Assembly: GCF_014199535.1 (NCBI RefSeq)
Contig: NZ_JACHNV010000002.1
Span: forward strand, 310,001-374,000
Direction: 5' to 3'
Source: Hymenobacter latericoloratus
GTDB taxonomy: Bacteria > Bacteroidota > Bacteroidia > Cytophagales > Hymenobacteraceae
DNA: 64,000 nt
Under the pieces are notes generated by a model, which worked only from the letters and a program-made list of their open reading frames with translations, was not told the DNA's origin and ran no database searches. Positions 1 through 64,000 of the stretch are shown here, piece by piece. How positions within the stretch are numbered: the first letter of the stretch is position 1; every line of letters begins with the position of its first letter. The position numbers were made by a program, and so were the translations under genes.

Positions 1-423
1 CAGGTAAGGCCAGCGGGCATCAGGCTTCTGCTGGTCATCAATCTGCTGGATAACAAACTGGCCGTGAGGAAGCAGTAAATGCTGCTCGTTCACGTTTGAT
101 TTGCGCATGAACACCACGTTATAGCAGGTGCCCTCAATGCCGCTTCTGCCCTCATCATCGCTGCCATAATAACTCCCCGATTCGAAGGTGCGGCTCCGGG
201 CAGTACCGTCTTTCGTGAGTACCGAAATAGGCTGGTAATAAAAATCGGTGCTATCAAGGTCAACGGGGGAGTTGTAGTGTTCCCGGTATTCGCGGGCCGC
301 TTTTTCTACGGCTACGGTACTGGGCGAGGCGTTGGCGCCGGCAGGTGGGGTAGGCGGGTCAGTAGAGCAGGCAGTCAGCGCGTAGAGGAATCCGAGGCAG
401 CGAGCCCCTTTGGCAGAAAGCAT
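1..423 (-). CDS. Putative lipoprotein, 3' end outside the window
   Basis: Reading leftward from an ATG at 421-423, the frame stays open for 141 codons to the window edge, so the C-terminus is missing. The N-terminus is a short hydrophobic stretch ending in a lipobox-like LTAC (Cys about residue 19), followed by a Pro/Ala/Thr linker typical of Bacteroidota lipoproteins. The rest is a soluble region with FYYQPISV and FVIQQIDDQQ segments and no motif I recognise. Probably anchored in the outer or inner membrane facing the periplasm; function unknown. Confidence 0.6.
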   Translation of the reverse strand, partial: MLSAKGARCLGFLYALTACSTDPPTPPAGANASPSTVAVEKAAREYREHYNSPVDLDSTDFYYQPISVLTKDGTARSRTFESGSYYGSDDEGRSGIEGTCYNVVFMRKSNVNEQHLLLPHGQFVIQQIDDQQKPDARWPYL

Positions 424-458
424 AACGAACCGGATAAAATGGACCGGCAAGTAATCAC

Positions 459-1016
459 CTAATCCGGTAGTTCCAGCTCACGGGGCAGCTCAAATTTCAG
501 GCTGCGGCTTTTAGTGCGGGCGTGCAGCTGCTGCAGAAAATCATCTAGCTCCGGCTTGTACTCCAGCCACAGGTCTTCGTGCAGGTTCTGCAGAATCAGC
601 TGGGCCGTGCGCGCCGCCAGCCGGGCCGTGCTGGTGTAAAAGCCCGCGTACACGCTCTCGAACTGCCCGGTATAGTTCTCGAAAATGTGGCGCAGGGTGT
701 ACAGGTTCAGGTCCACTTCCAGGCGCTTGTCCTTGGTGATGCGGCGGGCGCGGGCTACCTCTTTGGTGGCTTTGCCAAGGGCTTTGGTGAGGCTGCGGTT
801 GAGCAGGCGCCCCGTGGCACCCACCGCAAACAGCTCATGAATCTGGTCGGAGGCCTGCTCGAACACGGTTTCGGTGGTCACGTCGGGTAGCAGCTCAAAG
901 CTGAGCGTGTCGTAGAGCTCGGCGTCGCGGCGGGCCGCCCGCAACAGCAGCGCTTCCTTTTCTTTATCCGACAAACGTTTGAGGGCGCGCTTAAACTCGG
1001 CGGACGGAACGGGCAT
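459..1016 (-). CDS. Conserved-looking hypothetical protein (185 aa)
   Basis: Soluble, charged protein with no signal peptide or membrane segment. It begins MPVPSAEFKRALKRLSDKEK and looks largely alpha-helical, with Lys/Arg/Glu-rich segments and a middle part (LGKATKEVARARRITKDKR) that could form a coiled coil. I chose the ATG at 1014-1016 because the 20 residues encoded upstream in frame are low complexity and unlike the helical body. It lies between the lipoprotein fragment (same strand, 35 bp downstream) and divergent clpS. I do not recognise the family and assign no function. Confidence 0.6.
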   Translation of the reverse strand: MPVPSAEFKRALKRLSDKEKEALLLRAARRDAELYDTLSFELLPDVTTETVFEQASDQIHELFAVGATGRLLNRSLTKALGKATKEVARARRITKDKRLEVDLNLYTLRHIFENYTGQFESVYAGFYTSTARLAARTAQLILQNLHEDLWLEYKPELDDFLQQLHARTKSRSLKFELPRELELPD

Positions 1017-1358
1017 GGGAATGAAAGCTGATGTGGAGCGAAGGGGGTAGGGCCGGGTCAGACCTTTACGTGGCAAGTTGGGCCGTGGATAAGCGGAAGC
1101 CGTTGCGGCCTGCTTCGCGGATAGCGGTAAAAATACGGTGCGGCTTCCGCATCGTGCCGCTATTAGGCCGGCTGGCCCGGTGCTGAGCCGGGTTCAGGGC
1201 CCCGCGAGGGGGTAGGGCCGGGTGGCGGCTTACCGCAAAGAAAGCCCGCCGGAATCTTTCCCGATGCCCGGAAACGTTTCGGGCACTCAGCCAGTTATAC
1301 TACACCTGCCGGGATAATAGAATCCGGCTTTTTGCCCGTTTCTCCGTATTTTTGTGCT
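1017..1358. other. Divergent intergenic region between a hypothetical gene and clpS
   Basis: 342 bp without a convincing ORF. It contains two copies of GGGGGTAGGGCCGGGT (around 1045 and 1208) and a small hairpin near 1265-1285 (TGCCCG/CGGGCA arms). The clpS -7 box is at its right edge. No RNA gene recognised. Confidence 0.5.
1347..1354 (+). promoter_or_regulatory. -7 box TATTTTTG of clpS
   Basis: Exact match to the Bacteroidota -7 consensus TAnnTTTG. Only 4 nt separate it from the clpS ATG. Transcription normally starts a few bases after this element, so the mRNA should be leaderless or nearly so. No -33 element at the usual spacing is obvious. Confidence 0.6.
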
Positions 1359-1640
1359 ATGAACAGCAAACCGCAAATCGAGTACGACGAGGACGTTCTG
1401 CTCCTGGAGGAAACCATTGACGTGCGCGACCTGGTCGTGTACAACGATGACATCAATACCTTCGACCACGTTATCAAAACCCTGATGGACGTGTGCGGCC
1501 ACGAGCCTGAGCAGGCCGAGCAGTGCACGCTGCTTATTCACTACAAAGGGCAGTGCACCGTGAAGCACGGCGCCTACGACGAGCTGGCCGGCATGTGCAC
1601 CGCCATCCACGACCGGGGTATTTCGGCCGACGTAGTGTAG
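1359..1640 (+). CDS. clpS: ATP-dependent Clp protease adaptor ClpS
   Basis: 93-residue adaptor that delivers N-degron substrates to the ClpAP/ClpCP unfoldase-protease in the cytoplasm. The core VVYNDDINTFDHVI (about residues 26-39) carries the Asn-Asp-Asp that recognises the substrate alpha-amino group (N29, D30, D31), and H61 in LLIHYKGQC matches the conserved pocket His. The N-terminal extension (1-25) is acidic, as in other ClpS proteins. The ATG at 1359 is chosen because a -7 promoter element ends at 1354 and the family length fits. recR follows on the same strand after a repeat hairpin that may separate the two transcripts. Confidence 0.93.
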   Translation: MNSKPQIEYDEDVLLLEETIDVRDLVVYNDDINTFDHVIKTLMDVCGHEPEQAEQCTLLIHYKGQCTVKHGAYDELAGMCTAIHDRGISADVV

Positions 1641-1660
1641 GTAGCCACCGCCGAAAAAAT

Positions 1661-1754
1661 CTGTCATCCTGCGCCCCGGCCAAGGACCTATCAGGCCGAA
1701 ATCGGTGTTCTGATTCGGGTGGCCTGATCCTTACTGGCAAGCCCCGGATGACAG
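1661..1754. repeat. GTCATCC-type inverted repeat (family A, diverged copy)
   Basis: CTGTCATCC at the left and GGATGACAG at the right enclose imperfectly paired CGGCCAAGGA / TCCTTACTGGC and TATCAGGCC / GGCCTGAT segments. It is the most diverged family A copy in the window and fills the clpS-recR gap, where it could act as a terminator. Confidence 0.7.
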
Positions 1755-1779
1755 TTCTTTTATCCTCTTCCTGACCTGA

Positions 1780-2394
1780 ATGGAATTCCCTTCCAAACTG
1801 ATAGAAAACGCCGTGGGCGAGTTGTCGAAGCTGCCGGGGGTAGGCAAGAAAACCGCTCTGCGCCTGGCCCTGCACCTGCTGAAAGCCGAGGCCGACACCA
1901 CCGCTACCCTGGCGGAGGCCCTGGCCAAGATGCGCTTCGAGATTCGCTACTGCGACACCTGCCACAACATTTCCGATACGCCGGAGTGCAGCATCTGTGC
2001 CAACCAGCTCCGCGACCAGAGCACGGTGTGCGTAGTATCCGACATCCGCGACGTAATTGCCATTGAGAATACGGCCCAGTACCAGGGCATGTACCATGTG
2101 CTGGGCGGCGTCATTTCGCCCATCGAAGGCATTGGCCCCTCTGACCTTACTATTGACTCCTTGGTGGAGCGCGTGACCCGGGAGGGCTCCGAAATCCGGG
2201 AGGTTATTCTGGCCATCAGCCCCACCATGGAGGGCGACACCACGGCCTTCTACCTCTCACGCAAGCTCCGCGACCTGCCCGAGCTGAACGTCAGCACCAT
2301 CGCCCGCGGCATCCCGATGGGCGGGGAGCTGGAGTACGCCGACGAAATTACCCTGGGCCGCTCCATTGTGGAGCGCCAGCGTCAGGCCCGCTGA
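1780..2394 (+). CDS. recR: Recombination protein RecR
   Basis: 204 residues, the usual RecR length. Domain order: N-terminal helix-hairpin-helix (KLPGVGKKTALRLA, about 17-30) for DNA contact, C4 zinc finger (C58, C61, C70, C73), then a Toprim domain (from about 81, STVCVVSDIRDV) and a C-terminal Walker-B-like region ending in TLGRSIVERQ. With RecO/RecF it helps load RecA on gapped DNA. Its 3' end faces a GT61 gene and the two share a 30-bp-stem hairpin terminator. Confidence 0.96.
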   Translation: MEFPSKLIENAVGELSKLPGVGKKTALRLALHLLKAEADTTATLAEALAKMRFEIRYCDTCHNISDTPECSICANQLRDQSTVCVVSDIRDVIAIENTAQYQGMYHVLGGVISPIEGIGPSDLTIDSLVERVTREGSEIREVILAISPTMEGDTTAFYLSRKLRDLPELNVSTIARGIPMGGELEYADEITLGRSIVERQRQAR

Positions 2395-2405
2395 GCTAGA
2401 GTGGG

Positions 2406-2470
2406 CTACCCCTGATCAAGTAAAAAAGCCTGTTGTACCCCAACAGGCTTTTTTACTTGATCAGGGGTAG
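2406..2470. terminator. Bidirectional terminator with 30-bp perfect stem
   Basis: Arms 2406-2435 and 2441-2470 are perfectly complementary with a 5-nt loop (TACCC). A six-base A run in the left arm and T run in the right arm provide U-tracts in both directions. It lies between convergent recR and the GT61 gene. Confidence 0.9.
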
Positions 2471-2476
2471 GGACGG

Positions 2477-3622
2477 TTAAGGTTGGTCGCGCAGCAGTTG
2501 CTTAAGCTGCTGCTCAAGTTCCGCCAGAGGCGCTACTATATTGTGGCTCATGTTGCTCCAGTGGTTACTACTTGGGCCGGCGCTGTAGTCAACCAAAAAT
2601 TGGTATTCCAGATGGAGCGCCGTGCACAGGTAGTAGAAATAGTTAGGCCGGTAACCATCGTAGCAGAACTCCAGCACCTTGGTCCCGGGCTCGCACCACA
2701 GCAGATTAGTTAGTCCTGCTCCGTGAGGGGCAACCACCACCGCAGCTTCCAGGAATAGCTCAATCTGGGCACTGATGCTACGCGGCTCATCTTCCACTAT
2801 CTCGAAGCCATATGACTGCATAAGCGCCCTGACGGGGTCTTCGTTCAGGACGCGCCGGCGCCCCGCGCGGGAGAGATACAAGCGCCGCCAGGGTTGCACG
2901 GCTGGCTTTTGCGGCCGAAAGCGGGTCCGCAGCAGGGCCAGGTCGCCCAGGCTCGACGACCAGCTTTGCTGGCTGTTGGCTACCAGGGCGCAGTCGGTGC
3001 GCAGCTCCGTGTTCCACAGGGCAGCGGTATCAATGATGTTGGCGGCCGGAATACCCAACAGGTTCAGAAAGTCGCGTTCAAAAGACGTGTGCAGGAGCGG
3101 ATAGCATACTTTGGCCTGCTGCCAGATATCGGCTCCATAAGCCTGCTCGATGCGGCAGAGCTTGGCCACCACGAAGGTGGTGTAATCATAGAAGCTGGCC
3201 CACTGGTGGGGCCAAGGGGCTACTACCAGCGGATAATGCACCTGGCGCCGCTTAAAGGGCATATCAATTAAGCCGGCAGCAGCAGAGAAATCGACGTCGA
3301 GCAGGGTGCGACCGTTAAGAAGCAGGCCCCCGGTACGGCACACGGCCAAGGACCGGACCGCGTTGCGACCGGTGCTGACCTGCCACACGCGGTCCGGAGC
3401 AAAAGTGCGCGTTTCGGGCCGGTGGTGCGCCCCGCCTCCGTTGGCTGCGCTGGTGCCGGCTAACTGCACGGAGGGATATTGTTGATCATATATTTCCTGC
3501 CCCCGCAGCAGGGCTAGGCTCTCTGCCTGACTTAGCGGAACACGCCACAACTTTTTGGAAGCGGAAAGAGCCGCGGTTTTTAGCGTCTTCTTGGCCTGAG
3601 CAGCCATTTTTCTGAATGCCAT
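2477..3622 (-). CDS. Glycosyltransferase family 61-like protein
   Basis: 381 residues. The C-terminal part carries the GT61/DUF563 hallmark VVAPHGAGLTNLLWCEPGT (about 296-314) followed by VLEF, preceded by LYLSRAGRRRVLNED (sugar-nucleotide-binding region of this family) and YDYTTFVVAK in the middle. Such enzymes transfer sugars onto cell-surface polysaccharides. The N-terminus is basic (MAFRKMAAQAKKTLKTAALS) without a membrane helix; a second Met at residue 6 is an alternative start. It is divergent from the GT2 gene at 3986, suggesting a small surface-glycan locus. Substrate unknown. Confidence 0.85.
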   Translation of the reverse strand: MAFRKMAAQAKKTLKTAALSASKKLWRVPLSQAESLALLRGQEIYDQQYPSVQLAGTSAANGGGAHHRPETRTFAPDRVWQVSTGRNAVRSLAVCRTGGLLLNGRTLLDVDFSAAAGLIDMPFKRRQVHYPLVVAPWPHQWASFYDYTTFVVAKLCRIEQAYGADIWQQAKVCYPLLHTSFERDFLNLLGIPAANIIDTAALWNTELRTDCALVANSQQSWSSSLGDLALLRTRFRPQKPAVQPWRRLYLSRAGRRRVLNEDPVRALMQSYGFEIVEDEPRSISAQIELFLEAAVVVAPHGAGLTNLLWCEPGTKVLEFCYDGYRPNYFYYLCTALHLEYQFLVDYSAGPSSNHWSNMSHNIVAPLAELEQQLKQLLRDQP

Positions 3623-3985
3623 AGAATGAAGTCAGGCGGAAGAACAGAACTTCGCCACCTTACCAGGTAAGCGTAAAAGGCCATTGTGATAGCAAGAAAG
3701 GATTATTTAGTTGATATTTTATGTTAGTAAAATTATAAATAATAGAATTCGACCCCTACTTAGGATTAATGGCATGGTGCTTCGTCTGGCTCTTATGGCA
3801 GCTATACTGCCTGGCCGCATTGTTTCATAAGCTACTCCAGGAGGCGAGTTGCCTCCGGCGCACTACACCCGGGCATAGCAGTGCACGGCAGTTGGCTGAT
3901 GTTGAAACCCGGCCGGCAAGCCATGCAAGTTTCTAGAACAGATAGACTCTGCTTACCTTTCGCGGCCTTTCCTGCTCTGCTCCCT
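3623..3985. other. AT-rich divergent region between two glycosyltransferase genes
   Basis: The segment around 3690-3750 is much richer in A/T than its surroundings. A short hairpin (GGAGGC/GCCTCC) lies at 3839-3857. Near 3953 the sequence TTACCTTTCGCGGCCTTTCC closely resembles the promoter of rfaE1 (TTACCTTTGCGGCCTTTACT at 7453). I take this as the promoter of the gene starting at 3986 and so do not treat 3881-3985 as coding. Confidence 0.5.
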
Positions 3986-5977
3986 GTGCTGCCTGCCGTT
4001 ACGCTGTCCGTCGTTATTGTCAACTATAACGTTTGCTACTTTCTGGAGCAGGCGCTGCTGTCGGTACGGCGGGCGGTAGAAAAGCTCGGCCGGCCGGTGG
4101 AGGTATTCGTGGTAGACAACAACTCCGTGGATGGCTCGGTGCAGATGGTGCGCAGCCGGTTCCCGGAAGTCATCCTCCTTGAAAACAAGGACAACCCGGG
4201 TTTCTCCAGGGCCAACAACCAGGCCTTGCGTCAGGCCCGGGGGCAGTACGTGCTCCTGCTCAACCCCGATACCGTGGTAGAAGAGGACACCTTCCGGCTC
4301 TGCTGCGAGTTTATGGACGAGCACCCGCAGGCCGGCGGACTGGGCGTGAAGATGCTGGACGGGCAAGGTACCTTTCTGCCGGAAAGCAAGCGGGGGCTGC
4401 CTACCCCCTGGGTGGCCTTTTACAAGATTTTCGGGCTGGCGAAGCTATTTCCCAAGTCCAGGCGCTTCGGGCGCTACCACCTGGGCTACCTCAGCCCCGA
4501 GCAAACCCACGAAATTGAGGTACTCAGCGGGGCCTTTATGCTCATGCGCAAGACTGCTCTGGATCAGGTAGGGCTGCTGGATGAAGACTACTTTATGTAC
4601 GGCGAGGACATTGACCTCTCGTACCGCTTAACCCAGGGCGGCTGGAAAAACTACTATTTCGCCGGTACCCGCATCATTCACTATAAGGGCGAGAGCACCA
4701 AGCGCACGAGCGTAAACTACGTGTTCGTGTTTTACCGGGCCATGGTGATTTTCGCCCGCAAGCACTTTGCCCCGGGTCGGGCGGGGGCCTTCAGCTTCCT
4801 GATAAACCTGGCCATCTGGCTGCGGGCCGGCGCGGCCGTGGCCCAGCGCCTAGTGGTGCAGGCGGCGCCCGTGCTGCTGGATGCTGGCCTGCTCTACGGG
4901 GGCATGTACTTTCTGAAAACGTACTGGGAGCAAAACCACCGCTACGTGCGCGAGCCTTACCCCGAGCCCTACATGGCCGTAGTCGTGCCCGTGTACGTGG
5001 CGGTGTGGCTGCTATCGGCGTTTTTCAGCGGGGCCTACGACCAGCCCACCCGCGTGAGCCGCATCGTGCGGGGCATTTTTGTGGGCACGGTCCTGATTTC
5101 GGCCTTCAGCAACTTCCTGGATGCCTGGCGCTTCTCCAAGGCCCTGATTGTGCTGGGGGGGGCGTGGGCCGTGGCGGCCCTGAGTCTGCGGCGGGCGGCG
5201 GCCAACTTCCTGCGCTACCGCACCTTCAGCCTGACGGCTGAGTACCAGAAAAACGTGGCCATCGTGGGCTCGGCGGAGGAAGCCCAGCGGGTGCGCTACC
5301 TGCTGGAGCACGCGGCCGTGCCGGCGCGTGTAATTGGTTACATCGAGCCCGGCACGACTGCGGGCAAGGCCGCCACGCCCGCCGACGACCTGCTGGGCGA
5401 GGTGCGCCAGCTCGACGACATTATCCGCATCTATGATCTGAATGAGCTGATTTTCTGCGGCCGCGACCTGTCGGCCAGCCAGATTATCGGGCTCATGGTG
5501 GAGCTGCACCGGCAGCCCCCGGTAGCGTACAAAATCCTACCCCAGGGCAGCGAGTACATCATCGGCAGCTCGGGCAAAGACTCGCCCGGCGACTATTACG
5601 CCCTCGATATCAGCCTGAACCTGTTCCGGCCCGCGCAGGTGCGCACCAAGCGCTTGCTCGATATTGCCGTTAGCCTGGTGCTGCTGCTGGCGGCGCCGGT
5701 GGTAGTGTGGGCGCAGCGGCGTAAGGGCGGCTTTCTGCGTAACTGCCTGCGGGTGCTGGCCGGCTCGCGCACCTGGGTGGGGCTGCGGCATGCTACGGCT
5801 CCGCGCCGGCTGGCCCGGGCGGTGCTCTCGGCCGCCGACGCCGCCCAGCCTACCTCCGCGCCCCTCACCGAAGCCACCCGCCGCCGCCTGGAGCTGCTCT
5901 ACGCCAAGGACTACGAGCCCGGCACCGACGTGCGTCTGCTGCTGCGCTGCTTCCGCGGGCTGGGGCGCGAAGAGTAA
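3986..5977 (+). CDS. Membrane GT2 glycosyltransferase fused to a Rossmann domain and degenerate sugar-transferase tail
   Basis: The N-terminal ~230 residues form a GT-A domain of the rhamnosyltransferase-like GT2 group: LSVVIVNYN, VDNNSVDGS, LLLNPDTVVEED and GEDIDLSYRL are visible. Hydrophobic helices follow, then a Rossmann segment (KNVAIVGSAEEAQRV ... VIGYIEPG) like the CoA-binding-type domain of WcaJ-family initiating transferases. The tail begins KRLLDIAVSLVLLLAAP, which resembles the membrane helix of those transferases, but the catalytic core with its FRQ/KFRSM region is absent. The frame also opens at 3881 with ATG; I prefer GTG 3986 because homology starts there and a promoter-like TACCTTTC lies just upstream. 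Likely role: adding a sugar to a lipid-linked surface glycan. Confidence 0.85.
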   Translation: MLPAVTLSVVIVNYNVCYFLEQALLSVRRAVEKLGRPVEVFVVDNNSVDGSVQMVRSRFPEVILLENKDNPGFSRANNQALRQARGQYVLLLNPDTVVEEDTFRLCCEFMDEHPQAGGLGVKMLDGQGTFLPESKRGLPTPWVAFYKIFGLAKLFPKSRRFGRYHLGYLSPEQTHEIEVLSGAFMLMRKTALDQVGLLDEDYFMYGEDIDLSYRLTQGGWKNYYFAGTRIIHYKGESTKRTSVNYVFVFYRAMVIFARKHFAPGRAGAFSFLINLAIWLRAGAAVAQRLVVQAAPVLLDAGLLYGGMYFLKTYWEQNHRYVREPYPEPYMAVVVPVYVAVWLLSAFFSGAYDQPTRVSRIVRGIFVGTVLISAFSNFLDAWRFSKALIVLGGAWAVAALSLRRAAANFLRYRTFSLTAEYQKNVAIVGSAEEAQRVRYLLEHAAVPARVIGYIEPGTTAGKAATPADDLLGEVRQLDDIIRIYDLNELIFCGRDLSASQIIGLMVELHRQPPVAYKILPQGSEYIIGSSGKDSPGDYYALDISLNLFRPAQVRTKRLLDIAVSLVLLLAAPVVVWAQRRKGGFLRNCLRVLAGSRTWVGLRHATAPRRLARAVLSAADAAQPTSAPLTEATRRRLELLYAKDYEPGTDVRLLLRCFRGLGREE

Positions 5978-6029
5978 CTTTCGGGAAACCCGGTGGGGGC
6001 GTTCTGCCCCGCGCTCCGTACATTCCGCC

Positions 6030-6037
6030 TACCTTTG
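6030..6037 (+). promoter_or_regulatory. -7 box TACCTTTG of the aminotransferase gene
   Basis: Perfect TAnnTTTG element 26 nt before the chosen ATG at 6064. It overlaps an in-frame GTG at 6037, which makes that upstream start unlikely. Confidence 0.6.
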
Positions 6038-6063
6038 TGGCCTTCCCTAACCACCCGTTTGCT

Positions 6064-7284
6064 ATGCCCGACGCTACCGCCCTCGCGCCCCTTGTTCTCT
6101 CTGACCGCATCAACGCCATGCAGGAGTCGCAGACCATTGCCATGGCCAAAAAGGCCCGCGAGCTGGCCGCCCAGGGCGTGGATGTGATTAGTCTGAGCTT
6201 TGGTGAGCCGGATTTTCAGACCCCGCAGTACATCAAGGACGCCGCCAAAAAGGCGCTTGATGAGGGCTTTACCTTCTACACCCCCGTGCCCGGCTACCCC
6301 GATCTGCGCCAGGCTATCTGCGACAAGTTTAAGCGCGACAATAACCTCGACTACAAGCCCGAGAATATTGTGGTGAGCACGGGAGCCAAGCAGTCGTTGG
6401 CCAACGCCGTGCTCAGCCTCATAAACCCCGGCGACGAGGTGATTGTGTTTTCGCCGTACTGGGTGAGCTACGAGGAAATGGTGAAGCTGGCCGAGGGTAC
6501 GGCCGTGCCGCTGGTGGGCTCCCTGGAAAACGACTTCAAGGTGACGGCCCAGGAGCTGGAAGCGGCCATTACGCCCCGCACCAAGCTTATCATGTACTCC
6601 TCGCCCTGCAATCCCACGGGGGCCGTGTTTTCGCGGGAGGAGCTGGGCGCCATTGCGGAGGTAGTGGCCCGCTACCCCCAGGTGTACGTGCTGGCCGACG
6701 AGATTTACGAGTACATCAACTTTGTGGGCGAGCATGTGAGCATCGCGCAGTTTGAGGAAATCAAGGACCGGGTAATTACCGTGAACGGCTTCTCGAAGGG
6801 CTACGCCATGACGGGCTGGCGCGTGGGCTACCTGGCCGCCGATAAGAAGATTGCCAGCGCCTGCGAGAAAATGCAGAGCCAGATAACCTCCGGCACCTGC
6901 GCCATGACCCAGCGCGCGGCCCTGGCGGCCCTGCAGGGCGGGCGCTCCTCGGCCGATGAAATGGTGGAAGCCTACCGCCGCCGCCGCGACCTGGTGCTGG
7001 AGTTGGTGAAGGAAATTCCGGGCTTCCGGACGCCTACCCCCAGCGGCGCCTTCTACATCTTCCCCGATGTAACCGGCTACTTCGGCAAAACCACGCCCAC
7101 CGGCGAGGTCATCAGCTCGGCCCAGGATTTGGCGCTGTACATGCTGAACGATGGCCATGTGGCCGCCGTGGACGGGGCCGCCTTCGGGGCGCCCAACTGC
7201 ATCCGCTTCAGCACCGCCGCCGCCGATGAAAAGCTCCGCGAGGCTTTTATCCGCATCAAAAACAGCCTGGCCAAACTGAAGTAG
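6064..7284 (+). CDS. aspC: PLP-dependent class I aminotransferase (aspartate aminotransferase type)
   Basis: 406-residue fold-type I enzyme. The PLP Lys is K245 in NGFSKGYAMTGWRVGY. Other landmarks are SFGEPDFQTP near the N-terminus, the SPCNPTG loop contacting cofactor, and LADEIYEYI with the Asp that pairs with the PLP nitrogen. This subgroup (AAT I-gamma) usually interconverts aspartate/oxaloacetate with glutamate/2-oxoglutarate; other amino acids are possible, so the symbol is tentative. Start at ATG 6064 follows the -7 box at 6030. Transcription should end at the hairpin at 7317-7360. Confidence 0.9.
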   Translation: MPDATALAPLVLSDRINAMQESQTIAMAKKARELAAQGVDVISLSFGEPDFQTPQYIKDAAKKALDEGFTFYTPVPGYPDLRQAICDKFKRDNNLDYKPENIVVSTGAKQSLANAVLSLINPGDEVIVFSPYWVSYEEMVKLAEGTAVPLVGSLENDFKVTAQELEAAITPRTKLIMYSSPCNPTGAVFSREELGAIAEVVARYPQVYVLADEIYEYINFVGEHVSIAQFEEIKDRVITVNGFSKGYAMTGWRVGYLAADKKIASACEKMQSQITSGTCAMTQRAALAALQGGRSSADEMVEAYRRRRDLVLELVKEIPGFRTPTPSGAFYIFPDVTGYFGKTTPTGEVISSAQDLALYMLNDGHVAAVDGAAFGAPNCIRFSTAAADEKLREAFIRIKNSLAKLK

Positions 7285-7316
7285 TAACCAAAGCCAAAGG
7301 TATTGTGGGGGTAAGA

Positions 7317-7360
7317 AAAGCGCCACTCCCTAACGAGGGATGTGGCGCTTTCCACTTTTT
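7317..7360 (+). terminator. Rho-independent terminator after the aminotransferase gene
   Basis: Stem AAAGCGCCAC.TCCC / GGGA.TGTGGCGCTTT with a short loop, followed a few bases later by TTTTT at 7356-7360. A family A repeat follows immediately. Confidence 0.75.
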
Positions 7361-7365
7361 GAACT

Positions 7366-7443
7366 GTCATCCTGAGCGGGAGCGAGGAATCTGGGGGAAT
7401 CATATTCGGCTAACTCCAATTCCTGGCTCCCGCTCGGAATGAC
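7366..7443. repeat. GTCATCC-type inverted repeat (family A, variant)
   Basis: Begins GTCATCCTGAGCGGGAGCGA and ends GCTCCCGCTCGGAATGAC. The ends are shared with the other family A copies but the middle differs (CGAGGAATCTGGGGG instead of CGAAGGACCTTA). It lies between a terminator and the rfaE1 promoter. Confidence 0.75.
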
Positions 7444-7453
7444 GGCCAAAACT

Positions 7454-7461
7454 TACCTTTG
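7454..7461 (+). promoter_or_regulatory. -7 box TACCTTTG of rfaE1
   Basis: Perfect -7 element 27 nt upstream of the ATG at 7489. Its surroundings (TTACCTTTGCGGCCTTTAC) are very similar to the sequence before the GT2 gene. Confidence 0.6.
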
Positions 7462-7488
7462 CGGCCTTTACTTCCTGAATCTGCCGTG

Positions 7489-8511
7489 ATGCCTGCTGCC
7501 GCTGCCGCCTTGCCCGCTTCCCTAACTGAGTTGTTTGCCGCGTTCAATAACCTGACCGTCCTGATTGTGGGCGACGTGATGATGGACGCCTACGTGTGGG
7601 GCAAAGCCACCCGCCTCTCGCCCGAGGCGCCGGTGCCCGTGGTAAACGTGAGCCGCACCGAGCAGCGCCTGGGCGGAGCCGCCAACGTGGCCCTGAACGT
7701 GCAGGCCCTGGGCGCTACCCCCTTGCTGTGCGCCGTAATTGGCCAGGACCAGGGTGGCGACCAGCTACTGGAGCTGCTGCATACCACTGGCCTCTCGGCC
7801 GAAGGCATTGTGCGCTCCGCTCACCGGCCCACTACCGTGAAGCAGCGCATTCTGGCCCACGGCCAGCAACTCCTGCGCATCGACTCCGAGGTTGAAACCG
7901 ATCTGAACTCTTCTGAAAACGCGGATCTGGCTGTGCGCTTCGGGCAGCTGCTCGACCGCACCGACGTGGTGATTTTCGAGGATTACGACAAGGGCGTGCT
8001 TAGTGAAGTCAGCATTCAACACTTCATCAGCCTGGCCCGGCAGCGCGGTATTCCTACCGTGGTGGACCCCAAGAAGAAAAACTTCCTGGCCTACCGGGGC
8101 TGCACCCTCTTCAAGCCCAACCTCAAGGAGCTGCGCGAAGGCCTGAAGCTGGAGTTCGGCGACACCGACGCCGACCGCCCGCATTTCGAAAGCGCCGTAT
8201 CTCGCCTGCGCGAGCTGCTCCAGCCGGAAATTGTACTGGTTACTCTCTCGGAGCGGGGTGTTTTCGTGGAAAACGGCACCCTGGCGCGCACCTACATACC
8301 GGCTCACCTGCGTACCATCTCCGACGTTTCCGGCGCCGGCGACACGGTTATCAGCATTGCGGCGCTGTGCGTGGCGCTTGGTTTATCGGCGCCCGTAACC
8401 GCCGCGCTGGCCAACCTGGGGGGCGGGCTAGTATGCGAGCAGGTAGGGGTAGTGCCCATCGAAAAGCAGCAGCTTCTGGCCGAAGCCGAAGGGGTAGGGC
8501 TGACGCTGTAA
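7489..8511 (+). CDS. rfaE1: D-glycero-beta-D-manno-heptose-7-phosphate kinase (RfaE1/HldE N-domain)
   Basis: 340-residue PfkB/ribokinase-family sugar kinase. The glycine-rich substrate region reads EQRLGGAANVALNVQALGA. The C-terminal anion-hole/catalytic motif is DVSGAGDTV with catalytic base D285. FEDYDKGVLSE and VVDPKKKNF are typical of the HldE kinase domain, which phosphorylates heptose-7-phosphate at C1 for ADP-heptose (lipopolysaccharide core) synthesis. The cytidylyl/adenylyl-transferase half of fused HldE is not here, so it must be a separate gene elsewhere. Start chosen at ATG 7489, after a -7 box. Confidence 0.9.
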   Translation: MPAAAAALPASLTELFAAFNNLTVLIVGDVMMDAYVWGKATRLSPEAPVPVVNVSRTEQRLGGAANVALNVQALGATPLLCAVIGQDQGGDQLLELLHTTGLSAEGIVRSAHRPTTVKQRILAHGQQLLRIDSEVETDLNSSENADLAVRFGQLLDRTDVVIFEDYDKGVLSEVSIQHFISLARQRGIPTVVDPKKKNFLAYRGCTLFKPNLKELREGLKLEFGDTDADRPHFESAVSRLRELLQPEIVLVTLSERGVFVENGTLARTYIPAHLRTISDVSGAGDTVISIAALCVALGLSAPVTAALANLGGGLVCEQVGVVPIEKQQLLAEAEGVGLTL

Positions 8512-8547
8512 GGCATGCGCCGAAACAGTTGATTTCTCGTCACTATA

Positions 8548-8661
8548 CAAAACACGTCATCCTGAGCGTGCGAAGGGCCTTGTCAGGCCAGCACAAGTCA
8601 TAGGAACGACTGTAGCACTGACGTAATAAGGTCCTTCGCACGCTCAGGATGACGTGTTTTG
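8548..8661. repeat. GTCATCCTGAGC-type inverted repeat (family A)
   Basis: Outer arms 8548-8576 and 8633-8661 are perfectly complementary over 29 bp (CAAAACACGTCATCCTGAGC...), followed inward by GGGCCTT/AAGGTCC. The element sits between convergent rfaE1 and hemE and probably serves as their shared terminator. Confidence 0.9.
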
Positions 8662-8679
8662 TTTATAAAGTAGCTAAGC

Positions 8680-9705
8680 CTAGCGGCGGCTGTGCTCTTT
8701 CACGGTTTCGATGAACACCTTCACGTTGTCGGGGTTGGTGTCGGGGTACACGCCGTGGCCGAGGTTGGCAATGTGGCGCTGCTGGCCGAACTGCTCCAGC
8801 ATCTGAAGGGTGGCGGCGCGCACCTGCTCCGGGGTGCCGTAGAGGGCGCAGGGGTCGAGGTTACCCTGCAGGGTTTTGTCGCCGACGAGGGGGCGTACGG
8901 CGCGGGCATCCTGGTTCCAGTCGAGGCCGATGGTGCGGCAGGGCAGCTGGGCGAAATCCTCCACGGCCCAGAACGCGCCTTTGGCAAACACCGTTACCGG
9001 CACCTCCGGAATGGCGGCACAGATTTCGGCAATGTAGCGCGTGCTGAACTCCCTATAATGCGCGGGCGGCAGAATACCGGCCCAGGAATCGAACACCTGA
9101 ATCAGGTTGGCCCCGGCCTGTACCTGGGCGCGCAGGTAGGCAATGGTGGTGGCCGTGATTTTGCGCAGCAGCTCGTGAGCCAGCTCCGGCTCGGCGTACA
9201 GCATGCGGCGGGCCTTGCTGAACGTTTTCGAGCCGTGGCCTTCCACCATGTAGGCCAGAATGGTCCAGGGGGCGCCGGCAAACCCGATCAGCGGCACCCG
9301 GCCGTTAAGGGCGCGCTTGGTTACCCGAATGGCTTCCAGCACGTAGCCCAAGTGCTCCTCGGGGTCAGCTACGCGCATGCGGGCGACATCCTGCGCGGTT
9401 TTGATGGTTTCGGGGAAGAGAGGCCCGCGAGCTTCCACCATTTCGTAGGTCAGGCCCATGGCTTCGGGCACCACCAGAATGTCGGAGAAGATGATGGCCG
9501 CGTCCACGTCCAGCGCATCCACGGGCTGAATAGTGACTTCGGCGGCCAGCTCGGGCGTTTCTACCAGTTCCTTGAAGCCACTGAGGCGGGCGCGCAGGGC
9601 GCGGTATTCGGGGAGGATGCGGCCGGCCTGGCGCATGAGCCACACGGGGGTGCGCTCGGTTTCTTCGCCACGGGCGGCGCGGAGGAGGAGGTCGTTCTTA
9701 ATCAC
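8680..9705 (-). CDS. hemE: Uroporphyrinogen decarboxylase
   Basis: 341 residues, normal HemE length. It converts uroporphyrinogen III to coproporphyrinogen III by four decarboxylations in heme synthesis. Signature segments: [20 protein letters not shown] near the N-terminus (substrate-carboxylate Arg residues), [15 protein letters not shown] with the catalytic Asp, [13 protein letters not shown], and [10 protein letters not shown] and [10 protein letters not shown] near the C-terminus. Start at 9705 fits the family N-terminus. A -7 box lies about 55 nt upstream. No other heme gene is adjacent. Confidence 0.96.
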
Positions 9706-9760
9706 TGATTTTGCTGATTACGCGGATTGCGCAGATTCGTAAGCGAATAGCGGCGCGGGG

Positions 9761-9768
9761 CAAAGGTA
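9761..9768 (-). promoter_or_regulatory. -7 box TACCTTTG of hemE
   Basis: CAAAGGTA on the plus strand. A TTTG matching the -33 element lies 17 bp further upstream (CAAA at 9786-9789). Confidence 0.6.
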
Positions 9769-9816
9769 CGCTTCGCTTAGAAATACAAAGGGCGTGCGGA
9801 GGAAATAGAAATCTAC

Positions 9817-10386
9817 TTACTCATCAATTCTAGAGAACGTAATTGTTTGTTCGTCAGGCAGGAAATGTACGGTTTGATACAGGCCTCGCTCAGGCGTATG
9901 TTTCGTGAAAATTCTGCAGGAAGATGGCTTTAACGGAGTATAAAGGGTAGCAGCAGACTTCTCTGCTTCGCCGGCAAATGGGGCTTGTGTATCGCATGAG
10001 AAGCTGAAATCAGCGGAAATCCGACCTAATATCAGGTAATAATCCTTTGGGCTGACCTGAATTTGGGCATTGCTGTAATAGTCACCACCTAGATCAAGCC
10101 CCGACATTTCTCCCTTTACTACCTCTCCTGATTCAGGAAAAGACAGGCCGGTTAATTGCTCGAACTCATTTTCAAACTCCCTATCGAGCGGAAAGTAAAA
10201 CGAGTAAACCACGCTCAGACAGAAGGCTCCAAAGCCCGCCAGTAGCACCTGAGCTGCCACGGCCGCCCGCTGGTGATTTCGACGCTTTAGCCACCGGGAA
10301 AGTGCCCACAATCCTGCGGCCGGAAGGCCTGCCAGTGCGCAGACGCACAGAACCATCAGCGCAAGGAGGCTAGCAACTTCACCCAT
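9817..10386 (-). CDS. Hypothetical membrane protein (189 aa)
   Basis: Two hydrophobic helices at the N-terminus (about residues 4-30 and 43-66) separated by a basic stretch (RWLKRRNHQR). A roughly 120-residue C-terminal domain follows, with many beta-forming and polar residues (DYYSNAQIQVSPKDYYLI). The positive-inside rule predicts a short cytoplasmic loop and a periplasmic C-terminal domain. It starts 9 bp after the marC stop on the same strand, so the two are probably co-transcribed. I do not recognise a family. Confidence 0.65.
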   Translation of the reverse strand: MGEVASLLALMVLCVCALAGLPAAGLWALSRWLKRRNHQRAAVAAQVLLAGFGAFCLSVVYSFYFPLDREFENEFEQLTGLSFPESGEVVKGEMSGLDLGGDYYSNAQIQVSPKDYYLILGRISADFSFSCDTQAPFAGEAEKSAATLYTPLKPSSCRIFTKHTPERGLYQTVHFLPDEQTITFSRIDE

Positions 10387-10395
10387 ATTCTGCCA

Positions 10396-11022
10396 CTACC
10401 GGCTCAGCCCCGGAAACAGCGCCGCAATGGCCGTAGCCAGGAAATTCACCCCGATGGCCAGGGTGATAAAGCCCATGATGCGGGCCAGGGCGGCCATGCC
10501 GGGCCGGCCCAGAAAGCGCGTGAGCCGCAACGAGGACATAAGAATGAGGTAGGCGGCCAGGGCCACCAGCACGAAGCCCAGGAAAATCAGGCCCATATCC
10601 AGAAAGCTCAGCTTTTCGGTGAACAAGCCGATGCACACGGCCATAGAGCCAGGACCCGAGAGCATGGGCATGGCCAGGGGCGTGAAGCTGATATCGTCCT
10701 TGTGGCGGCTTTCGTCGAGGGTAGCATCCGAAACTTTGCTGCGGTTGCCGCCGGGCGTGAGCAAATCGAAGGCCGAGCGCATGAGCAGGATGCCGCCCGC
10801 AATGCGCAGGTGGTGAATGTTGATGCCGAAGAAATTCAGCACGTACTGGCCCGCGAAAAAGGAAACGGCCAGAACTCCAATCATATAGATGCAGGCGCGC
10901 AGGGCTATGCCGGCCCGGTGCGTCGGCGTATCCTCCTCCGTCAGGGTCAGGAACACGGGCATGGCACTGAAGGGGTTCACAACCGAAAAGAGGGTAGTAA
11001 ACGTGGCGAGCAGGATTTCCAT
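10396..11022 (-). CDS. marC: MarC/NAAT family membrane protein
   Basis: 208-residue integral membrane protein with about six hydrophobic segments. Family hallmarks are FTTLFSVVNPFSAMPVFLTLT at the N-terminus (the Asn-Pro re-entrant region) and the internal repeat FTPLAMPMLSGPGSMAVCIG. Despite the name, E. coli MarC does not confer multidrug resistance; substrate is unknown. Start taken at ATG 11020-11022, where the homologous N-terminus begins, 25 nt after a -7-like TACCTTTA. Downstream gene at 9817-10386 likely shares its transcript. Confidence 0.9.
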   Translation of the reverse strand: MEILLATFTTLFSVVNPFSAMPVFLTLTEEDTPTHRAGIALRACIYMIGVLAVSFFAGQYVLNFFGINIHHLRIAGGILLMRSAFDLLTPGGNRSKVSDATLDESRHKDDISFTPLAMPMLSGPGSMAVCIGLFTEKLSFLDMGLIFLGFVLVALAAYLILMSSLRLTRFLGRPGMAALARIMGFITLAIGVNFLATAIAALFPGLSR

Positions 11023-11047
11023 AGGCGGGGAACACAACGGCGGCGGG

Positions 11048-11077
11048 TAAAGGTACGAGCCTTTGAGAATCAGCAAA
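11048..11077 (-). promoter_or_regulatory. Predicted promoter of marC (TTTG - 18 bp - TACCTTTA)
   Basis: Minus-strand TTTG (CAAA at 11074-11077) and TACCTTTA (TAAAGGTA at 11048-11055) spaced by 18 bp, one mismatch from the -33/-7 arrangement of Bacteroidota promoters. Confidence 0.45.
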
Positions 11078-11173
11078 CAGGGAAAATGCTATGTTTATAG
11101 GCTCAACCGCACCGCTGGGAGGTCGTAAAAGCCTATCCCGGCCCGGCCGGTCCTGTTTTTCCTGTACTCTCCT

Positions 11174-11731
11174 ATGCCTACCACGCTTCCCGCCGCTGCG
11201 GCCCCCGATATGCCGGCTCCCCACGATACGCCCCTGGTGGGTATTATTATGGGCTCCCAGTCAGATTTGAAAACCATGTCGGCGGCAGCTGAGCTGCTGC
11301 AGCAGTTCGGCATCACCTACGAAATCACCCTGGTATCGGCGCACCGTACCCCGCACCGGCTGGTGGAGTACGCCGAAACCGCCCGTAAGCGCGGCCTGCG
11401 CGTACTGATTGCCGGTGGAGGAGGCGCGGCCCATCTGCCGGGCATGATTGCCTCTTTCACTACTTTGCCCGTCATCGGGGTGCCTATCAACTCCACTACT
11501 TCCTTCCACGGCCTCGACTCCATCCTGTCGATGCTGCAGATGCCGGCGGGAGTGCCGGTAGCTACCGTGGCGCTGGATGGGGCCACCAACGCCGCCGTGC
11601 TGGCCACCCAGATTCTGGCCCTGCAGAATGCCCGCCTGGCCGATGTGCTGGAGAAGTATCGCACTTCCTTAAAGGACAAAGTAATGCGCACCATTGAGGA
11701 GTTGCGTAAAGGAGGATTCAATGATGACTAA
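11174..11731 (+). CDS. purE: N5-carboxyaminoimidazole ribonucleotide mutase (PurE)
   Basis: 185 residues. Catalyses N5-CAIR to CAIR in purine synthesis. Phosphate-binding GIIMGSQSDLKTM (about 23-35), the catalytic His in VSAHRTPHRLVEY (about 52-64), the glycine-rich IAGGGGAAHLPGMIA and the PVIGVPI strand are all present. A roughly 20-residue Ala/Pro N-terminal extension precedes the core. The EEP-family gene follows 10-49 bp downstream on the same strand. purK is not in the window. Confidence 0.95.
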   Translation: MPTTLPAAAAPDMPAPHDTPLVGIIMGSQSDLKTMSAAAELLQQFGITYEITLVSAHRTPHRLVEYAETARKRGLRVLIAGGGGAAHLPGMIASFTTLPVIGVPINSTTSFHGLDSILSMLQMPAGVPVATVALDGATNAAVLATQILALQNARLADVLEKYRTSLKDKVMRTIEELRKGGFNDD

Positions 11732-11740
11732 GCTGCCCGG

Positions 11741-12952
11741 TTGCCTTCCTCTTTCTCCCACGCTTACTCTCTCCCCTCCGTGCCCGACCTCGACGTTCCA
11801 CTCTGGCTGCAACTTGCGCACGGCCTGACCCTGCTGCTGGCCGTAGCCACGCTGGTAGCCACGCTGCTGCCCCTGCTGCGCCAGACCGCCTGGTGGATTC
11901 GCATCTTTGATTTCCCGCGCCTGCAGATTGTGGGTGTGCTGGTGCTGGTGTTAGCCGCCGGGCTGCTGCTGAAGTGGCACCGGCCCGCTGACGACACGTA
12001 CTGGGCCCCCGGCCTGCTGCTGGCGCTGGCCGCCGCCGTTGTCTACCAGCTGCTGCGCATTATGCCCTACACCCGCCTGGTAAAAAAGCAGGTCGGCGAC
12101 AGCACTCACAAAGACGGCCGCCGGCACCTGAGCCTGACCATGATGAACGTGCTGCAGTACAACAAACAGGGCCAGAAAGCTCTGCGGGTATTGCAGGATG
12201 CCGACTCCGATCTGATAATGGCGGTGGAGACTGACTTGTGGTGGCTGGAGCAGCTCCGGCCCCTGGAGCAGACTCACCCCTACACCTGCCACGAGCCCCT
12301 GGACAACACCTACGGCCTGCTGTTCTTCTCGCGCCTACCCCTGCACGGCTGCGAAGTAAAGTATCTGCTCGATGACGACGTGCCTTCCATTCATACGCTG
12401 GTAGAGCTGCCCGACGGCAAAACCATGGTGCGCGTGTACGGCCTGCACCCCAAGCCCCCGGCCCCGGCCGAAGCCAAAACCAGCACCAAGCGCGACGCCG
12501 AGCTGCTACTAGTCGGCAAAACCATCGACCAGAAAGATGAGCCTACCATTGTGTTCGGCGACATGAACGACGTAGCCTGGTCGCACACCTCCGAGCTGTT
12601 CCGCCGCATCAGTGGCCTACTCGACCCACGCGTGGGCCGTGGGCTGCTGCCCACTTTCCACGCCGGTTACTCCCTGCTGCGCTGGCCCCTCGACCACGTT
12701 TTCGTTTCCCCGCATTTCAAGGTAGATGACATGGAGCGGCTGCCCTACGTCGGCTCCGACCACTTCCCCATCTACATTAAGCTCAGCTACGAGCCCCACG
12801 ACAAGGCCGAACAGGAGGAAAATGCCGAGGAAGCCGACGCCGACGACCACCACGAAGCCGTAGAAAAAATTCGGGAGGGCTTTGAGGAGGAAGACGAGGA
12901 AGAGCAGGATGAAGCTGCCAACCCCGACCGCAAGAAAGAACTTACTACCTAA
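11741..12952 (+). CDS. Membrane-anchored endonuclease/exonuclease/phosphatase-fold protein
   Basis: Two or three N-terminal membrane helices (LAHGLTLLLAVATLVATLLP, LQIVGVLVLVLAAGLLL and possibly LLLALAAAVVYQLL) are followed by an EEP domain. LTMMNVLQYN, VFGDMNDVAW and VGSDHFPIYI supply metal and catalytic Asn/Asp/His residues. The C-terminal ~50 residues are highly acidic (EEEDEEEQDE), likely disordered. Bacteroidota relatives are annotated only as EEP proteins; nucleic acid or phospholipid could be the substrate. The longest frame starts at TTG 11741; GTG 11780 is an equally reasonable start. The stop codon lies in a hairpin shared with the convergent monooxygenase gene. Confidence 0.85.
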   Translation: MPSSFSHAYSLPSVPDLDVPLWLQLAHGLTLLLAVATLVATLLPLLRQTAWWIRIFDFPRLQIVGVLVLVLAAGLLLKWHRPADDTYWAPGLLLALAAAVVYQLLRIMPYTRLVKKQVGDSTHKDGRRHLSLTMMNVLQYNKQGQKALRVLQDADSDLIMAVETDLWWLEQLRPLEQTHPYTCHEPLDNTYGLLFFSRLPLHGCEVKYLLDDDVPSIHTLVELPDGKTMVRVYGLHPKPPAPAEAKTSTKRDAELLLVGKTIDQKDEPTIVFGDMNDVAWSHTSELFRRISGLLDPRVGRGLLPTFHAGYSLLRWPLDHVFVSPHFKVDDMERLPYVGSDHFPIYIKLSYEPHDKAEQEENAEEADADDHHEAVEKIREGFEEEDEEEQDEAANPDRKKELTT

Positions 12953-12994
12953 CCGCCAAAGTCGAAGCACTGCTGCTTCGGCCTTGGCGGTTAG
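12949..12994. terminator. Bidirectional hairpin containing both stop codons
   Basis: CTAACCGCCAA...TTGGCGGTTAG with an inner TCGAAGCA/TGCTTCGG stem. The UAA of the EEP gene (12950-12952) and the UAA of the convergent FAD monooxygenase gene (12991-12993) lie in opposite arms. Confidence 0.7.
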
Positions 12995-14139
12995 AGCTCA
13001 TCGTAGAGCCAGGCCATCTGGCTGCGGCTCACGGCCGGGGGGAGTAAGCGCATCACGGTGTTGCGCAGCCCGGTTAGTAGCGGGCTTTCCAGCTGACCTA
13101 CCCGGCCCAGCTGCCAGGAGGTGCGCACAATGCGGGCGGTGCGGCCGCGACGGCGCTGCTCAACCTGCCGAAAAGCCCGCCCCAAATCGGGTTGGGCCTC
13201 CAGGCACTGAGCCAGCACGGCGGCATCCTCCACGGCCATGCCGGCCCCCTGGCCTAGGTTGGGGGTAGTGGCGTGCGCGGCGTCGCCGAGCAGCAGCACC
13301 CGTCCAAAGGCAAAACGCCGCAGGGGTTTCACGTCAAGGATGTCGTTCCAGAGCAGCTCCTCGTCGCGGGTGAGGGCCAGCAGCTCGGGTACGGGCGCGT
13401 GGAAGCCGGCAAACGCGCGCTGTAAATCTGTTGTGCGGTAAGCCCGGTACTGCGGGTTCTGAGGCTGCGGGCTGTTCAGGCAGGCAAACCAGTACACCTG
13501 GCCCTTGCCCACGGGCACGTAGCCAAAGCGCCGGCCCCGCTCGCCCCACGTCTCGCACGATTCGCCCACGGGCAAGTCCAGCCGGCTGGCATCTACCACG
13601 GCCCGCCAGCAGGTGTAGCCCGCATAGCGCGGCTCAGCGCGAGGCAGCAGCTGCCGCCGCACCCGGGAGCGGATGCCGTCGGCGGCAATTAGCGCGTCAG
13701 CCCGCACGGTGCGGCCATCAGCAAAGTGCGCGGTTACGCCGGTGGCATCGGTTTCCAGCCGCTCAAAAGCGCAGCCGAGCGTTAAGACGTCCGGGGGCAA
13801 ACCTTGAGAAAGAACCTGCTGGAGCGCCGCCCGATGAATGCCCAGGTTGGGAAAGCCCAGGCGGGTAGTAAATGGGGCAGTGTCGGCGGCCTGGAGCAGC
13901 CGGCCCCGTTGGTCGCGCAGGTCGAGGCGGGTTACGGGTGAGCCCAGGGGTAGGACGGCCGCGTCTAGGTGCAGCTGGTGCAGGGCGCGCATGGCGTTGG
14001 CGCCCAGCACCAGGCCGGCGCCCACTTCGCGCAATTCCGGCGCCGCCTCGTGCACCCGCACCCGGTGGCCTTGCTGGAGCAGCGCGTGCGCCGCCGTGAG
14101 TCCGCCAATGCCCGCCCCAATAATCAGAAAATCAGCCAT
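12991..14139 (-). CDS. FAD-dependent aromatic-ring-hydroxylase-type monooxygenase
   Basis: 382-residue group A flavoprotein monooxygenase. The N-terminal dinucleotide motif is LIIGAGIGGLTAAHAL. The middle LIAADGIRSRVRR (DG motif) binds FAD and NAD(P)H, and LLGDAAHATTPNLGQGAGMA is the GD motif that contacts the flavin ribityl chain. The family includes salicylate hydroxylase, zeaxanthin epoxidase and tetracycline-modifying TetX; sequence alone does not fix the substrate. ATG 14137-14139 is chosen because the Rossmann strand starts three residues later. Confidence 0.88.
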   Translation of the reverse strand: MADFLIIGAGIGGLTAAHALLQQGHRVRVHEAAPELREVGAGLVLGANAMRALHQLHLDAAVLPLGSPVTRLDLRDQRGRLLQAADTAPFTTRLGFPNLGIHRAALQQVLSQGLPPDVLTLGCAFERLETDATGVTAHFADGRTVRADALIAADGIRSRVRRQLLPRAEPRYAGYTCWRAVVDASRLDLPVGESCETWGERGRRFGYVPVGKGQVYWFACLNSPQPQNPQYRAYRTTDLQRAFAGFHAPVPELLALTRDEELLWNDILDVKPLRRFAFGRVLLLGDAAHATTPNLGQGAGMAVEDAAVLAQCLEAQPDLGRAFRQVEQRRRGRTARIVRTSWQLGRVGQLESPLLTGLRNTVMRLLPPAVSRSQMAWLYDEL

Positions 14140-14262
14140 GCGCTTTGGGTTAGTCGTTGGGTAGGAAAAGCCGGCAAGCATTCCAAAGACCGACTTTTCC
14201 TGAGGAAGCTACCCGGCTGCAAGCTCAGAAGAAAATGGAATGCCCGGCTAAATAACGCCCAC

Positions 14263-14299
14263 AAAAAAAGCCCGAAGCATCACTGCTTCGGGCTTTTTT
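14263..14299 (-). terminator. Terminator of dnaK
   Basis: Stem GCCCGAAGCA/TGCTTCGGGC with 4-nt loop, flanked by an A run on the left (14263-14269), giving a U-tract for leftward transcription 45 bp after the dnaK stop. Confidence 0.85.
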
Positions 14300-14344
14300 A
14301 ATCACAATCAGCGGAATCAAGAAAATCAGCGGTAATCTGCGATT

Positions 14345-16285
<1,941 letters not shown>

Positions 16286-16391
16286 GTGAATGGTTGTATA
16301 GTAAGAGTTGAAGTGTCAGATACTAGATGCGAATCACTCGCACCGGGGGAATTACAAGACGCGTACCAGCCAAGAAAATGCCTTTCTTTCG

Positions 16392-16404
16392 TGACAGATT
16401 GTCA
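16392..16404. promoter_or_regulatory. Palindrome TGACAGATTGTCA upstream of dnaK
   Basis: 5-bp inverted repeat with a 3-bp spacer, 107 bp upstream of the dnaK start, in an otherwise repeat-free leader. Candidate operator or alternative promoter element; inference from position only. Confidence 0.3.
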
Positions 16405-16507
16405 TTTTGGAATAACTCGTGGTACCGTTTCGCGACGGTCTGACTTCTACGATAAAACCAGAGGTAGGATATGCTGACAGGTGGGCAGGATGTGGTACAT
16501 TCGGATT

Positions 16508-16607
16508 TGTCATCCTGAGCTTGCGAAGGGCCTTATCGCGCCCGATCTATTCTTGTAGCGGTGCTTCGTGCTAGTGTAATAAGGTCCTTCGCAAGCTCAG
16601 GATGACA
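16508..16607. repeat. GTCATCCTGAGC-type inverted repeat (family A)
   Basis: TGTCATCCTGAGCTTGCGAA at the left is mirrored by TTCGCAAGCTCAGGATGACA at the right, with GGGCCTTAT / TAAGGTCC inside. It ends 2 bp before the alpha/beta-hydrolase stop codon and can act as its terminator. Confidence 0.9.
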
Positions 16608-16609
16608 TA

Positions 16610-17551
16610 CTATTTTATCATAAACTCCCTCACCGTGCTTTCCCATAACGCTTTATGTTTCCACCAATACGGCTCGTGGCCGGAGCGGGGGAAATCCTGG
16701 CGCTTCCTGGGGCCGCGCAGGGCGGCGTAAATGGCGTCGGTTTCCGGGCGGGTTACGCGCGGGTCGGCTTCGCCCCACATCAGCAGGGTAGGAGTGGTGA
16801 TACGAGCAGCGTACCGGGTAGCATCGAGGTCAAAGGCCCAGAAGTTGTTTTCCACTCCGCCCCAGAATACCAGCAGGTTGGCCATCGGAAAGGGCGGGAC
16901 GTGCATGGAGCGGAAGCGGCTCTGGGCGGTTTCAAGCATGGAGCCGTAGGGGCACTCCAGCAGGTTGGCCGTGGGGCGCACGCCCAGCTCGGCTTCGGCC
17001 CGGAGGGTAGCCACGGCGCCCATGGAGTTGGCGTAAATGAATACCGGCCCCGGCCGCTGCTGCAGCCACTGCACCACCGCCGCCACATCTTCAGCCTCGT
17101 GGTGGCCCACGGTGCAGACGTTGCCCTCGGAGCCGCCGTTACCCGCAAAATCAGTCAGCACAACGCTGTAGCCCAGGCTGCGGAAATAGGCGGCCTCGGA
17201 GAGCAGTTTTGCTTTCGAGCTGGTGTAGCCATGAAATAGGGCCACCGTGCCGCGCGCGTTCGGGACCTCGCCGTGCCACACTTCCAGCCGCCCGTTGGGG
17301 CTTTCGAGGTAGGTAGTGACGTAGGGAAAGTCGGGAGCGGCGTGGTTGACGGGCTTGGGATTTTTGATGCCCGTGACCAGCACCCACAGCTTTTGCAGCA
17401 GCGTCAGCTGTTCGGGGTTATCAGTATGGGTGCCCACTTCGGTAGTGAAGTGCGTGAACCGCCAAGCGTGGAAAGCGGCTACCACGTTCAGCAGCACAAA
17501 GGCCAGGGCCGCCAGCACAGCCAGCCGCCGCAGTTTTCGGGCGTGGCGCAT
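16610..17551 (-). CDS. Alpha/beta hydrolase with N-terminal membrane anchor
   Basis: 313 residues. An N-terminal helix (LAVLAALAFVLLNVVAAF, about 10-27) after a basic start suggests a membrane anchor or uncleaved signal. The fold is of the serine aminopeptidase S33/BAAT-like group: oxyanion region LFHGYTSSK (about 105-113), nucleophile S176 in YANSMGAV, acid D263 in WGEADPRV and H292 in RSGHEPYW. The nucleophile elbow has Ala instead of the first Gly of GxSxG. The gene lies 8 bp after the rluE stop, so the two are likely co-transcribed. Substrate unknown. Confidence 0.85.
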   Translation of the reverse strand: MRHARKLRRLAVLAALAFVLLNVVAAFHAWRFTHFTTEVGTHTDNPEQLTLLQKLWVLVTGIKNPKPVNHAAPDFPYVTTYLESPNGRLEVWHGEVPNARGTVALFHGYTSSKAKLLSEAAYFRSLGYSVVLTDFAGNGGSEGNVCTVGHHEAEDVAAVVQWLQQRPGPVFIYANSMGAVATLRAEAELGVRPTANLLECPYGSMLETAQSRFRSMHVPPFPMANLLVFWGGVENNFWAFDLDATRYAARITTPTLLMWGEADPRVTRPETDAIYAALRGPRKRQDFPRSGHEPYWWKHKALWESTVREFMIK

Positions 17552-17559
17552 ACTGCGGC

Positions 17560-18423
17560 TTAGCTACGCCCGGAGCGGCCCCCCGCCGCGCCTGGTTTGC
17601 GGGGCGCGCTACCCCGTCCGGCCGACTTAGGGCCGGGCTTGCTGCCGGTTTTGCCGGGGGTAGCGTTGCGGCCCGCGCCCCGGGTGCCGGCGGTGCGGGA
17701 GCTGCCGGCCGGTTTGGTGCCGGGGAGAGTATAACCGCTGCGGTTAGTGCTGCGCGGTTTTTCGCCGGCGGGCCGCACGCCGCCGGGCCAGTATTCGGAG
17801 CCTTTACCGGGCGTTTTGAAGGTGCCGGCCGCGGCGGTCTGGGCCGCCATGTCTTCGGTCAGGGCCTGTACTTCCTCTTTGGTCAGGTCGCGCCACTCGC
17901 CGGGCTGGAGCTTATCCACCCGCAAATCGGCAATGCCGACGCGCACCAGGCGCAGGGTGGGGTAGCCCACAGCAGCCGTCATTTTGCGCACCTGCCGGTT
18001 CATGCCCTGCGAAATCCGGATTTGCACCCAGGTGGTCGGGATGTTGGCCCGGAACCGCACCGGCTTGCTTCGCTCCCAAAGCTGGGGCGTTTCGGGCAGC
18101 AGGGCTACCTCGGCGGGGGTAGTAAAACCAGTTTTCAGGTCCACACCCCGGCGCAGGTTCTCCAGCGCTTCCTCGGTTGGCACGCCCTCTACCTGCACCC
18201 AATACGTTTTCGGTACCTTGAAGCGCGGTTCCGACAGACGGTGCTGCAGCTGCTTATCGTCGGTGAGCAGCACCAGCCCTTCGGAATCGTAGTCGAGGCG
18301 ACCCACGGGGTAAATGTTCGGGACGTTAACAAAATCCTTGAGCGTTTTCCGGCCGGTTTCGTCGGTAAACTGAGTCAGGACTTCGTAGGGCTTATTGAGC
18401 AGAATGTAGCGCATGCGGGGCAT
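17560..18423 (-). CDS. rluE: rRNA pseudouridine synthase, RluE/RsuA-like, with basic disordered tail
   Basis: 287 residues. The catalytic block PVGRLDYDSEGLVLLTDD gives nucleophile D44; RISQGMNRQVRKM and VRVGIADL are the other family motifs. There is no N-terminal S4 domain, as in RluE, which modifies 23S rRNA U2457 in E. coli. After about residue 190 comes a roughly 95-residue Gly/Arg/Pro/Lys-rich low-complexity tail, frequent on Bacteroidota RNA-binding proteins. A second ATG three codons in (18412-18414) would give MRYILLNKPY, the more usual start. The target base is inferred from similarity. Confidence 0.88.
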   Translation of the reverse strand: MPRMRYILLNKPYEVLTQFTDETGRKTLKDFVNVPNIYPVGRLDYDSEGLVLLTDDKQLQHRLSEPRFKVPKTYWVQVEGVPTEEALENLRRGVDLKTGFTTPAEVALLPETPQLWERSKPVRFRANIPTTWVQIRISQGMNRQVRKMTAAVGYPTLRLVRVGIADLRVDKLQPGEWRDLTKEEVQALTEDMAAQTAAAGTFKTPGKGSEYWPGGVRPAGEKPRSTNRSGYTLPGTKPAGSSRTAGTRGAGRNATPGKTGSKPGPKSAGRGSAPRKPGAAGGRSGRS

Positions 18424-18520
18424 GAGCCTTCCAGCTCACGTAAAAGCAGTAAAAACAGGATTCCGGACCAGGGCCGGAACCGGAGCGGCCTGCTCCCGTT
18501 TCCTACCCCGTCCGGAACGG

Positions 18521-18528
18521 CAAAGGTA
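18521..18528 (-). promoter_or_regulatory. -7 box TACCTTTG upstream of rluE
   Basis: CAAAGGTA on the plus strand, about 97 nt before the rluE start and just after the end of the upstream lipoprotein gene. Confidence 0.5.
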
Positions 18529-18532
18529 CGCT

Positions 18533-18934
18533 TTACTTCTGCAGGCGCTTCTGCCGGACGCTTTCCGCTATCAGCATGCGCACCTCGCCGTTGGGCCGCA
18601 CCACGTACTCGCCACTGTCGCGCACTGAAATGCCGTTGCGCATCTCGTCGCGGTAGTCGTGAAGCACCAGCGTGCCAATGCGCACGGAGTCGGCGGGGGT
18701 AGGGGCGGGCGGGGCCGGCAGTCCGTTAATCCGGGCCATCTGAGCCAGGTATTGCAGGGAGTCGCGCTTGGTGTAGGGCTTGTGCCGGAATTTGCCCGGG
18801 AAGTAGTTTTTAGGATCAGAAACGCGCATGCGCACGAAATCCTGCACAGCCAGCTCGGCCTTCTGTTCCGCGTTTTTGTCGCAGGCGGTCAGCAGAAGAG
18901 TTGCGGAGAGCAAAGGGAAAAGCAGACGGTTCAT
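18533..18934 (-). CDS. Small putative lipoprotein (133 aa)
   Basis: Starts MNRLLFPLLSATLLLTACDK: a signal peptide with lipobox LTAC and lipid-attachment Cys18. The mature part is mostly helical and charged, with DFVRMRVSDPKNYFPGKF and YVVRPNGEVRMLIAES. ATG 18932-18934 is preferred over upstream in-frame starts because it places the signal sequence at the N-terminus. It follows the VWA gene (151 bp) and precedes rluE. Function unknown. Confidence 0.75.
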   Translation of the reverse strand: MNRLLFPLLSATLLLTACDKNAEQKAELAVQDFVRMRVSDPKNYFPGKFRHKPYTKRDSLQYLAQMARINGLPAPPAPTPADSVRIGTLVLHDYRDEMRNGISVRDSGEYVVRPNGEVRMLIAESVRQKRLQK

Positions 18935-19085
18935 GGGAGGAGAATGGAAGACGTAAACCTGGGCTCCGGTCCTCTTTCCAAAGAGGCAGCACTCAGCGCA
19001 ACAGGTGTTTTTTCGGAGAGGTAAAGGTCTGCACTTCTGGCTTGCCACGGAAAAGCAGAAGGCCGAAGTCGTGTGGGCAGCGGTC

Positions 19086-21161
19086 TTATATCCCGCCCGA
19101 ATACTTGCGGGTCGCCCATTCCACCGTCATCAGCCCCAGCAGCAGGAAAAACAGCCACTTCAAATTAATCAGGTCCTTTAGGTCTTCGTGCTCATAAATC
19201 ACGGGCTTGTAGTTGGCCTTCTGAATGTCCTGGGCGAGTTGGGCGAACTGGGCGGGGTAGTAGAGGCGCTGCCCGCTGCGCCGGGCTACCTGGTAGAGCA
19301 GGTTGTGGTCGGCCCGCGACTGGAGGGCTTCCAGCTGCTGCTCCTGCACCAATACCTCGCCCTGGTCTTGCTGCGCCTGCCCACCCAGAGTAGCCCGCGC
19401 CACGTAGCGGTACAGGCCGGCCGGCAGCGGCCCCAGGTGCAGGGGTGAGCCATCGGGGCTGTTGGTGTACGTGAAGGTGCGGGTTTTGCGCTGCTCATCG
19501 GTGAGTGTGAGCGTGATTTGCTGGCCGTAGATGCGCTCGAAGATGGCGTTGTAAGTTTCGGCCCCGAAGGTCACGTCGTCCGGGGTGTTGAAGGCGTCCT
19601 GGGTGGGGTACACATCGAGGCGCTTCTTGTTGGCGTTCTGGGTCAGCAGCTGCAGGGTCCGCACCACCAGCCGGTCGTAGGCCTCGGGCCGGTCGTCGTG
19701 CTCGGCGGCTTCCTGCAGGCGCCACTGCCAGCTGCCTTCCGTGAGCAGGGTAGCCTGGCGCTGCTGAGGCGTGCCCCCGAATACCAGCAGGGGCTTCTGC
19801 GTTTTTACGCGGCCTGCCTGCTGCCACAGCGCGGCCTCAGCCCCGCTACCCAGGCGCGCCTCCCCGAACGGCACCGGCGCTGGGGGATAGGCCGCGAACC
19901 GGCGCAAAGCATCCTCTTCAAACGAAAAGCGGGTGAAGGTGGCATTGGGTACGGGCGTCACGTCATCGGTCTGCCCGCCGCGGGGCGTCACGGTCAGGCC
20001 CGTGCTCAGGGCGTTGTAGGCGCTGTAGTTCGACTGGGCCCCCAGAATGTACAGGGCCGGTACGCGGCGAGCTTTCACCTGGGCCAGCACCTCGGCGCCT
20101 ACCCCCGTCTGGGCCGGCAACTGGTGCAGAATGGCCACGTCGAAATCCTGGGGTTGAAGCGGGCTGATGCCGGGCAGGTAGGTAGCGAGGTCGAAGTTGT
20201 CGTTTTGCAGAATGGCCGCGCGCAGGGCCTTTAGGTCGGGGTGGGGGGCGGCGCCGGCCAGCAGCACTCGCAGCTTGCCCTTCACGATGTCGAGGTAGGC
20301 AAACTTCTGGTTGTTGAGGGCCGTGAACTCGCCGGGCAGCTTTTCCACTACCACTTCGTAGCGGCGCTTGCCGGGGGCCGGGGCCGTTACCAGGAAGGTG
20401 GTTTTGGTGCGCCGCTGCCCGGCAGGCAGGCTCACGCGCTTGGTTTGCAGCACTCGGCCATTCTCGCGCAGCAGCACGGTTGCGGTAGTGCCAGTGGGGT
20501 AGCCGTCGTAAGCCAGCTCGGCTTCGATAGGAAACTGGTTGCCGCTGAACGCCACGCGGTTGTAGGTCAGGGCGGGCAGGCTGACGTCTTTCTTGGGCAC
20601 CGTATCGCCGACGCCAATGGCGTAAATCGGGAAGCGGTAGGAGGTGTATTGGGGGGCGCGGCCCTGGTTTACTACCCCATCCGATACCAATACTACCCCC
20701 GCCAGGTTCCGTTCCTGAAACCCCTCGCCGATGCCCGTGAGCAGCCCATCAAGGTCGGTAGCCGGAGCCTGAAACCGTAGCGAATCGGGCCGGGCCGGAC
20801 GGCTGCCGGCGGAAAGCGTGCGAGTTTCTACCCGGAAGCCCCGGCCGCGCAATGTTTCGGCCAGCTGCGCCAGCCCCTGGGTGGCCTGGGTCAGGACAGC
20901 CGGCGGCGTGAACAGCCCCACCGACTGCGAGTTGTCGACGGCCAGCACCACGGTCGGCGCTTCAGTGGTAGTGGTGGTGGTTTTCAGGAAGGGGGAAAGG
21001 AGCAGGAAGCACAAAAAGCTCACCACCGCAAAGCGCACGAAGGCCAGTGCGTAGTTGATGGTCCGGCTCCAGGGGGCCTTAGCCGAGTAGAGCAGGGCCG
21101 CGTAGCCCGCGCCTACCAGCAGGCACAGCAGTATAAACCAGGGAGAAGCAGATAGTAGCAA
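19086..21161 (-). CDS. Membrane-bound VWA-domain protein
   Basis: 691 residues. Two N-terminal helices (about 8-26 and 36-58) precede a von Willebrand A domain whose MIDAS motif is D76-x-S78-x-S80 in VVLAVDNSQS. A long beta-rich periplasmic region follows, including glutamine-amidotransferase-like-fold segments (LRVLLAGAAPHPDLKALRAA), and one helix near the C-terminus (LKWLFFLLLGLMTVEWA). The architecture matches Bacteroidota membrane VWA proteins of unknown role. The 79-nt leader starts at a -7-like TACCTTCG. Confidence 0.82.
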   Translation of the reverse strand: MLLSASPWFILLCLLVGAGYAALLYSAKAPWSRTINYALAFVRFAVVSFLCFLLLSPFLKTTTTTTEAPTVVLAVDNSQSVGLFTPPAVLTQATQGLAQLAETLRGRGFRVETRTLSAGSRPARPDSLRFQAPATDLDGLLTGIGEGFQERNLAGVVLVSDGVVNQGRAPQYTSYRFPIYAIGVGDTVPKKDVSLPALTYNRVAFSGNQFPIEAELAYDGYPTGTTATVLLRENGRVLQTKRVSLPAGQRRTKTTFLVTAPAPGKRRYEVVVEKLPGEFTALNNQKFAYLDIVKGKLRVLLAGAAPHPDLKALRAAILQNDNFDLATYLPGISPLQPQDFDVAILHQLPAQTGVGAEVLAQVKARRVPALYILGAQSNYSAYNALSTGLTVTPRGGQTDDVTPVPNATFTRFSFEEDALRRFAAYPPAPVPFGEARLGSGAEAALWQQAGRVKTQKPLLVFGGTPQQRQATLLTEGSWQWRLQEAAEHDDRPEAYDRLVVRTLQLLTQNANKKRLDVYPTQDAFNTPDDVTFGAETYNAIFERIYGQQITLTLTDEQRKTRTFTYTNSPDGSPLHLGPLPAGLYRYVARATLGGQAQQDQGEVLVQEQQLEALQSRADHNLLYQVARRSGQRLYYPAQFAQLAQDIQKANYKPVIYEHEDLKDLINLKWLFFLLLGLMTVEWATRKYSGGI

Positions 21162-21239
21162 ATGCCAACGGAATCAGTGTGAACCTAAGAACCCCGGATT
21201 ACCACGCAGAGTTGCGCGGGTGAGGGTTGGGGCGGATAG

Positions 21240-21247
21240 CGAAGGTA
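21240..21247 (-). promoter_or_regulatory. -7-like box TACCTTCG of the VWA gene
   Basis: CGAAGGTA on the plus strand; TAnnTTCG is a recurrent one-base variant of the -7 element in this window. Confidence 0.4.
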
Positions 21248-21321
21248 GGGAGTTGCGGGGGGAGTAGGCCTGACGTTATAGCAGGCAATATACACGAGCC
21301 GAATAGTGGATCTTTGTATTT

Positions 21322-22062
21322 ATGAACAGCAAGCTGCAGACCGCCATAGAAAATCTATACTGTGTCTTTGCCAAGTACCCACTAGACCCTCATATGGAGG
21401 GTAGCCCCTTGCATAGTGATTTGTTAATCTGGAATCGCACTTTGGCAGCTCGGCCACTACGAGAATTATCCGTTGACCACCTGGGTATCTTTTATTTCAA
21501 AGTGATGACTACTTGGGGTGATGTGGATGATTTCCGGCATTTTCTTCCTCGAATTTTTGAACTGCTTGCTACGCTTGATACTGGTTGGGAAGAATGGGTA
21601 GCATTGGATAAACTGCGTTATGGGCATTGGCAAACATGGCCAGTATCTGAACAAAACGCTATAAAGGATTATCTGTTAACGCTGTGGAATGAATTGCTCA
21701 ATACAGATTTAGAAATAGCTGATGCTGCCTTCTCAGACTACTTTCCAGCTATTATGAATGTGTATCCTGACGTTGAACTATTGCTATCTATATGGAGTGA
21801 ATTTAAGAGCCCAGTAAGTATTAAGCGGTTGATTGATTTTGTAGATCGTAATGCTGATATGGTAATAGGAAGTAAACGGCTATCCGTCTTTGATAGAGAC
21901 GCAGGACCTGGAATTCTGTTCAGTCGCTGGCTTACTAACAAAACAATAATTGAAATGCTGACAACTATCTTCTTTCAAAACCCGGAAGCGGAATATGCTA
22001 CCCAATTATCAAGCCTTATTCAACTGCTAGAAGCTACCAATAAAGTAGCCAACGCAGATTAA
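21322..22062 (+). CDS. Hypothetical soluble protein of unusual AT content (246 aa)
   Basis: No signal peptide. The N-terminal third contains PLRELSVDHLGIFYFKVMTT followed by WGDVDDFRHFLPRIFELL; I recall this layout from a widespread uncharacterised bacterial family, where a Cys-rich segment often precedes it, but here that segment is Cys-free (LDPHMEGSPL). The remainder is helical. Codons are clearly A/T-richer than in flanking genes, which points to recent acquisition. A -7-like GATCTTTG ends 5 nt before the ATG. The gene ends 6 bp from the convergent yiiX-like pseudogene. No function assigned. Confidence 0.7.
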   Translation: MNSKLQTAIENLYCVFAKYPLDPHMEGSPLHSDLLIWNRTLAARPLRELSVDHLGIFYFKVMTTWGDVDDFRHFLPRIFELLATLDTGWEEWVALDKLRYGHWQTWPVSEQNAIKDYLLTLWNELLNTDLEIADAAFSDYFPAIMNVYPDVELLLSIWSEFKSPVSIKRLIDFVDRNADMVIGSKRLSVFDRDAGPGILFSRWLTNKTIIEMLTTIFFQNPEAEYATQLSSLIQLLEATNKVANAD

Positions 22063-22068
22063 CGCTAC

Positions 22069-22745
22069 TCACCGCACCGTCACCAGCTCCGGGCTTTCCA
22101 GCATCCGGACCGGCGAAATAACCTTTTCATCCAGTGGAATGCGCTTGCCGTAGCGCTCCTGCAGCTTGGCTTGCACGGCTGGGTGGCCTAGGTCGAACTC
22201 GCGCAGGGCCTGGAGCTTTCCGATTTCACGGCCGGTGGCCTGGTGATACATCTTCCAGAGCAACTCCGAGCAGTACATCCGCTCATCGGACCAGCCGAAG
22301 TAAAGGTCGTAGTTGCGGCCGCGGTACTGTTCGCCGGCGGCTTGCAGACGCTGAAGGGCTGCAGGTGTCAGAACGGTTTCCGCATCGCGCAGGCGCTTAA
22401 CCACAAACTGCCCGTTTTTGCCGCGCGCCACCCAAGCTGCCAATGACGTTTCGCTGACTGGCTGCACGGCCTCGAACACGCGCCACTCCCCGTTCTTTTT
22501 GAATAAAATGCCGCAGTGGCTGTACGGCGAGCGGGTGGCCAGCTGAATGGCTTGGCTTGGCTTTGCGCCGACTGGGAGGTGTGAAAGATCAGGTCGCCGT
22601 TGCGCAGGCGGGTAGAAATCTGCTCAGCAGCTTTGAAGGCAGTTTGCTGCCGCTGATAGCGCACGTATCGGTGGTGCAAATGGGGGTAGGCCACCAGCGA
22701 AACAGTAAGCAGCAACAGCAGCGCCAACAAAATCTTGAGCTTCAT
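22069..22745 (-). pseudogene. yiiX: YiiX-like permuted papain-family hydrolase, frameshifted
   Basis: Two overlapping frames encode one protein. The first starts MKLKILLALLLLLTVSLVAY (signal anchor) and runs through NGDLIFHTSQSAQSQA with the conserved His. The rest, after the shift, reads IQLATRSPYSHCGILFKKNG and continues to MYCSELLWKMYHQATG with the catalytic Cys, as in NlpC/P60-superfamily YiiX enzymes. The break lies exactly at three tandem copies of GGCTT (22549-22563); two copies would restore one continuous frame of about 224 residues. It could be a pseudogene, a phase-variable gene or an assembly error. Confidence 0.8.
22549..22563. repeat. Pentanucleotide tandem repeat (GGCTT)x3
   Basis: Three perfect direct copies within the yiiX-like gene at the point where the coding frame shifts. 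Loss of one copy restores the frame, which is consistent with slipped-strand mispairing. Confidence 0.85.
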
Positions 22746-22830
22746 TCGAGGCGAGAAACGGGTTGCGGCTAAGGTAAGCGCGTGGCAGATTGGCTGTGCT
22801 ACAGATTGCACGGGTAGTTAGAAAAATGTC

Positions 22831-22932
22831 TGTCATCCTGAGCGCAGCGAAGGACCTTACCCCGCCTGAAGAACGAGCATAACAGCGCCTCGTTCAAGCG
22901 TAAGAAGGTCCTTCGCTGTGCTCAGGATGACA
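22831..22932. repeat. GTCATCCTGAGC-type inverted repeat (family A)
   Basis: TGTCATCCTGAGCGCAGCGA and AAGGACCTTAC at the left are mirrored by AAGGTCCTTCGCTGTGCTCA and GGATGACA at the right. It lies between the yiiX-like gene and the MFS gene. Confidence 0.9.
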
Positions 22933-22973
22933 GTCGCTTTTCTTGAAAGCGTATTTTCCTACCCCCTCTATTC

Positions 22974-24161
22974 TTATCTAACTACTGCCACTTCCGGCTC
23001 CGGCGCGGCGGCCTGACTGCGGCGGCGGAAAACCAGCGCCACGCAGAACAGGATGCCGCCCGTCACCAGCGCTGCGCCTACCCAGTCGGGGGAGGTGTAG
23101 CCCAGGCCGGCGGCAATGGGCAGGCCGCCCAGGTAAGCGCCCAGCGCGTTGCCCGTGTTAAAGCCCGATTGGCTCAGCGAAGAAGCCAGCATTTCCGAGC
23201 CCTTGGCCGAGCGAATCATCAGCATCTGGATGGGCGCGGCCGTGGAGAATGCCAGCGCCCCCGTGAGCATGGTCATGACAACCGTCGGGAGTTGGTAGGG
23301 CGCGGCCACGGGCACCAGGAGCAGAGAGGCCGTCATGGCTGCCAGTAGGAAGGTAGTAGCCCGCAGGGGCGAGATACGGTCGGTGAGCCAGCCGCCGAGC
23401 AGGTTGCCCAGGGCCATGCCCACGCCGGCCAGCACCATCAGAAACGCCACCGTATTGGGGCCGAACCCGCTTACCTCCGTGAACAGCGGCACGATGTAGC
23501 TAAACCACGCGAAAAAGCCCCCGTTGCCCAGCACGGTTATCCCGATAATCAGCCAGGGCTCCAGCTTGGTGAAGGCGTGAAATTCCTGGCGCAGGTTGGT
23601 TTCTTTGGCGGCCAGATTGGGCATCAGCCGCAGCACACTCACCACCGTCAGCAGGGCTACCACCACAATGAGCACAAACGGAATCCGCCAGCTGAAATGG
23701 TGGCCCAGGTAGGTGCCAATGGGCACCCCAATGATGTTGGCAAACGTGAGGCCCGCAAACATGATGGAAATGGCCTGCGCCTCCCTGCCCGGCTGGGCCA
23801 GCCGGCCCGCCACCACGGCGCCTACCCCGAAAAACGCCCCGTGCGGCAGCCCCGAAACAAAGCGCGTCAGCAGCATCAGGTGGTACGAGGAGGCCAGCAC
23901 CGACAGCCCGTTGCCCACGGCAAACAACGCCATCAGCAAGGCCAGAATTTTCCGCGGCGGCAGCTTGCCGGTGAGGGCCACCAGCAGCGGAGCGCCCACC
24001 ACTACCCCCAGGGCATAGGCCGAGATGAAGTGGCCGGCATCCGGAATGCTGATGCGCATGGCGCGGGCAATATCCGGCAGAATGCCCATCATGACGAACT
24101 CCGTCATGCCAATGCCGAACCCGCCCAGCATGAGCGGTAGCAATACAAGTTTCGATTTCAT
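22974..24161 (-). CDS. MFS transporter, AraJ/DHA1-type drug or sugar efflux
   Basis: 395 residues and about 12 membrane helices. GFGIGMTEFVMMGILPDIAR at the N-terminus is diagnostic of the AraJ/YdhP/PbuE-like DHA1 group. The motif-A equivalent GALPPRK-type loop reads ALTGKLPPRKIL, and LLTRFVSGLPHGAFFGVG follows. A second, related loop GGWLTDRISPLRA marks the C-terminal half. ATG 24159-24161 is chosen because the first helix begins there. Exports small molecules in exchange for protons; substrate not predictable. Confidence 0.9.
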   Translation of the reverse strand: MKSKLVLLPLMLGGFGIGMTEFVMMGILPDIARAMRISIPDAGHFISAYALGVVVGAPLLVALTGKLPPRKILALLMALFAVGNGLSVLASSYHLMLLTRFVSGLPHGAFFGVGAVVAGRLAQPGREAQAISIMFAGLTFANIIGVPIGTYLGHHFSWRIPFVLIVVVALLTVVSVLRLMPNLAAKETNLRQEFHAFTKLEPWLIIGITVLGNGGFFAWFSYIVPLFTEVSGFGPNTVAFLMVLAGVGMALGNLLGGWLTDRISPLRATTFLLAAMTASLLLVPVAAPYQLPTVVMTMLTGALAFSTAAPIQMLMIRSAKGSEMLASSLSQSGFNTGNALGAYLGGLPIAAGLGYTSPDWVGAALVTGGILFCVALVFRRRSQAAAPEPEVAVVR

Positions 24162-24192
24162 AGCGGGGGTAGGGGCGGGGCGGCGGGCGCAA

Positions 24193-24248
24193 CAAAAAAC
24201 GTGTCGGGCTGGCAGGCCCGCTTCGCAAGCCCGTACAACCCGACACGT
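24193..24248 (-). terminator. Terminator of fabG
   Basis: Arms ACGTGTCGGG (24199-24208) and CCCGACACGT (24239-24248) with a further GC-rich inner stem, followed on the minus strand by TTTTTT (24193-24198). Confidence 0.8.
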
Positions 24249-24275
24249 ACCAGTCTTGTTCAAAAAGAGGCTGCC

Positions 24276-25025
24276 CTAGGTCAGCATGCCGCCATCAACT
24301 TGCAGCACTTGGCCGGTGATATAGGCCGATTCTTCGGAGGCCAGGAAGGCAGTAGCTTTGGCCACGTCCTCGGGCGAGCCGCCGCGACGCAGCGGGATGG
24401 CTTTGCGCCACTCATCTACCTGCTTCTGGTCGAGGGCATCAGTCATTTCGGTTTCAATGAAGCCCGGCGCAATGGCGTTGCAACGAATATTGCGCGAGCC
24501 CAGCTCCAGAGCCACCGATTTGGTGAAGCCGATGATACCGGCTTTGGAAGCGGCGTAGTTAGCTTGGCCAGCGTTGCCCTTGATGCCTACTACTGAGGTC
24601 ATGTTGATGATGCTGCCGGTTTTGGCGCGCATCATGGGCTTGGTGGCGGCTTTGGTCAGGTTGAACACCGATTTCAGGTTCACGGCCAGCACCTGGTCCC
24701 ACTGCTGCTCGCTCATGCGCATGAGCAGGCCATCCTGGGTGATGCCGGCGTTGTTGACCAGAATATCCAGCTTGCCAAACTCAGCTACCACCTCATCTAC
24801 CAGCTTTTCCGCCTCGGTGTAGATGGAAGCGTCGGACCGGAAGCCCTTCACCTTGGTGCCGAAAGCCGAAAGCTCCTGCTCCAGCTGCTGGCCTTTCTCC
24901 ACGCTGGAGAGGTAGGTGAAGGCCACTTGCGCGCCCTGCTGGGCGAAATACACCGCAATAGCGCGGCCAATTCCTTTGGAAGCACCCGTGATGAGGGCCA
25001 CTTTTCCGTCAAGCTGTTTCGTCAT
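24276..25025 (-). CDS. fabG: 3-oxoacyl-[acyl-carrier-protein] reductase
   Basis: 249-residue short-chain dehydrogenase/reductase. NADPH motif ITGASKGIGRA (about 12-22), NNAGITQDGLLMRM typical of FabG, and catalytic Ser144, Tyr157 and Lys161 (NYAASKAG). The C-terminus GQVLQVDGGMLT is also FabG-like. It reduces 3-oxoacyl-ACP in fatty acid elongation. No other fab gene is adjacent. A -7-like box sits 5 nt before the ATG, so the transcript is probably leaderless. Confidence 0.95.
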   Translation of the reverse strand: MTKQLDGKVALITGASKGIGRAIAVYFAQQGAQVAFTYLSSVEKGQQLEQELSAFGTKVKGFRSDASIYTEAEKLVDEVVAEFGKLDILVNNAGITQDGLLMRMSEQQWDQVLAVNLKSVFNLTKAATKPMMRAKTGSIINMTSVVGIKGNAGQANYAASKAGIIGFTKSVALELGSRNIRCNAIAPGFIETEMTDALDQKQVDEWRKAIPLRRGGSPEDVAKATAFLASEESAYITGQVLQVDGGMLT

Positions 25026-25030
25026 GCCAG

Positions 25031-25038
25031 CGAAGGTA
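25031..25038 (-). promoter_or_regulatory. -7-like box TACCTTCG of fabG, abutting the start codon
   Basis: CGAAGGTA on the plus strand; 5 nt separate it from the fabG ATG (25023-25025). Confidence 0.5.
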
Positions 25039-25123
25039 GCAACGAAAGCCTAACCTGCTACCCCTTGGTTTGCGCTACACCCTCTACCCGGGCGCTAATG
25101 GCCGAGCTTTTGGGCAACTGACG

Positions 25124-25525
25124 CTACATCAGCTGTAGCCAGTTGGAGGCCAGCTCCTGATTATCGAACGCCAGCACAATGGGCCGGGTGCCGAGTTGCT
25201 GCTGCATGGAAAGGTCGGCGGAGAGGCGGCTGTACACGTTGGGCGAGTACACCCAGGCAAAATACTCCAGCCCGGCGTCGGCCATCATCGGAAACCAGGT
25301 GGCGCCCACCCACCCCGACGCATCGCTCCACATGCTGGTTACTTCCGTATTATCATTGAGGAGCTTGGTGCACCGCTCAAACTGTAGGTGTTCTAGCAGG
25401 CGCAGGCAGCCCGCCTGCACCGATTCCAGGCTCTGGTCGCCGGTCCAGTTGGCGTACAGCCAGTCGCGCTGGTAGTCGTAGGAAATGGTGATGGTAGGAT
25501 CCTGATGTAAAAGTCGGAGAGCCAT
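25124..25525 (-). CDS. Hypothetical cytoplasmic protein (133 aa)
   Basis: Begins MALRLLHQDPTITISYDYQR and continues WLYANWTGDQSLESVQAGC, then LNDNTEVTSMWSDASGWVG. This beta-strand/helix alternation resembles STAS/SpoIIAA-like proteins common in Hymenobacteraceae, but the match is by pattern only. The longer frame extends upstream to 25747 with Cys/Arg-rich sequence unlike a protein; ATG 25523-25525 is the credible start. It lies between fabG and the divergent reductase-like gene. Confidence 0.6.
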   Translation of the reverse strand: MALRLLHQDPTITISYDYQRDWLYANWTGDQSLESVQAGCLRLLEHLQFERCTKLLNDNTEVTSMWSDASGWVGATWFPMMADAGLEYFAWVYSPNVYSRLSADLSMQQQLGTRPIVLAFDNQELASNWLQLM

Positions 25526-25760
25526 TGGCAAGTAAGGCAAGAGCCTAGAGTCGGGAAGCAAAATTATGAGAAGCCAGCCAGAAGCAGGCCTTCTGGTTGA
25601 AGTAGCGCAATTGGTTTGCGAAAGGCAGCAGCGCGGGGTACGCCGGTTGCGCTTTGGTTTCAGGTAGCACTGAGGCCGGCAAGCAAAGGCCGCTGTATGT
25701 ATGGCTGAGGCTGCGTTGTGGCAGCAGTAGCGCAGATGGCAACCCAAAGGTTGCGGCTCG

Positions 25761-25768
25761 TATCTTCG
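25761..25768 (+). promoter_or_regulatory. -7-like box TATCTTCG of the geranylgeranyl-reductase-like gene
   Basis: Same TAnnTTCG variant as before fabG and the EamA gene; 8 nt before the ATG at 25777. Confidence 0.5.
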
Positions 25769-25776
25769 CTACCCCT

Positions 25777-27018
25777 ATGCCCGACACCGATATCTGCATT
25801 CTGGGCGCTGGCCCGGGCGGGGCCACGGCGGCCCTGCACCTGGCCCAGGCCGGCCACCGTTGCCTGCTGCTCGACCGCGCCACCTTCCCCCGCGACAAAG
25901 TATGCGGCGACGCCCTCAGCGGCAAAGTGCTCAGCGAGCTGCGCCGGCTGGGCCCGGAGCTGCCCGCCCGCTTGGCCGCCGAGCCCATTCAGCTGCCCAG
26001 CTGGGGCATTGATTTCTACGCGCCCAACGGCCGCCGTTTGGCCGTGCCCTTCAAGCCGAAGTACAACCCCGCCACCGACCGCAGCGCCGGCCACATCAGC
26101 AAGCGCCTGCACTTCGATAACTTTCTGATTGAAGAGGTACGCCGCCGCCCGGAAATCGACTTCCGGGAAAATACCGAGGTAGCCCGCCACGAGCAATTGC
26201 CCGACGGCCGCTGGCGCCTGTTCGGGCCCGATGACGTTGAAATAACCACCTCCCGGTTGCTGTTGGTGGCCAACGGCGCGCAATCCAGCTTTGCCCGGCA
26301 AGTGGGCGGCCACGCGCTGGAGCCGGCCCACCACTGCGCCGGCCTGCGGGCCTACTACCGGGGCGTGCAGGGCCTGCACCCCGATAATTTCATTGAGCTG
26401 CACTTCATTCGAGAGTTTCTGCCCGGCTACCTCTGGGTGTTTCCGCTGCCCAATGGCGAGGCCAACGTGGGGGTGGGTATGCTCACCGAAGCGGTATCGA
26501 AAAAGAAGGTAAAGCTGCGCGAGCGGCTGGATGAGATACTGCAGACGCATCCGGCCCTGAAGGAGCGGTTTGCCACCGCCGAGCGGCTGGGGCCGGTGCG
26601 CGGGTTCGGGTTGCCCCTAGGCTCCAAACGCCGCCCGCTTTCCGGCCCCGGCTACCTGCTGCTCGGTGATGCAGGCTCCCTCATCGACCCATTCAGTGGT
26701 GAGGGCATCAGCCACGCTATGGTATCGGGCCGCCACGCCGCCGACTGGGCCGGGCGGGCGCTGGCGGCGCAGAACTTCTCGGCCGGTTTTCTGCTCGGCT
26801 ACGACCAGGCCGTGTACAACCGCCTCTGGCAGGAGCTGCGCCTGAGCCGGGCCATGCAGCGCCTGCTGGGCTACCCCTGGCTGTTCAACTTCGTGGCCAA
26901 CCGCGCCGCCAACAACCCCACCCTGGCCGAAACCATCAGCAACATGTTCCTCGACCTGGACCTGCGCGAGCGGCTGCGCCAGCCCAGCTTCTACGTTAAG
27001 CTGCTGATGGGGCGGTGA
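25777..27018 (+). CDS. Geranylgeranyl reductase family FAD-dependent oxidoreductase
   Basis: 413 residues. N-terminal FAD motif CILGAGPGGATAALHLAQAG, then RATFPRDKVCGDALSGKVL, the Arg-Asp-Lys-x-Cys-Gly-(Asp/Gly) signature of this family. LLLGDAGSLIDPFSGEGI binds the flavin phosphate near residue 300. Members reduce isoprenoid double bonds (menaquinone or lipid side chains) or act on other lipids; the substrate is not clear. The longer frame from 25654 is rejected because a -7-like box lies at 25761 and the Rossmann strand starts right after ATG 25777. Confidence 0.9.
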   Translation: MPDTDICILGAGPGGATAALHLAQAGHRCLLLDRATFPRDKVCGDALSGKVLSELRRLGPELPARLAAEPIQLPSWGIDFYAPNGRRLAVPFKPKYNPATDRSAGHISKRLHFDNFLIEEVRRRPEIDFRENTEVARHEQLPDGRWRLFGPDDVEITTSRLLLVANGAQSSFARQVGGHALEPAHHCAGLRAYYRGVQGLHPDNFIELHFIREFLPGYLWVFPLPNGEANVGVGMLTEAVSKKKVKLRERLDEILQTHPALKERFATAERLGPVRGFGLPLGSKRRPLSGPGYLLLGDAGSLIDPFSGEGISHAMVSGRHAADWAGRALAAQNFSAGFLLGYDQAVYNRLWQELRLSRAMQRLLGYPWLFNFVANRAANNPTLAETISNMFLDLDLRERLRQPSFYVKLLMGR

Positions 27019-27046
27019 TATGGTGAATTTGTGAAGTTGTGAAGTT

Positions 27047-27202
27047 GTGTCATGGCGAGGCACGAAGCCATCCTTCCTCTTTGTGTGACAAACCTCATAA
27101 AGTGAAAAGCCCCTACTTCCAGCGCGGATGTAAGGGCTTCTCACAGTAAAAGGGGTAGCACGTTGGTCAGGACGGATGGCTTCGGTGCCCTCGCCATGAC
27201 AC
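27047..27202. repeat. GTCATGGCGAGG-type inverted repeat (family C) with nested hairpin
   Basis: Left arm GTGTCATGGCGAGGCACGAA plus GCCATCC pairs with the right arm ending TCGCCATGACAC; the right arm has one or two extra bases. Inside is AAAAGCCCCTAC/GTAAGGGCTT. Same outer-plus-inner layout as the element at 55489. It lies between convergent genes and may terminate both. Confidence 0.8.
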
Positions 27203-27217
27203 CACTTCACCATCTCA

Positions 27218-27958
27218 CTACTTGCCTGCGTAGCGGCGCAGGCTTTTTTCGGCCTCGGGGTTAAGCATGGTGGCTTTTTCCAGGTCGGCTTTGGCTTCGT
27301 TGGGCTTGTTGATGGAAGCGTAGCTAATGCCGCGGTACTCGTAGGCATCGGCGTAGTTGGGGTCGAGGCTGATGGCTTTGGCGAAGTCCGGAATGGCACC
27401 CTTGAAGTTGAACAGCTGCATCTTGGCGGCACCCCGACCAAAATAAGCCTCCTTGTCCTGGGGGTTGTACTTCACGGCCTTGGTAAAGTCGGAAATAGCG
27501 GCGCTGTACTCCTTAAGCTTGAGACGGTTGAGGCCCCGGTTGTAGTAGGCTTCCGCGTTGGTAGGCTTCAGGCGCAGCGCGGCGTTGTAGTCGGCTACGG
27601 CCTCCCGGTAATCTTTCAGGTGGCTTTTCGCTTTAGCCCGGGCCAGCAGGGCGTCGAAGTCGCGGGGTTTAGCCTTGAGGGCGGCATCGGCCGTGCGAAT
27701 TTCGGCGCGGTAGTCGGCGTTGGTTTTGCGGGCGGCGGGTTCTACGGGTAGGGCAGGGGTAGGGGCAGAGGCCACGGAGGCCGTAGCCGTGCCATCGGCG
27801 GCCCGGGCTGCCGTGTCGGCCGAGCGGGCAATGGCCATTTCCCGGGCCGCGTTCCGCGAAGCCGAGGTCGGGCGCTCCACCTCCGTGGTGCTGCGGGCGC
27901 AGTCTGTCAGGGAAAGTAAAGCCAGGCTGGTAAAAAGCGAAAGTATAGGTGCTTTCAT
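27218..27958 (-). CDS. TPR-repeat lipoprotein (246 aa)
   Basis: Begins MKAPILSLFTSLALLSLTDC with lipid-attachment Cys20, then an Ala/Thr-rich linker to about residue 80. Four or more tetratricopeptide repeats follow (DYREAVADYNAALRLKPTNA, EYSAAISDFTKAVKYNPQDK, NFKGAIPDFAKAISLDPNYA), which form a protein-binding superhelix in the periplasm. ATG 27956-27958 puts the signal peptide at the start. Partner unknown; the divergent neighbour is lpdA. Confidence 0.85.
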   Translation of the reverse strand: MKAPILSLFTSLALLSLTDCARSTTEVERPTSASRNAAREMAIARSADTAARAADGTATASVASAPTPALPVEPAARKTNADYRAEIRTADAALKAKPRDFDALLARAKAKSHLKDYREAVADYNAALRLKPTNAEAYYNRGLNRLKLKEYSAAISDFTKAVKYNPQDKEAYFGRGAAKMQLFNFKGAIPDFAKAISLDPNYADAYEYRGISYASINKPNEAKADLEKATMLNPEAEKSLRRYAGK

Positions 27959-28121
27959 GGAGAGTTCAGAGTGAAAAAAGGGCAGGCGCAACGGCCCGTA
28001 ATCGGGTAACGGCTCTTGTACGGGCACCCTTTAGGAAAGGCTAAGCCCGGCCCCAAAATTTTGTCCGGGGCCCGCAGGCCCCAGCGGAACCGGGCAGCGT
28101 GGCAGAGTAGCGCGGCCTGCC

Positions 28122-28129
28122 TATCTTTG
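28122..28129 (+). promoter_or_regulatory. -7 box TATCTTTG of lpdA
   Basis: Perfect TAnnTTTG, 65 nt upstream of the lpdA ATG. Confidence 0.55.
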
Positions 28130-28194
28130 CCGGGCCACCTGCCCGCCCGAAGCAGCCGGTGGTCCTTCCTTCTAAACCTTCAACCGAACACAAC

Positions 28195-29589
28195 ATGGCA
28201 TTGCAATACGACCTGGTCGTTATCGGCAGCGGCCCCGGCGGCTACGTCGCGGCTATCCGGGCTTCGCAGCTGGGCTTGAAAGTAGGCGTGGTGGAGCGCG
28301 AGTCGCTCGGCGGCATCTGCCTCAACTGGGGCTGCATTCCCACCAAAGCCCTGCTCAAGAGCGCCCAGGTATTTGAGTACCTCAACCACGCCGGCGACTA
28401 CGGTCTGAAGGCGGAAGGCGTAGGCTACGACTTCGGCGCCGTGATTCAGCGCAGCCGCGGCGTGGCCGACGGCATGAGCAAGGGCATCAACTTCCTGTTC
28501 AAGAAAAACAAGATTGACGTGGTATCGGGCACCGGCAAACTGCTGGCTGCCGGTAAGGTAGAAGTGACCAAGCCCGATGGCGGCAAGGAAACCGTAGAGG
28601 CCAAGCACATCATTCTGGCCACCGGCGCCCGCTCGCGCGAGCTGCCCGCCCTGCCCATCGACGGCAAGAAAATCATCGGCTACCGCCAGGCTATGGTGCT
28701 GCCCGCCCTGCCTAAGCGCCTCGTGGTTGTGGGCTCCGGCGCCATCGGCGTGGAGTTTGCCTACTTCTACCGCACCATGGGCACCGAGGTAACGGTGGTG
28801 GAGTACCTGCCCCGCATCGTGCCCGTGGAGGACGAAGAAGTATCGCGGCAGATGGAGAAATCCTTCAAGAAAATCGGCATCAACGTGCTGACTTCGGCCG
28901 AGGTAACGAAGGTGGACACCAGCGGCGAAGGCTGCAACGTAACGGTTAAGACCGCCAAAGGCGACCAGCAGATTGCCTGCGACGTGGTACTGAGCGCCGC
29001 CGGCGTAGTTACCAACCTCGAAAACCTGGGCCTCGAAGAATTGGGCATCAACGTAGAGAAAGGCCGCGTTATCGTGGACGACTACTACCAGACCAACGTG
29101 CCCGGCATCTACGCCATCGGCGACATCGTACCCGGCCCCGCGCTGGCTCACGTAGCTTCCGCCGAAGGCATCATCTGCGTCGAGAAAATTGCCGGCCACC
29201 ACCCCGAGCCGCTCAACTACCAGAACATTCCCGGCTGCACCTATGCCTCGCCGGAAATTGCCTCCGTGGGCCTCACCGAAGCCGAAGCCAAAAAGCAGGG
29301 CTACGATGTGCTGGTAGGTAAATTTCCCTTCTCGGCCTCGGGCAAAGCCTCCGCTGGTGGCGTGAAGGACGGCTTCGTGAAGGTTATCTTCGACAAGAAG
29401 TACGGCGAGTGGCTGGGCGCCCACATGATTGGGGCCAACGTGACGGAGATGATTGCCGAAGTGGTCGTGGCCCGCAAGCTCGAAACCACTGGCCACGAAA
29501 TCATTAGGGCCGTGCACCCGCACCCCACCATGAGCGAGGCCGTGATGGAAGCCGCCGCCGCCGCCTACGGCGAGGTGATTCACCTGTAA
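28195..29589 (+). CDS. lpdA: Dihydrolipoyl dehydrogenase (E3)
   Basis: 464-residue flavin disulfide reductase that reoxidises dihydrolipoamide in 2-oxoacid dehydrogenase complexes and the glycine cleavage system. FAD motif VVIGSGPGGYVAAIRASQLG, redox-active cysteines C42 and C47 in GGICLNWGCIPTKAL, NAD motif VVGSGAIGVEFAYF, and the C-terminal HPHPTMSEAVMEA with the catalytic His contributed to the dimer partner. A stand-alone gene with its own promoter and terminator, so it may serve several complexes. Confidence 0.97.
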   Translation: MALQYDLVVIGSGPGGYVAAIRASQLGLKVGVVERESLGGICLNWGCIPTKALLKSAQVFEYLNHAGDYGLKAEGVGYDFGAVIQRSRGVADGMSKGINFLFKKNKIDVVSGTGKLLAAGKVEVTKPDGGKETVEAKHIILATGARSRELPALPIDGKKIIGYRQAMVLPALPKRLVVVGSGAIGVEFAYFYRTMGTEVTVVEYLPRIVPVEDEEVSRQMEKSFKKIGINVLTSAEVTKVDTSGEGCNVTVKTAKGDQQIACDVVLSAAGVVTNLENLGLEELGINVEKGRVIVDDYYQTNVPGIYAIGDIVPGPALAHVASAEGIICVEKIAGHHPEPLNYQNIPGCTYASPEIASVGLTEAEAKKQGYDVLVGKFPFSASGKASAGGVKDGFVKVIFDKKYGEWLGAHMIGANVTEMIAEVVVARKLETTGHEIIRAVHPHPTMSEAVMEAAAAAYGEVIHL

Positions 29590-29630
29590 GCCTGGCTGCG
29601 GCTGCCAGCGCAACGCAGCTGGTGCTGAGC

Positions 29631-29666
29631 AAAAACGCCCCAGCCGGACCCGGTTGGGGCGTTTTT
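29631..29666 (+). terminator. Terminator of lpdA
   Basis: Stem AAAAACGCCCCA/TGGGGCGTTTTT with inner pairing GCCG/CGGT; the T run closes the right arm. 42 bp after the lpdA stop. Confidence 0.85.
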
Positions 29667-29698
29667 ACTTGTGTTTACTTTTACCCTGCACATTTCGT

Positions 29699-30238
29699 AT
29701 GAAACACATTCTACTTCTGCTCTGCGGCTTCTGCATCAGTTGGGTTACGGCGTGGGGCCAGGCTCCACCGCTTGAAAAACGGCAGCTACTCAACGGCCGG
29801 GTCGAGCTACTGGTGCCCGCAGGTTTCGCGCCCATGAACAAGGAGATGCTGGCGCTGAAGTATCCGGGCGGGCGGCCGCCCCAGGAAGTGCTGACCGACG
29901 AGCGGGGAGCCACCAACGTAGCCTTCTCTCTCACTACTACCCCCGTAACCCAAGAGAACCTGCCGTATTTTGAGCAGCAGATGCACGCCATAATGCAGAA
30001 AGCGCAGCCCAAAGCCATCTGGTACGGCCATGGAACGCGCAAGGTGCATGACCGGCAGGTTGGCTATCTGGAGCTGATGACGCCTGCGGTAGATACAGAG
30101 GTGTACAACCTCATTTTCTTTACGGACCTGGACGGGCACGTACTGGTGATGACCTTCAACTGCGTCAAAAAAGATGTAGCTCTGTGGAAGGATAAGGCCC
30201 AGGAGATGGTGCAGTCGTTGCGCGTGCTCAATCCGTAG
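29699..30238 (+). CDS. Secreted hypothetical protein (179 aa)
   Basis: Signal peptide MKHILLLLCGFCISWVTAWG, with cleavage likely after AWG-QA. The mature part holds NGRVELLVPAGFAPMNKEML, TNVAFSLTTTP and FFTDLDGHVLVMTFNC, a pattern seen in small periplasmic proteins that resemble PsbP/DUF1795-like stress proteins; this is a loose resemblance only. It begins 33 bp after the lpdA terminator and ends in a hairpin shared with the convergent tetR gene. Confidence 0.7.
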   Translation: MKHILLLLCGFCISWVTAWGQAPPLEKRQLLNGRVELLVPAGFAPMNKEMLALKYPGGRPPQEVLTDERGATNVAFSLTTTPVTQENLPYFEQQMHAIMQKAQPKAIWYGHGTRKVHDRQVGYLELMTPAVDTEVYNLIFFTDLDGHVLVMTFNCVKKDVALWKDKAQEMVQSLRVLNP

Positions 30239-30251
30239 CGGAAGTATCATC

Positions 30252-30315
30252 AAACACAAGTGTCCCATCGGCTAGGCTGATTTGCAGCAGTCTGGCCGAT
30301 GGGACACTTGTGTTT
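30252..30315. terminator. Bidirectional terminator with 21-bp perfect stem
   Basis: Arms 30252-30272 (AAACACAAGTGTCCC...) and 30295-30315 are perfectly complementary, between the convergent secreted-protein gene and tetR. Confidence 0.8.
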
Positions 30316-30323
30316 ACTAGTCA

Positions 30324-30857
30324 CTACTGCGCCTGGTACTTGCCCTTGATGAAATCAAGCATGCCCTGGTCGTCTGAGGCTTCGGTTTTGGTGGCTTCCT
30401 GCTTCCAGAGGGCTTCTACTAGCAGCAGCAGCAGCTCGGTTTCCTTATCCGGGTCGGTGTAGCCCAGCTTCTGAAAGGCTTGGCGCAGCAGGGCCGGCAC
30501 GGGCTTCATAAACCGCTCGTGCTGCTGCCGGGCCATTTCAGAGTCGGTAAGGCGGTACTGCAGCTTCCAGAAGTGAGGCTCCGCCTGCACCAGCTTGAAG
30601 GGCAGCTCAATAACACTATGGATAAAAGCCAGCGGATCGGGTTCGGCAAGGCCGCCCCGGTTATCCTCAATGATGCGCTTATAGCCATTGCGAATTACAA
30701 ACTCTAGGAGCTGGTCTTTGGAGCCAAAATGCTTGAAAATAAGAGCTTCTGAGACTCCCGCTGCCTTGGCAATCAGCTGGGTCGAAGTATTCTCGAAGCC
30801 TTTGTCCCCAAATAGCTGCAATGCTACCTCTGCAATGTGCTGTTTGCGGTTCGTCAT
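30324..30857 (-). CDS. TetR/AcrR family transcriptional regulator
   Basis: 177 residues. The N-terminal helix-turn-helix reads RKQHIAEVALQLFGDKGFEN then TSTQLIAKAAGVSEALIFKH (about 5-48), the standard TetR DNA-binding domain. The rest is a helical ligand-binding/dimer domain. ATG 30855-30857 is chosen because the HTH starts five residues later. An imperfect palindrome CGATTCGTTCG right before the start could be its own operator. No obvious target gene is adjacent. Confidence 0.9.
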   Translation of the reverse strand: MTNRKQHIAEVALQLFGDKGFENTSTQLIAKAAGVSEALIFKHFGSKDQLLEFVIRNGYKRIIEDNRGGLAEPDPLAFIHSVIELPFKLVQAEPHFWKLQYRLTDSEMARQQHERFMKPVPALLRQAFQKLGYTDPDKETELLLLLVEALWKQEATKTEASDDQGMLDFIKGKYQAQ

Positions 30858-31451
30858 ACGATTCGTTCGATTGTGGTGCGGCTCCAGCCGCGCTGAAGCT
30901 TCTGTCTGAAACAACAGAAACACCGCAAGTTCGGGCCTTGGAACCTAAATCAAGCTATTTTTTTAGAATCATCCACAGATTTGCCTGCTCCAGTAGATGA
31001 AGTAAAAACGGCTAAAAACAGAAGCCGGCCGATTTGGGGATACCAAATCGGCCGGCTACGTGGGTTTCCGATAACCAGCGGGCAGCAGCGCCGGGGGTAC
31101 AGCTGCGCGGTCCTCGAAGGGTACCGGATGGGGTGGGGTTCATCCGGGTAAGCGGGGCGTGGGAATTATGTACCGGTAGTTAGTGGGAGTAGCTGCCGGA
31201 TTGATGATGCAATAATAAGCAATAACTCGGAAAGCTGGTAAGTATTAGCTCACTTATTTTTGTAAGTAATCACTCACCAATGTTTATCTATTATGTAAGC
31301 GCCTGATAGTGAGCTAAGAATGATGGTGTTCAAAATTTTGTCTTTTTTGACAGCACTACCACCAACACTGCCAATGGGTTAGGTACAAGAAGTTGAGCAG
31401 AGGCAGCACTTACCCTCACCAGGCACGCGAAGTGTATGAAGCATTGCAAGT
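30858..31451. other. Long intergenic region between tetR and argH
   Basis: 594 bp with no credible ORF. It holds a perfect hairpin at 31023-31057 (15-bp arms AGCCGGCCGATTTGG and mirror) and an AT-rich stretch 31200-31350 with a TATTTTTG box at 31255-31262. Inverted repeats TTAGCTCACT (31245-31254) and AGTGAGCTAA (31308-31317) flank the box. A small RNA is possible but I recognise none. Confidence 0.5.
31023..31057. terminator. Hairpin with 15-bp arms, possible terminator
   Basis: Perfect arms 31023-31037 and 31043-31057 with a 5-nt loop. On the minus strand a T-rich stretch (CTGTTTTTAG) follows after a few bases. It may end leftward transcripts reading out of argH. Confidence 0.45.
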
Positions 31452-32756
31452 CTAGTGTGCCATCAGGGCACTATCTGTCCGGAACCGTGCAACCTTGGCG
31501 TGAATCTCTGCCAGCCCCAGGTTATGCACGCTGCCCAGATGCGTGGTCTGGAACTCCCGGTGCGGGCGGTAGCTGCCATCTTCTACGGCTTGGCCCACTT
31601 GTTTGTAGGCAGTGCGGAAAGGAGTGCCGCTTTGGATGAGCTGGTTAATGTTCTCTACCGAGAATACCGCATCATATTTTGGCTGGTTAAGCAAATCAGG
31701 TTTGATGCGCAGCTGAGGAAGGGCGAAAAGCACGATGTCCAGGATGTTGAGCAGCTGGGTCATGGGCTCGAAGAGCAGCTCCTTCAGAATCTGAAAGTCG
31801 CGGTGGTAGCCGCTGGGCAGATTGCTGGTGGCCAGCATCAGCGTGTTGGGCAGGGCCTGCAGGGCATTGCAGCGGGCCCGGATCAGCTCAAACACATCGG
31901 GGTTCTTTTTGTGGGGCATGATGCTGGAGCCGGTAGTAAACGCGGCTGGCAGCTCCACAAATGCCAGATCCTGAGAGTTGTAGAGCACCAGGTCGTAGGC
32001 CATTTTGGCCAGGGTAGCGGCCATGCCAGCCAGGGCAAAGGCCACTGTCTTTTCCGTTTTGCCCCGCAGCATCTGGGCCCCTACGCTGCTCACGGCCAGA
32101 TTACCAAAACCCATTTCCCGCGTGGTTTGCAGCCTATCGATGGGGAAGGACGAACCGAAGCCCGCGCCCGAGCCCAACGGGTTCTGGTCAGCTACCGTAT
32201 GGGCGGCTTCAAACAAGGCCAGATCCAGGAGCAGGTGCTCGGCGTAGGCCGAAAACCAGAGGCCGAAGGAGCTGGGCATGGCCGCCTGGAAGTGGGTGTA
32301 GCCGGGCATCAGGTCGGCGTGGTGCTGCTCGGCTTTCTGCAGCAGCACCTCTACCAGTTCCAGGGTGCGAGCGGCAGCACGCTTAGTGTAGTCCTTCAGA
32401 AACAGCTGGATAGCCGTCAGCACCTGGTCGTTGCGGGAGCGGGCGGTATGAATCTTTTTGCCCGCGTCGCCGAACTTTTCGGTGAGGTAGAACTCAATCT
32501 TGGAGTGCACATCCTCGAACTCGGCCTCAATGGTAAAGGTGCCGGCCTCCAGCTGGGCGACCAGCTCGGCGAGGCCCTGCTGCAGCTGCCCGTTTTCCTC
32601 TTCGGAAATCAGCCCAGCCTGGGCCAGCATGTTGGCCTGCACCCCGGACGCCTGCACATCGAAGCGGGCCAGATACATATCCAGCTCCCGGTCGTGGCCC
32701 ACCGTGAACTGTTCAATTTTCTTATCGACGGCAATGCCTTTATCCCAGATTTTCAT
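31452..32756 (-). CDS. argH: Argininosuccinate lyase
   Basis: 434-residue fumarase/aspartase-superfamily enzyme that splits argininosuccinate into arginine and fumarate, the last arginine step. The signature GSSIMPHKKNPD carries the flexible catalytic Ser loop; HTARSRNDQVLTAI and MPGYTHFQAAMP (with the catalytic His) are also present. Leftmost gene of the leftward argB-argE'-argH group, but 269 bp of repeat-rich sequence separates it from argE', so it may have its own promoter. Confidence 0.96.
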   Translation of the reverse strand: MKIWDKGIAVDKKIEQFTVGHDRELDMYLARFDVQASGVQANMLAQAGLISEEENGQLQQGLAELVAQLEAGTFTIEAEFEDVHSKIEFYLTEKFGDAGKKIHTARSRNDQVLTAIQLFLKDYTKRAAARTLELVEVLLQKAEQHHADLMPGYTHFQAAMPSSFGLWFSAYAEHLLLDLALFEAAHTVADQNPLGSGAGFGSSFPIDRLQTTREMGFGNLAVSSVGAQMLRGKTEKTVAFALAGMAATLAKMAYDLVLYNSQDLAFVELPAAFTTGSSIMPHKKNPDVFELIRARCNALQALPNTLMLATSNLPSGYHRDFQILKELLFEPMTQLLNILDIVLFALPQLRIKPDLLNQPKYDAVFSVENINQLIQSGTPFRTAYKQVGQAVEDGSYRPHREFQTTHLGSVHNLGLAEIHAKVARFRTDSALMAH

Positions 32757-32807
32757 GCTTGGTTGGTTTTCACGACGAATGGAGCCGTGGTATGGGGTGG
32801 AACAGAG

Positions 32808-32969
32808 CGTTATGCTGAGCGCAGTCGAAGCATCTCGCGTGCTGATGTTGCCATGCTGACTCTCATGCTGAGCAAAGTCGAAGCAGCTCTACCGCTTCGT
32901 TGCCATGCTATTGAGTAGCCAGAGGGAGAGATACTTCGACAAGCAGACGACAGATGAAGCATGACGTTC
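32808..32969. repeat. Cluster of three GTCATGCTGAGC-type units (family B)
   Basis: Two direct units (about 32808-32855 and 32863-32902, both with ATGCTGAGC...GTCGAAGC) are followed by one inverted unit (32926-32969) ending GCATGACGTTC. The cluster fills the argH-argE' gap and holds no ORF. Confidence 0.75.
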
Positions 32970-33025
32970 AGGTAGGACTTTCTGTTGGGTTCGTTCAACA
33001 CTATACGCCAGGCGAGAGCGGCGCG

Positions 33026-34099
33026 CTACAGCCCCAGCCCGTCGAGCAAAGCTACGTAGCCCTGCACCCCCGCCCGGATTTCGCTGAGCAGAATGTACTC
33101 GTCGGGGGTGTGCGAGCGGGCCGAGTCGCCGGGGCCTACCTTGACGGTGGTGAAGGGCATCATGCTTTGGTCGGAGAGGGTGGCCGAGCCGAAGGTGCGG
33201 CGGCCCAGGGCTACGCCGCGCCGCACCAGCGGGTGCTCCAGGGCAATACGGGAGGAGTTCAGATGGGTAGAGCGGGGCGTGACATCGGAGGTAACATGCT
33301 GACGCACCAGTTCCACTACCTCCTGGTTGGTGTACCGCTCATTGGTGCGCACATCCACCACGAACGTGCAGCGGTCGGGCACCACGTTGTGCTGGGAGCC
33401 GGCCTGAATCTGGGTCACGGTCATTTTCACGGGTCCCAGCAGTTCCGACACCTGCGGGAAGCAGTACTGCTCAAACCACCGAATATCGGCTACGGCTTTG
33501 TAGAGGGCATTTTCACCTTCCTCACGGGCGGCGTGGCCGGTGCGGCCGTGCGCTACACAATCCAGCACCACCAAACCTTTTTCGGCTACGGCCAAATCCA
33601 TTTGGGTGGGCTCGCCCACGATTCCCAGGTCAATAGGGGGTAGGAGGGGTAGCAGCCGCCGGATGCCGTTGGCGCCCGAAATTTCCTCTTCGGCCGTAAT
33701 GGCGCAGATTAGGTTAAATGGCGGTGCGGTTTCCTGTTGCTCGAAGCAGAGAAACGTAGCCAGCAGGCTCACGGCCGAAGCGCCCGCGTCGTTGCTGCCC
33801 AGGCCTATCAGCTTATCGCCTTCTACTGTAGCTCCAAATGGATCATGGGTCCAGGTGCTGCCCGGCTTCACCGTGTCGTGGTGGGAATTAAGCAAAATGG
33901 TAGGCTTACTGGCATCAAAGTGCTTGGACACAGCCCACACATTGTTGCCGTCGCGCCGGGGGCAGGCGCCCTGGTGGGTCAGAAATTGAAAAATCAGCGC
34001 GGCCGTCTGGTCCTCCTCTCTTGAGAAGGAAGGCGTCTGAATCAGCTTCTGTAACAGCGCAATGGCATACCCGGTTAGCCGGTGTACTAGCTCCGACAT
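33026..34099 (-). CDS. argE: M20-family deacylase, probably acylcitrulline (acylornithine) deacylase ArgE'
   Basis: 357 residues of the ArgE/DapE/CPG2 metallopeptidase family. Metal and catalytic residues: NSHHDTV (H73, D75), GLGSNDAGA (bridging D104) and TAEEE (general base E137, ligand E138). In bacteria using an acylornithine carbamoyltransferase the deacylase acts on N-acyl-citrulline; with argF' in this cluster that is the likely substrate. The start codon overlaps the end of argB by 13 bp (34087-34099), showing translational coupling. Confidence 0.9.
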   Translation of the reverse strand: MSELVHRLTGYAIALLQKLIQTPSFSREEDQTAALIFQFLTHQGACPRRDGNNVWAVSKHFDASKPTILLNSHHDTVKPGSTWTHDPFGATVEGDKLIGLGSNDAGASAVSLLATFLCFEQQETAPPFNLICAITAEEEISGANGIRRLLPLLPPIDLGIVGEPTQMDLAVAEKGLVVLDCVAHGRTGHAAREEGENALYKAVADIRWFEQYCFPQVSELLGPVKMTVTQIQAGSQHNVVPDRCTFVVDVRTNERYTNQEVVELVRQHVTSDVTPRSTHLNSSRIALEHPLVRRGVALGRRTFGSATLSDQSMMPFTTVKVGPGDSARSHTPDEYILLSEIRAGVQGYVALLDGLGL

Positions 34100-34869
34100 A
34101 GCACAGTTTTCACGGGTTTGTTGATGTTAAGCGCATTTTCAATCACTACACGCTCCACACCAGCTTCCAGCGCCGCGAAGGCATTATCCAGCTTTGGGAC
34201 CATGCCGGCGGCAATAACTCCCTCGGCTTTCAGCTGCTGGTACTGCCGGGCGGTAATCTGCGGTATCACGGAGGTTTCGTCGTTGATGTCGCCCAGCACG
34301 CCGTCTTTCTCGAAGCAGAAGTGCAGCGCTACCTCATGCTCGGCGGTCAGGGCCCGGGCCAACGTGCTGGCAATGGTATCGGCGTTGGTATTGAGCAGCT
34401 GACCGTGGCCGTCGTGGGTGATGGCACAGAACACCGGCGTGATGCCGGCCCGCAGCAGCTGGCCCAGCAGCCCAACGTTGATGCTGTTTTCGGGCAGGTC
34501 GCCCACGAAGCCGTAGTCGATGTCTTTTACCGGCCGCTGCACGGCCCGGACAGCGTTACCATCGGCGCCGGAAAGCCCCAGGGCATTTACCTCGGCTGCC
34601 TGCAGGAGCGCCACTATCTGCTTGTTGGTTTTGCCCGCGTAGAACATTGTCACGATGTCGAGGGTAGGGGCGTCGGTAATACGGCGGCCCTGCACCATCC
34701 GGGGCTCAATGCCGAGGTGCTGCAGCATCTGACTGGCGCCTTTACCGCCGCCATGCACCAGTATTTTTCGGCCGGGTACTCGGGCCAGCTCCGTCAGGAA
34801 GTGGCGCAGCTGGGCTTCATCGTCGATGATGCCGCCGCCAATCTTAAAAATTTTCAAGCCTTCGCGCAT
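34087..34869 (-). CDS. argB: Acetylglutamate (acylglutamate) kinase
   Basis: 260-residue amino-acid kinase. Phosphate-binding IFKIGGGIID at the N-terminus, acyl-amino-acid loop VHGGGKGASQML, NTNADTIASTLARAL and FCFEKDGVLGD (ATP site), and GMVPKLDNAFAALEAGVERV near the C-terminus. It phosphorylates N-acylglutamate, the second arginine step. The preferred start is ATG 34867-34869; in-frame sequence upstream is Pro/Arg-rich and non-homologous. No N-terminal helix of the arginine-inhibited hexameric type is seen. Confidence 0.95.
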   Translation of the reverse strand: MREGLKIFKIGGGIIDDEAQLRHFLTELARVPGRKILVHGGGKGASQMLQHLGIEPRMVQGRRITDAPTLDIVTMFYAGKTNKQIVALLQAAEVNALGLSGADGNAVRAVQRPVKDIDYGFVGDLPENSINVGLLGQLLRAGITPVFCAITHDGHGQLLNTNADTIASTLARALTAEHEVALHFCFEKDGVLGDINDETSVIPQITARQYQQLKAEGVIAAGMVPKLDNAFAALEAGVERVVIENALNINKPVKTVLCRS

Positions 34870-35492
34870 GAAGTAGGAGTCGGGGAAAAGTGGCGTAGGG
34901 GGCCGGAAAGAGCCAAATGAAGCAGCCGCGCCGGCGGCAACCAGTCGCAACCGGCAGGCGGGCGGGAACTTTTTTTGCGGCCGGGCCGGCAAAGTTTCCA
35001 AAAAAAAACATCTAGTTTTGCAACGATTTAGCGGTCCTGATCATTTCAACCGCAGAAACACCCCACGCCGCCCCGCGGCTGCTGTCAATGACTCTTCTCT
35101 CTTCTATTGCGCTTCTGCGACGACCTACCCTGGTTGTGCGAACAATGCCAGCTTAAGAGCTGGCGTGCAATAATTCGCCTGAGGTTTTACCAGTACCAAA
35201 ACCCGGCGAAGGGGCCACAACAAGTAGCGGCCCACGGAAGAAAGTTTCTACGAGTAACGAATTGACACGAGTGTAGGCCGTAGTGCACCCTTGCCCCAGT
35301 GAGTACAGCGCACAACCCGCGTAGCGGGCGTGTACCGTGGGCCTTCTTTCTTTTCCTGAGCTTTTGTGCGGGTACTGAACACGGTACCGGCCGCCGCGAC
35401 GCCTTGTCCGGCCGCTGCGCTCTGGCTCCCTCCCCTTGCTTGTCTTTCCGAGTCCGTTGCCGTATAGCCAGGCAACCAACCGAGTCTTGACC
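34870..35492. other. Divergent control region of the arginine cluster, with a long rightward leader
   Basis: 623 bp between argB (left) and the GNAT gene (right). The -7 box TAGTTTTG at 35013-35020 reads rightward and implies a roughly 470-nt leader before 35493. The leader has a perfect small hairpin at 35147-35164 (GCCAGCT/AGCTGGC) and a GTACA...TGTAC hairpin around 35305-35335. A longer-range complement GGCCCACGG (about 35231) / CCGTGGGCC (about 35335) could alternate with it. No ORF is convincing. This layout would suit attenuation, though no known riboswitch is recognised. Confidence 0.5.
35013..35020 (+). promoter_or_regulatory. -7 box TAGTTTTG, rightward arginine transcript
   Basis: Exact TAnnTTTG match about 473 nt upstream of the GNAT start codon. 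Confidence 0.4.
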
Positions 35493-36062
35493 ATGATTTT
35501 ACGCGTAGCCAATGCTGCTGATGCGCAGTACGTGGAAACCCTCTGTCAATGGTATGCCGAATCTGCCAGAACGCGCGGGGTCGGGATTGCCAAGCGTGAC
35601 CCTAACTATCTGATAAAGAAGATGGAAAAAGGAGACGCTATCATTGCTTTCCTGGAAGAGCAGCTGGCCGGCTTCTGCTACATCGAAACCTTTGAGGACA
35701 ACAAGTTCGTGGTGAACTCGGGGCTGATTGTGAACACGGAACTGCGCAAGGAGGGCCTGGGCCGCGCCATCAAGCACCGCGTGTTTGAGCTTTCCCGCAC
35801 GAAGTATCCGGCGGCTAAGATCTTCGGTATCACTACCTCGGCGGCCGTGATGAAGATCAACAACGAGCTGGGCTACCGCCCGGTTACCTTTCCCGAGCTG
35901 ACGCAGAGCGACGATTTCTGGAAGGGCTGCTCCAGCTGCAAAAACTACGGCATTCTGATGGAAAACCAGCGCAGAATGTGCCTGTGCACCGGCATGGTGT
36001 ACGACACGCTGAACGACCAATTCAGCCAGGCCACCATCGACATCATCAGCCGGGAGCAATAG
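35493..36062 (+). CDS. GNAT N-acetyltransferase, candidate acylglutamate synthase of the arginine pathway
   Basis: 189 residues with the GNAT core: FCYIETFEDNKFVVNSGLIV (strands beta4/5) and a CoA-binding turn in LRKEGLGRAIKHRVFEL (R/K-x-x-G-L-G-R). A Cys-containing C-terminal stretch (GCSSCKNYGILM) follows. Position at the head of argG-argC-argD and absence of any argA or argJ elsewhere in the window suggest it acylates glutamate in the first step; this is inference from context. ATG 35493 is preferred over an upstream TTG because it starts the first beta strand (MILRVANAAD). Confidence 0.8.
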   Translation: MILRVANAADAQYVETLCQWYAESARTRGVGIAKRDPNYLIKKMEKGDAIIAFLEEQLAGFCYIETFEDNKFVVNSGLIVNTELRKEGLGRAIKHRVFELSRTKYPAAKIFGITTSAAVMKINNELGYRPVTFPELTQSDDFWKGCSSCKNYGILMENQRRMCLCTGMVYDTLNDQFSQATIDIISREQ

Positions 36063-36264
36063 CGCAACCCTGCGGAGCCGGAGCAAGCCGTTTGGACTAT
36101 CCATTGAAACGCAAGCCTTTGTGCTTGGATGACCAGCGGCAACAGGTTCCGCACCCGAAGATCAACGGGGCCAACGACGAGCGGCCGAATAGTGCGTCCG
36201 GCCTTCATCTCAAACGAGGAGGCTTAGCCAAGCAAAACATTCTAAAAATCTCTTTTGCCACTAC

Positions 36265-37452
36265 ATGAAAAAGGTAGTATTAGCCTACAGCGGCGGCTTG
36301 GATACGTCCTACTGCGTTGTGTATCTGACCCGGGAGCTGGGCCTGGAAGTGCACACGGTCATTGTCAACTCCGGTGGCTTTTCCGAGGAAGAGCTGGCCG
36401 GCATCGAGAAGCGCGCCTACGAGCTGGGCTCCGCGAAGCACGAGGTGATTGACGTAACCCAGCGTTTCTACCAGGACTGCCTGCGCTACCTTATTTTTGG
36501 CAACATCCTCAAGAACGATACCTACCCGCTGAGCGTCAGTGCGGAGCGCATGTTCCAGAGCCTGGCCCTGGCCGAGTACGCCCGGGAGCACAAGGCCGAC
36601 TACATTGCCCACGGCAGCACCGGCGCCGGCAACGACCAGGTGCGCTTCGACGTGGCTTTCTCGGTTATCGCGCCCCACACGGAAATCATCACGCCCATCC
36701 GCGACCTGAAGCTCTCGCGCCAGGCCGAGATTGACTTCCTGCACCAGCACGGCTTCGAGATGAGCTGGGAAAAAGCCAAATATTCCATCAACAAGGGCAT
36801 TTGGGGCACCAGTGTGGGCGGCGTCGAAACCCTGACCTCGCACCAGGCCCTGCCGGAGTCGGCCTACCCCACCCAGCTCAGCGAAACCAAGCCTGCTACC
36901 GTCGAAATTACCTTTGAGAAAGGCGAGCCGGTAGCGCTGAACGGCAAGGCCATGAACCCCGTGGAGCTGATTCAGGCCCTGAACGAGCTGGCCGGTGCCT
37001 ACGCCATTGGCCGCGACACCCACGTGGGCGACACGATTCTGGGCATTAAGGGTCGCGTCGGTTTTGAGGCCCCGGCCCCGCTGATTCTGCTGAAGGCTCA
37101 CCATTTGCTGGAAAAGCACACTTCCAGCCGCTGGCAGCTGCTGCACAAAGATTACGTGGCCAACTGGTACGGTACGCTCCTGCACGAGGCCCAGTACCTC
37201 GACCCGGTGATGCGCGACTTCGAAGCCTTCCTCGCGTCGTCGCAGGAGCGGGTGTCGGGCACGGTGTTCGTGACGCTGAAGCCGTACCAGTTCGAGCTGC
37301 AAGGCATTGAGTCGCGCTACGACATGATGCGCTCCAAAGTGGCCACCTACGGGGAGGAAAACGACGCCTGGGACGGCCGCGACGCCAAAGGCTTCATCAA
37401 AATCTTCAGCAACCAGCTACGGATTCACAGCTCATTCAACGATGAAAATTAA
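36265..37452 (+). CDS. argG: Argininosuccinate synthase
   Basis: 395 residues. The ATP-pyrophosphatase P-loop is LAYSGGLDTSYC (about 6-17); GSTGAGNDQVRFD binds citrulline/aspartate, and KYSINKGIWGTSVGG is characteristic of the family. It joins citrulline and aspartate. The start is separated from the GNAT gene by 202 bp with no ORF, and the 3' end overlaps argC by 11 bp (37442-37452), so argG and argC are translationally coupled. Confidence 0.97.
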   Translation: MKKVVLAYSGGLDTSYCVVYLTRELGLEVHTVIVNSGGFSEEELAGIEKRAYELGSAKHEVIDVTQRFYQDCLRYLIFGNILKNDTYPLSVSAERMFQSLALAEYAREHKADYIAHGSTGAGNDQVRFDVAFSVIAPHTEIITPIRDLKLSRQAEIDFLHQHGFEMSWEKAKYSINKGIWGTSVGGVETLTSHQALPESAYPTQLSETKPATVEITFEKGEPVALNGKAMNPVELIQALNELAGAYAIGRDTHVGDTILGIKGRVGFEAPAPLILLKAHHLLEKHTSSRWQLLHKDYVANWYGTLLHEAQYLDPVMRDFEAFLASSQERVSGTVFVTLKPYQFELQGIESRYDMMRSKVATYGEENDAWDGRDAKGFIKIFSNQLRIHSSFNDEN

Positions 37453-38422
37453 GGTTGGCATCGTAGGCGGCGCCGGCTACACCGCCGGGGAGCTCATCCG
37501 CATTCTACTGCATCACGAGTACGCCGAGTTGGGCGCCATCGTCAGCTCTTCCAACGCCGGCAACCCCATCGCCCAGGTGCACGATGACCTGGTGGGCGAG
37601 ACGAACCTGGTGTTTACCGCGGAGCTGGCCGGTGATGAAGACGTGGTGTTCCTGTGCCTGGGCCACGGCAACTCTAAGGCCTGGCTGACCCAGCACGAGC
37701 TGCCCGGAACCACCCACATCATCGACCTCAGCAACGACTTCCGCCTGGAGGTTGACGCCGAGTTTGGGGGTAGGGAGTTTGTGTACGGGCTGCCCGAGCT
37801 GAACCGAAGCCGCATCCAGCAGGCTCAGAGTATTGCCAACCCCGGCTGCTTCGCCACGGCCATTCAGCTGGCGTTGCTACCCCTGGCCCAGGCCGGAAAG
37901 CTCACGGACGATGTGCACGTATCGGCCATTACGGGCAGCACGGGCGCGGGCCAGAGTTTGTCGGAGACGGTGCACTTCTCGTGGCGCACCAACAACGTAT
38001 CCATCTACAAGCCCTTCACCCACCAGCACCTCGGCGAGATAGGGGAGAGCCTGGCGCAGCTGCAGCCGCAGCTGGAACTGGACATCAATTTCATTCCCTA
38101 CCGCGGCAACTTCTCGCGGGGCATTTTCGCCAGCGTGTACACGCCCTCGGACCTGACCCAGGAAGGGGCCCGGGAGCTGTATCAGCAGTTCTACCAAGAT
38201 GCGCCGTTCACTACGGTTTCGGATAAGGAAATTCACCTGAAGCAGGTAGTAAACACCAATAAGTGCCTGCTGCACGTCCAGAAATTTGGCAAGCAACTGC
38301 TCATCACCTCGGTTATCGATAACCTCGTGAAAGGCGCTTCGGGCCAAGCGGTGCAGAACATGAATCTGCTATTCGGTCTGCCGGAAACGACTGGCCTAGG
38401 CTTGAAAGCGGGGCTGTTTTAA
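37442..38422 (+). CDS. argC: N-acetyl-gamma-glutamyl-phosphate reductase
   Basis: 326 residues. NADPH motif VGIVGGAGYTAGELIRILL at the N-terminus and catalytic Cys136 in IANPGCFATAIQL. NVSIYKPFTHQHLGEI and IPYRGNFSRGIF belong to the substrate/dimer domain. It reduces acylglutamyl phosphate to the semialdehyde, following ArgB. Overlaps argG by 11 bp. Downstream, the GAACGTCATG repeat begins 7 bp after the stop codon. Confidence 0.96.
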   Translation: MKIKVGIVGGAGYTAGELIRILLHHEYAELGAIVSSSNAGNPIAQVHDDLVGETNLVFTAELAGDEDVVFLCLGHGNSKAWLTQHELPGTTHIIDLSNDFRLEVDAEFGGREFVYGLPELNRSRIQQAQSIANPGCFATAIQLALLPLAQAGKLTDDVHVSAITGSTGAGQSLSETVHFSWRTNNVSIYKPFTHQHLGEIGESLAQLQPQLELDINFIPYRGNFSRGIFASVYTPSDLTQEGARELYQQFYQDAPFTTVSDKEIHLKQVVNTNKCLLHVQKFGKQLLITSVIDNLVKGASGQAVQNMNLLFGLPETTGLGLKAGLF

Positions 38423-38429
38423 CCCCGCA

Positions 38430-38474
38430 GAACGTCATGCTGAGCTTGTCGAAGCATCTCTACCGCTTCGTTGA
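38430..38474 (+). repeat. GTCATGCTGAGC-type repeat (family B), left copy
   Basis: 45 bp beginning GAACGTCATGCTGAGCTTGT and ending CTACCGCTTCGTTGA. Inverted copy at 38878-38922 differs at only two positions. Confidence 0.9.
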
Positions 38475-38518
38475 AACCTTTAAACTATTTCTTCCTGCCC
38501 CCTTTAAGAGCTGAAAAC

Positions 38519-38869
38519 ATGAATTACTACTATAAATATGCTAATCAGGAGGATACTCTTTTCGGTGAAGGCTTTGCTTATGTTGAGTATGGTGAAAATC
38601 TAGAGCCTTTAAGGCAGGTTGAAGATTACGGGAGGATTTTACTCTACTCCTATATTAACCCTCATACCTGCAAACAAGCTGGTACTTGTTACTTATCTGA
38701 AACTGATTTGAATCAAGAACTAGAATTACCTGAAAACGTCATCGCTGCAGCCACTTTTGAGCAAAAATGGCTGCAAGCACAGTTGTTCAGCGACAGACTC
38801 CTAGATATAGATAGGCGTCGGGATTTGACCTCCTCAACTGTCCAAGAAATAATTGCGGGCCGTCGTTAA
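38519..38869 (+). CDS. Small A/T-rich hypothetical protein between repeat copies (116 aa)
   Basis: Soluble, acidic protein starting MNYYYKYANQEDTLFGEGFA; contains an HTCKQAGTCYLSE Cys pair and a charged C-terminus (DIDRRRDLTSSTVQEIIAG). Base composition is far more A/T-rich than argC and argD on either side. It interrupts an otherwise normal argG-argC-argD order and lies entirely between inverted 45-bp repeats. No family recognised. Confidence 0.6.
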   Translation: MNYYYKYANQEDTLFGEGFAYVEYGENLEPLRQVEDYGRILLYSYINPHTCKQAGTCYLSETDLNQELELPENVIAAATFEQKWLQAQLFSDRLLDIDRRRDLTSSTVQEIIAGRR

Positions 38870-38877
38870 AATCAAAT

Positions 38878-38922
38878 TCAACGAAGCGGCAGAGATGCTT
38901 CGGCAAGCTCAGCATGACGTTC
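38878..38922 (-). repeat. GTCATGCTGAGC-type repeat (family B), right copy
   Basis: Inverted relative to 38430-38474: TCAACGAAGCGGCAGAGATG at the left and CAGCATGACGTTC at the right end. Lies 33 bp before the argD start. Confidence 0.9.
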
Positions 38923-38955
38923 TAGTTGCTAACCACTCTGACATCACCAAGAAAC

Positions 38956-40095
38956 ATGAACCTTTTCAACGTATATCCGCTCGTCAACATCACGCCGGTA
39001 AAGGCACTGGGAGCGAAACTTTGGGACGATAAGGGCCAGGAGTACCTGGATTTTTACGGCGGCCATGCTGTTATTTCCATCGGCCACAGCCACCCGCACT
39101 ACGTGCAGCGTCTCACGGAGCAGCTGCAGAACATCGGCTTCTACTCCAACTCGGTGCAGATTCCGATTCAGCGGGAGCTGGCCGAGAAGCTAGGCCAGGT
39201 ATCGGGCTACGCGGACTACTCGCTGTTTCTGTGCAACTCCGGCGCCGAGGCCAACGAGAATGCCCTGAAGCTGGCGTCTTTCCACACCGGCAAAAAGCGC
39301 GCGGTGGCCTTCAAAGGCGCTTTTCACGGCCGCACCAGCGGTGCGGTGGCGGCTACTGATAACCCCAAAATTGTAGCGCCTTTCAACGCCGACCACGCCA
39401 TTTCTTTCGTGGAGTACGACCTAGCGGCGGTGGAGCAGGTGCTGCAGGGCGGCGACGTGTGCGCGGCCATCATTGAGCCCATTCAGGGGGTAGGCGGCAT
39501 CATCATGCCTTCCGATGACTTCCTGACTGCCCTGGCGGCCCTGTGCAAGCAGTACGGCGCCCTGCTGATTGCCGATGAAGTGCAGAGCGGCTACGGCCGC
39601 AGCGGTAAGTTCTTCGCCCACCAGCACGCCGGCATCCGCCCCGATGTTATTTCGGTGGCGAAAGGCATGGGCAACGGCTTCCCCATCGGCGGCATCCTGA
39701 TTGCGCCGGAGCTGAAGGCGTCTTATGGTTTGCTGGGCACCACGTTTGGGGGTAACCACCTGGCCTGCGCCGCCGCGCTGGCCGTGCTGGAAGTAATTGA
39801 GCAGGAAAACCTGCTGGCCCACGCCACCGAGCTAGGCCACTACCTCCGCTCGGAGCTCGAAGCCAACGCCGGCGCCGAGGAAATTAGGGGCCGGGGCCTG
39901 ATGGTGGGCATCAAGTACGACTTCCCCATCAAGGACGTGCGCGACCAGCTGCTTTCGGAGCATCACATCTTCGTAGGCAACGCCTCCGACCCCACGGTGC
40001 TGCGCCTGCTGCCCCCGCTCAATATTACTAAAGCCGAGGTAGACCGGTTTTTGCAGGCGCTGTACGCATTAATTCCGGCCGAAGTGAAAAAGTAA
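38956..40095 (+). CDS. argD: Acetylornithine (acylornithine) aminotransferase
   Basis: 379-residue class III PLP aminotransferase. NSGAEANENALKLA binds PLP phosphate, FHGRTSGAVAATD is typical of ArgD, LIADEVQSGYGRSGKF holds the Asp that contacts the pyridine nitrogen, and K236 in SVAKGMGNGFPIGG is the Schiff-base Lys. It converts N-acylglutamate semialdehyde to N-acylornithine using glutamate. ATG 38956 is chosen over an upstream TTG because MNLFNVYPLV is the usual N-terminus. Confidence 0.96.
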   Translation: MNLFNVYPLVNITPVKALGAKLWDDKGQEYLDFYGGHAVISIGHSHPHYVQRLTEQLQNIGFYSNSVQIPIQRELAEKLGQVSGYADYSLFLCNSGAEANENALKLASFHTGKKRAVAFKGAFHGRTSGAVAATDNPKIVAPFNADHAISFVEYDLAAVEQVLQGGDVCAAIIEPIQGVGGIIMPSDDFLTALAALCKQYGALLIADEVQSGYGRSGKFFAHQHAGIRPDVISVAKGMGNGFPIGGILIAPELKASYGLLGTTFGGNHLACAAALAVLEVIEQENLLAHATELGHYLRSELEANAGAEEIRGRGLMVGIKYDFPIKDVRDQLLSEHHIFVGNASDPTVLRLLPPLNITKAEVDRFLQALYALIPAEVKK

Positions 40096-40630
40096 ACGAC
40101 CTGTGGCCTAACTTGCAGCCCCAATGAGTAGCACCCTGAAGCTCCCGAGCCCCGCTCCCCTTCTGACAAGCTGCCCGCTGCCATTGGTGACTCCTGCGCA
40201 GCAACCGGCCGGTTCTTTCCCCGAAAGAACAGCCTCCCCCTTTTCCTTCCAGCAGTTGTGCCCGCCCGACTTCCCGATGCCTGACATCTGGGAGCGGCCG
40301 GGTGCGGGACCGATTGAACTACCTTCTTTCGCTCCCGTTTGGCTTACCTCCTCGTTCGGCTGGAATAGACCCCTACTGTTTGGTTCTGTTCCAGCCGAAA
40401 TTGTATCCGGGCGGTTCCGAAAGCCGGCCGAGGCCACGCCACGCACTCACCAGACGCCCGGCAGCGGGATTTTTCAAATCGTCGCATCCCCTTCCAGAGG
40501 CAGGATGCGGAGTAGAGTTGGCGGGGCTGATAGGCATACTTGCCGCCTCCGCCTAACACAACGGGAAAGCCACGGGCCTGACTACCGCAGAAAACCATCC
40601 ATAGAGTAAACCCTTTTTTCGCAAAACAGA
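40096..40630. other. Long leader region upstream of carA
   Basis: 535 bp without a convincing gene; the only open frame has a composition unlike protein. Three hairpins: GTTCTTTC/GAAAGAAC at 40212-40230, TTCGGCTGGAA/TTCCAGCCGAA at 40355-40399, and CGCATCC/GGATGCG at 40483-40509. This could be a promoter plus attenuator region for carA, separating carbamoyl-phosphate synthesis from the argG-C-D transcript. Confidence 0.45.
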
Positions 40631-41719
40631 GTGGAAAACGCTAAATCGGTAAAACTCATTCTCGAAGACGGCACCGAAATCGAGGGCCAATCTTTTGGCG
40701 CCTTTACCTCGTCTGCGGGCGAAGTGGTGTTCAGCACGGCCATGACCGGCTACCCCGAAAACCTCACCGACCCGTCCTTCGCCGGGCAGATTCTGGTGCT
40801 CACCTACCCCATCGTGGGCAACTACGGCGTGCCGGGCGAGGAGCTGTACGAGTCGATTTCCCGCATTTTCGAGTCGGACAAGATTCACGTGGCCGGCCTG
40901 GTGGTCAACTACTACTCCGAGGAGCACAGCCACTGGCACGCCGCCAAGAGCCTGGGCGAGTGGCTGGCCGAGTACAACATCCCCGGCATCTACGGGGTGG
41001 ACACGCGCATGCTCACCAAGAAGCTGCGCGAGAAGGGCGCCATGCTCGGCAAAATCGTGGCCGACGGGGAGGACGTGCCTCTGCACGACCCCAACCAGGA
41101 CAACCTGGTGGCCCAGGTGAGCCCCGACGGCGTGCAGCACTACGGCACCGGCAAAAACAAAATCGTGCTGGTGGACTGCGGCACCAAGACCAACATTATC
41201 CGCTGCTTCCTGGAGCGCGACGTGGAGCTGATCCGCGTGCCCTGGGACTACGACTTCACCCAGCTCGACTACGACGGCCTGTTCCTGAGCAACGGCCCCG
41301 GCGACCCGAAAATGTGCGTGCCCACCATCGAGCACCTGCAGAAAGCCCTGCAGCAGGACAAGCCCATTTTCGGCATCTGCCTGGGCTCCCAGCTCATGGG
41401 CCTGGCCGCCGGCGGCGACACGTTCAAGCTCAAGTACGGCCACCGCAGCCACAACCAGCCGGTGAAGCTCACCGGCACCCAGCGCAGCTACATCACCAGC
41501 CAGAACCACGGCTTCGCGGTGGACACCGCCACGCTGCCGGCCGAGTGGGACATGCTGTTCGAGAACCTGAACGACGGCACCTGCGAAGGCATCAAGCACA
41601 AAACCAAGCCCTTTTTCTCCACCCAGTTTCACCCCGAAGCCGCCGGTGGCCCCCAGGACACGGAGTTTCTCTTCGACCAGTTCCTGGACGAGGTAGAGAA
41701 GTATAAGGCGGGCAAGTAG
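40631..41719 (+). CDS. carA: Carbamoyl-phosphate synthase small (glutaminase) subunit
   Basis: 362 residues. N-terminal CarA-specific domain (VFSTAMTGYPENLTDPSFAG) and a C-terminal class I glutamine amidotransferase domain: LSNGPGDP, nucleophile C250 in FGICLGSQ, and H334/E336 in FHPEAAGGP. It hydrolyses glutamine and channels ammonia to CarB. The start is GTG at 40631, supported by MENAKSVKLILEDGT, the normal N-terminus. carB is 838 bp downstream, beyond a repeat-bounded interval with two small genes. Confidence 0.96.
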   Translation: MENAKSVKLILEDGTEIEGQSFGAFTSSAGEVVFSTAMTGYPENLTDPSFAGQILVLTYPIVGNYGVPGEELYESISRIFESDKIHVAGLVVNYYSEEHSHWHAAKSLGEWLAEYNIPGIYGVDTRMLTKKLREKGAMLGKIVADGEDVPLHDPNQDNLVAQVSPDGVQHYGTGKNKIVLVDCGTKTNIIRCFLERDVELIRVPWDYDFTQLDYDGLFLSNGPGDPKMCVPTIEHLQKALQQDKPIFGICLGSQLMGLAAGGDTFKLKYGHRSHNQPVKLTGTQRSYITSQNHGFAVDTATLPAEWDMLFENLNDGTCEGIKHKTKPFFSTQFHPEAAGGPQDTEFLFDQFLDEVEKYKAGK

Positions 41720-41741
41720 CAGTAGCAGAACGACCGAAAAA

Positions 41742-41786
41742 GAACGTCATGCTGAGCTTGCCGAAGCATCTCTACCGCTTCGCTAG
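41742..41786 (+). repeat. GTCATGCTGAGC-type repeat (family B) after carA
   Basis: GAACGTCATGCTGAGCTTGC at the left; CTCTACCGCTTCGCTAG at the right. Near-identical to the copy after argC. Faces an inverted copy at 42482-42536. Confidence 0.88.
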
Positions 41787-41823
41787 TACAGTCATGGAGT
41801 ACGCCATATTTCGACAAAACACG

Positions 41824-42177
41824 ATGAGATTCTTAGTTCTGCTGCCTGCAATGGCCCTGTTCTTTAAACCTCCGGTATTGGTGAAATATGAAGGAGGCAG
41901 CCGATACCATTCCCACCTTACTCTGATACTCTATCAGGATTCAACTTTTACTTACTCTGCTTGGTACCATAGCGGACAGAGGAAAGTAGGTGTATATAAA
42001 GGAATATGGCGTAGCGCACCTGGTAAGCTAATTCTTGATTCAAAAAAGAAAAACGCTGCTTTTCATAATAGAAGCTTCGTTTTGAAAGGTGATACATTAA
42101 AGTTTTATTCCAGAGAGGATTCTATCAAAAACTATAGTTTTTACAAAGAATATTTTACCCTTGTTCGCAAACCATAA
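41824..42177 (+). CDS. Secreted hypothetical protein, paralogue of the gene at 46695 (117 aa)
   Basis: Hydrophobic signal-like start (MRFLVLLPAMALFFKPPVLV), then VKYEGGSRYHSHLTLILYQD and STFTYSAWYHSGQ, and a tail with LKGDTLKFYSREDSIKNY. The same ordered motifs occur in the protein at 46695-47063 (YEGG, TLTLHSDSTFTYSSWYH, VKGDTIKLYSKEDSIKDY). The pattern of short strands around G-x-W and LxLxSDSTF resembles lipocalin/NlpE-like small beta barrels; this is inference. A/T-rich codons. Begins 37 bp inside the family B repeat. Confidence 0.65.
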   Translation: MRFLVLLPAMALFFKPPVLVKYEGGSRYHSHLTLILYQDSTFTYSAWYHSGQRKVGVYKGIWRSAPGKLILDSKKKNAAFHNRSFVLKGDTLKFYSREDSIKNYSFYKEYFTLVRKP

Positions 42178-42185
42178 TAATCAGA

Positions 42186-42476
42186 ATGTACGTCTACATC
42201 CTGACCAACCCCACCCAAACAGTGCTCTACATCGGCGTGACGAATGACCTCCAGCGCCGCCTGCACGAGCACAGCAGCGGGCGGGGCGACGCCGGGAAGT
42301 TCACCGGGCGGTATCAGGCGGATTTGCTGGTGTACTTTGAAATCTGCCCCGATGCCACGCAGGCCATAGCGCGGGAAAAGCAGCTGAAAGGCTGGACCCG
42401 GAAGAAGAAAGATGCGCTGATTGCCGCGTTTAATCCGAGCTGGCAACCAATTGATTTAGAAACCTGGACTGGTTGA
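42186..42476 (+). CDS. Single-domain GIY-YIG nuclease family protein (96 aa)
   Basis: The GIY-YIG fold is clear: YVYILTNPTQTVLYIGVTND at residues 2-21 holds the paired Tyr motifs, followed by catalytic-region Arg in LQRRLHEHSSG. It then continues YFEICPDATQAIAREKQLKG with the metal-binding Glu and ends in WTRKKKDALIAAFNP. This is the UPF0213/YhbQ-like stand-alone type. It follows the secreted paralogue by 8 bp and is followed by an inverted family B repeat. Host-like GC content. Confidence 0.9.
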   Translation: MYVYILTNPTQTVLYIGVTNDLQRRLHEHSSGRGDAGKFTGRYQADLLVYFEICPDATQAIAREKQLKGWTRKKKDALIAAFNPSWQPIDLETWTG

Positions 42477-42481
42477 TTTTG

Positions 42482-42536
42482 CGACGAAGCGGTAGAGATG
42501 TTTCGACTCCGCTGCGCTCCGCTCAACATGACGTTC
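42482..42536 (-). repeat. GTCATGCTGAGC-type repeat (family B) before carB
   Basis: CGACGAAGCGGTAGAGATGT at the left and CTCAACATGACGTTC at the right. It has roughly 10 extra bases in the middle compared with the other copies. Ends 21 bp before the carB ATG. Confidence 0.85.
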
Positions 42537-42557
42537 TGATTGAACACACACGACCTA

Positions 42558-45500
42558 ATGAACAAACCCAACAAAGTCCTCATCCTCGGTTCCGGTGCCC
42601 TCAAAATCGGGGAGGCCGGGGAGTTCGATTACTCCGGTTCGCAGGCGCTGAAGGCGCTGAAAGAGGAAGGCATCCGCACCATCCTTATCAACCCCAACAT
42701 TGCCACCGTGCAGACGTCGGACGACATTGCCGACGACGTGTACTTCCTGCCCGTGACGCCCTACTTCGTGGAGGAAGTCATCAAAAAGGAACAGCCCGAC
42801 GGCATTCTGGTGGCCTTCGGCGGCCAGACGGCCCTGAACTGCGCCGTGGCCCTGTACCGCGCCGGCGTGTTTGAGAAGTACCACGTGCGCGTGCTCGGCA
42901 CGCCCGTGCAGAGCATCATCGACACCGAGGACCGCGACATCTTCAAGGAAAAGCTCGACCAGATCGGCGTGCTCACGGCCCGCAGCGAAGCCGTGACGAC
43001 GATGGAAGACGCCCTGGCCGCCGCGGAGCGGATTGGCTTCCCCATCATCGTGCGCGCCGCCTTTGCCCTAGGTGGCCTGGGCAGCGGCTTCGCCAACAAC
43101 ATGGACGAGCTGCGCGCCCTGGCCCAGAAGGCTTTCTCGACCTCGGACCAGATTCTGGTGGAAGAGTCGCTGAAAGGCTGGAAAGAGGTGGAGTACGAGG
43201 TGGTGCGCGACCAGTTCAACAACTGCATCACCGTCTGCAACATGGAGAACTTCGACCCCATCGGTATCCACACCGGGGAGAGCATCGTGGTGGCCCCGTC
43301 GCAGACGCTGAGCAACCGCGAGTACCACAAGCTGCGCAGCATCGGCATCAAGACCATCCGCCACCTGGGCATCGTGGGCGAGTGCAACATTCAGTACGCC
43401 CTCGACCCGCACTCGGAGGAGTACCGCGTGATTGAGGTGAATGCCCGTTTGTCGCGCTCCTCGGCGCTGGCTTCCAAGGCTACGGGCTACCCGCTGGCTT
43501 TCGTGGCCGCCAAGCTCAGCCTGGGCTACTCGCTGGCCGAGCTGAAAAACAGCGTGACGCAGACCACTTCGGCCTTCTTCGAGCCCTCGCTCGACTACCT
43601 GGTGGTGAAGCTGCCGCGCTGGGACCTAGGGAAATTTTCGGGCGTGCAGCGCCAGATCGGCTCGGCCATGAAGAGTGTGGGCGAGGTCATGGCCATCGGC
43701 AAAACCTTCGAGGAAGCCGTGCAGAAGGGCCTGCGCATGCTGGATACCGGCCGGCGCGGCTTCGTGGCCAACAAGCCCGAGCCCATCGACCTCGCGGACC
43801 TCGACCGGCTGCTGAGCGAGCCGAACGAGGAGCGTATCTTCGCCATCAACGAGGCCTTCCAGGCCGGCTACGACGTGGAGCGCGTGTACGAGCTGACGCG
43901 CATCGACCGGTGGTTTTTGCAGCGCCTCTACGGCATCTACCAGCTGAGCCTGCAACTCGCCTCAACGCGCCAGCAGGGCGGCCTCGACGCCCTCGACACC
44001 GACCTGCTGCGCCAGGCCAAGAAGTCGGGCTTCTCGGACCAGCAGCTGGCCGTGCAATTGCTCGGTCCGGCCGAGGTGAAGGCCAACGAAATGCTGGTGC
44101 GCGCCCGCCGCAAGGCCCTGGGCGTGGTGCCCGTGGTCAAGCAAATCGACACGCTGGCGGCCGAATTCCCGGCCCAGACCAACTACCTCTACCTCACTTA
44201 CCACGGCACCGAAAACGACCTGGAACCCGAAACCGACAAGTCGGTGGTGGTGCTGGGCTCGGGCGTGTACCGCATCGGCTCCTCGGTGGAGTTTGACTGG
44301 TGCGGCGTGAATGCGGCCCAGACGGTAAACGAGGAAGGCTACAAGTCCATCATCATCAACTACAACCCCGAAACCGTTTCGACCGACTACGATGTGTCGG
44401 ACCGCCTGTACTTCGAAGAGCTGAGCTACGAGCGGGTGATGGATATTCTGGACTTCGAGGAGCCGCAGGGCGTGATTCTGAGCACCGGCGGGCAGATTCC
44501 GAACAACATTGCCACCCGCCTCGAAGCGGCCGGCGCGCCCATCCTGGGCACCGCCGCCTCGCGCATCGACGAGGCCGAAAACCGCCACAAGTTCAGCAGC
44601 ATCATGGACGAGCTGGGCATTGCCCAACCGCGCTGGAGCGAGCTGACCACCATGGAGGCCATCTACGACTTCGTGAAGCAGGTGGGCTTCCCGGTGCTGA
44701 TCCGCCCGAGCTACGTGCTGTCGGGCGCGGCCATGAACGTGGTGTCGAACCCGCGGGAGCTGGAGGAGTACCTGAAGCTGGCCGCCGAGGTCAGCGCTGA
44801 GTACCCGGTGGTGGTGTCGCAGTTTATCCAGGATGCTAAGGAAATCGAGCTGGACGCGGTGGCCGACAAGGGCGAAATCGTGTCGTACGCCATTTCGGAG
44901 CACGTGGAGTTTGCCGGCGTGCACTCCGGCGACGCCACCATGTACTACCCGCCGCAGCGCGTGTACGTGGGCACAGTGCGCAAGCTCAAGGTCATTGCCG
45001 AGAAGATTGCCAAGCGCTTTCAGATCAGCGGGCCGTTCAACATCCAGTTCCTGGAGAAAAACCGCGAAATCCGCGTTATCGAGTGCAACCTGCGCGCCTC
45101 GCGCAGCTTCCCGTTCGTGAGCAAGGTATCGGGCAACAACCTGATCAAGAAGGCCACGAAAGTGCTGCTCGGCCAGCACGTGGACCGCGACGCGAGTGAG
45201 CTGGTGTACGACCTGCCCTTCGTGGGCGTGAAAGCCTCGCAGTTCTCCTTCACCCGCCTGCAGGGCGCCGACCCGGTGCTGCGCGTGGACATGACCAGCA
45301 CCGGCGAAGTGGGCTGCCTGGGCGACACGGCCGAGGAAGCGCTGCTGAAGTCCTTGCTGTCGGTGGGCTACCGCATTCCGGAGAAGACGGTGCTGATGTC
45401 CAGCGGCCCGCTGACGTCGAAAGTAGCCCTGCTGGAATCGGCGCAGGTGCTGGTGCAGCGCGGCTATACCATCTACGCTACGCACGGCACGCACAGCTTC

Positions 45501-45806
45501 TTCGCCGAAAACGGCGTGCCCAGCTCCCTGGTCTACTGGCCCGACGAGCTGCAGGAGCCCAACGCCCTGACCTACCTGCGCGAGCGGAAAATCGACCTGG
45601 TCATCAACATTCCCAAGAACACGACCAAGGGCGAGTTGGACAACGACTACAAAATCCGCCGCACGGCCGTCGATTTCAACATTCCGCTCATCACCAACGC
45701 CCGCCTGGCCAAAGCCTTCATCCACGCCTTCACCACGCTGAAGCTGGAGGACTTGAGCATCAAGAGCTGGAAGGAGTTCAAGGCGCAAACCGAGCCGGTG
45801 CTGTAG
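42558..45806 (+). CDS. carB: Carbamoyl-phosphate synthase large subunit
   Basis: 1082 residues, full length. Two homologous halves, each with an ATP-grasp domain: the N-terminal carboxyphosphate unit (VLILGSGALKIGEAGEFDYS, AFALGGLGSGFANN) and the C-terminal carbamoyl-phosphate unit (VVVLGSGVYRIGSSVEFDW, RPSYVLSGAAMNVV). An MGS-like allosteric domain ends the chain (YTIYATHGTHSFFAENGVPS, DLVINIPKN). It makes carbamoyl phosphate from bicarbonate, ammonia and two ATP for arginine and pyrimidine synthesis. ATG 42558 is preferred to the TTG at 42540. Confidence 0.97.
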   Translation: MNKPNKVLILGSGALKIGEAGEFDYSGSQALKALKEEGIRTILINPNIATVQTSDDIADDVYFLPVTPYFVEEVIKKEQPDGILVAFGGQTALNCAVALYRAGVFEKYHVRVLGTPVQSIIDTEDRDIFKEKLDQIGVLTARSEAVTTMEDALAAAERIGFPIIVRAAFALGGLGSGFANNMDELRALAQKAFSTSDQILVEESLKGWKEVEYEVVRDQFNNCITVCNMENFDPIGIHTGESIVVAPSQTLSNREYHKLRSIGIKTIRHLGIVGECNIQYALDPHSEEYRVIEVNARLSRSSALASKATGYPLAFVAAKLSLGYSLAELKNSVTQTTSAFFEPSLDYLVVKLPRWDLGKFSGVQRQIGSAMKSVGEVMAIGKTFEEAVQKGLRMLDTGRRGFVANKPEPIDLADLDRLLSEPNEERIFAINEAFQAGYDVERVYELTRIDRWFLQRLYGIYQLSLQLASTRQQGGLDALDTDLLRQAKKSGFSDQQLAVQLLGPAEVKANEMLVRARRKALGVVPVVKQIDTLAAEFPAQTNYLYLTYHGTENDLEPETDKSVVVLGSGVYRIGSSVEFDWCGVNAAQTVNEEGYKSIIINYNPETVSTDYDVSDRLYFEELSYERVMDILDFEEPQGVILSTGGQIPNNIATRLEAAGAPILGTAASRIDEAENRHKFSSIMDELGIAQPRWSELTTMEAIYDFVKQVGFPVLIRPSYVLSGAAMNVVSNPRELEEYLKLAAEVSAEYPVVVSQFIQDAKEIELDAVADKGEIVSYAISEHVEFAGVHSGDATMYYPPQRVYVGTVRKLKVIAEKIAKRFQISGPFNIQFLEKNREIRVIECNLRASRSFPFVSKVSGNNLIKKATKVLLGQHVDRDASELVYDLPFVGVKASQFSFTRLQGADPVLRVDMTSTGEVGCLGDTAEEALLKSLLSVGYRIPEKTVLMSSGPLTSKVALLESAQVLVQRGYTIYATHGTHSFFAENGVPSSLVYWPDELQEPNALTYLRERKIDLVINIPKNTTKGELDNDYKIRRTAVDFNIPLITNARLAKAFIHAFTTLKLEDLSIKSWKEFKAQTEPVL

Positions 45807-45826
45807 GAAGTTAGCGGACTGTATCA

Positions 45827-45877
45827 GAACGTCATGTCGAGCTTGTCGAGACATCTCGCGTGCTCTGCATGACGTTC
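45827..45877. repeat. Compact GAACGTCATG...CATGACGTTC element (family B, 51 bp)
   Basis: The ends are perfect inverted repeats GAACGTCATG and CATGACGTTC; between them is GAGCTTGTCGAGACATCTCG. This is the shortest full family B element here and defines the ends shared by the cargo intervals. Confidence 0.85.
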
Positions 45878-45919
45878 TTGTGTTTCTGGTGGTAGTCATC
45901 CTTTACTTGCTTGCCAACG

Positions 45920-46243
45920 ATGGGACATAAAAACGTTTGCCTGAACTGTCACAAAGCATTCAATATGCCTTTTGGTATTACTGGCGAAATGACGTGCAGG
46001 GAATGTGGGCAGCAGATGATTCGACTGCCGCACCGGTTTCGTCCGCCGAAGAAAACGGAAACGGCTAAATGGGAAACGGTGAAGTTCCTCGTTGAACATG
46101 GGTTTTCATACCAGCACATCTATCACACGGATGAGAATCCAGTGCGAAATGGCAAGGTTGAAAACTATGTTCGGTATCCTGACAATCTGCGGGAGGCGCA
46201 GGAATTTGTAATCATGTACCACACCCAGGCTAAACAGAAATAG
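45920..46243 (+). CDS. Small zinc-ribbon-like hypothetical protein (107 aa)
   Basis: Starts MGHKNVCLNCHKAFNMPFGI and has two CxxC pairs (C7/C10 and C26/C29, the latter in TCRECGQQM) that could bind one zinc ion. After a basic segment (RLPHRFRPPKKTE) comes a domain with WETVKFLVEHGFSYQHIYH and a charged helix. No membrane segment. A family B element lies 42 bp upstream. ATG 45920 is preferred to TTG 45911. Function unknown. Confidence 0.7.
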   Translation: MGHKNVCLNCHKAFNMPFGITGEMTCRECGQQMIRLPHRFRPPKKTETAKWETVKFLVEHGFSYQHIYHTDENPVRNGKVENYVRYPDNLREAQEFVIMYHTQAKQK

Positions 46244-46317
46244 CCGTCAACAAGGCTACCCGAGCAAGGGCCGCAAATAAGGACTAGACAGGAGAAGTAG
46301 CGCTAGGCGGCACTTCG

Positions 46318-46325
46318 TACCTTCG
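46318..46325 (+). promoter_or_regulatory. -7-like box TACCTTCG before a small ORF
   Basis: TAnnTTCG variant as seen at fabG, EamA and VWA genes. It would give a roughly 115-nt leader before the ATG at 46447. Confidence 0.35.
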
Positions 46326-46376
46326 CTCGACCGCACGGTTATTCCACCTCACCACACGGCTGCCTCCTGAAAAGGT

Positions 46377-46408
46377 GAAGCCCTTGGTACTGGAATACCA
46401 AGGGCTTC
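46377..46408. other. Perfect hairpin in the leader of the small ORF
   Basis: Arms GAAGCCCTTGGTA (46377-46389) and TACCAAGGGCTTC (46396-46408) with a 6-nt loop. No adjacent U-tract, so an attenuator, RNA stabiliser or processing site is as likely as a terminator. Confidence 0.6.
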
Positions 46409-46446
46409 GAGAAGTAGGTGGAAGAAGCACCTAACTTCTTGTCGCA

Positions 46447-46599
46447 ATGAGAAGAAATCGTGCGTCGAAGGTAAGACGTAACGTCCGCCTTCGCAAACCT
46501 ATACCAACGCAGCCCGAAAATGGTTTCCGTTGGTGGTGGCTGGTTCAGGAGCTGGTCAAGGCGGTGCTTACCGCCGCGGCCCGGCACTGGATCGGCTAA
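46447..46599 (+). CDS. Small basic ORF (50 aa) with hydrophobic helix
   Basis: ATG at 46447 opens MRRNRASKVRRNVRLRKPIP, strongly basic, then a Trp-rich and hydrophobic part (FRWWWLVQELVKAVLTAAAR) ending at TAA 46597-46599. A textbook terminator starts 10 bp later, and a promoter-like box and a hairpin lie upstream, so this is a complete transcription unit. The layout, basic head and amphipathic helix, could suit a membrane-active peptide or a small DNA/RNA-binding protein. It may instead be a non-coding RNA. Confidence 0.4.
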   Translation: MRRNRASKVRRNVRLRKPIPTQPENGFRWWWLVQELVKAVLTAAARHWIG

Positions 46600-46609
46600 C
46601 CGGGGTTGG

Positions 46610-46645
46610 CAAGGAGCGGAGCCGATTGGCTCCGCTCCTTGTTTT
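46610..46645 (+). terminator. Rho-independent terminator after the 50-codon ORF
   Basis: Stem CAAGGAGCGGAGCC/GGCTCCGCTCCTTG with a 4-nt loop (GATT), followed by TTTT at 46642-46645. Confidence 0.85.
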
Positions 46646-46694
46646 GGCCTTACCGCTTTGTTGTCCTCAATGCCATGCCATTACCAACTTTCAT

Positions 46695-47063
46695 ATGAAA
46701 CTACTTATCTGCTCTGGGCTAGCAGCGACTTTGCTTCTCGCCCCAGACCCTGTTCAGGTATATGAAGGAGGCCGACCGCGCTATTCCGGAATTACGCTTA
46801 CTCTTCATTCGGATTCAACCTTTACCTATTCTTCCTGGTACCATCATAGCAAAGGCGTGCTGAAGGATAAAGGCACTTGGCAGCGAAAGGGAAACTACCT
46901 GGTGCTGAATTCGCGCCGCCAAAAGCCAAAAGGCTTTTTTAACAAAGAATACTTTAGAGTGAAAGGCGACACGATTAAGCTTTACTCGAAAGAAGATTCA
47001 ATCAAGGATTACGATTTCTACAGATGTTATTATACGCTCCTGCTTCAACGACCTACAAAGTAG
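46695..47063 (+). CDS. Secreted hypothetical protein, paralogue of the gene at 41824 (122 aa)
   Basis: Signal peptide MKLLICSGLAATLLLAPDPV, then VYEGGRPRYSGITLTLHSDS, TFTYSSWYHHSKG and GTWQRKGNYLVLNS; ends VKGDTIKLYSKEDSIKDYDF. It aligns end to end with the protein at 41824-42177. The repeated L-x-L/DSTF/G-x-W pattern suggests a small secreted beta barrel. Unlike its paralogue it is not bounded by family B repeats. Starts 49 bp after a terminator. Confidence 0.7.
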   Translation: MKLLICSGLAATLLLAPDPVQVYEGGRPRYSGITLTLHSDSTFTYSSWYHHSKGVLKDKGTWQRKGNYLVLNSRRQKPKGFFNKEYFRVKGDTIKLYSKEDSIKDYDFYRCYYTLLLQRPTK

Positions 47064-47086
47064 CTCCGCCTCAACCCTCGCAACGA

Positions 47087-47109
47087 AACGCGAAGTGAAA
47101 CTTCGCGTT
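47087..47109. promoter_or_regulatory. Perfect hairpin just upstream of argF'
   Basis: Arms AACGCGAAGT (47087-47096) and ACTTCGCGTT (47100-47109) with a 3-nt loop, ending 10 nt before the argF' ATG. Placed to affect translation initiation or to bind a regulator; no U-tract follows. Confidence 0.4.
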
Positions 47110-47119
47110 ACTTCACCCC

Positions 47120-48064
47120 ATGAAAAAATTCACCTCGTTTGCCGACGCACCCGACTACCGCGCCCTGCTGCAACAGGCGCTGGAGATTAAGCAGAACCCC
47201 TTCGGCTACCAGCACCTGGGCAAGAACAAGACCGTCGGGTTGATTTTCTTCAACCCCAGCCTGCGCACCCGCCTCAGTTCCATCAAGGCCGCCTACAACC
47301 TCGGGGCGCAAGCCTGGGTGCTCAACGCCGGCGCCGACTCCTGGACCCTGGAAATGGCCGACGGCGCGGTGATGAACGGCTCCACGCAGGAGCACATCAA
47401 GGAAGCCATTGCCGTGATGAGCCAGTACTGCGACGTGCTGGGCATACGCACCTTCCCCACGCTCAAGGACCGCGACGAGGACTACCACGAGGTAGTCTTC
47501 AACAAGATTCTGCAGTACGCCACCGTGCCCGTCATCAGCCTGGAAAGCGCCACCCTGCACCCGCTGCAGAGCTTTGCCGACTTGATTACGGTGGCCGAAA
47601 CCAAGCAGAAGGAGCGGGTGAAAGTGGTCTTGACCTGGGCCCCACACGTGCGCGCCCTGCCCCAGTGCGTGCCCAACTCGTTCTGCGACTGGTTCTCGGA
47701 AATCGACTGGGTGGACTTCGTCATCACTCACCCCGAAGGCTACGAGCTGGACCCCAAATTTACCAAGGGCGCCCGCATCGAGTACGACCAGCGCAAGGCC
47801 CTGGAAGGCGCCGACTACGTGCAGGCCAAGAACTGGAGCAGCTACCATAACTACGGTCAGGTCCTCAGCAACGACCCCGCGTGGATGCTCACGCCCGAGC
47901 ATATGGCCGGCACCAACGACGCCAAGTTTCTACACTGCCTGCCGGTGCGCCGTAACGTGGAGGTATCCGACGCCATTCTGGACTCGCCCAACTCCCTGGT
48001 GATTCAGGAGGCCGGCAACCGGGTGTTCTCCATGCAAACCGTGCTGCACGAGCTGCTGAAGTGA
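47120..48064 (+). CDS. argF': N-acylornithine carbamoyltransferase (AOTCase/SOTCase type)
   Basis: 314 residues. The carbamoyl-phosphate motif is FFNPSLRTRLSS (FxxxSxRTR), then HPLQSFADL (HPxQ). HCLPVRRNVEVSD replaces the usual HCLPA of ornithine carbamoyltransferases and marks the acylornithine type. It resembles Bacteroides SOTCase throughout, for example THPEGYELDPKF and the N-terminal MKKFTS. At position 90, where SOTCase has Pro and Xanthomonas AOTCase has Glu, this protein has Gln (GSTQEHIKEA), so acetyl versus succinyl preference is open. It converts N-acylornithine and carbamoyl phosphate to N-acylcitrulline for ArgE'. Confidence 0.93.
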   Translation: MKKFTSFADAPDYRALLQQALEIKQNPFGYQHLGKNKTVGLIFFNPSLRTRLSSIKAAYNLGAQAWVLNAGADSWTLEMADGAVMNGSTQEHIKEAIAVMSQYCDVLGIRTFPTLKDRDEDYHEVVFNKILQYATVPVISLESATLHPLQSFADLITVAETKQKERVKVVLTWAPHVRALPQCVPNSFCDWFSEIDWVDFVITHPEGYELDPKFTKGARIEYDQRKALEGADYVQAKNWSSYHNYGQVLSNDPAWMLTPEHMAGTNDAKFLHCLPVRRNVEVSDAILDSPNSLVIQEAGNRVFSMQTVLHELLK

Positions 48065-48213
48065 TGCTGTTTTTTCGCGGCTCCGCAGTGCTATAAGGCC
48101 GAAAGTAGGACAAAAACAGGTCGAATTACAACATTCCCGGGCGAGCTTCGTTAGAGGCTGTCAGAAGCCGGCCGTGCGGTTGACTTCTAACGTTCCACTC
48201 GACCATTTTTGCT

Positions 48214-48537
48214 ATGAAAAAGCTCCTTGCCATTGCCGCTGTATGTGTAGCTGGTATTTCGGCCGCTAACGCCCAAACCAACACCAGCACCACCACTACC
48301 ACCACGACCCAGCCCGCGCAGAGCACCACCATTCAGACGCAGCCCACCCAGCCCATGCAGGGTACTACCTCCGGCTCCACCATCAACCAAACCACCACTA
48401 CGCCCGCTTCTACCACTACCACGGTAGAAACCCAGTCGAGCACCTCGGGCACTATGAGCCCCACGACTACCCCCCGCGCAGACGTGAAGATGAAGGACAA
48501 GAAGAAAAAGTCGAAAGTAAAAGCTGACCCCCAGTAA
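48214..48537 (+). CDS. Secreted Thr/Gln/Pro-rich low-complexity protein (107 aa)
   Basis: Signal peptide MKKLLAIAAVCVAGISAANA, cleaved before QTNTS. The mature region is dominated by Thr, with Ser, Gln and Pro (STTTTTTTQPAQSTT) and no folded domain. It ends in a basic tail (KMKDKKKKSKVKAD). Likely an extended, possibly O-glycosylated, periplasmic or surface polypeptide; Bacteroidota glycosylate Thr/Ser in short D-S/T-hydrophobic motifs, which are rare here. A -7-like CATTTTTG ends 2 nt before the ATG, with TTG 21 bp upstream of it. Confidence 0.7.
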   Translation: MKKLLAIAAVCVAGISAANAQTNTSTTTTTTTQPAQSTTIQTQPTQPMQGTTSGSTINQTTTTPASTTTTVETQSSTSGTMSPTTTPRADVKMKDKKKKSKVKADPQ

Positions 48538-48558
48538 GGTCGTTTGCTTTCCACCGAA

Positions 48559-48590
48559 GCCGCCCTGCCTACTCCAGTCGGGGCGGTTTT
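48559..48590 (+). terminator. Likely terminator after the Thr-rich protein gene
   Basis: Short stem CCGCCC (48560-48565) / GGGCGG (48581-48586) followed by TTTT, between this gene and convergent dinB. Confidence 0.5.
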
Positions 48591-48594
48591 GCGT

Positions 48595-49677
48595 TTAGAG
48601 CAACAGTGCCAGCTGCTTGCCCACGGCTTCCTCGGGTGTTTCGAGGTTGGAAAGCGAGACGCCCAGCAGCCGGATCCCTTTGCTGATAGGCTGAATGCCG
48701 GTCAACAGCTCGTGGCTGAGGTAGGCAAAGGCCTCGGGGGTAGGGACCGGGCCGAAGAGGGTCCGGCTGCGGGTGATTTGCTGGAAATCGGCGTACTTGA
48801 CCTTGAGCGTAACCGTGCGCCCCCGCAAGCCCGTGCGCTGGCAGTGCTGCCACACCGAATCGAGGCAGGGCTGCAGGCCCTCTAGCAGCTCTTCGGGCGT
48901 CCATAAATCCTGCTCGAAGGTGGTTTCGGAGCCAATGGATTTGCGCAGGCGGTCGGACACCACGGGGCGGAAGTCCTGGGCGCGGGCAATGCGGTAGTAG
49001 TGCGAGCCGGCCTTACCAAAGTGCTGACGCAGAAATGCTTCGGTCTGCTGCCGCAAATCGAGGCCCGTAAAGATGCCCAGGTTGTTGAGCCGCGCCGCCG
49101 TAGCCGGCCCGATGCCATGAAATTCGCCTACCCCCAGTTTTTCCACGAAAGCCGGGCCCTGGTCGGGCCGAATCACGAACTGGCCGTTGGGCTTGCGGTA
49201 ATCGGAGGCTAGCTTGGCCAGAAACTTATTGTAGGAAATGCCCGCCGAAGCCGTGAGCTGGGTCTGGCGCAGAATTTCGGCCCGAATCTCGCGCGCTACC
49301 TGCGTGGCCAGCGTGATGCCTTTCAGGTTCTCCGTCACATCAAGGTAGGCTTCATCCAGGGAAAGCGGCTCAATCAGGGGTGTGTACTCGGCAAAGATGG
49401 CCCGGATCTGCCGCGACACTTCCTTGTACACCTCAAAGCGCGGTTTCACAAAAACCAGCCCGGGGCACTTGCGCAGGGCCGTACTGGAAGGCATGGCCGA
49501 GCGCACCCCAAACTGCCGGGCCTCGTAGGAGGCAGCCGCCACTACCCCGCGCTGCCGGGAGCCGCCCACTGCCACGGGCCGGCCGCGCAGTACGGGGTTG
49601 TCGCGCTGCTCCACCGAGGCGTAGAAGGCATCCATGTCGAGGTGGATGATTTTGCGGGTTTCCGGGAGGGCTTCCAA
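48595..49677 (-). CDS. dinB: DNA polymerase IV (Y-family translesion polymerase)
   Basis: 360 residues. Palm catalytic motif HLDMDAFYASVEQ (D14, D16), SLDEAYLDVT with the second acidic pair, a fingers segment GVVAAASYEARQFGVRSAMP, and a helix-hairpin-helix (GEFHGIGPATAARLNNLGI) before the little-finger domain. The last residues (EEAVGKQLALLL) may include the beta-clamp motif QLALL. The frame starts at TTG 49675-49677, 4 nt after the U-tract of the upstream terminator; no in-frame ATG precedes the catalytic Asp, so TTG is required. Confidence 0.94.
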   Translation of the reverse strand: MEALPETRKIIHLDMDAFYASVEQRDNPVLRGRPVAVGGSRQRGVVAAASYEARQFGVRSAMPSSTALRKCPGLVFVKPRFEVYKEVSRQIRAIFAEYTPLIEPLSLDEAYLDVTENLKGITLATQVAREIRAEILRQTQLTASAGISYNKFLAKLASDYRKPNGQFVIRPDQGPAFVEKLGVGEFHGIGPATAARLNNLGIFTGLDLRQQTEAFLRQHFGKAGSHYYRIARAQDFRPVVSDRLRKSIGSETTFEQDLWTPEELLEGLQPCLDSVWQHCQRTGLRGRTVTLKVKYADFQQITRSRTLFGPVPTPEAFAYLSHELLTGIQPISKGIRLLGVSLSNLETPEEAVGKQLALLL

Positions 49678-49680
49678 AGC

Positions 49681-49732
49681 AAAAAGGGCAACGCTGAACT
49701 TTACGCGGCCAGCATAAAGTTCAGCGTTGCCC
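49681..49732 (-). terminator. Terminator of map, directly before dinB
   Basis: Perfect 18-bp arms (49686-49703 and 49715-49732; GGGCAACGCTGAACTTTA and mirror) followed on the minus strand by TTTTT (49681-49685). Confidence 0.88.
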
Positions 49733-49842
49733 CCGACATCCGGAACTATATAGCCCGGGCTGCCGTGTAATTTAACGCCGGTATTGCGGGTTAAACGGTT
49801 GTATGCTAGCTATGTAGGGGGCTGCGTCCTCGTTCTGGAAAC

Positions 49843-50607
49843 TCACGCCCAAATGCTGTTGGCCTGGGTTAAAATAATAGGCCTGCCCTCCGTGACCACA
49901 ATGGTGTGCTCGTGCTGGGCCACGAAGCTGCCGTCGGGGGTGGCCAGCGTCCAGCCGTCGCTGAGCTGGTGGGCCAGCGTAGCGCGAGTAGAAATAAAGG
50001 TTTCTACCGCTACCACCGAGTTCTTCCGGAAGCGCTTGTGATTGTGGCGGTCGTAGTAGCAGGGAATTTCGGCGGGCTCCTCGTGCAGGCTGCGGCCGAT
50101 GCCGTGGCCCACCAGATTTTTAATAACCCGAAAACCCGCTTTCCGGGCTTCGGCCTCTATCAGTCCCCCAATATCGGCAATGCGGACGCCGCTCCGGATG
50201 CGGCCGAGGGCGGTGCGCAGAATCTGCCGGGAGGCATCCACCAGGGGCTGATGGTTATTGATATCAGTCCCGAGCACAAAGGACCCCCCGTTGTCGGCCC
50301 AATAGCCGCTCAACTCCGCCGACACATCAATATTGACCAGGTCGCCTTCCTGCAGCACCCTGCGGCCGGAGGGAACCCCGTGCGCCACCTCATGATTCAG
50401 GCTGATGCACGTCCAGCCCGGGAAGCCGTAAGCCAGCCGGGGGGCTGATGTAGCGCCTAACGCCGCCAGCATACGCCCGCCGTACTCGTCCAGCTCTTTG
50501 GTGGTCATGCCCGGCCGGGCATGGTTGCGCATTGCCCTGAGGGTAGTGCTTACCGCTTCACTGACGCGCTGCAGGCCGGCTAATTCTGCTTCTGAGGTAA
50601 TGGACAT
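49843..50607 (-). CDS. map: Type I methionine aminopeptidase
   Basis: 254 residues. Removes the N-terminal Met from nascent proteins. Metal ligands are visible in order: Asp in VNIDVSAELSGYWADN, Asp in the same segment, His in LVGHGIGRSLHEEP, Glu in VAVETF and Glu in AQHEHTIVV. CISLNHEVAHGVP contains the active-site His. The long upstream open frame is Pro/Thr-rich shadow sequence; ATG 50605-50607 (MSITSEAELAGL) is the normal start. Separated from dinB by a strong terminator. Confidence 0.95.
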   Translation of the reverse strand: MSITSEAELAGLQRVSEAVSTTLRAMRNHARPGMTTKELDEYGGRMLAALGATSAPRLAYGFPGWTCISLNHEVAHGVPSGRRVLQEGDLVNIDVSAELSGYWADNGGSFVLGTDINNHQPLVDASRQILRTALGRIRSGVRIADIGGLIEAEARKAGFRVIKNLVGHGIGRSLHEEPAEIPCYYDRHNHKRFRKNSVVAVETFISTRATLAHQLSDGWTLATPDGSFVAQHEHTIVVTEGRPIILTQANSIWA

Positions 50608-50653
50608 ATCGTGGAGGGTTCTGGGGTTTGGGGGCAGCGTTGGCTGGCCCTCG

Positions 50654-50953
50654 CTAGTTGGAGCTACCAGGCTGGTGCACGTCGCCCTGCACGGTAAAGT
50701 TGGTGCCGGTGTCGGGGGCGGGCGGGTCGCTGGCCTGCACGTCGCGGACGTGGCCGTTCGCGGCGGAAGGAGTACGGCTGCCGCTACTGCCTGATGCAGA
50801 GGTAGAAGCAGAGGGCAGGGGAGTAGCCGCGTCGGGGACACCGGTAGCCGGCTGCGGGTCCTTGAAACTGCCGTTTTTCTGCCAGAAGTAGAAGGCTGCC
50901 GTGCTGCCGGCTACCAGGGCCCCAATCCAGACGGGTGATGCTTTCATTTTCAT
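50654..50953 (-). CDS. Small membrane-anchored hypothetical protein (99 aa)
   Basis: One N-terminal membrane helix (SPVWIGALVAGSTAAFYFW, about 6-24) after a KMK start, then a Pro/Ser/Thr/Asp-rich disordered region (SASTSASGSSGSRTPSAANG) ending in GDVHQPGSSN. No lipobox. It lies 46 bp upstream of map on the same strand and could share its transcript. No known function. Confidence 0.6.
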   Translation of the reverse strand: MKMKASPVWIGALVAGSTAAFYFWQKNGSFKDPQPATGVPDAATPLPSASTSASGSSGSRTPSAANGHVRDVQASDPPAPDTGTNFTVQGDVHQPGSSN

Positions 50954-51122
50954 ACAACCAGGAGTTTAGCGAAGAAATAATAGCTGCGAAACAGCGCGGG
51001 CGTAGTTGCTGACCACCCACGCGCAGCGTAGTGTACGCCCCCAGGCCGCCGACGTTGTAGCGGAGCTTGGGTGCGGGCCGGCTGCCGCGGCAGAAACGCC
51101 GGCCGTGCCGGCCCGGCCCCGG

Positions 51123-52769
51123 CTACTTCCCGGCCTGCTGATCCAGCAGCAGGTAGCGCGCCCGGTGCTGCTCCGGCTCCGCTTTCGTCGTGACATCAAT
51201 GCGCAGCAGCTGCGAGGCCTGGCCGGGGGTAGTAGCCGGCCAAGGGGGCAGGCCTTGGCCGTTGGGGTTGCCGGTTTTGATGAAGTTGGCGAAGTAGCTC
51301 TGCATCGTTTCGGACACCTTATAATCGTCGGGCGTCCAGGCAAACACCTTGTTGCCGGGCAGGTTGCCCAGGGCATACTCAATTTCGGCTGAGTGTACCG
51401 CACCCTTGGCGGGCGGGGCTGGGGCGGCGGCCGGGGCCTGCTTCACTACGCCGCCGGCCAGGCCGGTGGTAGCATTGCCCATTTCGGGTACCATGGCGGG
51501 GCGAGGCCGGGCGTAGAGGTACCGGTACACCGGTTGGCCACCCGTCTGGGCGTGGGCATCGGCCCATTTCCAGGTGCTATAGCTGATAAACCGGTCGCCG
51601 GCCAAATCGGTGGCAGCCTGCTCGGCCTGCTCGGGGGTAGCGGCGGGGTAGTGTTGCAGGACGTCGGCGGCGCGCTCCCCGTAGAGCTTCTGCACGGCCT
51701 GGCGGAAGGTTTCGGGGGTAGGCGGTTGGGGCCCGAGCAGGGCCTGGTAGCCCATTTCCTGCGAGTTCCAGCCTACCAGCAGCGGCACGCGGGCCTGCTG
51801 TCCGGCCGCGAAAATGGCGGTAGGCTTCTGGGGGAAGAAGTAGCCATCGAGGGTAGGGGCGAAGCGGGGCGTACCGGGCTGGCCGGCCGCTTCCAGCAAC
51901 TGCTGCGCCGGCAAGGCCCGCAGCGCGGCCAACGAAGTGGCCCCCAGGCTGGTGGCAAACGCTACGCCCGCCTGCTCGCCTTCCGGGAGCGGAACGGGCC
52001 CGAAGCCGGTGTTCAGCATCGAGCCACTTTCGCCAATGGCGCGGGCAAACAGGCTTTTCGAGAGCGGGGAAGCCATTTGGGCACTCACCGACATGGAGCC
52101 CGCCGATTCGCCGGCAATGGTTATTTTCTGCGGGTCGCCGCCGAAAGCGGCAATGTTCTGCCGCACCCAGCGCAGGGCGGCCGTCTGGTCCTGGAAGCCG
52201 TAGTTGCCCGAGGCCTTGTTCGGCGACTCCTGCGTCAGCTCGGGGTGGGCCAGAAACCCGAACACCCCCAGGCGGTAGTTTACCGTGACGGCCACGATGC
52301 CGCGGCGGGCCATGCTCTCGCCATCGTAGCGCGGCTCCGAGCCGTCGCCGGCAATAAAGCCGCCCCCATAGAAATACACCAGTACCGGCAGCTTCTCCCG
52401 ACTGGATTTGGCCGGCGTCCAGACGTTGAGGTACAGGCAGTCCTCGCTCACGCCATTGGAGCGGAAATTCATGTCGCCGAATACTGGTAGCTGCATGGCG
52501 CGCGGCCCGAATTGCGTGGCCGGGCGCACTCCGGTCCAGTTTTGCACGGGCTGCGGCGCTTTCCAGCGCAACTCCCCCAAGGGTGGCGCGGCAAACGGCA
52601 CGCCCTTAAAGGTGCGGATGCCCGTGGCCGTAATCAAGCCGGCCACTACCCCATTGGCCGTTTTCACCTGCGGGTTTGCTTTTGTGGCTGTCACAACGGT
52701 AGGGGTTTGGGCCACGGCCGGGGGTAGGGCGGACACCGCCAGAAGGGAAAGTAGCAGCAGAATTTTCAT
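51123..52769 (-). CDS. Secreted type B carboxylesterase/lipase
   Basis: 548 residues. Signal peptide MKILLLLSLLAVSALPPAVA then QTPTVV. Catalytic Ser in ITIAGESAGSMSVSAQM (GxSxG), oxyanion hole YFYGGGFIAGDGS, EDCLYLNVWTP (the type B signature 2), and likely acid Glu in VGWNSQEMGY and His in GAVHSAEIEYALG. It hydrolyses ester bonds of unknown substrates in the periplasm or outside. ATG 52767-52769 places the signal peptide at the N-terminus. Confidence 0.92.
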   Translation of the reverse strand: MKILLLLSLLAVSALPPAVAQTPTVVTATKANPQVKTANGVVAGLITATGIRTFKGVPFAAPPLGELRWKAPQPVQNWTGVRPATQFGPRAMQLPVFGDMNFRSNGVSEDCLYLNVWTPAKSSREKLPVLVYFYGGGFIAGDGSEPRYDGESMARRGIVAVTVNYRLGVFGFLAHPELTQESPNKASGNYGFQDQTAALRWVRQNIAAFGGDPQKITIAGESAGSMSVSAQMASPLSKSLFARAIGESGSMLNTGFGPVPLPEGEQAGVAFATSLGATSLAALRALPAQQLLEAAGQPGTPRFAPTLDGYFFPQKPTAIFAAGQQARVPLLVGWNSQEMGYQALLGPQPPTPETFRQAVQKLYGERAADVLQHYPAATPEQAEQAATDLAGDRFISYSTWKWADAHAQTGGQPVYRYLYARPRPAMVPEMGNATTGLAGGVVKQAPAAAPAPPAKGAVHSAEIEYALGNLPGNKVFAWTPDDYKVSETMQSYFANFIKTGNPNGQGLPPWPATTPGQASQLLRIDVTTKAEPEQHRARYLLLDQQAGK

Positions 52770-53012
52770 AGAACAGGCAGGCAAGAGTGGCAGCAATAAC
52801 GGGCAAGCCGCCCGCAGGATGCTCAATAGTACTGAACCCCCGGCAAAATCCGGCAGCTACCGCGGGCCTTCCAGAGTTTCGTAGGGGGTAGCAGCTTCCA
52901 TAAGCTGTAGGATTCTAGGGCTCATGCTCCGGCTTTATTTGATGCGCAGACTGACAGGTTCAGTTTTGGCTTTCCGGAAGGAATAGAACCGCGTAGCGGC
53001 CGGCGCAGTAGC

Positions 53013-53951
53013 CTAATCCTGCACCGGCTCCAGCGGCGCGGCTCCGGCAGCCGGTATGGGCTGGCGGGGCTTACGGCTCACCAGAAACACGCCGGCAAAA
53101 ATCAGGAGGGCCTGCAGGGCTTTAGCGGGCGTAAGCACATCCTTGCCCAGGGCTACGGCAATCAGCACGGCCAGGGCGGGCTGCAGGTAAATGTACGCGC
53201 CCAGCAGGGAGGGCGAAGCATATTTCAGGGCCCAGTTGTTGAGCAGGTAGGCCAGAATGGTCAGGCAGATGACCATGTAGGCAATAGCCACCCAAATACC
53301 CGTTGGGAAACTGCTGTAGTCGGCGGCTTGTACCTGCTGCCAGCCGGCGGGCACGGCCAGCACGGCGCCCACCAGAAAAATGCGGGCCAGCACCGTAAAC
53401 GGGTGGTAGGTGCGCATGAGGGGCATCACCAGCACCAGGTACACCCCAAAAGCCGTGGCATTGAGCAAAATGAACACGTTGCCCAGCAGCCCATCCTGCC
53501 CGCCCGCCGCCACCGGCCCCCGACTCAGAATAATACTGGCTGCCCCCGCGCCCGCCAACCCAATGCCCAGCAGGCGCGGCAGCGTCAGCCGCTCGCCCAG
53601 GAGCACGGCCGAGGCCAGCACCGTGACTACCGGGGCAATGGTTTGAATAAGCGAGGCGTTGATGGGCGAGGTCAGGTTCAGGCCCGAGAAGAACAGCAGC
53701 TGGTTGAGCCCAATACCCAGCACCCCGCAGGCCACGGCCCGCAACTGATCGGCGCGGCCCCGGATGCGGTCCTGGGGCGCTACCAAGCGGCTGAGGGCGC
53801 CGAAGAACACGGTGGCGCCCACCACGCGCAGCAGCACCAGCCCGAAGGGGCCCATGTAGCGCGGCATCACATCCTTGGAAATGCTGTAGTTGGCGGCGTA
53901 AATCAGGGCCACCACCAGCAGGGCCGCGTGTACTTTCAACGAGTTCTTCAT
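53013..53951 (-). CDS. EamA/DMT-family transporter
   Basis: 312 residues, about ten membrane helices in two EamA repeats: ALLVVALIYAANYSISKDVM then GLNLTSPINASLIQTIAPVV in the first, and LNNWALKYASPSLLGAYIYL in the second. Such proteins export metabolites or amino acids. ATG 53949-53951 is chosen over the upstream Arg/Cys-rich extension. A -7-like TACCTTCG ends 7 nt before the ATG, implying an almost leaderless transcript. Tail residues are Pro/Ala-rich and cytoplasmic. Confidence 0.9.
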   Translation of the reverse strand: MKNSLKVHAALLVVALIYAANYSISKDVMPRYMGPFGLVLLRVVGATVFFGALSRLVAPQDRIRGRADQLRAVACGVLGIGLNQLLFFSGLNLTSPINASLIQTIAPVVTVLASAVLLGERLTLPRLLGIGLAGAGAASIILSRGPVAAGGQDGLLGNVFILLNATAFGVYLVLVMPLMRTYHPFTVLARIFLVGAVLAVPAGWQQVQAADYSSFPTGIWVAIAYMVICLTILAYLLNNWALKYASPSLLGAYIYLQPALAVLIAVALGKDVLTPAKALQALLIFAGVFLVSRKPRQPIPAAGAAPLEPVQD

Positions 53952-53958
53952 CCGGCCA

Positions 53959-53966
53959 CGAAGGTA
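53959..53966 (-). promoter_or_regulatory. -7-like box TACCTTCG of the EamA gene, abutting its start
   Basis: CGAAGGTA on the plus strand; 7 nt before the ATG at 53951. Confidence 0.5.
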
Positions 53967-54012
53967 GCAGCCCGCCGCGCCCCCGCAGCGCAAAACCGCG
54001 GAATGTCGTAGT

Positions 54013-54020
54013 TACCTTTG
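54013..54020 (+). promoter_or_regulatory. -7 box TACCTTTG of rarA
   Basis: Perfect element; the leader to the rarA ATG is about 85 nt. Divergent from the EamA promoter, 46 bp away. Confidence 0.55.
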
Positions 54021-54108
54021 CTACCGGCCGCCCGCACCCGCCGGCCGCCGGGGCGCAGCTGATTTCCCAGCCCCGCCCCGTGCCCTATTCACCTGCGCTT
54101 CCTTTCCT

Positions 54109-55443
54109 ATGGCCACCGGCTCCCTGTTCGATTCTGACCCTACCCCCTCCGCCCAGCCTAACCTGCCCCGGCCCGGTGCCCCGCTGGCGGAGCGCATGCG
54201 CCCGCGCACCCTGCAGGAGTATGCCGGGCAGCAGCACCTTATCGGGCCCGAGGGCGTGCTGCGGCGCTACCTCAATGCTGGCCGCCTGCCCTCTCTCATT
54301 CTCTGGGGCCCGCCGGGGGTAGGCAAAACCACCCTGGCTAACCTGCTGGCCCAGGAGCTGGGGCTGCCCTTCGCGGCGCTGTCGGCTATTAATGCGGGCG
54401 TGAAGGATGTGCGCGAAGTCATTGAGCGGGCCCGCAAGCAGCGCGGCACCGTGCTGTTTATTGATGAAATTCACCGTTTCAGCAAGTCGCAGCAGGATGC
54501 GCTGCTGGGGGCCGTGGAGCAGGGCGTCGTCACGCTCATCGGGGCTACTACTGAGAACCCCTCGTTTGAAGTTATTCCGGCCGTACTGAGCCGGGCCCAG
54601 GTGTACGTGCTTGAACCCTTGGGCAGGGACGTGCTGACCAGTCTCGTGGACAAAGCCCTGGCCGAAGACGAGGTTCTGAAGCAGCGGAAGGTGCGCGTGC
54701 AGGAATACAACGCCCTGCTTACCATTTCCGGCGGCGACGCGCGCAAGTTGCTGAACCTGCTGGAAATAGTAGTAGAAGCCAGCCGCCCTACCCCCGAAAC
54801 CGGCGCAATCGTCATCACCGATGAAGCTGTGCAGCAGCTGGCCCAGCAGCACCTCGCCCGCTACGATAAGGGCGGCGAAATGCACTACGATGTCATTTCG
54901 GCCTTTATTAAAAGCATCCGCGGCTCCGACCCCAACGCCGCGCTTTACTACCTGGCTGTGATGCTCGAAGGCGGCGAAGACGTGAAGTTTATTGCCCGCC
55001 GCCTGCTTATTCTGGCCTCGGAAGATGTGGGCCTGGCCAACCCCAACGCCCTGATGCTGGCCCAAAGCTGCTTCCAGGCCGTGACGGTTATCGGCATGCC
55101 GGAGTCGGATATTATTCTGGGCCAGACGGTGGTGTACCTGGCTACTTCGCCCAAAAGCAACGCCAGCTACAAGGCCATCCGGGAAGCCCGGGCCCTGGTG
55201 CGCCAGCAGGGTGTGCAGCCCGTGCCCATTGCCCTGCGCAACGCGCCTACCAAGCTCATGGAGGAGCTCGGCTACGGCAACCAGTATATGTACTCTCACG
55301 ACTACGAGGGCAATTTTGCTTACCAGGAGTTTCTGCCCGAAGCCCTCAGCGGCCGCGTGTTCTACCACCCCGGCCAGAACCCCGCCGAAGCCAAAGCCCA
55401 GGAGCGCCTCCGCCAATTATGGGGCGAGAAATATGGGTATTGA
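54109..55443 (+). CDS. rarA: Replication-associated recombination protein A (RarA/MgsA AAA+ ATPase)
   Basis: 444 residues. Walker [16 protein letters not shown] (about 66-80), Walker [17 protein letters not shown], sensor 1 [14 protein letters not shown] and arginine-finger region [11 protein letters not shown], then the C-terminal tetramerisation part with [20 protein letters not shown]. RarA acts at stalled replication forks with SSB. The N-terminal [10 protein letters not shown] is a typical extension resembling a beta-clamp/SSB-binding tail. No operon partner; a family C repeat follows. Confidence 0.96.
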
Positions 55444-55488
55444 GGTAGGGTAGGAGGGTAAGAGGGTAAGAAGTGAAGTGGTAAGCGT

Positions 55489-55650
55489 GTGTCATTGCGA
55501 GGAGGCACGACGAAGCAATCCGTCCGGGAAAATGTGCTACCCCCAAAGATGTGACAAGCCCTTTCAGCACAGGCGGAAGGGCTTGTCGCATTATCAGGTT
55601 TATCACTTGGAGAGAAAGGATTGCTTCGTCGTGCCTCCTCGCAATGACAC
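55489..55650. repeat. GTCATTGCGAGG-type inverted repeat (family C) with nested hairpin
   Basis: Outer arms 55489-55521 and 55618-55650 are perfectly complementary over 33 bp (GTGTCATTGCGAGGAGGCAC...). Nested hairpin ACAAGCCCTT/AAGGGCTTGT at 55554-55586. Same layout as 27047-27202. Confidence 0.92.
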
Positions 55651-55752
55651 AAGCCCACTACTTTCTACCCCTCCTCACACCCTAATCCGCGCCCGTTCCC
55701 GCCCCAAAACCGCCCGTTGGTTGAATAGCCGGAACGGGGGAGGAAAAGCCGA

Positions 55753-55760
55753 TACTTTTG
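55753..55760 (+). promoter_or_regulatory. -7 box TACTTTTG of sppA
   Basis: Perfect TAnnTTTG, 39 nt upstream of the sppA ATG. Confidence 0.55.
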
Positions 55761-55799
55761 TTTCAAGACCGATCTGACTATCCAATTTTCTGACTCACG

Positions 55800-57569
55800 A
55801 TGAGACAATTTTTTAAGTACGTGCTGGCGACGCTCACCGGCCTCGTGCTCTTTGCCCTGGTAGGGGTAGTGCTGCTGGTGGCCCTGATTGCCGCCGCGGC
55901 TTCTTCCGATAAGGAAGTGACCGTAGCCAGCAACTCGGTGCTGGAACTCAAGCTTGATAAACCCATTGGGGAGCGGGAAGAACCGCAGTCGATTGGACTG
56001 ATGCTGGGTGGCGGTAGTCGGGGTAGCATCGGCCTCGATGAGCTAAAGGCGGCCATTCGCCGGGCTAAAGCCGACGGCGACATCAAGGGCATCTTCCTGA
56101 ACCTGGAGCTGGTACAGGGCGGCATGGCCTCCATGGAGGAAATCCGCCACGAGCTGCTGGACTTCAAGAAGACGGGCAAGTTTGTGGTGAGCTACACTGA
56201 TGCCCAGTCGGAGAAAAGCTACTACCTCGCTTCCGTGGCCGATAAGATCTACCTGAACCCCCAGGGCACGCTGGAGTTCAACGGCCTCAGCTCCGAGACG
56301 ATGTATTACAAAAACCTGTTCGATAAGCTGGGCGTGCAGGCCCAGATTTTCCGGGTAGGTTCGTTCAAGAGCGCCGTAGAGCCCTACTTCCGTACCAACA
56401 TGTCGGATTCGGCCCGCCTGCAAACCTCGTCGTTCCTGAACTCCCTGAACGATGCCATGCTATCGGAGGTAGCTGCCGCCCGCAAAATCGCGCCGGCCCG
56501 TCTCAAGGTGATTTCCGACTCCATGCTGGTGCACAACGCCGACGACGCCAAGCGCCTGAACCTGGTGACGGACCTGGGCTACTACGACCAGGCTACCGAC
56601 TACATGAAGGGCAAGCTGGGGGTAGAGAAAGACGACAAACTCAGCCTCATTGAGCTGTCGGACTACAAAAAGACCGGCGACGATGACGACGAGGAAGGCA
56701 GCACCAGCGGCAACCGCATTGCCGTGGTGTACGCCGAGGGCGACATCGTGACCGGTAAAGGCGGCAACGAAAGCATCGGGAGCACCCGCTTTGCCGAGGC
56801 CATTCGCAAAGCCCGCTTGGATAAGAAAGTGAAAGCCGTAGTGCTGCGCATCAACTCGCCCGGCGGCTCGTCGCTGGCTTCCGATATTATTTACCGCGAG
56901 GTGATGCTGACCAAGAAAGTGAAGCCCGTTATTGCCAGCATGTCGGACGTGGCGGCTTCGGGCGGCTACTTCATTGCCATGGGCTGCGACACGATTGTGG
57001 CCCACCCGACCACCATCACCGGTTCTATTGGGGTGTTTGGGGTACTGCCGAACATTGAGCCCTTCCTGCGCGACAAGATTGGCGTGACGACGGACCGCGT
57101 GACCACCGGCAAGTTCTCCGACTTCCCCACCATCACCCGCGCCCTCACCCCCTTCGAGCAAAGCCAGTTCCAGGCCGAAATCAACCGCATCTACGCCGAC
57201 TTCACCACCAAAGCTGCCCAGGGCCGCCGCATGCCGGTGGAGCGCCTGCGCCGTCTGGCCTCGGGCCGGGTGTGGTCGGGCACGGAAGCCAAAGCTCGCG
57301 GCCTCGTGGACGTGCTGGGCTCGTTTGATGATGCCCTACGCATTGCCGCCCGCCGCGCCAACCTGAAGGAGGGCGACTACCGCATCCAGAAGCTGCCACG
57401 CCAGAAGTCCTTCGCCGAGAACCTGTTCAGCTCCTTCTCCGAGGAAGCCAAGCTGCGCATGGTACGCGAGGAAATGGGCCCCATGTACCCCATGTACCAG
57501 CAGTACAAAAAGCTCTCGGAAATGAAAGGCGCCCAAATGCGCATGCCCTTCGAGGTGAACGTGCAGTAA
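55800..57569 (+). CDS. sppA: Signal peptide peptidase SppA (67K type)
   Basis: 589-residue membrane-anchored serine protease of family S49 with two tandem domains. N-terminal helix (VLATLTGLVLFALVGVVLLV, about 8-27). The catalytic dyad is Lys190 in VGSFKSAVEPY (first domain) and Ser387 in DVAASGGYFIAMG (second domain), as in E. coli SppA. LRINSPGGSSLAS forms the oxyanion segment. It degrades signal peptides left in the membrane. A short acidic insert (DDDDEEG) separates the domains. Own promoter at 55753; a family A repeat follows. Confidence 0.96.
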   Translation: MRQFFKYVLATLTGLVLFALVGVVLLVALIAAAASSDKEVTVASNSVLELKLDKPIGEREEPQSIGLMLGGGSRGSIGLDELKAAIRRAKADGDIKGIFLNLELVQGGMASMEEIRHELLDFKKTGKFVVSYTDAQSEKSYYLASVADKIYLNPQGTLEFNGLSSETMYYKNLFDKLGVQAQIFRVGSFKSAVEPYFRTNMSDSARLQTSSFLNSLNDAMLSEVAAARKIAPARLKVISDSMLVHNADDAKRLNLVTDLGYYDQATDYMKGKLGVEKDDKLSLIELSDYKKTGDDDDEEGSTSGNRIAVVYAEGDIVTGKGGNESIGSTRFAEAIRKARLDKKVKAVVLRINSPGGSSLASDIIYREVMLTKKVKPVIASMSDVAASGGYFIAMGCDTIVAHPTTITGSIGVFGVLPNIEPFLRDKIGVTTDRVTTGKFSDFPTITRALTPFEQSQFQAEINRIYADFTTKAAQGRRMPVERLRRLASGRVWSGTEAKARGLVDVLGSFDDALRIAARRANLKEGDYRIQKLPRQKSFAENLFSSFSEEAKLRMVREEMGPMYPMYQQYKKLSEMKGAQMRMPFEVNVQ

Positions 57570-57606
57570 ACAGTTGCTGGTAAGTAGTAGCTAATCGGCT
57601 ACTCCA

Positions 57607-57709
57607 CTGTCATCCTGAGCCCAAGCAAAGGACCTTATCACGCCAACACGAGCCGTAATAACGACTTGTTCTGGCGCGGTAAGGTCCTTCGTCGTACTCA
57701 GGATGACAG
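57607..57709. repeat. GTCATCCTGAGC-type inverted repeat (family A)
   Basis: CTGTCATCCTGAG...AAAGGACCTTATC at the left is mirrored by GGTAAGGTCCTTCG...CTCAGGATGACAG. Between sppA and the nucleoside phosphorylase gene. Confidence 0.9.
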
Positions 57710-57777
57710 ACTTTTTACAAACCTTGCGGTTAAGACATCCTGACAACGGGCAACTGATAACTGACAACTCCTTCCCC

Positions 57778-58596
57778 ATGCACGAACTCCACGAAGCCGC
57801 CGCCTACCTCCGCCAGACGCTCCAAACCTTTCAGCCCGAAGCCGGCATTATCCTTGGTACGGGCCTGGGGGCTTTGGCCAGGGAAGTGGAGGTAGCCCAC
57901 CGCTTCAGCTACGCCGATATTCCGCATTTTCCGGTTTCCACGGTGGAAAGCCACGCCGGCGAGCTGCTGGCCGGTACGCTGGCCGGCAAGCGGGTGCTGG
58001 TGATGCGCGGCCGCTTCCACTACTACGAGGGCTATACCATGGAGCAGGTAGTGTTTCCGGTGCGCGTGATGAAGCTGCTCGGGATTCAGCGCCTGTTCGT
58101 GAGCAACGCCAGCGGCGGCCTCAACCCCGACTACGACTACTCCGACCTGATGCTGCTGGAGGACCACATCAACCTGCAGCCCACCAACCCGCTTATCGGC
58201 AAAAACCTCGATGAGCTGGGCCCCCGCTTCCCCGACATGATGGAGCCCTATGACCTAGGTTTGCTGCAGCTGGCCGAAGAAGCCGCTCAGGAGTTGGGCC
58301 TGGGCCAGTATTTGCGCCGGGGGGTGTACGCCTCCCTACCCGGCCCCATGCTCGAAACCCCCGCCGAGTACCGCTACCTGCGCACCATCGGGGCCGATGC
58401 CGTGGGCATGAGCACCGTGCCCGAAGTTATTGCCGCCGTGCACATGAGCTTGCCCGTGCTGGCCGTGTCCGTTATCACGGACCTGTGCGCCCCCGGCAAG
58501 CTCAAGAAGGTGGACATTGCCGACATCCTGCGCACCGCCGCCGTGGCCGAGCCCCGCCTCACGGCCCTGCTGCGCCGGGTGCTGGAAAAGCTGTAA
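57778..58596 (+). CDS. Purine nucleoside phosphorylase (trimeric PNP type)
   Basis: 272 residues. Phosphate-binding IILGTGLGALA (about 24-34), GRFHYYEGYTM, base/ribose-site NASGGLNPDYDYSDLMLL, MLETPAEYRYLRTIGADAVG and MSTVPEVIAAVHM, and VSVITDLC at the base-binding loop. It cleaves (deoxy)inosine and guanosine to base and ribose-1-phosphate in purine salvage. ATG 57778 is chosen as the family N-terminus (HELHEAAAYLRQ) follows. Terminated by a bidirectional hairpin shared with the DUF4249 gene. Confidence 0.94.
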   Translation: MHELHEAAAYLRQTLQTFQPEAGIILGTGLGALAREVEVAHRFSYADIPHFPVSTVESHAGELLAGTLAGKRVLVMRGRFHYYEGYTMEQVVFPVRVMKLLGIQRLFVSNASGGLNPDYDYSDLMLLEDHINLQPTNPLIGKNLDELGPRFPDMMEPYDLGLLQLAEEAAQELGLGQYLRRGVYASLPGPMLETPAEYRYLRTIGADAVGMSTVPEVIAAVHMSLPVLAVSVITDLCAPGKLKKVDIADILRTAAVAEPRLTALLRRVLEKL

Positions 58597-58614
58597 GAGA
58601 CGACCCGATGAAAC

Positions 58615-58652
58615 AAAAAAGGCCCTTCATGATCAGTGGAAGGGCCTTTTTT
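58615..58652. terminator. Bidirectional terminator (pnp / DUF4249)
   Basis: Stem AAAAAAGGCCCTTC/GAAGGGCCTTTTTT with a 10-nt loop; A and T runs give a U-tract in both directions. Confidence 0.9.
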
Positions 58653-58684
58653 TAATACGGCCAATAGGTAGGCCGCATGCTCGT

Positions 58685-59524
58685 CTATTTCAAAATCACC
58701 TGCCGCCGCTGGTAGCTCAGCACTGTAAATATCCCGATGCCGCCTTCCACGGTGCTTTTAATGGCCGAAGGCTGGGCGAAGGGGTTGCCGTTGGCGCCAC
58801 GCGCATCTTCTACCGATTGCAGAAACTGAAAATAAGGCCGGTCGAGGTGGTAGAGCGTGACAATGACGGTATCCTGGGGGTTGAACTCGTAGGAGGTGCC
58901 CAGGGTAATGGCCTGCCCGTTGTTGAGCCGGTCCTCAATGGTGTATTCTACCTCGGGGTCGTCGTTGAGGCGGCTTTTGTGCACTTGCAGGCGGTAGTAG
59001 TCGAGGGTAGCGGCCGGGTCCTGGAATTTGGTAAGCACGTAGGCCTGGCGCTGCTCAGCGGGCTTGTCGTTGAATTTCCACTCCACCGCATCAATCGGCA
59101 CGGTGGCCGGCACGGTGGCCGTGCCGGTCAGCCGGCGGCCGCGGGTGTCGTAGGCTTCCAGCCGGAACACGTCGCCGGGGCGGGCCGTGAGGCGGGTAGT
59201 GCCGCTGTGGGTGTAGGCCTTGCCGGAGCTCTGGTTGATGTTGGGGGCGTAGCGCAGCGTATCGCGGCGGCCGTTGGGCAGAGTCAGCACCACCTTTACA
59301 TCCGTGGGCACCTGGGGGGTAGGCGCGGCCAGGTACGGCACCGATTCCGAGATGGTGACGCGCGGCACACGGCCGTTTTCCAGGTAGGCCTCTACCACCA
59401 GCTGCGGGGGGTAGGCGGGCAGCTCCACATCGATGTCCTTCTGCAGGTCGCAGTTGCTGAGCAGCAGGCCGGCTACCAGGCTACCCATTGGCATGGCCCT
59501 GTGCAGCGGAGCGGCTAGTTTCAT
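58685..59524 (-). CDS. DUF4249 family lipoprotein, partner of the TonB receptor
   Basis: 279 residues. The N-terminus includes MGSLVAGLLLSNCDLQKDID, a lipobox (LSNC), so it should be lipidated. Landmarks of DUF4249: LPAYPPQLVVEAYLENGRVP, VTISESVPYLA, and long beta-strand pairs. ATG 59522-59524 is the likely start; a Met ten residues later is possible. It starts 42 bp after the TonB-receptor stop on the same strand. Such pairs are frequent in Bacteroidota and the DUF4249 protein probably assists uptake or sensing at the outer membrane; the ligand is unknown. Confidence 0.88.
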   Translation of the reverse strand: MKLAAPLHRAMPMGSLVAGLLLSNCDLQKDIDVELPAYPPQLVVEAYLENGRVPRVTISESVPYLAAPTPQVPTDVKVVLTLPNGRRDTLRYAPNINQSSGKAYTHSGTTRLTARPGDVFRLEAYDTRGRRLTGTATVPATVPIDAVEWKFNDKPAEQRQAYVLTKFQDPAATLDYYRLQVHKSRLNDDPEVEYTIEDRLNNGQAITLGTSYEFNPQDTVIVTLYHLDRPYFQFLQSVEDARGANGNPFAQPSAIKSTVEGGIGIFTVLSYQRRQVILK

Positions 59525-59566
59525 CCTCAAAATCCGCGAAATCTGAGTAATTCGCATCATCCGCGC

Positions 59567-61915
59567 TTAAAATTTAAAGTTGTAGGTAACCGACGGAATC
59601 ACCGGAAACAGCGACACTTGCCGGGCGCGGTAGTTCAGCACCTGGTCGGTGGCCTCATCCTTCACCTGGTCGAAATACACGAAGTAGGGGTTGCGGCGGT
59701 TGTAGGCGTTGTACACGCTAAACGTCAGGTCCGACTCGCCGCCCGTCCGGATGGGCTTAAGCTTGTACACCAGCCCCAGGTCCAGGCGGTTGTAGGGCGC
59801 CAGCCGGTAGGTGTTGCGCTCGGGGTAAATGGGCACGGCACTCGGCTCGGCGCCCACCACATCCTGAAACGCAAACCGGCCCAGCGGCAGAGTAGTGGCG
59901 GCCCCCGAGGTAAATACAAAGGAGCCCGTGAGGTTGATGCGCTGGTTCAGCTGGTGCAACACCACCACCGTGAGGTTGTGGCGCCGGTCGTAGGTAGGGT
60001 AGAAGGGGCGGCCGTTGTTGATGCCGTTGGTGCCGCGCTGGGCCGGAAACTGCCGCTTCGTCCAGGACAGCGTGTAGCCCACCCAGCCGGTGGTGCGGCC
60101 CTGCTTTTTCTCCAGGTACAGCTCGTTGCCGTAGGCCCAGCCTTTGCCGAACAGAAACTCGGAGTCCAGCTCGGGGTTCACGAACAGCTGGGCCCCGTCC
60201 TTGAAATCAATCTGACGCTGGGCCCACTTGTAGTACACTTCGTTGGTGAGCAGGTAGCGCCCGTCGCCGAGCAGCCAGCTCACCCCGCCCGCTACCTGCT
60301 GGCTGCGCTGGGGCCTGACGGACTGCCGCGAGGGGTACCAGATATCGGTGGGCAGGGAGGCGCCCGTGTTTGTCACCAGGTGCACGTACTGGTACATGAG
60401 GGCGTAGCTGCCTTTCAGCGAGACGTTGGGCGTGAGGGAGTAGCGCGCCGCCGCCCGCGGCTCCAGCCCCCCATAGGCATCGGGGCCCGACTGGAAGCCC
60501 GAGAGGCGCAGGCCGTACTCCAGCTGCAGCTTTTCGGTGGGCTTGTAGGTGTCGGAGGCGTAGAGGGCAGCCTCGGTGCCGTAGTAGGTAATATTGGAGC
60601 CGAAGTTGACGCTGCCATCCTGGGAGCCGGCCTGCAGGCGGCCCGTCCCGAAGCGGTGGTGCGTGGCCGTGACCCCGAAGCGCAGGGCGTGCCGCTCGTT
60701 GGGGGTATAGTCCAGGTCGGAGCGCAGGGTCAGGTCCCGGATGTCGGACGACAGGTTGAAGCCGAACTGGTCGAGCTTGTTGCCGATCTGGTACTTGTAC
60801 TTGGTCAGCGAAGCCGTGGTGTTCAGAAACAACCGCGGGGTAAACACGTGGTTCCAGCGCAGGGCCGCCACGGTGTTGCCCCAGTTAAAATCGAAATTGA
60901 AGCCGCCCTGGGAGTTGAACCCGAATACGTCGTTGCCCAGGTAGCCGGTCAGGAACAGCTCGTCTTTGCTGCCCAGCTTGTAGTTGGCCTTGGCGTTGAA
61001 ATCGTAGAAATAGTAGTCGGGAATGGGGTTGTAGTCCGGGTCGTCTTGGTTAAGTCGGTTGATCTGGCGGGTGAAGATATCGAAGTACGTGCGCCGCCCC
61101 GACACCAGAAAAGCCCCTTTGCCCTTCCGGATGGGCCCTTCCAGGGTCAGGCGCGAGGAAATCAGGCCCAGGCCGCCGCTGGTCGTGAACTTCTCGGGGT
61201 TGCCGGGGCGCATCTTCACATCTACCACCGAGGAAAGCCTACCCCCGTACTGGGCCGGAAACCCTCCTTTATACAAATCCACCGACTGCACGGCATCGGA
61301 GTTGAACACCGAAAACAGCCCGAACAAGTGGCTGGGGTTGTACACCAGCGCGTCGTCCAGGAGCACCAGGTTCTGGTCGGCGGAGCCACCGCGCACAAAC
61401 AGGCCGCTGGTACCCTCGCCGCCGTTTTGCACGCCCGGTTTCAGCTGCAAGGTTTTCAGAATGTCCACCTCCCCGAACAAAGCCGGCAGCAGGCGGGCCT
61501 CGCGGGCGGTTAGGCGCTCCACACTCATCTGAGTGGTTTGCAGCTTCTGCTCCAACGAGCCCGAGCCCTCAATGACCACCTCGCCCAGCTCGTTGCCTGC
61601 CTCGGCCAGCTGAAACGCCAGGCGCTGGTCGCGGGTAAGGTTCACGTCGCGGGTTTGGGTAGCGTAGCCGATAAAGGACGCCACTACCTGGTGGCGGCCG
61701 GGCGGCAGGCGCAGCGAGTACGAGCCGTCGTCGGCGGTGGTGGTGCCAATGCCCAGCGCGGGCACGGCTACGGTAGCGCCGGGCAGGGGCTCGTTGGGGC
61801 TCGCCGCGGCGCGCACCACCCCGGAAAGCAGGTGCCGGACCTGGGCCTGCAAACGCGGCGGCAGCACAGCGCTCAGCAGAAATACAATACTTAAAAGAGT
61901 GAGCCGTAGGGTCAT
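59567..61915 (-). CDS. TonB-dependent outer-membrane receptor with carboxypeptidase-like N-domain
   Basis: 782 residues. Signal peptide (MTLRLTLLSIVFLLSAVLPP), carboxypeptidase-regulatory-like repeat (LSGVVRAAASPNEPLPGATV ... YSLRLPPGRHQVVASFIGY, about 30-115), plug domain (EVDILKTLQLKPGVQNGGEG, GLFVRGGSADQNLVLLDDAL) and a 22-strand barrel ending VTYNFKF, whose final Phe suits BAM recognition. No long SusD partner; instead a DUF4249 lipoprotein follows. Imports a ligand not identifiable from sequence. A -7 box TACTTTTG is 24 nt upstream. Confidence 0.93.
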   Translation of the reverse strand: MTLRLTLLSIVFLLSAVLPPRLQAQVRHLLSGVVRAAASPNEPLPGATVAVPALGIGTTTADDGSYSLRLPPGRHQVVASFIGYATQTRDVNLTRDQRLAFQLAEAGNELGEVVIEGSGSLEQKLQTTQMSVERLTAREARLLPALFGEVDILKTLQLKPGVQNGGEGTSGLFVRGGSADQNLVLLDDALVYNPSHLFGLFSVFNSDAVQSVDLYKGGFPAQYGGRLSSVVDVKMRPGNPEKFTTSGGLGLISSRLTLEGPIRKGKGAFLVSGRRTYFDIFTRQINRLNQDDPDYNPIPDYYFYDFNAKANYKLGSKDELFLTGYLGNDVFGFNSQGGFNFDFNWGNTVAALRWNHVFTPRLFLNTTASLTKYKYQIGNKLDQFGFNLSSDIRDLTLRSDLDYTPNERHALRFGVTATHHRFGTGRLQAGSQDGSVNFGSNITYYGTEAALYASDTYKPTEKLQLEYGLRLSGFQSGPDAYGGLEPRAAARYSLTPNVSLKGSYALMYQYVHLVTNTGASLPTDIWYPSRQSVRPQRSQQVAGGVSWLLGDGRYLLTNEVYYKWAQRQIDFKDGAQLFVNPELDSEFLFGKGWAYGNELYLEKKQGRTTGWVGYTLSWTKRQFPAQRGTNGINNGRPFYPTYDRRHNLTVVVLHQLNQRINLTGSFVFTSGAATTLPLGRFAFQDVVGAEPSAVPIYPERNTYRLAPYNRLDLGLVYKLKPIRTGGESDLTFSVYNAYNRRNPYFVYFDQVKDEATDQVLNYRARQVSLFPVIPSVTYNFKF

Positions 61916-61939
61916 TCGGGGCAGCAGTACAGAGGAGTC

Positions 61940-61947
61940 CAAAAGTA
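61940..61947 (-). promoter_or_regulatory. -7 box TACTTTTG of the TonB receptor gene
   Basis: CAAAAGTA on the plus strand, 24 nt upstream of the ATG at 61915. Confidence 0.55.
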
Positions 61948-62007
61948 CGGACACTCTACCCAACCCCTACGACGCCCCGGAAGTTTACTCGCGGCTCCTT
62001 GCCCCGC

Positions 62008-62316
62008 TTACTTCAGCACGCCCTGCACCACTTGGCCCAACTGCGCCGCCGAAACCACGCCCGCCTGCCGCCATACCGGCTGGCCCTTCTGAAACAAAAT
62101 CAGGGTAGGAATACTCTGCACCCGAAACTGCTGCGCAGCCGCCGGGTTGCGGTCCACGTCAATCTTGATGACTTTGAGTTTGCCCTGGTGCTGGGCCGCC
62201 ACCTGCTCCAGAATGGGAGCCATGGTTTTGCAGGGGCCGCACCAGTCGGCGTAAAAATCAACCAGCACCGGCATACCGGGGCTGTTAATAAGCTCAGAAA
62301 ACGACTTCTTCGGCAT
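62008..62316 (-). CDS. trxA: Thioredoxin
   Basis: 102 residues. Redox site WCGPCK (C26, C29) in VDFYADWCGPCKTMAP, cis-Pro in SIPTLILFQKGQ, and VIKIDVDRNP. No signal peptide: start is taken at ATG 62314-62316 (MPKKSFSELI). A cytoplasmic disulfide reductant. Single gene upstream of the TonB receptor on the same strand, but 92 bp and a promoter separate them. Confidence 0.94.
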   Translation of the reverse strand: MPKKSFSELINSPGMPVLVDFYADWCGPCKTMAPILEQVAAQHQGKLKVIKIDVDRNPAAAQQFRVQSIPTLILFQKGQPVWRQAGVVSAAQLGQVVQGVLK

Positions 62317-62417
62317 GAGATAAAACCGCAAAAAACGGTCGGCACCGCGCCGCCGCTCCGGCTTGTACGCAGGAAAGCGGGGGCGGGTAGCGGGTTTTTC
62401 CGGAGGGGGGCAAGCAC

Positions 62418-62448
62418 AAAAAAGCCCGGTGCTGCAACACCGGGCTTT
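62418..62448 (-). terminator. Terminator downstream of the secreted-protein gene
   Basis: Stem AAAGCCCGGTG/CACCGGGCTTT with 6-nt loop and an A run at 62418-62423, giving a U-tract for leftward transcription. Confidence 0.82.
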
Positions 62449-62480
62449 CCCTTGTAAGTGAGTGGGTGAAGAGGAGGAGG

Positions 62481-62921
62481 TTAGTTCTTGCCTAGCAAGG
62501 TAACATCATTTGCGACTTCAGAAAAACTAAAGCGCCCTCCCACCACTTTTTTTCCGCTTACCTGGCACTCCCAGGTGTAGCGGCCGGGGCGGGCAGCGGC
62601 GGCCTCTCCGCTCTCGGTCTTGAAATAATCGGCCTCCGAAGCCTCGGAAGGGAAAATAACGTCTATGCCGTTCTGGCCCTTGGGAATTTGCTTGGACAGG
62701 ATGTATTCTTTGCCGGTTTCCTGGTTGATAACCACAAACTTAGCGGTGTAGGCGCCCAGCTGGCTGAACTTATCTACCACGCCCAGCTTCACGTAGGCAT
62801 CCGTGGAAACCAGCCACGTTTGTGCCTTAGAAGTAGCAGGCGAGAAAACCATCAGTGCCAGTAGCAACCCTGCTACCCGCAACACACGAGACAAAGAGAA
62901 AGCAGGAGTAGAAACGCGCAT
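62481..62921 (-). CDS. Secreted hypothetical protein (146 aa)
   Basis: Signal peptide MRVSTPAFSLSRVLRVAGLL ... FSPATSKAQ, cleavage likely after SKA. The mature part is a small beta-rich domain: KFVVINQETGKEYILSKQIP, IDVIFPSEASEADYF, and GRYTWECQVSGKKVVGG. This immunoglobulin-like strand spacing suggests a structural or binding role. ATG 62919-62921 is chosen over an upstream Met 34 codons earlier because it starts the signal peptide. Confidence 0.72.
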   Translation of the reverse strand: MRVSTPAFSLSRVLRVAGLLLALMVFSPATSKAQTWLVSTDAYVKLGVVDKFSQLGAYTAKFVVINQETGKEYILSKQIPKGQNGIDVIFPSEASEADYFKTESGEAAAARPGRYTWECQVSGKKVVGGRFSFSEVANDVTLLGKN

Positions 62922-63147
62922 AGAAAAACGGTGAAAAGTGAAAAAATGAGCAGTTGCCTGAACAGAGAAATGGATGAAACGAAGATGCAGCCCTTTTGCA
63001 CGGTGTATGCGGCTGAGGCGCAACCAAATATAGATGTTATTTGAAAGTACTCACAAAATTTTGATTTCTATTTTATCAAAATAGCAAGAGTGAATCCTGG
63101 CGGCGGCATCGGTGTTGTTGTAGAGGATAGAAGAAAAAGAAGAAGCG

Positions 63148-63468
63148 ATGCGAAGAAAAAAGTACGCATGGACGTTGCCCGAGCCGTTACCGGCAGAAAT
63201 ACGGTGCGGCCTGTGCGAGCGGGAAGTGCAGCACACCTCGCGCCACCATTTAGTACCCCGCGAAGAAGGCGGCCACCACGGGCCCATCGTGGACCTGTGT
63301 CAGCCCTGCCATAGCACGGTGCACTTGTTGCTCACCAACCGGGAGCTGGCCCGGCGCTACAACACCGTGGAACGTCTGCGCGCGGCCGAGGAGCTGCAGA
63401 AGTACCTGCACTGGGTGCGGCGCAACCGGGTAGAGCGCATCAGTAACCGCCGGGCCCGTCGGGGGTAG
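63148..63468 (+). CDS. HNH-endonuclease-like protein (106 aa)
   Basis: CxxC at C20/C23 (IRCGLCEREV), then TSRHHLVPREEGGHH, the H-H core with the catalytic His in RHHLVPR, and a second CxxC-H at C51/C54/H55 (LCQPCHSTVH). This is the zinc-bound HNH (beta-beta-alpha-metal) layout. It cuts or binds DNA. No phage or toxin gene is adjacent; basic C-terminus (RNRVERISNRRARRG). ATG at 63148. Possibly a host housekeeping nuclease of unknown role. Confidence 0.85.
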   Translation: MRRKKYAWTLPEPLPAEIRCGLCEREVQHTSRHHLVPREEGGHHGPIVDLCQPCHSTVHLLLTNRELARRYNTVERLRAAEELQKYLHWVRRNRVERISNRRARRG

Positions 63469-63479
63469 GGCCGGGCGCT

Positions 63480-63487
63480 TACCTTTG
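63480..63487 (+). promoter_or_regulatory. -7 box TACCTTTG of the last gene
   Basis: Perfect element 29 nt before the ATG at 63517 and 11 nt after the HNH stop codon. Confidence 0.55.
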
Positions 63488-63516
63488 GGCTCTCTTCTAC
63501 CGAGGCCTTTTCCGTG

Positions 63517-64000
63517 ATGATAACCCGATTTTTTGTGCCGTTCCGGCAGCTGCGGCAGCAGCCCACCATTGTAGTCGATAGCACCGGCACCGGGGCGGCC
63601 CTGACACTGGCCCACTGGCGCGGCGCGGCAACCCCAGCGCTGCTGCGCGATGATACCAGCGCCGGATCCGTGCTGCGGGCTCTGCGCCAGCCGGCCACGC
63701 CGGGCCTGGCGGCGCCGGCCGTTACGGCCAATCATTTCGATGTGGACGGTTTTGTAGGCGTCTGGGCCCTGCTGAACCCGGAGCTGGCCCTGGAGCACGA
63801 GCACCTGCTGCGGCTGGTGGCTACCCTCGGCGACTTCCGCGAAATAAACTGGGCCGACCCGCTGGCCGACCAGGCCCTGCGGCTGGTATGCTGGCTGAAC
63901 GCGGAGGAAAAGGCCCGCTTCTACGAGCCCTTCGGGGCGCCGGCCCGGCGGCGGCGCGAAGATGAGGCCTCAGCCGAGAAATTTGAGTGGTTTCTGCCGC
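63517..64000 (+). CDS. Uncharacterised protein, 3' end outside the window
   Basis: ATG 63517 opens MITRFFVPFRQLRQQPTIVV and the frame is open to the window edge (161 codons). Visible segments LTLAHWRGAATPALLRDDTS, VTANHFDVDGFVGVWALLNP and LVATLGDFREINWADP recall a conserved Bacteroidota family I would place near DUF6687, from memory only. The Asn-His-Phe-Asp-x-Asp-Gly motif looks like the DHH/nanoRNase-type metal-binding DxDG. A GTG at 63514 is directly adjacent. Function not assigned. Confidence 0.7.
   Translation, partial: MITRFFVPFRQLRQQPTIVVDSTGTGAALTLAHWRGAATPALLRDDTSAGSVLRALRQPATPGLAAPAVTANHFDVDGFVGVWALLNPELALEHEHLLRLVATLGDFREINWADPLADQALRLVCWLNAEEKARFYEPFGAPARRRREDEASAEKFEWFLP

Follow-up and report, generated by a model that had tools for sequence, protein, structure and literature searches.

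REPs of the CGTC type have been recorded in five phyla, Bacteroidetes among them, and are built from an 8-9 bp stem starting with AT, a short loop and the tag CGTC (or TGTC/CCTC), as far as the accessible text of the defining survey goes (Di Nocera et al. 2013, PMC3733652). The dRS3 repeat of Neisseria is the CGTC-1 REP, and the same portion of the survey reports CGTC REPs without a dedicated transposase or enzyme (PMC3733652). The minimal mobile element of Saunders and Snyder (2002) comprises cassettes that are said, in the part of the source available to us, to move by homologous recombination alone (PMC3898611). Here, a gene-bearing unit with CGTC-type ends was analyzed in Hymenobacter latericoloratus, within a window of 64,000 nucleotides (the whole stretch of DNA under analysis, positions 310,001 to 374,000 of contig NZ_JACHNV010000002.1).

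The unit occupies 493 bp between two genes that, from their translations, we take to be argC (37442..38422, + strand) and argD (38956..40095, + strand), the neighboring argG, carA and carB being named in the same way. argC, argD and carA were each recovered as single orthologs in the genus. The first-pass annotation had placed inverted repeats around one ORF at 38430..38922 and had put the insertion in the arg operon, and both points were borne out, as two arms of 47 nt each, 96% complementary and 401 nt apart, enclose one ORF of 116 aa with argC on the left and argD on the right. Each arm is a REP consisting of the 27-mer GTCATGCTGAGCTTGTCGAAGCATCTC plus an inner tail, TACCGCTTCGTTG, and AGAACGTCATG opens both arms, which puts the CGTC tag at the outer ends of the unit. 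The left arm (38429..38475, + strand; 27-mer at 38434-38460) has the inner tail TACCGCTTCGTTGAA, while the right arm (38877..38923, - strand) is an inverted REP with the inner tail TGCCGCTTCGTTGAA. The single sizeable ORF between them (38519..38869, + strand) runs in the operon direction from an ATG at 38519 to a stop codon at 38867-38869, leaving 43 nt between left arm and ATG and 7 nt between stop and right arm. Terminal inverted repeats are present as in a MITE, but a gene lies inside where a MITE is non-coding, and the spacer of 401 nt with its gene contrasts with the short spacer (about 20-100 bp) of a REPIN. No Rfam matches were found in 38300-42700.

The cargo ORF is a near-orphan: no family match was obtained in Pfam or NCBIfam, a comparison against 5.77 billion proteins returned the ORF itself as the sole match, and the single-sequence structure model was too poor for use (mean pLDDT 49). 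Distant relatives were present in 3 of the 149 genomes searched, and no REPs flanked any of the three, one of which had a weak REP-like match ~0.95 kb off. Relatives carrying the ORF without repeats had been named in advance as counting against a REP-ended unit; such relatives do exist, but at 43-48% identity and at other loci. One of them lies near a SUKH-family gene, a weak hint that the cargo relatives may occur in immunity-type neighborhoods.

Copies were counted at different scales. With ≤3 mismatches allowed, the window contained 13 occurrences of GAACGTCATGNNGAGCNNG, compared to an expectation of 1.7 (the maximum of 100 shuffles being 5), and the arm repeat had 37 copies in the genome against 0 for a reversed control, many of them as close inverted pairs ~65 bp apart, with isolated REPs also occurring. 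For the comparison of slots across the genus (below), REPs were called with a single detector, which returned 23 calls in the window against 1.0 per shuffled window. In the strict sample, 132 compact inverted pairs and a single far inward pair were counted among the 119 loci listed, so that many copies, mostly in close inverted pairs, were found for this repeat; the lone far pair surrounds an Imm50 gene in Solirubrum. Variants of the presumed stem change on both sides (ATGCT/AGCAT, ATTCC/GGAAT, ATGTC/GACAT and ATCCT/AGGAC, the last AGGAT-like), and many of them read as AT plus three complementary bases, although the detector itself demands two of three such pairs. Judged by sequence, these matching stem changes mark the arms as the CGTC-tagged REP class of Di Nocera et al. 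The hairpin is suggested by the stem variants and not by energy, as the arm hairpins were no more stable than shuffles when folded as single DNA strands (z -0.9, -0.4 and -0.3).

A 51-bp element at 45827..45877 (no strand assigned) had been described as having the same ends as the unit. The outer ends are indeed shared, yet the likeness goes no further than the common REP tag: the halves of this element have the stem types ATGTC (left) and ATGCA (right), which makes it a short REP pair distinct from the unit, and the common outer ends are the general tag of the REP class. The window is also shared by at least three further REP types, every one as inward pairs, including ATCCT pairs at 8556, 16509, 22832 and 57609 and GTCATGGCGAGG / GTCATTGCGAGG pairs at 27049 and 55491.

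The suggestion of a REPIN- or MITE-like unit that had picked up a gene stood in part, in that the arms are REPs of the REPIN-forming kind and the unit recurs; it does not appear to be simply a compact REPIN split by a gene. Inner tails were alike on both arms in 23/30 gene-bearing pairs, compared to 35/128 compact ATGCT pairs in the sample, and splitting was not favoured on these figures, which serve as a pointer only because the two sets of pairs come from different loci (same-type tests for pairs <9 bp or 120-149 bp apart were omitted). Two far inward pairs elsewhere in the genome, which enclose several or long genes (C3:34404-36879 and C3:427171-432002) were not counted as cassettes. Alternatively, two REPs may have landed independently beside an orphan gene already present in the operon. 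REPs are common, isolated ones exist, compact pairs are by far the commonest form, and three relatives of the cargo ORF have no REPs, all of which would suit independent landings; the inner tails, which match in 23 of 30 far pairs, would not, and together with the orientation and recurrence described below they make this an improbable account.

A second unit with the same plan, which was absent from the first-pass annotation, was found between carA and carB (41742-42536) and has two genes inside. Its left REP arm (41742..41783, + strand) is followed by a cargo ORF of 142 aa (41749..42177, + strand, as listed mechanically, the true start possibly lying further in), a GIY-YIG nuclease gene of 96 aa (42186..42476, + strand; PF01541, E = 2.3e-18) and a right REP arm of a long-loop variant (42481..42536, - strand). 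The cargo has a weak NlpE-like match and a paralog at 46530-47063, an NlpE-like gene (PF04170) downstream of carB.

The contents of both slots were compared across the genus in 80 further genomes plus the genome itself, taken from 117 genomes with an argC match; G024, G074, G067, G084, G088, G166, G022, G030 and more distant genomes were omitted. Among 81 argC-argD junctions, 20 were direct joins (overlapping TAATG), 21 held a compact REP pair, 6 a REP-gene-REP arrangement with three cargo families, and 16 a gene with no REPs at its flanks; the remaining 18 had other short spacers, in some cases with unrelated palindromes. Two observations had been anticipated for an element of this kind, namely empty sites in relatives and other ORFs enclosed by the same ends. 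The former are the 20 junctions at which argC runs straight into argD, and the latter comprise five further REP-gene-REP units with two other cargo families at argC-argD, plus 23 gene-enclosing inverted (+/-) pairs in 78 carA-carB junctions. The arrangement had been called rarely described; within the genus this is one of many such units. No REP was called in 78 argD-carA junctions. On a tree of argC+argD the slot content changes 40 times among the 81 rows, both the Imm50-like and the C20 cassettes are spread over separate clades, and the gene-enclosing REP form is a minority that recurs.

In related genomes, two conserved genes enclose differing gene cassettes, which is the pattern of a minimal mobile element, and the slots could be explained by such exchange only, through homologous recombination in argC/argD or carA/carB, with REPs as passive passengers or stretches of homology and the nuclease merely limiting the uptake of REP-bearing DNA. 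The available text on Neisseria defines its minimal mobile elements in just such terms (PMC3898611), the conserved-operon slots turn over fast, and they do so also with REP-free genes and with unrelated palindrome families. REPs are unneeded for gene entry at argC-argD, given that 16 of 81 junctions have a gene and no REPs. We nevertheless consider recombination as the sole agent rather unlikely. It does not predict the one-sided orientation of the arms: when neighboring REPs at least 150 bp apart and enclosing a gene were taken from both slots, 28 of 31 were '+-', 3 were '--' and none were '++' or '-+', although pairs across junctions are not independent events and five argC-argD units enter this count compared to six elsewhere, the mechanical ORF of L271 starting inside a REP. 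The three '--' pairs surround a nuclease gene behind another unit. The inward bias also argues against independent landings, as does the same REP frame around many cargo families in two slots.

ORFs with REPs on both sides numbered 40 in 20 families, and 39 of the 40 run in the operon direction. In eight of nine comparable pairs (one of them a nuclease pair, none involving the argC-argD ORF) dN/dS was 0.06-0.24, the ninth being undefined, and purifying selection acts on the cargo families for which a comparison of pairs was possible. Other palindrome families (CCCAGGGTT..., CCCCAGCCCCTCCCC..., CCTCTCCGAAAAGGAGAGG, GAGACGCA...TGCGTCTC) occupy the argC-argD or carA-carB slots elsewhere, at junctions L056, L061, L060, L231, L232 and L233. 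The sister genomes L303 and L305 sit on very short branches of the argC+argD tree and differ in carA-carB content, with a nuclease-bearing unit in one and a short spacer with a different palindrome pair in the other, which makes them good material for breakpoint mapping. In L246 and L254, a 2.8-kb stretch between argD and carA contains genes that, from their sequences, we take to be purE- and purK-like.

One cargo family (cluster C4) is Imm50-like (Pfam Imm50, PF15594, E = 2.6e-9) and shows arm and gene physically joined. Its members had REPs on both sides in 3/3 cases in argC-argD and 4/5 in carA-carB. Matches to the family were obtained in 41/120 genomes, and at the 30 of the listed places examined, with flanks of 700 and 1000 bp, REPs were present on both sides in 13, on one side in 11 and on neither in 6. 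At 13 of these 30 loci the REP arm itself encodes the stop codon together with the final residues (mostly TKQ or TKR). Going by coordinates, five of these arm-supplied stops lie in argC-argD, two in carA-carB, four at a further arg-region site and one each at two other places. Since the arm supplies the stop codon, gene and arm would travel together. Exchange by homologous recombination only does not predict arms fused to the same gene at differently flanked loci, and the recurrence of arm-written stops at several loci of one cargo family disfavours separate REP landings at each site.

The nuclease of the second unit belongs to a group with a close tie to REPs. REPs are found around all three GIY-YIG genes of the genome, the stem type differing from gene to gene. 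In a sample from 61 genomes, 57 distinct nuclease loci were examined (from 60), and a REP was found within 300 bp on both sides in 46, on one side in 11 and on neither in 0, compared to 4, 19 and 36, respectively, for 59 control ORFs of the window. Within the carA-carB slots, 10/10 nuclease ORFs with an ATG start had REPs on both sides, the GTG-start nuclease of L281 being left out of this count. Along with the GIY-YIG domain and the gene position beside the repeat, the catalytic positions have been kept (R25 and N83 in 57/57, E64 in 55/57), and the nearest solved chains are the UPF0213 proteins 1zg2 and 1ywl. The nearest left and right stems were equal at 40/46 nuclease loci, whereas shuffles gave a mean of 10.1 and a maximum of 21. 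Neighboring separate REPs had equal stems in only 35/68 cases (Fisher p = 1e-4), and this excess of matching at nucleases is again unpredicted if recombination were the sole agent. Many nuclease loci of the sample occupy orthologous sites, the 57 loci representing 25 places by their flanking genes. Stem type changed 13 times on the nuclease tree compared to at least 26 in 300 shuffles, and 7 times compared to at least 11 in 1000 shuffles when one row was kept per place, on a tree with few columns and many weak forks.

The pairing extends beyond the genus. At 27 nuclease loci of other Bacteroidota, REPs were present on both sides in 22, on one side in 3 and on neither in 2, and their density was 6.5 per kb near the nuclease versus 0.83 elsewhere in the same loci; left and right stems agreed in just 10/22 nuclease loci. 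ATCCT REP numbers follow the presence of an ATCCT-flanked nuclease only in part: the median was 60 in the 18 genomes with such a nuclease versus 6 in the other 43 (p = 0.003), yet G009 and G010 have one and carry 0 and 1 ATCCT REP, while G011 and G019 carry 234 and 280 with no such nuclease among the loci examined. Eight of the 61 genomes had no nuclease match and still contained 15-174 ATGCT-type REPs. Between 12 and 15 GIY-YIG matches each, some of them clustered, were present in G229 (C31:267-274 kb), G464, G407 and G321.

A transposase could have taken the role of the nuclease, the unit then being a composite REPIN mobilized by a RAYT or another Y1 transposase of the IS200/IS605 type. The genome has three Y1_Tnp matches that exceed the family cut-off, and pairing of REPINs with RAYTs is known for GTAG-type REPs in the portions of the sources available to us (PMC3116915, PMC3733652). 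However, no CGTC-type REP was found at the three Y1 loci (3.2 kb, ~1.5 kb either side), so the pairing of repeat and enzyme gene that marks REPIN-RAYT systems was not seen here, and the accessible text of Di Nocera et al. likewise reports no case in which CGTC REPs flank a transposase gene (PMC3733652). We regard mobilization by a Y1 enzyme as very improbable.

Overall, we give roughly even credence to the reading that the 493-bp unit is a gene cassette with inverted CGTC REP ends, for which slot exchange helped by a repeat-specific GIY-YIG nuclease encoded elsewhere in the genome is predicted. The argC-argD copy itself is likely a gene cassette of predicted mobility, at which no target-site duplication was established, and we infer that the nuclease would drive cassette movement. 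It would recognize its own REP, probably as single-stranded DNA, as is said of the Neisseria enzyme Ssn, and a cut at the REP would free or open REP-bounded segments. These segments could then be pasted at another REP pair, or imported from other strains, by homologous recombination. The carA-carB unit, with cargo and nuclease, would be self-sufficient, and the argC-argD unit, which has no nuclease of its own, would depend on other loci for the enzyme. A broader proposal can be put forward only tentatively, namely that CGTC REPs are the ends of an integron-like cassette platform of Bacteroidota, in which cognate GIY-YIG nucleases of the homing type, with one stem code per clade, would cut REPs and move or import small genes (immunity and orphan genes) between REP pairs, the argC-argD unit being served in trans. 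REP-free relatives of the cargo ORF, REP-rich genomes without a nuclease, REP numbers that track the nuclease only in part and REP-free slot genes fit the cassette reading poorly. The unremarkable folding of the arms and the limited stem agreement outside the genus also count against it.

The steady REP/GIY-YIG pairing in Hymenobacter, which carries over to further Bacteroidota, points to a candidate enzyme for these REPs, and the stem type of each nuclease would provide a readable code that is open to direct bench checks. If cassettes are moved by REP and nuclease together, this would explain the shuffling of small orphan and immunity genes inside core biosynthetic operons, which is usually put down to anonymous recombination. 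Among the papers listed in the open PMC subset, neither REP-ended gene cassettes nor a paper on GIY-YIG genes paired with REPs or extragenic palindromic repeats was found.

By analogy, the argC-argD unit can be placed as an element resembling the minimal mobile element with repeat ends of its own, or as one resembling a REPIN with a nuclease as partner. As in Hymenobacter, members of the CGTC REP superfamily have a CGTC/GTC tag, a stem opening with AT (in Hymenobacter a presumed one) and mostly inverted, close intergenic pairs, and DNA between dimer partners is mentioned in passing, so far as the accessible text describes them (PMC3733652). Unlike in that description, the Hymenobacter slots have a gene between the REPs as a rule at certain sites, and a GIY-YIG gene is a regular neighbor. 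With REPIN/RAYT systems the unit shares two inverted REPs acting as one unit and a repeat type tied to an enzyme gene, going by the available part of the source (Bertels and Rainey 2011, PMC3116915), whereas it is ~0.5 kb long with a gene inside and a different tag, and its partner gene encodes a GIY-YIG nuclease and not a Y1 transposase. Neisseria minimal mobile elements, in the text available, similarly have a pair of conserved genes between which the whole-gene cassette differs from strain to strain (PMC3898611). In contrast, many Hymenobacter cassettes have conserved REP ends of their own, and one family recurs with such ends at several sites.

The nearest parallel in enzyme and repeat comes from the Neisseria GIY-YIG enzyme Ssn, which reportedly cuts CGTC-type repeats (NTS) in single-stranded DNA, this NTS repeat being, it is said, dRS3. 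Both systems tie a small GIY-YIG nuclease to a specific CGTC-class repeat, and with dRS3 being CGTC-1, part of this nuclease-repeat pairing may be known already. To our knowledge, the Ssn system has no repeat-ended gene cassettes, no nuclease genes inside them and no arms within a cargo reading frame, whereas in Hymenobacter there are REP-ended cassettes, some with the nuclease inside, and arms that form part of the cargo reading frame. Integron cassettes are small single genes that nearly always share the orientation of their host operon, have palindromic ends and turn over rapidly, and the Hymenobacter units are alike in gene size and number, operon direction, palindromic ends and rapid turnover. 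Integron cassettes use an integrase together with attC/attI, while the ends of the Hymenobacter units are REPs in inverted order.
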